Source of the DNA: a virus
Reading direction: 5' to 3' (one strand)
Length of the DNA stretch: 20,969 nucleotides
Virus record (IMG/VR): IMGVR_UViG_3300027833_000255
Coordinates: 1 to 20,969 of that record
Under the pieces are notes generated by a model. That model had not been told where the DNA came from, did no database searches, and saw only the letters and a program-made list of their open reading frames with translations. Within the stretch, counting starts at the first letter, position 1. The number at the start of each line of letters is the position of its first letter. Shown piece after piece: positions 1-20,969 of the stretch. The translations under genes and the position numbers were made by a program.

Positions 1-602
1 GTGTTGGCAGAGGTGGCAGATGCTGCGGATTGCGCTGCGGAGGTAGCGGCATTGGAAGCTGACACTGAGGCTTCGCCAGATTTTGTAGTCGCAGTAGCTG
101 CGCTCGCTGCTGCATTTGTCTCTGAAGTTGAAGCCTCTGCGGCTTTAGTTGTCGCTGTCGATGCACTATTTACACTCGTCACTTTGGAGGCTTCACTTGC
201 AACCGCACTAGCGGCTGAAGCATTCTTTGAAACTAAAGCTGCGGCGGCAGAAGCAGCAGAATTAGTCTCTGCGGTTTCCGAATTAGTCTCCGCAGTTTCA
301 GCATTTGTTTCTGCGGTTTCCGCTTGAGTTTTCGCTGTCTGGGAAGCCACTTTGGCAGCTTCTGCTGCTGCGACTTGTGCGGCTATACCGGAGGCAGAAG
401 TTGCTGCATCGGTTGCTGAAACAGCGGCTGCATCTTCGCTTGCTTTTGCTGCTGCCACAGAAGACTCAATTGCATTAGTCTCCACTGGCGTGGCTCCACT
501 CTTAGCATAAAAAGAAGAGTTGCTTGGAGAAGTCGATTCGTTAGAAGCGTCACCGTCAGTTGGCTCAGCGCCACTCTGGTTGTAAAAAGAAGAATTGCTC
601 AA
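1..602 (-). CDS. Ala-rich coiled-coil tail fibre protein, partial (C-terminus beyond window)
   Basis: An open minus-strand frame of 200 codons runs off the left edge. It has no internal ATG, so the best start is TTG at 602, eight bases after the SD-like AGGCGAGG; an in-frame TAA lies upstream. The N-terminus carries a short motif twice, SNSSFYNQSGAEP and SNSSFYAKSGATP, about 30 residues apart. After it comes an extremely Ala/Ser/Thr/Glu-rich tract with tandem AETAETN-type heptads, as in trimeric fibre stalks. The gene follows the head-tail adaptor by 36 bp and is the last gene visible in the leftward array. The repeat composition is seen directly. The tail-fibre or stalk role is inferred from composition and context, and a receptor-binding tip would lie outside the window. 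The TTG start is less certain than the reading frame. Confidence 0.7.
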   Translation of the reverse strand, partial: MSNSSFYNQSGAEPTDGDASNESTSPSNSSFYAKSGATPVETNAIESSVAAAKASEDAAAVSATDAATSASGIAAQVAAAEAAKVASQTAKTQAETAETNAETAETNSETAETNSAASAAAALVSKNASAASAVASEASKVTSVNSASTATTKAAEASTSETNAAASAATATTKSGEASVSASNAATSAAQSAASATSAN

Positions 603-638
603 AATAAAAGCCTCGCCTGCGGGGGTGATTTAGGGGAA

Positions 639-1241
639 TCAAAAGTTGTAGGTTGGCCGAATACTTTGGAGCGTCCCGCTAGTCTCAGCATCGTTAGCTT
701 GCTCTTGTAGCTCAGCCATAAACTGAATAAACTTTTGAGAAAATAATTCCGCACGGTCATCTAAATAATAGTCACTAGCATAAGTAAGTGCAGCGTAAGT
801 AATTAAGTCTGGTGCAATAGCCGCTAAAACATTTTCATCAGTATCGCTAGTCATATCGGTAAATGATGCATAGTAGTTAAGCGTCAGACTGTCGGCGCTA
901 GGGTGCGGGTAAAGCAAAAGAACGCCCTGCTCTCTGGCAAAGAAATTTGGTGTCCCTGATTCACCGCCAGCTTTTAATGCAGTCATTTCACGCATTGGTA
1001 GCCTAGAAAGCGCAGTGTTACCAAAGTAAACATCAATAGCTTCTAGGAAGTCTGATGGTAGGTTTACCTGAGACGTTGCACTAGTGAAGCTGTAGGTGTG
1101 CTTTTTTTCCATAGAGGGAACACGCAGACTTCTTTGAATCCTGGTGATGCCTTGGTCAATAAACGTTTCAGCTAAAGCATCAGTTATATCTGAGCGATTA
1201 AGTAACGCTTTGAAGTGGGTACGGATTTGTCCGTAGTTCAT
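639..1241 (-). CDS. Head-tail adaptor (gp6-like connector) protein
   Basis: The 200-residue protein begins MNYGQIRTHFKALLNRSDIT and continues with a segment around residues 27-45 (FIDQGITRIQRSLRVPSMEK). This is the pattern of podovirus head-tail adaptor proteins of the gp6-like family, which dock under the portal ring and connect it to the tail. The middle of the protein is beta-rich (about residues 47-130) and the C-terminal third is helical, ending RPTYNF. It lies two genes downstream of the major capsid gene, the usual place for an adaptor. Only three bases separate its start from the stop of the 104-residue gene, so the two are probably translationally coupled. The family assignment is by recall of the N-terminal pattern and gene order. 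A tail accessory protein of related fold is the main alternative. Confidence 0.72.
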   Translation of the reverse strand: MNYGQIRTHFKALLNRSDITDALAETFIDQGITRIQRSLRVPSMEKKHTYSFTSATSQVNLPSDFLEAIDVYFGNTALSRLPMREMTALKAGGESGTPNFFAREQGVLLLYPHPSADSLTLNYYASFTDMTSDTDENVLAAIAPDLITYAALTYASDYYLDDRAELFSQKFIQFMAELQEQANDAETSGTLQSIRPTYNF

Positions 1242-1244
1242 CTT

Positions 1245-1559
1245 TTACACCTGCTTTTTAGTCGTTATGAAGGCGTTTAAATCCTGTTGCTTGAGACGCA
1301 TCAAGATAGCTTTTGGAGTTTCTTTCATCATGTCAAAACCTTCACGCAGCCACTGCTCATAGACGGACACTGGGACTTCGGCAACACTCATAAACTCACC
1401 TTCGTTCTGGTTGAGGGAGTTTTCGCGCTGTCTTCGTAGAGTGTCTAAAAAAGCTGGTGGTATAAACTGCTTTTGCTCGATGACATTTTCGTCACCTTTG
1501 TTTTCAAACATGAATCTATTTTGAATATCGTGGTAGATTGGTGTGTCTTTTTTTAACAT
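1245..1559 (-). CDS. Small virion-module protein, unknown function
   Basis: A 104-residue protein lies between the major capsid and adaptor genes. A strong AAGGAG stands nine bases before its ATG. Visible parts are a segment IPPAFLDTLRRQRENS (residues 33-48), then EFMSVAEVPVSVYEQWLREGFD (55-76) and a C-terminal helix ending DLNAFITTKK. No enzyme motif is seen. The pattern of a short hydrophilic protein ending 'LNAFITTK' next to a DUF5309-type capsid gene looks familiar from other podoviruses, but I cannot name a function. It lies immediately downstream of a terminator-like hairpin, so it may be expressed below the capsid protein. A head completion or connector accessory role is possible from position only. 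Confidence 0.75.
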   Translation of the reverse strand: MLKKDTPIYHDIQNRFMFENKGDENVIEQKQFIPPAFLDTLRRQRENSLNQNEGEFMSVAEVPVSVYEQWLREGFDMMKETPKAILMRLKQQDLNAFITTKKQV

Positions 1560-1573
1560 TTGTTACGTCTCCT

Positions 1574-1639
1574 TAAAAACTAAAAAGGGGACGGAAAATC
1601 AGGTAAGTTAAGGAGAGCAAAACCCTTACCGTCATCCCC
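1574..1639 (-). terminator. Intrinsic terminator/attenuator after the capsid gene
   Basis: On the minus strand, GGGG-AT-GACGG (1639-1629) can pair with CCGTC-CCC (1594-1587), with the AT as a bulge. The T-rich tail TTTTTAGTTTTTAA follows directly. An alternative inner pairing joins GGTAAG (1630-1625) to CTTACC (1607-1602). The hairpin sits in the only sizeable gap of the leftward head-gene cluster, 32 bp after the capsid stop, and the T-rich tail runs up to the next gene's SD. A leaky terminator here would raise capsid mRNA relative to downstream genes. Confidence 0.6.
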
Positions 1640-1670
1640 GCCCCCAATCATCTAGCTAGGACTTAGAATA

Positions 1671-2555
1671 TTAAGAAAGTCCAGTGATCATGCCGCTATC
1701 CGCAAAGCTGGTGTGCTTCACAGATACTTCGCCAACAACCATGTGCTTATCGCTGTCACCAGTCTTGGCTAACAGAGTACGGCTGAATGGACGTAGCACA
1801 CATTGCTTGAACATTGAGGGATCAATCAGGTACGCATTAGTCGCAAGATTTTCACGATTCATCACGACCTTAAAAGTACCGTATGCGGTCACGAGTACCG
1901 ATATGGTGTTCACAAGTGTCTGGCTTGCACCAATGTCTCGCTCACGGCCAGAGGCAGACGCAAAGCCGCCAATGATTAGGCTGTCAGCAGGCTTGATCAT
2001 TAGTACTGAAGGATCAGAACCGTTGGTGTAGCAAGTCTGTGCTAACTCAAGCAGCTTAGCTTCTGTAAGCGCATCGGTACTGTTGGCACCAGCATCTACT
2101 GTAGTAGAAATCTGCTGGTCAATTGAAGCCATCTTACGCGCAGTGTTGGCGTTGGTATTTACCGCTGCCTGAGATACACCGACCATTGACTTTTCTACGT
2201 CTTTCTTAACCTGCTTTAAAACTTTTGCCAAATTATACGCAGTCGATTTAGCGCGGCCATGAGTAGCAACTGCGTCAGAAGTCGCTGAAACTTGAAAAGA
2301 TTCACCGATGATCTGAGTGACGTTTGAACGAGAAGTAGGCTGAGAAACGGCGGTCATTGAAGCATCCGCGCCTTCTACGAGGCCCGCAGCAGAACTTGCT
2401 CTCAAGTCATCCTCAAGCCAGTCAAAGTTACGAGCAGATACTTTCTCGCTTTTGATCATGGTTTGGAAAGGAGTTGCAGAGGGAGATATGTTGGCTATCG
2501 AGGAAGAGACATCTTCTTTTTTGCCGACAATTGCATATGTTGTTAAGGTAGTCAT
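1671..2555 (-). CDS. Major capsid protein (DUF5309 family)
   Basis: The 294-residue protein shows the DUF5309 hallmarks. The N-terminus is TTYAIVGKKEDVSSSIANIS (residues 5-24), followed by PSATPFQTMI (25-34). FDWLEDDLR lies around 44-52, VEGADA at 60-65, and TQIIGESFQVS at 80-90 is followed by a long basic helix, KVLKQVKKDVE. In known phages this family forms the HK97-fold capsid shell. The context supports the call: scaffold immediately upstream (start 37 bp after the scaffold stop), adaptor downstream. The ATG has AGGA about ten bases upstream. It is shorter than many family members (300 or more residues) but appears complete, and no protease is encoded beside it. Confidence is high for family and role. 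Confidence 0.9.
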   Translation of the reverse strand: MTTLTTYAIVGKKEDVSSSIANISPSATPFQTMIKSEKVSARNFDWLEDDLRASSAAGLVEGADASMTAVSQPTSRSNVTQIIGESFQVSATSDAVATHGRAKSTAYNLAKVLKQVKKDVEKSMVGVSQAAVNTNANTARKMASIDQQISTTVDAGANSTDALTEAKLLELAQTCYTNGSDPSVLMIKPADSLIIGGFASASGRERDIGASQTLVNTISVLVTAYGTFKVVMNRENLATNAYLIDPSMFKQCVLRPFSRTLLAKTGDSDKHMVVGEVSVKHTSFADSGMITGLS

Positions 2556-2592
2556 GTTAATTTTTTCCTAAGAGATAAAATAAAAAGTTGAG

Positions 2593-3624
2593 TTATTCAG
2601 CGTCCCAATTTGCCATTAGCATTTCTGCAATGTCATCTAAATCATTACCTCCACTTGGACTGTTCCGCATACGTTCTTGCGCTGCCTTCTGCTTGCTGAG
2701 ACGTTGCTCAGTTTTATTGGGCGGGGCTTTCTTGCTGCGTAGAATCTTTGTGGGTGCTTTAGCTTTCTTGGTCTTGGCTACCTGCTTCGTCTTGTCAAAC
2801 ATCATTGCTTTATGTAGCAACATGATCACGTTAGGATCGGTATACTGATTGACTGATTCGGCGGGCAACCCATTACTGATAGCATGCTGCCTTATGTCGT
2901 TGTACAAATCTGTACTCCACTCAGGCAGTTCCTTTTGGAGAACCTCAATACAATGCTTTGCACTTTCTTGTTGCTGTGCTGCTTGTTTGTTTTTCAGTTC
3001 ACCATAGAAACTATCAGCTTCCTCTTGGAAGAATTTAAGATCGCTTTCTGCTGCTTTTGCTTCAGCGCGTAAGGCCGCAAAGTCATCGGGATTCATTTGC
3101 CGTGAGGCAACTAACATATCGACTTCTTCGTATGGCTGGTAACGCTCTTGAGCGCGAGTCAACATAGCTTGTAATGATGCATCTGCGCGTTCCAGTGCTT
3201 CATTGGCTTCTTTACGTTGGGCTGCTGTTTCTTGAGACTTTCTTGTGAGGGATGCTTCTTGGCCGTAGAGTCTTTTGAGGTCTTTCAAAGATGCCTGTTT
3301 CGTTTCGCCATCAACCTGAAGTTCAACAACAGTATCGTCAGAAAGATTAATTTCTTCTGATTCTTCTCCTGCTTCTTCGTCGGTATCCTGGGACTCTTCA
3401 GGGTCTTCTTCAGACTCAACTTCTTCTTCGGTTTCTCCATCTACCTCTTCTTCAGATTCCTCTACTACAGTCTCTTCTTCACTCGTAGATTCATCTGTCG
3501 CCTCTAACTCACTTTCTTCAGATGGCTGACTTTCATCAGCGTCTTCCCAGCTTGCTAAAATGGCTTCTGCCGTTTCATCGACACTTCCTGAATCAAAGCT
3601 TTCTTGCACGTTATCTATTGACAT
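2593..3624 (-). CDS. Capsid scaffolding protein
   Basis: The 343-residue protein sits directly upstream of the capsid gene. Residues about 25-105 are a long Glu/Asp/Ser-rich acidic tract. Residues about 105-260 are helical and Ala/Lys/Glu/Gln-rich (LKDLKRLYGQEASLTRKSQE onward), typical of coiled-coil assembly scaffolds. A strongly basic Lys-rich patch follows at about 280-320. A similar short motif occurs at both ends: AEAILASWEDA near residue 19 and AEMLMANWDAE at the very C-terminus. Charge segregation, helicity and position match scaffolds that bind capsid subunits and leave the procapsid before DNA packaging. Its start has AGAGGAG seven bases upstream, and that SD overlaps the stop of the 85-residue gene. 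There is no sequence-specific family signature, so the call rests on architecture and context. Confidence 0.78.
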   Translation of the reverse strand: MSIDNVQESFDSGSVDETAEAILASWEDADESQPSEESELEATDESTSEEETVVEESEEEVDGETEEEVESEEDPEESQDTDEEAGEESEEINLSDDTVVELQVDGETKQASLKDLKRLYGQEASLTRKSQETAAQRKEANEALERADASLQAMLTRAQERYQPYEEVDMLVASRQMNPDDFAALRAEAKAAESDLKFFQEEADSFYGELKNKQAAQQQESAKHCIEVLQKELPEWSTDLYNDIRQHAISNGLPAESVNQYTDPNVIMLLHKAMMFDKTKQVAKTKKAKAPTKILRSKKAPPNKTEQRLSKQKAAQERMRNSPSGGNDLDDIAEMLMANWDAE

Positions 3625-3628
3625 GGTG

Positions 3629-3886
3629 CTACTCCTCTTCTGTTGTTTCTTTCTGATTAATCTGATCGCGCACTTCTACCTGTTGGCGTAGAGTGTTAAC
3701 CACATCGGACAATGCGCGGTAATGGTTATATGCTTCTTCTCGCTTCGAGGCTTCGTCTGGAGCAGAAGCTAAAAACGCTTGGATAGTAGAATCTGCTAAA
3801 GTGTTTACTGTACGAAAAAATGCTTCTGTACCAAGTAAAGCCTCTGCTTCGTCACCAAAATTTACTAATGTTTCTTCGTCACTCAT
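3629..3886 (-). CDS. Small acidic protein between portal and scaffold genes, unknown function
   Basis: An 85-residue acidic protein starts at an ATG nine bases after AAGGAGA, and its stop overlaps the SD of the scaffold gene. It reads as an all-helical protein: EAEALLGTEAFFRTVNTLAD (residues 13-32), then ASAPDEASKREEAYNHYRAL and a C-terminal helix ending VRDQINQKETTEEE. Short proteins with this REE-Y-x2-YRAL pattern commonly lie between portal and scaffold genes in short-tailed phages, but I know of no established function. A role in head assembly follows only from position. The good SD, conserved-looking composition and tight packing make it a confident gene. Confidence 0.78.
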   Translation of the reverse strand: MSDEETLVNFGDEAEALLGTEAFFRTVNTLADSTIQAFLASAPDEASKREEAYNHYRALSDVVNTLRQQVEVRDQINQKETTEEE

Positions 3887-3926
3887 GTTACCGCTCTCCT
3901 TATAAGAACAATGTTATTTGAATGGG

Positions 3927-5960
3927 TTATCCATTCGGTGAAGCGATAGCCGTGATCTCATCTGCCTGCTGTGCAAGTAGAAGTTCTGCGGTATCAATTA
4001 CTTTCTTGTGATTGAGTTGGGCTTCATTCAGATCAACCTTGTCGCTTTGTATAGCGAATTGGTTCTCTGCCTTCAGACGCTCAAGCTCCAGTTTCATCTG
4101 CATGTTCTGGGCTTCCATCTGTGCCTTCATCTCACCCATTGCTGTCTGACGCTCTTGAACTTCAAGCTGCTTTTTCATTAACTCAAGCTGGAGTTCTTGC
4201 GCTGGATCAGGTTGCTCTGGTGGCAACTGTTCTGGGTTAGTTAGGTACTCAGCAACATTCTTAATACCAGACATCTCCATTACTTTAGAGATTAGCTGGA
4301 ACTGGTTCTGAGGGGTGTACATCTTTTGTAGACTTGGGTCTGATTGAAAAACTTGGTGCATAGCCATGTACTTCTTGCTTTCTTTCTCTTGCTCACCATA
4401 GCCAAGAGATAGCTCAACAGTCACATCCCGCTTATCAGTCCAAGACGTAGGGTCAATCTCAACGTAATCACCGCCAATCTCGACTAACTTAGCTTGGTCT
4501 TCGTTCTCAATGACTAACTGATAAATCAACTGATAGAGCGGCTTGACGAACTGATTAGCAAAGTTACGCGCTATGATCTTTTGGCGCTGCTGAGACATAG
4601 TAGCTAACTGCTCTACCATAGCTGCTGAGTTTTGCTTGGACACAGCATCTTTATTTAAGCCCTGACTCAGCTTACTGACACCAGTAGTATCTTCCATGTT
4701 CGACTCAAGCATCGAGATCGTCTGGAAGGTAAATGGGTTCAGCGGGGACTGGATCATTGGGGCAATAGCGTCAGGCCGTGTCACATTGACTAGCCCACCT
4801 ACCCTATTGTCGATAAGTTCCTTTGGATTACTTAGACCACCTTTTAACACTGTGTAACGAGGGTTATTAGTGATCATCGCATGGTCAAGTATCGACCGTG
4901 TAAGGACTGTTCGTGCATTCTGGGTAGCAACCAGCTTGTCAGCAAAGTTATTACCGTAGAAGGCGTGAGGGATCGGGAGCGGAACAAACGTAACGAATGG
5001 TTTTCTATTAACCTTCTCTTTTTCAAGAAGCACATTACCGGCTTTCATTATCTTATATAGTTCAGCAACTCCCGACCCCTCAACGTCTAACTCCATGTAG
5101 ACTTCATGCACCATCACCGATCTAACTTGATCTTGGTAACCGTGTGCATTGAACCCTCTATCTGCATTGATAGAGTCATGGCGAGATAGGACTTCAAGGT
5201 CAGTATCTAAGTCCACATCAGTGTGATCGCCAATATTAGAAAGAAGTTTCTCTGAGTAACCCATTAAGCGAAGGTCAGAAAGTGTTTTCTTAGTTCGGTG
5301 GGCGCAAAACAAAACACTGTCTAGAGACTTTGCTTGTGACTCGATAAGAAATTCTTCAGGAGGGATATTTTCGATACAGACTTGGCTAGTATCTCTTGTT
5401 ATCCGAATCTCACCAGATGTCAGCCCAAGCTCATCTTCTTCATGCTCACCCAGTTCAACATTATCCTGGGACAACAACATATCGAGTTCATCTTCAGTAA
5501 GATTCTCGAAAAACTCAGAAGTTGTCTCTTCTTGCTCTTGCCAGAAAACTTTAGAGATACCTGCTCTGGCAATCAGTCCATCATGAATAACTGAGGACAT
5601 TACAGAGTACAAATCGTTTTGCCTGAAAGCCACATAGTCTGCATAGGCAGAACATAGTGAAGCCGTCTTTACATCTTCCGCAGACTGAGGATCAAAATGT
5701 ACTATCTTGTTTCCGGCTGAGAAGGTTTCTAAAAGCGCCGCCTTCATAGACTCTACTGCATTCCATACATCTAGAGAGACATATTTAGAGTTGCCATCGT
5801 GAATTGGCTTTGGCATGGCACCGGAGTAATACTCCATTACGTTGGCACGTTCACGGCTCAGTTCACTATCGTGGTAACCAACAGAACGTCCCACGCTGTC
5901 ATCACACAACGCGATTATCTCTGCGTCAGAGAGTTTCTTGTAGTCCTTTTTCTTTGCCAT
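3927..5960 (-). CDS. Portal protein (P22-type podovirus portal)
   Basis: The 677-residue protein has the layout of a podovirus portal: a helical N-terminus with ERANVMEYYSGAMPKPI near 38-54 and a wing region with SVIHDGLIARAGISKVFW (about 123-140). The stem and clip follow, with IENIPPEEFLIESQAKSLDS (about 196-215) and FVTFVPLPIPHAFYGNNFADKL (about 325-346). A DTTGVSKLSQGLNKDA loop lies around 428-443. The last 100 residues are a long Gln/Glu/Met-rich helix, comparable to the barrel of large P22-type portals. The dodecameric portal forms the DNA channel at one capsid vertex and docks the terminase. The gene starts three bases after the large terminase stop, with only a weak SD, so translation is probably coupled. 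Size, order (terminase-portal-scaffold-capsid) and motifs agree. Confidence 0.9.
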   Translation of the reverse strand: MAKKKDYKKLSDAEIIALCDDSVGRSVGYHDSELSRERANVMEYYSGAMPKPIHDGNSKYVSLDVWNAVESMKAALLETFSAGNKIVHFDPQSAEDVKTASLCSAYADYVAFRQNDLYSVMSSVIHDGLIARAGISKVFWQEQEETTSEFFENLTEDELDMLLSQDNVELGEHEEDELGLTSGEIRITRDTSQVCIENIPPEEFLIESQAKSLDSVLFCAHRTKKTLSDLRLMGYSEKLLSNIGDHTDVDLDTDLEVLSRHDSINADRGFNAHGYQDQVRSVMVHEVYMELDVEGSGVAELYKIMKAGNVLLEKEKVNRKPFVTFVPLPIPHAFYGNNFADKLVATQNARTVLTRSILDHAMITNNPRYTVLKGGLSNPKELIDNRVGGLVNVTRPDAIAPMIQSPLNPFTFQTISMLESNMEDTTGVSKLSQGLNKDAVSKQNSAAMVEQLATMSQQRQKIIARNFANQFVKPLYQLIYQLVIENEDQAKLVEIGGDYVEIDPTSWTDKRDVTVELSLGYGEQEKESKKYMAMHQVFQSDPSLQKMYTPQNQFQLISKVMEMSGIKNVAEYLTNPEQLPPEQPDPAQELQLELMKKQLEVQERQTAMGEMKAQMEAQNMQMKLELERLKAENQFAIQSDKVDLNEAQLNHKKVIDTAELLLAQQADEITAIASPNG

Positions 5961-5962
5961 AT

Positions 5963-7546
5963 TTAAACCATTTCAATATAAAAATTATCTGTAGATTCCA
6001 CTGGAGTCCATGCGCCAGTGTGAACATGATTAGCAAGTGCAAGAGCCATTACGCAGTCATCAAAGCATCCTGCTTCTGCTTGCATAGCTCCACTCTCAGT
6101 CACGATGTACGAAAGCATTTCGCGTAGAGTCACCTTGCAATTAATTTCCAACTGCTCTTCACGCATCGCTGCGCGGAGTTGGTCAATGATCAAAGGTTTA
6201 GTCTTCTGAGTCGTTGTGAAACCAAGTTTTGTAGTCTCTCGGTCTGTCAGCTTGTCTATCTGTGTTTCAGTGTAAAAGTTGGGGTAAGCCATATCTTTAC
6301 CTAACCGTGTACACGTTAGGATGCCGTGTGAGTTGTTCTCCACACAGATAAAGGCTTCGTTGTAGTATTCGCCAAGTGCGTATAACACTTCAGCAAAGTA
6401 ATCAGGATGGGCATGGCCTCTCCAAGTAGCTACTTGGCGCTTCTTAGAGTCCAAGACTTGGCAGACAGAGTAGTCCCCGCCCCTTACACCCATGGCAACA
6501 TCAGCGCCGATGACGTACTGCTCACCTTCTTGGTGCTTTCTATAGGTACTAAGTTCGCCTCTTGCATTGTTAATAAACTCGCCGCCCTCAAGCGCAAGAC
6601 GCTCGTTTAGGTCTCTGGTTTCTTTTAGCTTCTTAGATAGCTGCTCTGGGTTAAACACAGGGCGGCCAGTAGTGAGAAACGCTTCATCAGGTTCGCTTGG
6701 ATACTCTTGTCTAAAAAGATCAATGCCGTTCTGGGCTATCTTTCTACGCCTAAACATTAACTGCTCATCGTCTAAAGAATAAAGTTCGGCTAAGTCTTCT
6801 TCGTCAGGAGTTCTTTCAAAGTTGTCAGAGACCGGCTCACGATAATCAACATCAGTGAACCAAGGAATAAACACAGGCACATAACCATTAGACCCATCCA
6901 CTGCACCACGCCATAAATCCGCAAATATACCTGTTGCACCATTCGCTGTACTTTCGACAAAAATAGCTGTGCCTTTGGCATTTGGGACAGCCTGTGTAAG
7001 ACCGTTCCAGTTATCCAAGGCAGTACTCTTTTGCCAGAATGCCAGTTCTGACGCATGTACATGGGTAAGTGTCTCACCACGGCCAATGCTCTCACCGCCA
7101 GCCGTTGCCACAACAAAACTAGAATCGAGAACGTCAAAATTCATCTCCCGTCTAGAGGAATACTTTGTGTGTGGCTTTAAGATGTCAGGGCAATGCTCAT
7201 GGAATCTTTTGGTCATATCAAACAGAGCGCGAGTAGAGTCAGCGTGGTGTGTAATAACCATTGCCTTACACGCAGCCTTTTGACTTACAGAGAAATAAAG
7301 GTAGCCACCAGTGTAAGTGGATAGACCCTGCTGCCTAGCCTTCAGGATAATCACACGGACTTTACCTTCGGTGGCTATCTGATCTTCGACTGCTTTGTTA
7401 AGTATTTGCTGTGCTGAATTTAACTTGAGGGGGGAAATGTCACCTAACTTTGTTCTTATCTTTAAAGAGGCTTTGGAGTAGTAACCGAAGTCATTCAGTA
7501 ATCTCTTCCGTACCTTCGCTAGTTTCTGGTGCATCGGGCTGCTCAT
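5963..7546 (-). CDS. terL: Terminase large subunit (packaging ATPase/nuclease)
   Basis: The 527-residue protein is a complete packaging motor. A deviant Walker A, KARQQGLST, occupies residues 69-77. The Walker B region LTHVHASE (160-167) ends in the catalytic Glu167. The coupling motif FVESTANG is at 197-204. The C-terminal RNase H-like nuclease shows GADVA (Asp349), CVENNSHG (Glu403) and FDDCVMAL (Asp496/Asp497). It would translocate DNA through the portal using ATP and cut concatemers. It overlaps the small subunit gene by 56 bases. The first ATG (7546) has AGAGG immediately upstream with almost no spacing; the ATG four codons later (7534) may be the real start. The portal follows three bases downstream. 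All main catalytic residues are present. Confidence 0.95.
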   Translation of the reverse strand: MSSPMHQKLAKVRKRLLNDFGYYSKASLKIRTKLGDISPLKLNSAQQILNKAVEDQIATEGKVRVIILKARQQGLSTYTGGYLYFSVSQKAACKAMVITHHADSTRALFDMTKRFHEHCPDILKPHTKYSSRREMNFDVLDSSFVVATAGGESIGRGETLTHVHASELAFWQKSTALDNWNGLTQAVPNAKGTAIFVESTANGATGIFADLWRGAVDGSNGYVPVFIPWFTDVDYREPVSDNFERTPDEEDLAELYSLDDEQLMFRRRKIAQNGIDLFRQEYPSEPDEAFLTTGRPVFNPEQLSKKLKETRDLNERLALEGGEFINNARGELSTYRKHQEGEQYVIGADVAMGVRGGDYSVCQVLDSKKRQVATWRGHAHPDYFAEVLYALGEYYNEAFICVENNSHGILTCTRLGKDMAYPNFYTETQIDKLTDRETTKLGFTTTQKTKPLIIDQLRAAMREEQLEINCKVTLREMLSYIVTESGAMQAEAGCFDDCVMALALANHVHTGAWTPVESTDNFYIEMV

Positions 7547-8015
7547 CCTCTTGCAATAGTGAAGCTAAGAAATCTTCTGCTCTTGAGATAGAAACATCAG
7601 ATTTAGCTGCTGGCTTACTTTTTGTGAAGTCCAGTACCAACCTTGCGGCTGCAAGACGCTCTCTGCTCTGGCCGTCTAAGCGCATTACTTCTACAGCGGT
7701 AGTCAGAGCCTCTTTTTGATACTCATCTTCAATATTAAATTTATCGCTCATAATCTTTACTACCTTCTTGGCATCAATTTTCGCTTGTGTTCGCAGTGGC
7801 GCAATGGTCTCCGCAGTGTGCCCGTCAGGAACTCCTACTGGCCTTCCCGCGTTTTTTCGGGGCTTGGTTGACCACTGCTTCCTTAATGCCCTTCCCTCTG
7901 GGGTGGACATCAGTGTCGAAAAGTAGTGACTGCCCTTCGGGTTGGCTTTTTTCGGATACTTCTTTGGCTTTGGGGGTGATTTTGCGCGTTGCTTTCTTTT
8001 TGGCTTGGTTTCCAT
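7491..8015 (-). CDS. terS: Terminase small subunit
   Basis: The protein is read as 174 residues from an ATG at 8015, which has GAGGA eleven bases upstream. A longer frame to 8066 adds 17 residues but lacks an SD. The N-terminal 55 residues are very Lys/Pro-rich. They are followed by NAGRPVGVPDGHT, an AT-hook-like GRP motif common at the start of small terminases. A helical core follows, IAPLRTQAKIDAKKVVKIMSD, then DGQSRERLAAARLVLDFTKSKP, which is characteristic of phage small subunits. The C-terminus is acidic (EDEQPDAPETSEGTEE), as expected for contact with the large subunit, whose gene follows and overlaps. The role is to recognise pac DNA and regulate the large subunit. The N-terminal basic tail lies in DNA shared with the CxxC gene in another frame. 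Confidence 0.82.
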   Translation of the reverse strand: METKPKRKQRAKSPPKPKKYPKKANPKGSHYFSTLMSTPEGRALRKQWSTKPRKNAGRPVGVPDGHTAETIAPLRTQAKIDAKKVVKIMSDKFNIEDEYQKEALTTAVEVMRLDGQSRERLAAARLVLDFTKSKPAAKSDVSISRAEDFLASLLQEDEQPDAPETSEGTEEITE

Positions 8016-8211
8016 CAGACGATTTTTCCTCAAGTAATGATTCAAGTATTTTCCTAGTGTTACCACAAGAGTTGCAGTACATCTCTGGTGGTAACTCGTA
8101 TTTCATCTCTTTGTATATCTGGATGCGTTGCGAGGGGTCTAGGTAGTCGCTTTTTTCTATTTCTTGGATCGCCTTAAAGTACAGAACTAAGTCCATTGCT
8201 TTAGTGTTCAC
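7825..8211 (-). CDS. Small CxxC protein overlapping the small terminase gene
   Basis: A 128-residue protein starts at GTG (8211), six bases after AAGGAG; the ATG formed one base earlier in another frame is followed directly by TGA. The N-terminal half is a convincing protein: MDLVLYFKAIQEIEKSDYLDPSQRIQIYKEMKY, then YCNSCG (Cys46, Cys49), resembling half of a zinc ribbon, then a helix. The C-terminal half is Lys/Pro/Ser-rich low complexity and shares 191 bases with the small terminase frame (+1 relative). It lies 27 bp after the 792-residue ejection-protein gene. I do not recognise a family. A regulatory or DNA-binding packaging accessory is possible from the CxxC and basic tail. The first 65 residues are well supported; the tail may simply be a by-product of the overlap. 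Confidence 0.68.
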   Translation of the reverse strand: MNTKAMDLVLYFKAIQEIEKSDYLDPSQRIQIYKEMKYELPPEMYCNSCGNTRKILESLLEEKSSDGNQAKKKATRKITPKAKEVSEKSQPEGQSLLFDTDVHPRGKGIKEAVVNQAPKKRGKASRSS

Positions 8212-8238
8212 ATAACTCTCCTTATGTGGGCTTGGTGT

Positions 8239-10617
8239 TTAAACTGGTTGGAGTTCTGGTGTCTGGGAGTTACTAGGAGCATTCCTGCCACGCGCACTTT
8301 GCTGCTGTTTTACTCTATCCCTATAAGGATTAAAGTAAACCTCCATGCTCTGCGTAGGTACACCAGCTTTTATTAACTGGCCTTCAATAAGAGCAAGAGT
8401 CCCTAGTGGGTCTTTGCCTAAGTTGTTACCCAGCTTATCTAAAGCAGCGTTAAGACGTTTCTTATCAACTTCTGCAACAGTAGAGTCCTGCTCTAACTCA
8501 GCTTTAAGCTCCGCTACCATGGCTTTATTATCTTGAGTACCGCGCTGGTATCCTGGAGTTTCTTGGCCACCTCCAGATACAAGGATTGCCTGTAGCTTGG
8601 CAATATCTTCAGGGACTCTTACCCTACGCTTTCCTACGGTGTCAGGGTTCTGTTCAATCAAGCCATTAATAACTCTAAGCGCACCAAATCCAGAAACCTT
8701 TTCGCCAAACTTCATGCTTTCTATTAGGTCTTCCATTTCCTGACGAATGGTTGGGTCTAAATCAGGATTAGCTAGTTGCTCTTCTATAGTAGCCTCTAGC
8801 CCCGCCCTATCCATGCCAGTAAACCGCTCATAGTAGCCTTGTGGGCTTTCTGGGTTCGCTGGATTGTTATTGACGTAGTTGTAGTAGTGCTTCATGCGCT
8901 GAGCGGCCTTGGCTTGTGCGGCTTTTGCCAGCGCCTCTTCATTAGCTTTCTCTGTCTTAGCCAAATTTTTATCGCGCTCGCCCATGCCAGTTACCTGACC
9001 GAAGCCATCACCACCTTTGTTCTTAGTGATGTAACGCTTGACCTTAGAGCGTCTACCAGTGATCTTGTCGATCATACGTCCACCAAGGAACACGCCTGCT
9101 TGAGCAGGAATAGAAGCGCCACCTGTAGAAGTCGCTAGTCCAACATTCCCTAAACCCTTCAAAGCATTAGTCACAGCTTGCTGGCCAGAGTAATTAGTAC
9201 TGGTTGGCAATGGGTTAGATAGGTCAGTGTATTTAGATACACCCCCTACAAGTCCATCGTTCCATACTTTAGTTTGCTCTTGGCTTTCTTTGACTAAATT
9301 TAGTAGTCGCTTGCCATCTGGACTGCCGCTTACAAGGCGCTTTAGTATCGCAAAGTCTTTTGCTCCCACAACAGATTTTGTCTTGTTACGGGCTTGCTTC
9401 AGCATACTTTTGACTTTGACTCTATCTGCTTTTTCTTGTGAGGTAAGAGTTTTGTCGTTAGGATTTAAAAAGGCTTTTAAGTCTTGCTCTAAGTTTTGAA
9501 TTTCTGAACCTATCGATGCATGAGCTGCATCTATTAGCGCACGGACACCAGTTTGTGACGTAGTGTCTAAATCGTTAAGATCATAAGTAACGCCGTCAGC
9601 ATTACCATCGCGAGCAAGAGCATTTAGCCTTTGTGCAAAAGTAGCTTGGGCTGCACGATCACTGAGATTGGCTGGTTTACCGCCTACGATTGCCGAACCA
9701 GTGCCCATGACACCCTGCGCTGCCAGAGAATTAGTAGAACCAAGAGCAAAACTTTCGATACCACGGTCAAGCACTTCTCCTTCCGTGTATTCACCGCCTC
9801 TAGAGGCAGCGCCTGCCATTGAAACGCCTTCTTGGGCCACTTCTGTTGCCCCTTCTACTGCGGTTCTTTTAGCTACTTCCTTTGCAGCTTGAGCGTAGCC
9901 TTTTTCGGTAAGTTCTTTAACTATTTCATCAGGAGTCATCTTTAAAAGCTTTGACTTAGGGATGACTTTACCTGCACCAAACTTATCTAAGATGCCTATC
10001 AAGATTCCCTGGCCAACCGCTAAAGAAGAATCGTAATCCCCTACTTTTTGCTCTTGTTCAAAGGCTGCTTCACCAGCGCCCATGGTTGCACTTCCAGCCA
10101 AAGTACCGATTCCTAAGATAGCTGCTGCTGGAGCGGATACAGGAGCAACAGCGGCTGTAGCAACACCACCGATTAAGGCGGCACCCCCAGACACAGAGTT
10201 CTCTGCGGTCTTTTCACCAAGCCAACCAATGGCTGAACTTAGCCCATCTTCGTTAAAGGTGTCGCGTAGAGACTTTGTGTATGAGGGGGTGTATTTACCC
10301 TTGGCGATGTCTTCGTCTTGCTGGGCAACAACAGAAGTACCATAGTTTTCAATCTGCGGAGATGCAGTGGCACGGCCTAATGCTTCTAGACCCTTCCCGC
10401 CCATCCTCTGGGCTTGGTCTATAGAGTACTCAAAAGCATTGTCAGGCTTAGATACTCGCTTTCGCATTGGGCGCTGCTCTATATACCCCCCAGTTTTATT
10501 TTGCTGGGAGGCTTGCTCCTCTCTGTAGGCATCTGCGAGTAATTGGGCATCAGCAGTGTTTCCCGCTTTGTCTGCGGCAGATAGTGCGTTGTAAATCTGA
10601 AGCAGACGTTCTGACAT
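8239..10617 (-). CDS. Large internal virion / ejection protein candidate
   Basis: The 792-residue protein is the largest in the window. Residues about 143-183 form a long hydrophobic Gly/Ala stretch (SGGAALIGGVATAAVAPVSA and onward) ending GAGEAAFEQEQ. Podovirus internal virion proteins that enter the cell envelope during DNA ejection show the same feature. Further on are Ala/Lys-rich helices (residues about 555-580), a Tyr-rich segment MKHYYNYVNNN, and a hydrophilic C-terminus. No lysozyme, transglycosylase or peptidase motif is visible. Together with the two preceding genes it forms a three-gene block between tail and terminase genes, comparable to the gp7/gp20/gp16 ejection set of P22-like phages in logic, not in demonstrable sequence. 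Upstream spacing to the 477-residue gene is 11 bp. Minor structural protein is the cautious label. Confidence 0.65.
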   Translation of the reverse strand: MSERLLQIYNALSAADKAGNTADAQLLADAYREEQASQQNKTGGYIEQRPMRKRVSKPDNAFEYSIDQAQRMGGKGLEALGRATASPQIENYGTSVVAQQDEDIAKGKYTPSYTKSLRDTFNEDGLSSAIGWLGEKTAENSVSGGAALIGGVATAAVAPVSAPAAAILGIGTLAGSATMGAGEAAFEQEQKVGDYDSSLAVGQGILIGILDKFGAGKVIPKSKLLKMTPDEIVKELTEKGYAQAAKEVAKRTAVEGATEVAQEGVSMAGAASRGGEYTEGEVLDRGIESFALGSTNSLAAQGVMGTGSAIVGGKPANLSDRAAQATFAQRLNALARDGNADGVTYDLNDLDTTSQTGVRALIDAAHASIGSEIQNLEQDLKAFLNPNDKTLTSQEKADRVKVKSMLKQARNKTKSVVGAKDFAILKRLVSGSPDGKRLLNLVKESQEQTKVWNDGLVGGVSKYTDLSNPLPTSTNYSGQQAVTNALKGLGNVGLATSTGGASIPAQAGVFLGGRMIDKITGRRSKVKRYITKNKGGDGFGQVTGMGERDKNLAKTEKANEEALAKAAQAKAAQRMKHYYNYVNNNPANPESPQGYYERFTGMDRAGLEATIEEQLANPDLDPTIRQEMEDLIESMKFGEKVSGFGALRVINGLIEQNPDTVGKRRVRVPEDIAKLQAILVSGGGQETPGYQRGTQDNKAMVAELKAELEQDSTVAEVDKKRLNAALDKLGNNLGKDPLGTLALIEGQLIKAGVPTQSMEVYFNPYRDRVKQQQSARGRNAPSNSQTPELQPV

Positions 10618-10628
10618 TTTTTACTCCA

Positions 10629-12062
10629 TCATTTTTGTTGAGGGTACTTTTCTAAGTAAGCTGCAAGTACTGAATCTAACTCAGCGTCAGGTGCAACAGC
10701 ATTTATGTAGCGACCATCAGCACCGACACCTCCTGAAGCAATATTAGACATTTTGGCTGCAATGTTGCGCTGCATAGTCATCCAATCAATCCAAACTTCT
10801 TCAGAATCGGTAATCTTTGGCATTGGCGATAAGAACAAGTCCATTTCTCTGTTAGAAATTGCACCTTTCGTCTGTTCTACTTTAGTCAATGCAGCGTCAA
10901 CTCTTTGGTCTTCAAGTCTAAGCCTAAGATTGGCCTCTGGAGCGCCTCTTGCTCTGTCTAGTAGATTGCCCACGGTGCCATCTAATGGCCCAGTCACGTT
11001 GTCACCCGCTGCTGTCAAATCATTGATAAGTGTATCTAGGCTTTGAATGCGGAAATTGCGGGCAACTTGAGCATCAGATTTTTCGATAGCAGCCTTCATT
11101 GCCGCAGAACTTTGTCCTGTTGCCTGCAAACGCTGTATCTTTCTATTTTCTTCTGCTTCATAAGCCTTTTGATCATTCTCGTATTGAACTTGCTCCAAGC
11201 GTCTATTTTCGTCTTGGATTCCACCGTAAGCGGCAGTACCTGCATTTATCGCTGCAAGAGCGCCATCGCCTGAAGCACCTGTGATTGCGCCACCGGCTCT
11301 GATCAACATTTCAGATAGACCAATTTTATTACGAGCAACAGATAAGGAAGCCGCGTCTCTCTTGTTACCAGTAGCAGTTCCAGAGCGGTCTACGCTCGCG
11401 GCTTCTCCAATCTGTTTTAAGACATCCTGTTTACCAGAGGTTTTAACAGCATCAGATGCCAAGACACCCTCTGTCTCAGAGTTAGCGACTTGAGTAACAG
11501 GCTCGGTGGTTAAAGCGTCATCTGTAACAGCCTCTGGAGTCAAAGCGCCATTACCTACTTGAGACAATGAATCTGAGTACTCTTGTTTAAAAGGGCTAGA
11601 CACTTGCTCTGCTGGGGCTGGTAAATTTCGGTATCTAAAGCCTACCTCAGTGTCCTCTGGCATACCTAGAACACCTCTACCTAAATTACCTGCACCAAGT
11701 AAGCCGTCAGCAGTCAAGTCGTACCCATGTTTATAGGCAGGCTCAAGAACATGCTCGTAAAGGGCATTGGCACCTTTGTTGATACCCGTGCCTGCTGTGT
11801 GAGCAATTGTCGGGTTATTTTCTATAAACTCACCTAGGGCACCCATGTGACTAGGGTTTGGAGAATAGTTTTCAGGTAGTTTGTTTTTTTCGGCAAACGC
11901 TTGTAAAGCAACATCCCTTTCAGCAGCGTTAGGGCGATAGCCTTCTCGCATCAAGCGTTCTCTTTTAAGTATTTCTTGCTGTTCTGCAAGCGACACGTTC
12001 CTCTGGTAATCAGGTGATCCGTAGTTCACTACGTTACCAAGGATTCCGTTCATAATAGCCAT
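10629..12062 (-). CDS. Internal virion / ejection protein candidate
   Basis: The 477-residue protein has a hydrophilic N-terminus (SLAEQQEILKRERLMREGYRP), a Gly/Ala-rich middle around 255-285 (LIRAGGAITGASGDGALAAI) and a helical coiled-coil segment at about 290-340 (DENRRLEQVQYENDQKAYEA). A C-terminal segment near 400-420, TKGAISNREMDLFLSPMPKI, matches a 'KGAISxxEMxxF' pattern I associate with minor virion proteins carried inside podovirus heads. It sits between two other ejection-protein candidates, 16 bp after one and 11 bp before the other. Function as a DNA-ejection component is inferred from these features and position. No catalytic motif is seen. A structural protein is near certain; its exact role is not. 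Confidence 0.65.
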   Translation of the reverse strand: MAIMNGILGNVVNYGSPDYQRNVSLAEQQEILKRERLMREGYRPNAAERDVALQAFAEKNKLPENYSPNPSHMGALGEFIENNPTIAHTAGTGINKGANALYEHVLEPAYKHGYDLTADGLLGAGNLGRGVLGMPEDTEVGFRYRNLPAPAEQVSSPFKQEYSDSLSQVGNGALTPEAVTDDALTTEPVTQVANSETEGVLASDAVKTSGKQDVLKQIGEAASVDRSGTATGNKRDAASLSVARNKIGLSEMLIRAGGAITGASGDGALAAINAGTAAYGGIQDENRRLEQVQYENDQKAYEAEENRKIQRLQATGQSSAAMKAAIEKSDAQVARNFRIQSLDTLINDLTAAGDNVTGPLDGTVGNLLDRARGAPEANLRLRLEDQRVDAALTKVEQTKGAISNREMDLFLSPMPKITDSEEVWIDWMTMQRNIAAKMSNIASGGVGADGRYINAVAPDAELDSVLAAYLEKYPQQK

Positions 12063-12078
12063 GTTTTAATATCCTGTT

Positions 12079-13140
12079 TTAAAAGCCGTTCCACATGCCG
12101 CCACGAGAATTTAGTGTTGATAGATCGCCTACCCCACCACCGCCACCACCAGCATTACCGCCGCCACCAGCATTACCGCCGCCATAGTAGTTCCCCATTT
12201 TCATCCCAATACCTGCACCTTGCATAGCACCGCCAAATGCCGCTGCACCAGGACTAGCTGTAACTTGTATCGGGTTTTGCGGAGAGTTGTAATCTGCTTG
12301 TCCTAAAATACCTTGCTGATACTTAATTCCTTGGTTTAAGGCGAAGTCACGGCTGTCTTCAAACCTAGCGCGGTTATCGTTATAACGGTCTTGCGTAAAT
12401 CCTCTGAGATTAGCCCCAGCGCCCGTCATAAAGTCACCCATCGTACCCATGGAGTTAATACCCTGTCTGTATGCGCTAGACATGCCCTCATTGGCCATCA
12501 TTCGGTCTTTAAACTGCTGGTTCTGCTGGTCAAGAGATTGACCCATAAGGTTCTGGTTAATCGTAGAGGTAACATCTGCCCTTCTGTCATCGTAGGCACG
12601 GTTAGCAATTGCATCTTGGACACCAGCGCGACTAGAGTTTATGTTTCCTGTGCCGCTGGCATTTTGGTTTATACCTGTAAGGGTATTCTCTTGGAGGTTT
12701 CGGGTATCGTTCCGCATAGCAGCATCAACTAGACCGCCAGAGTTATTCAAAGCGTAGTCTTGGGCGGTCTTAATGCGGTCATCTTGGGATGCGTTGTAGA
12801 GATCATTAAAGTTTTGCCCAAAACCTTGGCCTGACTGGGTAAGGTTGTATGCACCCTCTGCACCCGCAGCACCCATGTTGCCAATGTAGTTATTACCTGC
12901 TATCTGCATTGCGTTAGGGTCAGCCAAGGTCTTACCAGTGTACGCGCCACCAGCTAAAGAATCGTTGTAAGCAGTCTCGGCGGCGTTGTAGCTGCGCTCT
13001 ATGTAAGGCTTAGAGAATCGAAAAGACTCTGCTTGCATATTAGCTGCATCTCTCTGTGCGTTTGCGGCTTGCTTACCGCCTAGATATGATCCAGCGCCGC
13101 CTATTACCCCACCAATTACTGCTGCTGTTATAAATCCCAT
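12079..13140 (-). CDS. Glycine-zipper virion protein, probable DNA-injection protein
   Basis: The 353-residue protein begins with a hydrophobic glycine zipper (GFITAAVIGGVIGGAGSYLG, residues 2-21). A helix rich in Ala/Gln/Asn follows (KQAANAQRDAANMQAESF), and a long Asn/Gln/Asp-rich middle with many Tyr and Asn. It ends with a glycine-rich tail (about 318-340) encoded in part by an 18-bp tandem repeat. Small proteins with exactly this N-terminal type are injected virion proteins in several podoviruses, where the zipper is thought to enter the membrane. Its ATG overlaps the stop of the cupin gene (TAATG), showing translational coupling. The 477-residue gene follows after 16 bp. The role is inferred from the N-terminus and neighbourhood; enzymatic motifs are absent. 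Confidence 0.65.
   Translation of the reverse strand: MGFITAAVIGGVIGGAGSYLGGKQAANAQRDAANMQAESFRFSKPYIERSYNAAETAYNDSLAGGAYTGKTLADPNAMQIAGNNYIGNMGAAGAEGAYNLTQSGQGFGQNFNDLYNASQDDRIKTAQDYALNNSGGLVDAAMRNDTRNLQENTLTGINQNASGTGNINSSRAGVQDAIANRAYDDRRADVTSTINQNLMGQSLDQQNQQFKDRMMANEGMSSAYRQGINSMGTMGDFMTGAGANLRGFTQDRYNDNRARFEDSRDFALNQGIKYQQGILGQADYNSPQNPIQVTASPGAAAFGGAMQGAGIGMKMGNYYGGGNAGGGGNAGGGGGGVGDLSTLNSRGGMWNGF
12148..12183. repeat. 18-bp tandem repeat in glycine-rich coding tail
   Basis: Two perfect copies of ACCAGCATTACCGCCGCC lie head to tail, with a degenerate third piece just before them. They encode the GGGNAG-type repeat at the C-terminus of the injection-protein candidate. Replication slippage in this block would change the tail length in frame. 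Confidence 0.9.
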
Positions 13141-13631
13141 TATGTGTTCTCCAAAAAAAGTTTGAGGTCAGGTTCTTCTAGCCCCATAGATGTATAGGAA
13201 GGGGCTATAACCTCATCCTCCATTTGTTCTAGTTTGTCTTCGCCTAAGTGTTTCGTGATATGCACATTGGTCAGGATGGAATCCTCCAATGCATGAAAAG
13301 CACGTTTTGCGCCAATTGGAGTTACCCATGTGTGCGGGGCTTTCATGTGTACTTTCCCAGTAGACGAAACAACTAATAGCTCACCTTTTAAAAGGAAAGT
13401 CATATGTGAATGCCGGTGTATTTTGCCTACAAACGTCATCCCTTTCGGGACAGTCAGTTCTCTGGTGTATATACCGCAGCCATACTCTTCTATTGCATCC
13501 GTATAAAAGTGACGCAGAGAAGTTTGGTCTATGGCGCACTCATCACCCCCCGATCTAACGGATTCATTTATAGTATTTTCTAGGTGAGTAACTGAGGCTT
13601 TTAAGGAGTCGGCTACACTAAGATTACCCAT
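13140..13631 (-). CDS. Cupin-fold protein in the tail gene cluster
   Basis: The 163-residue protein contains a cupin-like core. Motif 1 is GKIHRHSHMTFLLKGELLV (residues 69-87), with His72, His74 and His76 as metal-ligand candidates and Gly83 at the turn. Motif 2 is VTPIGAKRAFHALED (103-117), with the Pro-x-Gly turn and His113; His124 follows in a beta strand. Cupins are small beta-barrels that are enzymes or purely structural or sugar-binding modules. No substrate can be read here. The gene is within the virion block, between the tail assembly chaperone and injection-protein genes. Its stop overlaps the next start, so it is probably a virion component or tail-assembly factor. SD-like AAGGAGT stands about nine bases before the ATG. 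Fold assignment is good, function open. Confidence 0.7.
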   Translation of the reverse strand: MGNLSVADSLKASVTHLENTINESVRSGGDECAIDQTSLRHFYTDAIEEYGCGIYTRELTVPKGMTFVGKIHRHSHMTFLLKGELLVVSSTGKVHMKAPHTWVTPIGAKRAFHALEDSILTNVHITKHLGEDKLEQMEDEVIAPSYTSMGLEEPDLKLFLENT

Positions 13632-13648
13632 AGTGTGACTCCTTTAAG

Positions 13649-14038
13649 TTAGCTTGGTGGTGTTGGCCAGACTATATCGCTTATCGATATGCAGTCAGAG
13701 TTGTCAGCAGGGACATTACGCAGGGCTTGTCGGTAAGTAGCCCAAGCAGCCTTTACTCCTGCGTTAAAGACCACATCAGGCATGTGTGTCCAATCGCAAT
13801 CTGCTAAAAGTTTATCTCTGGTTATCCTGACCACATCTAAGATGAGATCAGTAGGGTTCGCAAGATCAACAACAGTCTCAATGACTTGGTTAAGTTCCGC
13901 ATTGTATGTCTGAGCAACAGTCTGGGTAATGAGATCAACACTGTCAGTCGTAGGTACAAACTCTACCCAACCTGAAGGTACTGACTCAAAAGTTTGGGGG
14001 GTGCCTTGTGGCTCCCCGTCTTCTACTCTTATGTACAT
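13649..14038 (-). CDS. Tail (fibre) assembly chaperone-like protein
   Basis: The protein is read as 129 residues from an ATG at 14038 that overlaps the fibre gene's stop as TAATG. A TTG 30 bases upstream would lengthen it inside the fibre gene and is less likely. The C-terminal half carries the signature RDKLLADCDWTHMPDVVFNA, followed by Trp, YRQALRNVP and the ending DIVWPTPPS. This is the pattern of phage tail assembly chaperones encoded next to fibre genes ('RDxLLxxTDW ... YRQxLRxI ... WPxxP'). The N-terminus is a small beta region (YIRVEDGEPQG). Such proteins help fold or trimerise fibres, or serve in tail assembly. Its coupling to the preceding coiled-coil fibre gene suggests that fibre is the client. 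Confidence 0.75.
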   Translation of the reverse strand: MYIRVEDGEPQGTPQTFESVPSGWVEFVPTTDSVDLITQTVAQTYNAELNQVIETVVDLANPTDLILDVVRITRDKLLADCDWTHMPDVVFNAGVKAAWATYRQALRNVPADNSDCISISDIVWPTPPS

Positions 14039-15693
14039 TAGACTATACCTACTGTTGTACCCGACCAATGGGCGGTGCCCGTTCTGGACTGATTGGTGGA
14101 GCTTGTACCGTTATCTGCATACATTTTTATTGACACTTTAAAACGTACAGAGGATGAAGTAGTGGGCGCACTGCCAATCACTGGGAGTGTTGTCCAAGAG
14201 TTACCACCTGCGCCTGTTTTATGGCGTAAAGTCTGGATAGCTGTGTAACTACCAGGACTACCATTAGTGAGAGTGGCGTACTCTAGTTTGACGTATGCTG
14301 TGTCGGTTGCGAATGCTCCGTCAAAAACCATGTTTAACAAAGGGATGTGCGCCTTTGACCCGCTGTTGGCAGGACAATCTACAGTCAACAGTTCCCGATA
14401 GCCTGCCGATGTACCACCAAAGGTCTTTGAGGCGCTGCCAGAGAACACAGAAGTGGCACTGATAGTCCCACCGACATTGCCTACTGTTAGGTTCTTGATA
14501 TGGGCAGCTTCCATAGTCACAACACCATTGGTGATGTCGAAGACTTGTGTGCCAGCCTGTCCAGCAGAATCCGCTGGGTCAATAATCGTAAACTTGTCAG
14601 CGAGAATCTTAAATGTACCAGTGGTGCCATTGTTATTTTGAGAAAAGCCTGTGACATAGCCATTTGAGTTCAAGGTCACGCCATACTTAGCAAGCAGGGT
14701 GTTGTCAGCCGCTGCACGAACAGATGCCTCAGTAGTCACCGAAGCCGTTATCGTATTATCAGCAGCAATCCTTGCATTAGCTTCAGCAGTATCCGCAGCA
14801 GCCCTTGCAGTTGCTTCAGTAGTGACACTGGCAGACACAGTATTAATGCTTGATGCGTTAGCCGTATCTGCATTCGCTCTGGCGGTTGCTTCGCTAGTCA
14901 CAGCAGCAGCAAGCGTGGTGTTATTGTTTGTAACTGTGGATGTTAGTGACGTTATGTCACTTGCTAAAGCTGTATCTGCATTTGCCCTTGCTGTTTGCTC
15001 ACTGGCAATAGCGGCAGCATTCGTGGAGTCACCTGAAGTTACTGTAGCCGTAAGATTAGTTATGTCAGTCGCTATAGCAGTATCTGCATTTGCCCTAGCA
15101 GTCTGCTCCGCAGTAATAGCCGCAGCATTAGTAGAGTCACCAGAGTTAACTGTGGCCGTGAGGCTTGTGATATCTGATGCTAAGGCAGTATCAGCAGTTG
15201 CACGAGCAGTTTGTTCGCTCGTTATTGCCGCCTCTGCTGCTGTAATGTCGGTGCCCTGCTGGGTGACCGTAGCTGTTAGCGTTGTGATATCCGTGGCTAA
15301 AGCTGAGTCGGCATTGGCTCTCACAGTCTGCTCAGAAGTTATCGCAGCAGCATTCGTGGAGTCACCAGAGGCTACTGTAGCCGTCAAGTTGGTTACTAAA
15401 GTGGCTAGTGCAGAGTCAGCAGAAGTGCGTGTAATGGCTTCTTGAGTGATTGCTGCGGTGTTGGCTCCTGTGGTACTCGTAAGTGAAATAACACTCTGTT
15501 TTACCTCAGTAACACCATCGTCCAACACCTTAGTCTGCTGGCCGTTAGTCTCCAAACTGTTTTCTAAACGCTGTAACTCGTTGTCTAAGTAGCCGCCTAT
15601 CTCGTAGGAACCGCCAGTACCTTTCTCAGCCTGATCTTTCATCAGTACCGGACGGGGGTGGCGTTTGTAGCCAAGGATTGGAAGCTGAGACAT
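14038..15693 (-). CDS. Coiled-coil tail fibre with DUF1983-like domain
   Basis: The 551-residue protein starts at an ATG after an SD AGGAGGT that overlaps the stop of the hub gene. After a short N-terminal attachment segment (1-60), residues about 82-335 consist of eight imperfect repeats of mostly 36 residues (consensus ITSEQTARANADTALASDIT). These are typical of trimeric coiled-coil stalks. Residues about 335-405 (KYGVTLNSNGYVTGF, FKILADKFTIIDP, VFDITNGVVTMEAAHIKNLT) match the DUF1983 region found at the C-terminus of lambda J-like central fibres. Residues 406-551 form a beta-rich C-terminal domain, likely the receptor-facing part. The tail assembly chaperone follows, coupled by TAATG. Adsorption is the probable role. 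A DUF1983 segment in a fibre outside the siphovirus tip context is slightly unusual. Confidence 0.8.
   Translation of the reverse strand: MSQLPILGYKRHPRPVLMKDQAEKGTGGSYEIGGYLDNELQRLENSLETNGQQTKVLDDGVTEVKQSVISLTSTTGANTAAITQEAITRTSADSALATLVTNLTATVASGDSTNAAAITSEQTVRANADSALATDITTLTATVTQQGTDITAAEAAITSEQTARATADTALASDITSLTATVNSGDSTNAAAITAEQTARANADTAIATDITNLTATVTSGDSTNAAAIASEQTARANADTALASDITSLTSTVTNNNTTLAAAVTSEATARANADTANASSINTVSASVTTEATARAAADTAEANARIAADNTITASVTTEASVRAAADNTLLAKYGVTLNSNGYVTGFSQNNNGTTGTFKILADKFTIIDPADSAGQAGTQVFDITNGVVTMEAAHIKNLTVGNVGGTISATSVFSGSASKTFGGTSAGYRELLTVDCPANSGSKAHIPLLNMVFDGAFATDTAYVKLEYATLTNGSPGSYTAIQTLRHKTGAGGNSWTTLPVIGSAPTTSSSVRFKVSIKMYADNGTSSTNQSRTGTAHWSGTTVGIV
14690..15450. 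repeat. Degenerate ~108-bp tandem repeats in fibre gene
   Basis: Eight imperfect units encode the coiled-coil stalk of the tail fibre. The first six start at residues 82, 118, 157, 193, 229 and 265 (mostly 108 bp); the last two are shorter. The repeats also keep the opposite strand open, producing a long spurious plus-strand frame. Confidence 0.85.
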
Positions 15694-15695
15694 CG

Positions 15696-17315
15696 CTACC
15701 TCCTACCAGTAGTTAATACATCCAAATCAAAACCAAGGAAACTAAAGTCTTTGTTATCAGTGACAGCCATTTTGTAGCTCAAGTACCTGCCTGAGACCCT
15801 AGTGTCTATCTTGTAGTCAATTGCACCGTCAAAGGTGATGCTAGGAGAGTAAACGGGGGCAGACCCAAGCAGATCACTGGCACCAAAAGTAAAAAAGAAT
15901 TGCTTGTTGGAGTTCTCAGTGTCTACTTGCGGCAAGATCATCTTAATGACCTTATAGCCGTTAAGTGAGGACATCTCGTCAAGATCAATCCCTTGCCTCT
16001 CTAGATAAGGGCTTTTGTTAGCTTCTGTATCTAAAGGGAAAGCAAGGCTACCAGTGTCACTTAAATCTAAGCCGTAAAGCTTGGCTGAAGTGATACCATC
16101 TACGCTGTTAGCCTCACCCACAAATAGGGAGTGATTGTCATAACCTGCTTCTTGGGTGTAGTAAGTACCACCAGTAGCATCATAAGAAGAACTAGAGTCT
16201 GCATAGGACACAGAGGAACTTACAGTACCTACAGTTGCACTAGAGACATTCGGTAAATCCATGAATGACCAAGTTTGCTTCTTATAGTTGAATACAGCCG
16301 CCCTATTACATCGTGCGCCATTAGTGTATTCAGCCATGTCATCACCTGACACATAGCAAAACATTACTTCGTCTAAGTCAGGGTTATGGTGCGTAAAGCA
16401 TCTGTCAGTCTTAGCCGTGTTTAGGCCGCCAAAGATATACTCTTTGACCCTTTCATCGCAGATAGACTGGCGGGTGTGGCTATCGTGTATGTAGATATCA
16501 TCGTGGTCAAACACATAGTGAGTACCATCGACTTCCTGTATACAGTTCTGGTTGATAACGCCACATTCACTAAAGAGTTTCCTGAAGTTGTGGATAAACG
16601 CACCGCCCACAAACTCCATGAGCCAAACTTGATCCTTAGAGTAAATAATAAAGTTTGTACCTAGGGTAGCCCCATCGACAATGCCTGACTGCATCTGCAC
16701 TAGGTCATTGAAGCCAGCAGACTTAGTAGTGTCTGTAGCATCCCAAGAGTCTGGCACTGAGTTAGCCAAGGCCAAGTTGGAGTACCTGACCCTAGTAGGG
16801 TAAACCGTACCGTTTTCCGTACTGTTTAGTGCAAGCAAAAAGTCACCATAGGAACGTACCGACTCTGCTCTCCAATTGGAGTCCCAGTTAGGCAAAGCAG
16901 CAAAGCTAGAGCCACTATTAGCCATATATACAGGCACTTGGTCAGCCCTATTGATATACGTTATGTCAGCCAGATTAGTCCCTGTGACAGGGTTAGCACT
17001 GGCAGATGTAGTCGCTAGGCTACCTTGTAGACTAGATACAGCACCATTCTGGTAAGCCTTGAACTGGTAGGTGTCTGAGACCATAACTATGGATGCAAAG
17101 CCACCCCCGTAAGTACCAGGAATACCATAGGTAAATCTAGGGTTGAACCCTAGGCTATCTTTAACCTTACGAAACACAGGTGCCCTAGACACCTTGCCCT
17201 CATCGAACCTTACGTTCTTAGCCCTAGAGAAAGCATTGAGGGGGAGTGACGCTGGGCGTATATCAGTGATGACACCTATGGCACCAACATCTCTTATCTG
17301 AGGCAATCTTGCCAT
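15696..17315 (-). CDS. Tail hub/nozzle-type protein (P22 gp10-like beta-propeller candidate)
   Basis: The protein is read as 539 residues from an ATG at 17315, which has GAGAGGG eight bases upstream. A GTG at 17387 would overlap the preceding fibre gene and has no SD. The N-terminus, MARLPQIRDVGAIGVITDIRP followed by ALPLNAFSRAKNVRFDEG-like sequence, and the C-terminus, GRYLSYKM followed by a GFDLDV segment and ending GRR, match large beta-rich podovirus tail proteins of the packaged-DNA-stabilisation or nozzle type. In between are propeller-like blades: FIIYSKDQVWLMEF, YVFDHDDIYIHD, AVFNYKKQTWSFMDLP. Such proteins form the distal hub under the adaptor ring. It lies among fibre genes, consistent with a tail hub on which fibres dock. 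The fold call comes from motif pattern only. Confidence 0.72.
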   Translation of the reverse strand: MARLPQIRDVGAIGVITDIRPASLPLNAFSRAKNVRFDEGKVSRAPVFRKVKDSLGFNPRFTYGIPGTYGGGFASIVMVSDTYQFKAYQNGAVSSLQGSLATTSASANPVTGTNLADITYINRADQVPVYMANSGSSFAALPNWDSNWRAESVRSYGDFLLALNSTENGTVYPTRVRYSNLALANSVPDSWDATDTTKSAGFNDLVQMQSGIVDGATLGTNFIIYSKDQVWLMEFVGGAFIHNFRKLFSECGVINQNCIQEVDGTHYVFDHDDIYIHDSHTRQSICDERVKEYIFGGLNTAKTDRCFTHHNPDLDEVMFCYVSGDDMAEYTNGARCNRAAVFNYKKQTWSFMDLPNVSSATVGTVSSSVSYADSSSSYDATGGTYYTQEAGYDNHSLFVGEANSVDGITSAKLYGLDLSDTGSLAFPLDTEANKSPYLERQGIDLDEMSSLNGYKVIKMILPQVDTENSNKQFFFTFGASDLLGSAPVYSPSITFDGAIDYKIDTRVSGRYLSYKMAVTDNKDFSFLGFDLDVLTTGRR

Positions 17316-17368
17316 AGGGTATACCCTCTCTTTAGCTCCCTTATAACTGGGAACAGGTTCGGTATTAG

Positions 17369-18127
17369 TTAAGCTGTGCGCTTCCACATATAGACTGTAA
17401 GGAACGGCTGAACAATTGTGTGTGCTTGCCCACCCCCAGCATCTTGAGTAGCAATGGTGGCTGTAGGATCGCCAGGATTAGTGCCTGCTGGGTGGGTGTT
17501 AACGCCATTGTCATCTAGTTCCTGATACAGAATGTCGTGACTGTGTGCAGGCAACTCATTGACTGTAAGGGTGTGTGTCTTAGAGCCACCAGTGCCCTCT
17601 ACAGTATCAAAGTCAACATCATTAGGGTCTAAGCCTACAAGCACCCTACCAGCCGCCATGGCTGCCCATGTGCCACCAAAGTGAGTCGCAGGGCTAGTAG
17701 CTACCACTGAGGTATAGATGCTGCCCACGGGGTATACAGCCAGCAGAGTGGCCGTGGTGGCCGCTGGTGCAGCCCCTATTAGAGACACTACTTCGTCACC
17801 CGTAATACCTGTAGCTAGGCTAGGAGCAGAGCCGTCTGTAGTGATGGCAGCATCCGCAGCCCCTATTAGTGTCTTAACTTCAGCACCAGTAATACCAGCA
17901 GTGAGACTAGGGGTGGAGCCGTCTGAGGTGATAGCCGAAACAGGTTCAGCAACCTTGGCATTAATCTCTGTGTGAGTGCCTGTGACAGCCCCAGCAATAT
18001 TTGGGAACGTACCCTTGATAGTGGACTTGAGTAGTCTTAGGTGATCGTCTGCTTGTGCTAGGGCATCGGTTGCGGCAGGGTTTGACGTATTGAGGCTGTC
18101 AATGTAATTACCAGTTTCAAGTGCCAT
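17369..18127 (-). CDS. Short tail fibre with collar-type C-terminal domain
   Basis: The 252-residue protein has an N-terminal helix typical of virion-anchored fibres (YIDSLNTSNPAATDALAQAD, then DHLRLLKSTIKGTFPNI). Two copies of a roughly 30-residue repeat follow (residues 64-92 and 93-122; SAITSDGSTPSLTAGITGAE versus AAITTDGSAPSLATGITGDE). The C-terminal domain spans 129-252: YPVGSIYTS, HFGGTWAAM, RVLVGLDPND, LPAHSHDI and a closing QPFLTVYMWKRTA. This ending is the tail-collar / baseplate gp10 C-terminal type. The HSH at 195-197 is a common metal-binding site in trimeric fibres of this class. AGGA stands ten bases before the ATG, overlapping the stop region of the 51-residue gene. It probably forms a receptor-contacting short fibre. 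Confidence 0.82.
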   Translation of the reverse strand: MALETGNYIDSLNTSNPAATDALAQADDHLRLLKSTIKGTFPNIAGAVTGTHTEINAKVAEPVSAITSDGSTPSLTAGITGAEVKTLIGAADAAITTDGSAPSLATGITGDEVVSLIGAAPAATTATLLAVYPVGSIYTSVVATSPATHFGGTWAAMAAGRVLVGLDPNDVDFDTVEGTGGSKTHTLTVNELPAHSHDILYQELDDNGVNTHPAGTNPGDPTATIATQDAGGGQAHTIVQPFLTVYMWKRTA

Positions 18128-18141
18128 CGTGGGGGTTCCTA

Positions 18142-18297
18142 TTAGCGTTCATTGACGGTTATCCAAATCTCATGGGTAAGAAAGGCCAATCTTATGTGCC
18201 TAAATTTACCTTCATAGGAGTCAAAGTTGACTTCAAACTCAGGGAGAAAGTGGAAGTAACCGAATGTCTTAAAGTCATTCTTAAAAGTAAATCTCAT
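18142..18297 (-). CDS. 51-residue basic/aromatic protein, unknown function
   Basis: A short minus-strand gene fills the space between the spike-base-like and short-fibre genes. ATG at 18297 lies eleven bases after AGGAG, which itself overlaps the upstream gene's TAG stop; the TAA stop at 18142 overlaps the SD region of the next gene. The protein starts MRFTFKNDFKTFGYFHFLPE and ends ending in HEIWITVNER. It is unusually rich in Phe, Tyr, Trp and His, with alternating polar/aromatic residues that suggest beta strands, and has no transmembrane segment. Small proteins of this look occur among podovirus tail genes, but I know of no assigned role. The packing, SD and composition support a real gene, probably a minor virion or assembly protein. 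Confidence 0.72.
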   Translation of the reverse strand: MRFTFKNDFKTFGYFHFLPEFEVNFDSYEGKFRHIRLAFLTHEIWITVNER

Positions 18298-18311
18298 CAG
18301 GGGGTTAGCTC

Positions 18312-18575
18312 CTAGTACAGGGCTACTATGCCTGCCGCTGTAGTGCCTGTGGACTTAATGATGTTTGGGCGTATCGCCAGAGGTACACCTTTAGCTAAGT
18401 AAAACGTAGCAGTAGTACCATCGTCACCTACCACAGACACATTGCCTGCTGTAGTGGAAGCCACAATCTGCTTTGGGAGTAACGCTAGAGCATTGGTGTC
18501 ATGGGGGGTAATGGGTGCCCATCGCTTAGAGGGGGACTCTACGCCATGGTAATGGGTTGCATATGGGTCAGACAT
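18312..18575 (-). CDS. Spike-base-like small virion protein (RcGTA rcc01079-like)
   Basis: This 87-residue protein is the first gene of the leftward array. GGAGAC stands seven bases before its ATG. The sequence follows a recognisable pattern: ESPSKRWAPITPHDTNALAL (residues 13-32), GNVSVVGDDGTTATFYLAKG (44-63), then PLAIRPNIIKSTGTTAAGIV and ALY at the end. By recall this resembles the small beta-barrel 'spike base' family named from gene transfer agent protein rcc01079 and common in phages, where it sits on head spikes or other virion surfaces. The resemblance rests on the ITPxDT, GNVxVV and STGTTAxGIVALY segments, with no alignment run. The neighbour is the 51-residue gene, and the short fibre follows. 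Confidence 0.6.
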   Translation of the reverse strand: MSDPYATHYHGVESPSKRWAPITPHDTNALALLPKQIVASTTAGNVSVVGDDGTTATFYLAKGVPLAIRPNIIKSTGTTAAGIVALY

Positions 18576-18924
18576 TGGTGATGTCTCCTACAAGTTATAT
18601 GGGATTAATCGTTAGTGTTTCTCTGGGGGGACTCTGGTTAACAAAGCCTAATAACAACAACAACAAGGCGGGGGTTTACCGGCATTTTTGAATTGCCATT
18701 GGATTTAGGCCCACGGGGTCACTTTTGGGCTAGGGAACCTAAAAATCGGGGCGCAATCAGCTAACCTATTGATTTACATAGGGTTATCAGACAACGGATA
18801 TGCTATCTATTGCGCGGCTGCGGGTTGCACTGAGTAACTTAGGGCCATTGCCCATTGGTTTTACTCTGTGAAAAATATATTGGTGTAAGGCTACTATTAT
18901 TGTTTACAAATGCGGTCGTATGGG

Positions 18925-18940
18925 GGTCACCATGGTTACC
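18925..18940. promoter_or_regulatory. 16-bp near-perfect palindrome, operator candidate
   Basis: GGTCACCATGGTTACC reads the same on both strands except for one mismatched pair, centred on CCATGG. With a two-base bulge the symmetry extends to flanking TATGGG/CCCATA. A second CCATGG lies 15 bp to the right. It has the size of a dimeric repressor site. Confidence 0.45.
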
Positions 18941-18986
18941 CATACCATGGCTGTAGAGGAAGCCGAACCATATTACCTATTAACCA

Positions 18987-19170
18987 ACCTAAGTTATAAC
19001 TAGAGACTAGGGTTCACTATATGCCGCTTTTCTTTAGTCCCTAGTGACCTTGGCTATAAACTATATGTAGGTATAAGTAGTAGTTAGACCTAAGACCAAC
19101 TAAGCAACCTAAGACCAACTAAGCCAAACCATAGTTATCGCCTGTCGATCTACCGGATAACCTAAGACCA
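18987..19170 (+). repeat. CCTAAG-type iteron cluster
   Basis: Two perfect copies of ACCTAAGACCAACTAAGC start at 19088 and 19107 (period 19 bp). A partial copy, ACCTAAGACCA, is at 19160-19170, and a shorter one, ACCTAAG, at 18987-18993. An inverted copy, AACTTAGG, lies outside the cluster at 18836-18843. Spaced directed copies in a non-coding phage control region resemble initiator- or repressor-binding iterons. Function is inferred. Confidence 0.6.
19006..19045 (+). promoter_or_regulatory. Stem-loop with T7-family-like promoter core
   Basis: ACTAGGG (19006-19012) and CCCTAGT (19039-19045) form a 7-bp inverted repeat with a 26-base loop. TCACTATA (19014-19021) starts two bases after the left arm and equals the core of the T7 consensus promoter, although the upstream bases differ. 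A host-type promoter candidate follows: TTGGCT (19050-19055), 16 bp, TATAAG (19072-19077). Only one copy of the core was noticed in this window, which weakens the phage-polymerase reading. Confidence 0.3.
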
Positions 19171-19366
19171 TTACCCACCGCTTACCTACTATTTAACTTG
19201 AGTCTACCTATGGTCTGGAGTAGCCCATTGTGCGCGACGGCGTATACCGTAGGTTATATCATATAGGTGGACACAATTAGAAATGCTACAAAAGTCCTAT
19301 TTATTAGCATAATCTCCTGTTTGTTCCTTTTATTGTCTTTTTATGCCCTTTGTGCTCTTTTAGCTG

Positions 19367-19402
19367 TTGATTTAAGGACACATAGGTAGTAAATTAGTAC
19401 CT
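19367..19402 (+). promoter_or_regulatory. Sigma70-like promoter with palindromic operator
   Basis: TTGATT (19367-19372) and TAAATT (19390-19395) are 17 bp apart, each 4/6 to consensus. The -10 lies inside AGGTAGTAAATTAGTACCT (19384-19402), a 19-bp palindrome with one mismatched pair and a central unpaired base. A half-site, TTAGGTAC, recurs at 19413-19420, over the SD region of the 253-residue gene. The arrangement fits autoregulation of the rightward operon. Confidence 0.5.
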
Positions 19403-19425
19403 CATTCAGTTATTAGGTACTTTAT

Positions 19426-20187
19426 ATGCGTTATTTATCAGACAAAAAGACTACTCCGGTGGCTGGCTTGCCGCGCAGCCGTGGGTACATTATGTGGGAA
19501 GGCGCTAGTGTGTTGGATGGCTCACCTATAGCAGTCATAGCCACCATGGCGACCAGTAATGTAAAGACTGGCGACATGGTACAAACATGGATCATTCGCA
19601 CAGATGTTAACCCTGTAGAAGCCACCAAGACCGGCCAAGATTCGGCTGTTTGTGGTAATTGCCCGCATCGCCACTACAACAAAGGCGCATGCTATGTAAA
19701 TGTGGGCCAAGCGCCCAACGCTGTATATAAAGGTTACCACCGTGGCATCTACCCAGCTTTTGATCTAGCGCAGCATGGGCACCATTTTGCTGGCCGTAAG
19801 ATTCGATTAGGCGCTTATGGCGACCCAGCAGCAGCACCCTTTGCCGCAATGGCATCTATTGCACTGCTTGGCACTGGCCACACTGGCTATACCCACCAAG
19901 CCAACCACCCCAACTTTGACCCACAGTTCTACTCGCTGTGCATGGTATCGGCTGACACCCCCAAGCAGGCACTTAAGTATCAGGCCCAAGGCGCTAAGAC
20001 CTTTCGCGTGGCTATGGCTGGCGATGCGCTGTTTGATACCGAGATCGAATGTCTATCGGATAGCAAGGGCATCCAGTGCATTGACTGCGGCCTATGTGAT
20101 GGCTCCACCAAGAATATCGCGATCACCGTCCACGGCTCGCGCTCTAGTAACTTCAAATCCAATCTAATAGAGGCTGTACAACTATGA
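19426..20187 (+). CDS. Seven-cysteine protein, unknown function (DUF7227-like)
   Basis: The 253-residue protein is the first gene of the rightward operon. It has two cysteine clusters: CGNCPHRHYNKGAC (Cys76, Cys79, Cys89) near the middle, and ECLSDSKGIQCIDCGLC (Cys209, Cys218, Cys221, Cys224) near the C-terminus. Between them lie KIRLGAYGDPAAAPFAAMAS (125-144), GHTGYTHQ (151-158) and VSADTPKQAL (174-183). The spacing pattern, with TYTHQ-like and SADT segments and a closing CxxCxxC, recalls a family of uncharacterised phage and plasmid proteins (DUF7227-type). The clusters could bind zinc or an iron-sulphur centre; neither can be decided here. The SD is weak (TTAGGT, eight bases upstream). Its stop overlaps the next start (ATGA). 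Early expression is inferred from position and promoter. Confidence 0.75.
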   Translation: MRYLSDKKTTPVAGLPRSRGYIMWEGASVLDGSPIAVIATMATSNVKTGDMVQTWIIRTDVNPVEATKTGQDSAVCGNCPHRHYNKGACYVNVGQAPNAVYKGYHRGIYPAFDLAQHGHHFAGRKIRLGAYGDPAAAPFAAMASIALLGTGHTGYTHQANHPNFDPQFYSLCMVSADTPKQALKYQAQGAKTFRVAMAGDALFDTEIECLSDSKGIQCIDCGLCDGSTKNIAITVHGSRSSNFKSNLIEAVQL

Positions 20188-20399
20188 ATATCACACAAGC
20201 ACAAGCAGTAATCGACCAAGCGCACGAAATGGGTCTGATCAATGGTACTCAGGCCATCTGGCGCAGCGAAATGATTCGGCGCAAAGAGCGTTATGGCGGC
20301 AAACCTATGTTTTGGGCTGAAGCCGGACGGATGCGCGCCAACCTTTTAGATGACCTACCCCCAGTGATTACAGCAGCAAATCAGGAGGTGTCAGCATGA
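20184..20399 (+). CDS. Small early protein, unknown function
   Basis: A 71-residue protein is coupled to the preceding gene by an ATGA overlap, with GAGG ten bases upstream. It is mostly helical and charged: QAQAVIDQAHEMGLINGTQA, then WRSEMIRRKERYGGKPMFWA and EAGRMRANLLDDLPP. No cysteine pairs or membrane segment are present. The alternating helices with basic patches could bind nucleic acid or a partner protein, but no family is recognised. The next gene also overlaps by ATGA, so the three genes are one translational unit. Confidence 0.7.
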   Translation: MNITQAQAVIDQAHEMGLINGTQAIWRSEMIRRKERYGGKPMFWAEAGRMRANLLDDLPPVITAANQEVSA

Positions 20400-20587
20400 G
20401 CAACTACAAAGCAAAAATAACAAGGGATTCTGAGGGCAGATTTTTTGCCCTCGTAGTCCGTGTGGACTTTGACGGTCAAGAATCAGTCACCAACGACTAC
20501 CAATGTCGCCATTTCAAAACCGAAGCGGCTGCGCTGCGATCTACCGATAGATACATAGCCAAAACTAATCTAACTGAGGCGATATAA
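20396..20587 (+). CDS. Small early protein, unknown function
   Basis: A 63-residue protein starts at an ATG six bases after a strong AGGAGGT, overlapping the previous stop by ATGA. The first half reads as two or three beta strands (YKAKITRDSEGRFFALVVRV, then DFDGQESVTNDYQCRHF), the second as a helix (KTEAAALRSTDRYIAKTNL). The 'FKTEAAALRSTDRYI' ending resembles small phage proteins with a strand-strand-strand-helix layout seen in many early regions, though I cannot assign a family or function. The strong SD suggests high expression compared with its neighbours. Confidence 0.7.
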   Translation: MSNYKAKITRDSEGRFFALVVRVDFDGQESVTNDYQCRHFKTEAAALRSTDRYIAKTNLTEAI

Positions 20588-20589
20588 CT

Positions 20590-20969
20590 ATGAGCAATCT
20601 ACAGACTACCTACACCAACACCAAAGAAACCAAGCGCGGCCTACGTATCTGGATTGAAGGCCAGAAACTTAGTCTTGTTGGCTTTGAGCCGGAGGCGCTC
20701 TATAGCGTTTTATATGATGGCATAGCCAAGCGTATCAGCCTGCACCTAGACCCAACCAATGGCGCTAAGCGCGTCACCAAATCAACCCGCAATGGGAAGG
20801 CGCGGCCAATCATTGACCTGCAATCAAATATGGTTAACTCAGTGTTTGCTGCTGGCGAGCGCCTGCGGGTAACCTTTACCGATGGGCTGATTATCATCGA
20901 GCAGCATCACGAGGCCAGCAGCCAAGAGCAGCGCGAGCAGCGATTCACTGAGCGCAGCCAATCAGGCGG
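20590..20969 (+). CDS. Basic beta-rich protein, partial (continues beyond window)
   Basis: An open plus-strand frame of 126 codons starts at an ATG two bases after the preceding stop and continues past the right edge. Residues about 15-105 look like a compact beta module: KRGLRIWIEGQKLSLVGFEP, YDGIAKRISLHLDP, KRVTKSTRNGKARPIIDLQS, then NSVFAAGERLRVTF and DGLIIIEQH. After it comes a Gln/Glu/Arg-rich linker. The 'GxRxWIEGxxLxxxGF ... PxIDL ... GxxxxVxF' pattern recalls SymE/AbrB-like beta domains that I have seen placed in front of cytosine-C5 methyltransferase domains in some phage proteins. That memory was not checked, and the decisive part lies outside the window. A free-standing DNA-binding regulator is the main alternative. 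Confidence 0.65.
   Translation, partial: MSNLQTTYTNTKETKRGLRIWIEGQKLSLVGFEPEALYSVLYDGIAKRISLHLDPTNGAKRVTKSTRNGKARPIIDLQSNMVNSVFAAGERLRVTFTDGLIIIEQHHEASSQEQREQRFTERSQSG

Follow-up and report, generated by a model that had tools for sequence, protein, structure and literature searches.

Phage protein family phrog_2554, with two conserved cysteine clusters, as a candidate radical-SAM-like iron-sulphur enzyme

What do the two cysteine clusters of a 253-aa viral protein hold, and what may the protein do with them? The question is raised by a rightward gene in the window analyzed here (the whole stretch of 20,969 nt, IMG/VR record IMGVR_UViG_3300027833_000255). A preliminary description, made from the sequence alone, had given the boundaries of this ORF, its CX2CX9C and CX8CX2CX2C clusters, and the motifs GAYGDP and GYTHQ between them, all of which are exact in the sequence (Table 1). 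It had also counted seven cysteines; as the protein contains eight, with C172 outside both clusters, this number is right only as a count of the clustered and conserved ones. The protein is real and widely conserved, and radical-SAM-like Fe-S chemistry appears to be the most likely answer.

Table 1. Features of the gene and its surroundings in the window
Feature	Position	Strand	Remarks
Leader upstream of the gene	19229..19425	+	joined to the gene without interruption in L050 and L061, its two nearest relatives
Inverted repeat AGTACCT / AGGTACT	19396..19421	+	directly before the start codon; predicted hairpin
phrog_2554 gene	19426..20187	+	ORF of 253 aa (P0001); proposed radical-SAM-like Fe-S enzyme
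Three-cysteine cluster C76-x2-C79-x9-C89, then YVN	19651..19692	+	proposed site of a SAM-binding [4Fe-4S] cluster
GAYGDP, residues 129-134	19810..19827	+	end of predicted strand 125-131
GYTHQ, residues 154-158	19885..19899	+	end of predicted strand 151-156
Four-cysteine cluster C209-x8-C218-x2-C221-x2-C224	20050..20097	+	proposed auxiliary cluster
Second ORF of the operon, 71 aa	20184..20399	+	start overlaps the stop of the phrog_2554 gene (ATGA at 20184-20187)
Third ORF of the operon, 63 aa	20396..20587	+	ATGA overlap again (20396-20399)

The protein falls in phrog_2554 of the PHROGs collection (E 5.1e-74, 251 bits, residues 7-246), a family of unknown function, in agreement with the earlier statement that no reaction is assigned to it. 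As it covers only positions 273-522 of the 529-position profile, some phrog_2554 members appear to have an extra N-terminal part. The protein had been called DUF7227-like, and as a statement of distant relationship this holds: the DUF7227 profile gives sub-threshold matches in 24 out of 29 phrog_2554 members (best E 3.6e-4), mostly on the C-terminal cysteine segment, and a Foldseek search of predicted viral structures retrieves DUF7227-named proteins (E 7.4e-7 and 3.6e-4). As a family assignment it does not hold, the score for DUF7227 (PF23872) being 12.5 bits against a gathering cut-off of 27 bits, and the family proper being phrog_2554; in the records searched, no DUF7227 match above the cut-off was found (0/9 and 0/49). 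Membership in GP88 proper (PF17338, cut-off 24.4 bits) was rejected as well, the protein having no Pfam match at E <= 1. At the same threshold neither the Pfam radical-SAM model PF04055 nor any NCBIfam model matches the protein. PADLOC yielded no match for it, for one GP88 protein or for the protein at locus L137, and sequence searches of solved structures with the protein itself and with profiles A2, A3 and A5 gave no meaningful match.

The family is common. Relatives are present in 148 of 50,697 phage records; among viral contigs, the single-sequence query detects them in 64, and the 29-member alignment in at least 578, of which 80 were retained. The GP88 branch, whose members were gathered from HGTV-1, phages and viral contigs, comprises at least 566 further viral contigs; gene 88 of D29, a model phage, belongs to this branch. 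Since two search patterns yielded only at least eight relative loci, one of them partial, in a collection of 84,980 species genomes, phrog_2554 looks nearly confined to phages and prophages. GP88 was found in none of four phrog_2554 phages, a sample too small to claim exclusion. Screening 274 genomes for DUF7227 and 148 genomes for GP88 gave no match, but the controls gave none either, and this result carries no weight.

Whether the clustered cysteines are conserved among homologues had been named in the preliminary description as a point to check, and they are. We aligned the protein with 61 loci chosen from viral contigs and species genomes, omitting truncated and near-identical ones. In the resulting 62 sequences C76, C79, C89, C218, C221 and C224 are always cysteines and C209 is a cysteine in 61, with one gap, while C172, serving as an internal control, is a cysteine in 38. 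The larger alignment A2 (79 rows, mean column identity 42%) shows six clustered cysteines as invariant and the seventh, C209, as at least 90% conserved. Judged from these alignments, cysteine conservation is well beyond chance, and the metal site put forward in the preliminary description becomes plausible in the form of two sites. The spacing inside the clusters is more relaxed, with 5-24 residues between C79 and C89 (nine in 55 of 79 rows) and 7-11 between C209 and C218 (eight in 52 of 79).

The segments between the clusters are conserved too. In the 79 rows G129, G132 and D133 of GAYGDP are invariant, and Y131 and P134 are conserved in at least 90%; in the GYTHQ region the same applies to T153, Y155 and H157 (invariant) and to G154 and Q158 (at least 90%). 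Other invariant non-cysteine residues are S28, N45, K47, T48, Q53, P63, R127 and S175. Synonymous codon differences exceed non-synonymous ones in comparisons of the gene with its relatives in L001 (114 vs 44), L006 (105 vs 52) and L014 (113 vs 68), and by these counts the gene is under purifying selection.

The AlphaFold2 model based on the 79-row alignment has a mean pLDDT of 91.1 and a pTM of 0.86. Its strands 52-58, 125-131 (running into GAYG), 151-156 (TGYT), 173-176 (MVSA), 192-196 (TFRVA) and 230-234 (before VHG) follow each other in an order that fits a six-stranded partial TIM barrel, the three-cysteine loop being predicted after the first of these strands and the four-cysteine segment before the sixth; N-terminal strands 20-27 and 34-40 and a short strand 206-208 are modelled in addition. 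Clustering of conserved residues behind the strands was considered as a proof of a barrel active site and rejected, as 48 out of 219 circular shifts do equally well.

Foldseek with this model gave no PDB match at E <= 0.001. The best of 998 re-aligned PDB chains is QueE (Z 3.7, rmsd 5.3, 150 aligned), the next row has Z 2.6, and the remaining listed rows, at most 2.6, are mostly other barrels, among them the isocitrate-lyase type at 2.3-2.5. Two more radical-SAM enzymes are present in the 24 rows, 5why, which we take to be CteB (Z 2.3), and Cfr (Z 2.0). Taken alone, the match of the predicted structure to QueE is weak. Among predicted viral structures, the model also matches a GP88-named protein (Foldseek E 8e-4) and, weakly, a Gp37/Gp68-like protein (0.18). 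The model of GP88 (pLDDT 91.3, pTM 0.89) has the same strand order, and among the best 50 of 1000 PDB chains re-aligned with it, ranks 1-6 are occupied by spore photoproduct lyase (Z 7.1-6.3), with ChlB (Z 6.0) and MiaB (Z 5.8 and 5.7) in lower rows; a dipeptide epimerase and deaminases reach Z 6.1-6.3, that is inside the tie range of the tool, and Z under 8 may reflect no more than a common arrangement. Hence the best solved matches of the predicted structures are radical-SAM enzymes, with scores that are low or tied with those of other barrels.

Profile comparisons connect phrog_2554 to GP88. Hhalign gives E 1.6e-5 for this pair, 9.6e-6 in a repeat with reversed controls at 0.08-0.12, and 2.9e-5 with a larger GP88 set (reversed controls 0.02-0.05). 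GP88, to which D29 gene 88 belongs, has several features in common with phrog_2554: a three-cysteine loop that ends in CY, a GD following the next strand, a strand of the S-x-D-like kind, a four-cysteine motif CP..C..C..C before the last strand, and the order of strands itself. It differs from phrog_2554 in the first motif, which is CX6CX3CY in GP88 (31/32) and CX2CXnCY in phrog_2554. For one GP88 gene, L265, there is a match to the DUF7227 profile over positions 5-205 that stays below the cut-off (23 bits, E 8.8e-7); in fold, the GP88 model is similar to a Gp37/Gp68-like protein (E 7.6e-6) and to a DUF7227 protein (2.8e-5).

A further step leads from GP88 to DUF5131 (PF07505, phage Gp37/Gp68), with a CX6CX2CY loop followed by SD and a barrel-like strand order. 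This loop is present in all 18 DUF5131 proteins considered, 18 of 19 loci that had been chosen by a pattern requiring CX4-9CX2CY. Unlike in phrog_2554, the C-terminal four-cysteine motif was not seen in the DUF5131 sequences inspected, and DUF5131 occurs in cells as well as in phages, with 23 positives among 229 genomes of one class. The GP88 Pfam model recognizes two DUF5131 proteins at scores under its cut-off (E 1.1e-3 and 1.5e-3); the comparison of the GP88 and DUF5131 profiles is weak (0.0054, controls 0.55-0.62) and loses strength when the larger GP88 set is used (0.089, controls 0.15-0.29). These DUF5131 proteins in turn match the NCBIfam family TIGR04471, "radical SAM mobile pair protein A", again at scores under the cut-off (E 9.5e-29 and 1.4e-9). 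Direct comparison of phrog_2554 with DUF5131 by hhalign is no better than reversed controls, and comparisons with 23 radical-SAM-type ORFs and bystanders are at the control level. Thus phrog_2554 is tied to GP88 and DUF7227, and the tie between GP88 and DUF5131 is less firm. As a separate observation, one DUF5131 protein (L157) matches the PADLOC candidate defence models PDC-M30B and PDC-M41B (E 6e-115 and 5e-113).

The canonical cluster motif of radical-SAM enzymes is CX3CX2C. QueE and spore photoproduct lyase have it, and it is absent from phrog_2554, being found in none of 79 rows of A2 and none of 32 GP88 sequences. The simplest account of these data would be a divergent radical-SAM-like clan, in which the cluster motif has been rewritten as CX2CXnCY, CX6CX3CY or CX6CX2CY; it would be largely phage-borne, comprising phrog_2554, DUF7227 and GP88, and its cellular cousin would be DUF5131. 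A set of three and a set of four cysteines would suit one SAM-type cluster and one fully ligated auxiliary cluster, and an additional C-terminal cysteine set is also a feature of SPASM/twitch-type radical-SAM enzymes, with C209, C218, C221 and C224 as a possible counterpart here.

We therefore propose that the protein is a radical-SAM-like Fe-S enzyme with a three-cysteine catalytic and a four-cysteine auxiliary site, made early in infection. Given the lack of CX3CX2C, the control level of direct comparisons and the modest fold scores, we consider this proposal to be evenly poised between right and wrong, and do not claim radical-SAM membership. Under it, C76, C79 and C89 would hold a [4Fe-4S] cluster, the open iron of which would bind S-adenosylmethionine at the mouth of the partial barrel, and one-electron reduction would generate the 5'-deoxyadenosyl radical. 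The conserved residues at strand ends (GxYGDP, TGYTHQ, SxD, HG) may shape the pocket for SAM and substrate, C209, C218, C221 and C224 would hold the auxiliary cluster, and the enzyme, made early, might modify either a nucleic acid, of host or phage, or a host protein. Computation shows the conserved residues, the predicted order of strands, the family links and the place in the early module; the cofactor, the SAM chemistry, the timing in this phage and the substrate class are what we infer.

A different use of the same cysteines would be the binding of one or two structural zinc ions by an early protein that attaches to a host protein or nucleic acid, with no redox or radical chemistry. Zinc sites, too, typically have CX2C pairs, and the variable C79-C89 spacing and the weak direct links to radical-SAM families would suit such a protein. 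On the other hand, the invariant polar residues N45, K47, T48, Q53, R127, D133, T153, Y155, H157 and S175 look catalytic, the three-plus-four pattern leaves one of the sites a ligand short, and the relatives point to DUF5131 and its radical-SAM-like family; on balance, we regard the zinc protein as unlikely, if worth keeping in mind. A barrel Fe-S protein acting without SAM, be it an electron carrier, an Fe-S lyase, or a dead radical-SAM descendant retained as a binder or sensor, would agree with the non-canonical SAM-type motif (0/79) and its variable spacing. Non-canonical cysteine spacing is known, however, in radical-SAM enzymes, e.g., PhnJ and ThiC, and a dead enzyme would not be expected to keep GxYGDP and TGYTHQ so strictly conserved, which makes this explanation improbable in our view. 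Finally, an unrelated TIM-barrel enzyme (e.g., a deaminase- or lyase-like hydrolase) with added cysteine sites seems very improbable: aligned with the GP88 model, adenosine and cytosine deaminases and enolase-type barrels do score Z 6.2-6.3, less than 1 below spore photoproduct lyase, and isocitrate-lyase-type barrels appear at low Z for the model of our protein, but there is no sequence match to deaminase- or lyase-type families in Pfam, NCBIfam or solved structures, and the GP88-DUF5131 link leads to radical-SAM-like proteins.

The radical-SAM-like reading includes early synthesis, and the preliminary description had placed the gene first in a regulated early operon. First position is true of the window, where all ten ORFs longer than 250 aa to the left of the gene are on the minus strand, and does not extend to the family. 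The gene is the first of a co-directional run in three of nine annotated isolates (Bongo, MD18, DSS3_MAL1), second or third in four (Ro1, RhynO, jiawei, S2B), and internal in two (P778, KB12-38). In a crude ORF call for 104 loci, the ORF directly upstream is co-directional in 90 and divergent in 14 (13%), compared to 81 of 286 (28%) for other genes of at least 150 aa in those loci, and the notion that it is always the first early gene was rejected. Isolate positions and the ORF call together indicate that the gene is often in or beside an early module and sometimes near its start, and is not regularly first.

In jiawei and S2B, both Autographiviridae, the gene lies near the genome end, with the RNA polymerase gene approximately 5 kb downstream on the same strand; in T7-like phages early genes are located at the genome end, ahead of the RNA polymerase gene. 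Locus L211 of the GP88 branch corresponds to D29 gene 88, which comes second among the annotated leftward genes counted from the right end, and a published study has the D29 right-arm genes expressed at 15 min, starting near Pleft (PMC5712189). By analogy, on the basis of synteny and the D29 relative, expression of the gene is probably early in this phage too. Its task may then be host takeover or nucleic-acid modification, as the preliminary description suggested.

Clustering of neighbors in 64 representative loci was used to search for a fixed partner gene; it gave packaging genes, replication genes and small proteins, none of them constant. One cluster of terminase large subunits is upstream on the opposite strand in at least 14 loci, a second one (represented by L114), also upstream on the opposite strand, in at least six, and a third, upstream on the same strand, in at least seven; a primase/helicase cluster is downstream on the same strand in at least seven. 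These counts are lower bounds, as many flanks are cut. Some of the clusters represent antisense shadows cast by real genes. In Pseudoalteromonas phage KB12-38 the phrog_2554 gene (L148, 6001-6678) is unannotated and follows a gene annotated as an antirestriction protein.

Extending the argument, we may tentatively view phrog_2554, DUF7227 and GP88 as a huge clan, almost restricted to phages, of non-canonical radical-SAM enzymes that carry an auxiliary cluster and act as early modifiers of nucleic acid or host protein in unrelated phages of proteobacteria, cyanobacteria and actinobacteria, and the cellular DUF5131 proteins, with their candidate-defence matches, as the other side of the same chemistry; this wider picture is possible, and we think it more doubtful than not. 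If the proposal for the protein is true, concrete and testable chemistry would replace the "unknown function" of a widespread early phage protein, an oxygen-sensitive Fe-S step would stand at the start of infection, and phage proteins would be joined to the DUF5131 proteins of candidate defence loci. Among open-licence PMC papers we found none on the function of DUF7227, GP88 (gene product 88) or DUF5131, and searches for phage-encoded radical SAM, mycobacteriophage and host takeover likewise retrieved none on function. The gp88 proteins of Waterfoul and Hammy, named in the literature on toxic mycobacteriophage genes (PMC11797047), were set aside, since nothing in the passages naming them shows that they belong to the family.

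The last of the ten leftward ORFs ends at 18575, and a terminase large subunit (5963-7546) is encoded among them. In the gap from 18575 to 19426 the longest ORF, wholly or partly inside, has 44 aa. L050 aligns over 19229-19731 (92%) and L061 over 19229-19583 (84%), and positions 19045-19228 are unaligned in L050. The leader defined in this way is, by sequence comparison, a probable promoter and translation control region; scanning for sigma-70 promoter and terminator consensus found none, fewer than in shuffles. The hairpin preceding the start codon has a folding z of -2.0, with 9 of 200 shuffles folding equally well, and its inverted repeat is largely kept in L050 (z -1.1) and L061 (z -1.9), all of these z-scores being modest. 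It may serve as an operator, or else as an RNA element covering the ribosome site. Downstream, the two ATGA stop/start overlaps suggest a translationally coupled operon; the 71-aa ORF has no PHROG match at E <= 1, and the best PHROG match of the 63-aa ORF is not significant (E 0.17).

The same non-coding gap contains direct repeats at 19087-19170, with the core CCTAAGACCA (12 nt) in three copies and two exact 18-nt copies 19 nt apart. Arrays of CCTAAAG are located near the ends of the T7 genome, and by this resemblance the repeats might mark a terminus or a regulatory site. Elsewhere in the window, a 163-aa ORF on the minus strand (13140-13631) matches PHROGs of a short tail fibre (E 8.6e-26) and a tail fibre adhesin (4.7e-15).
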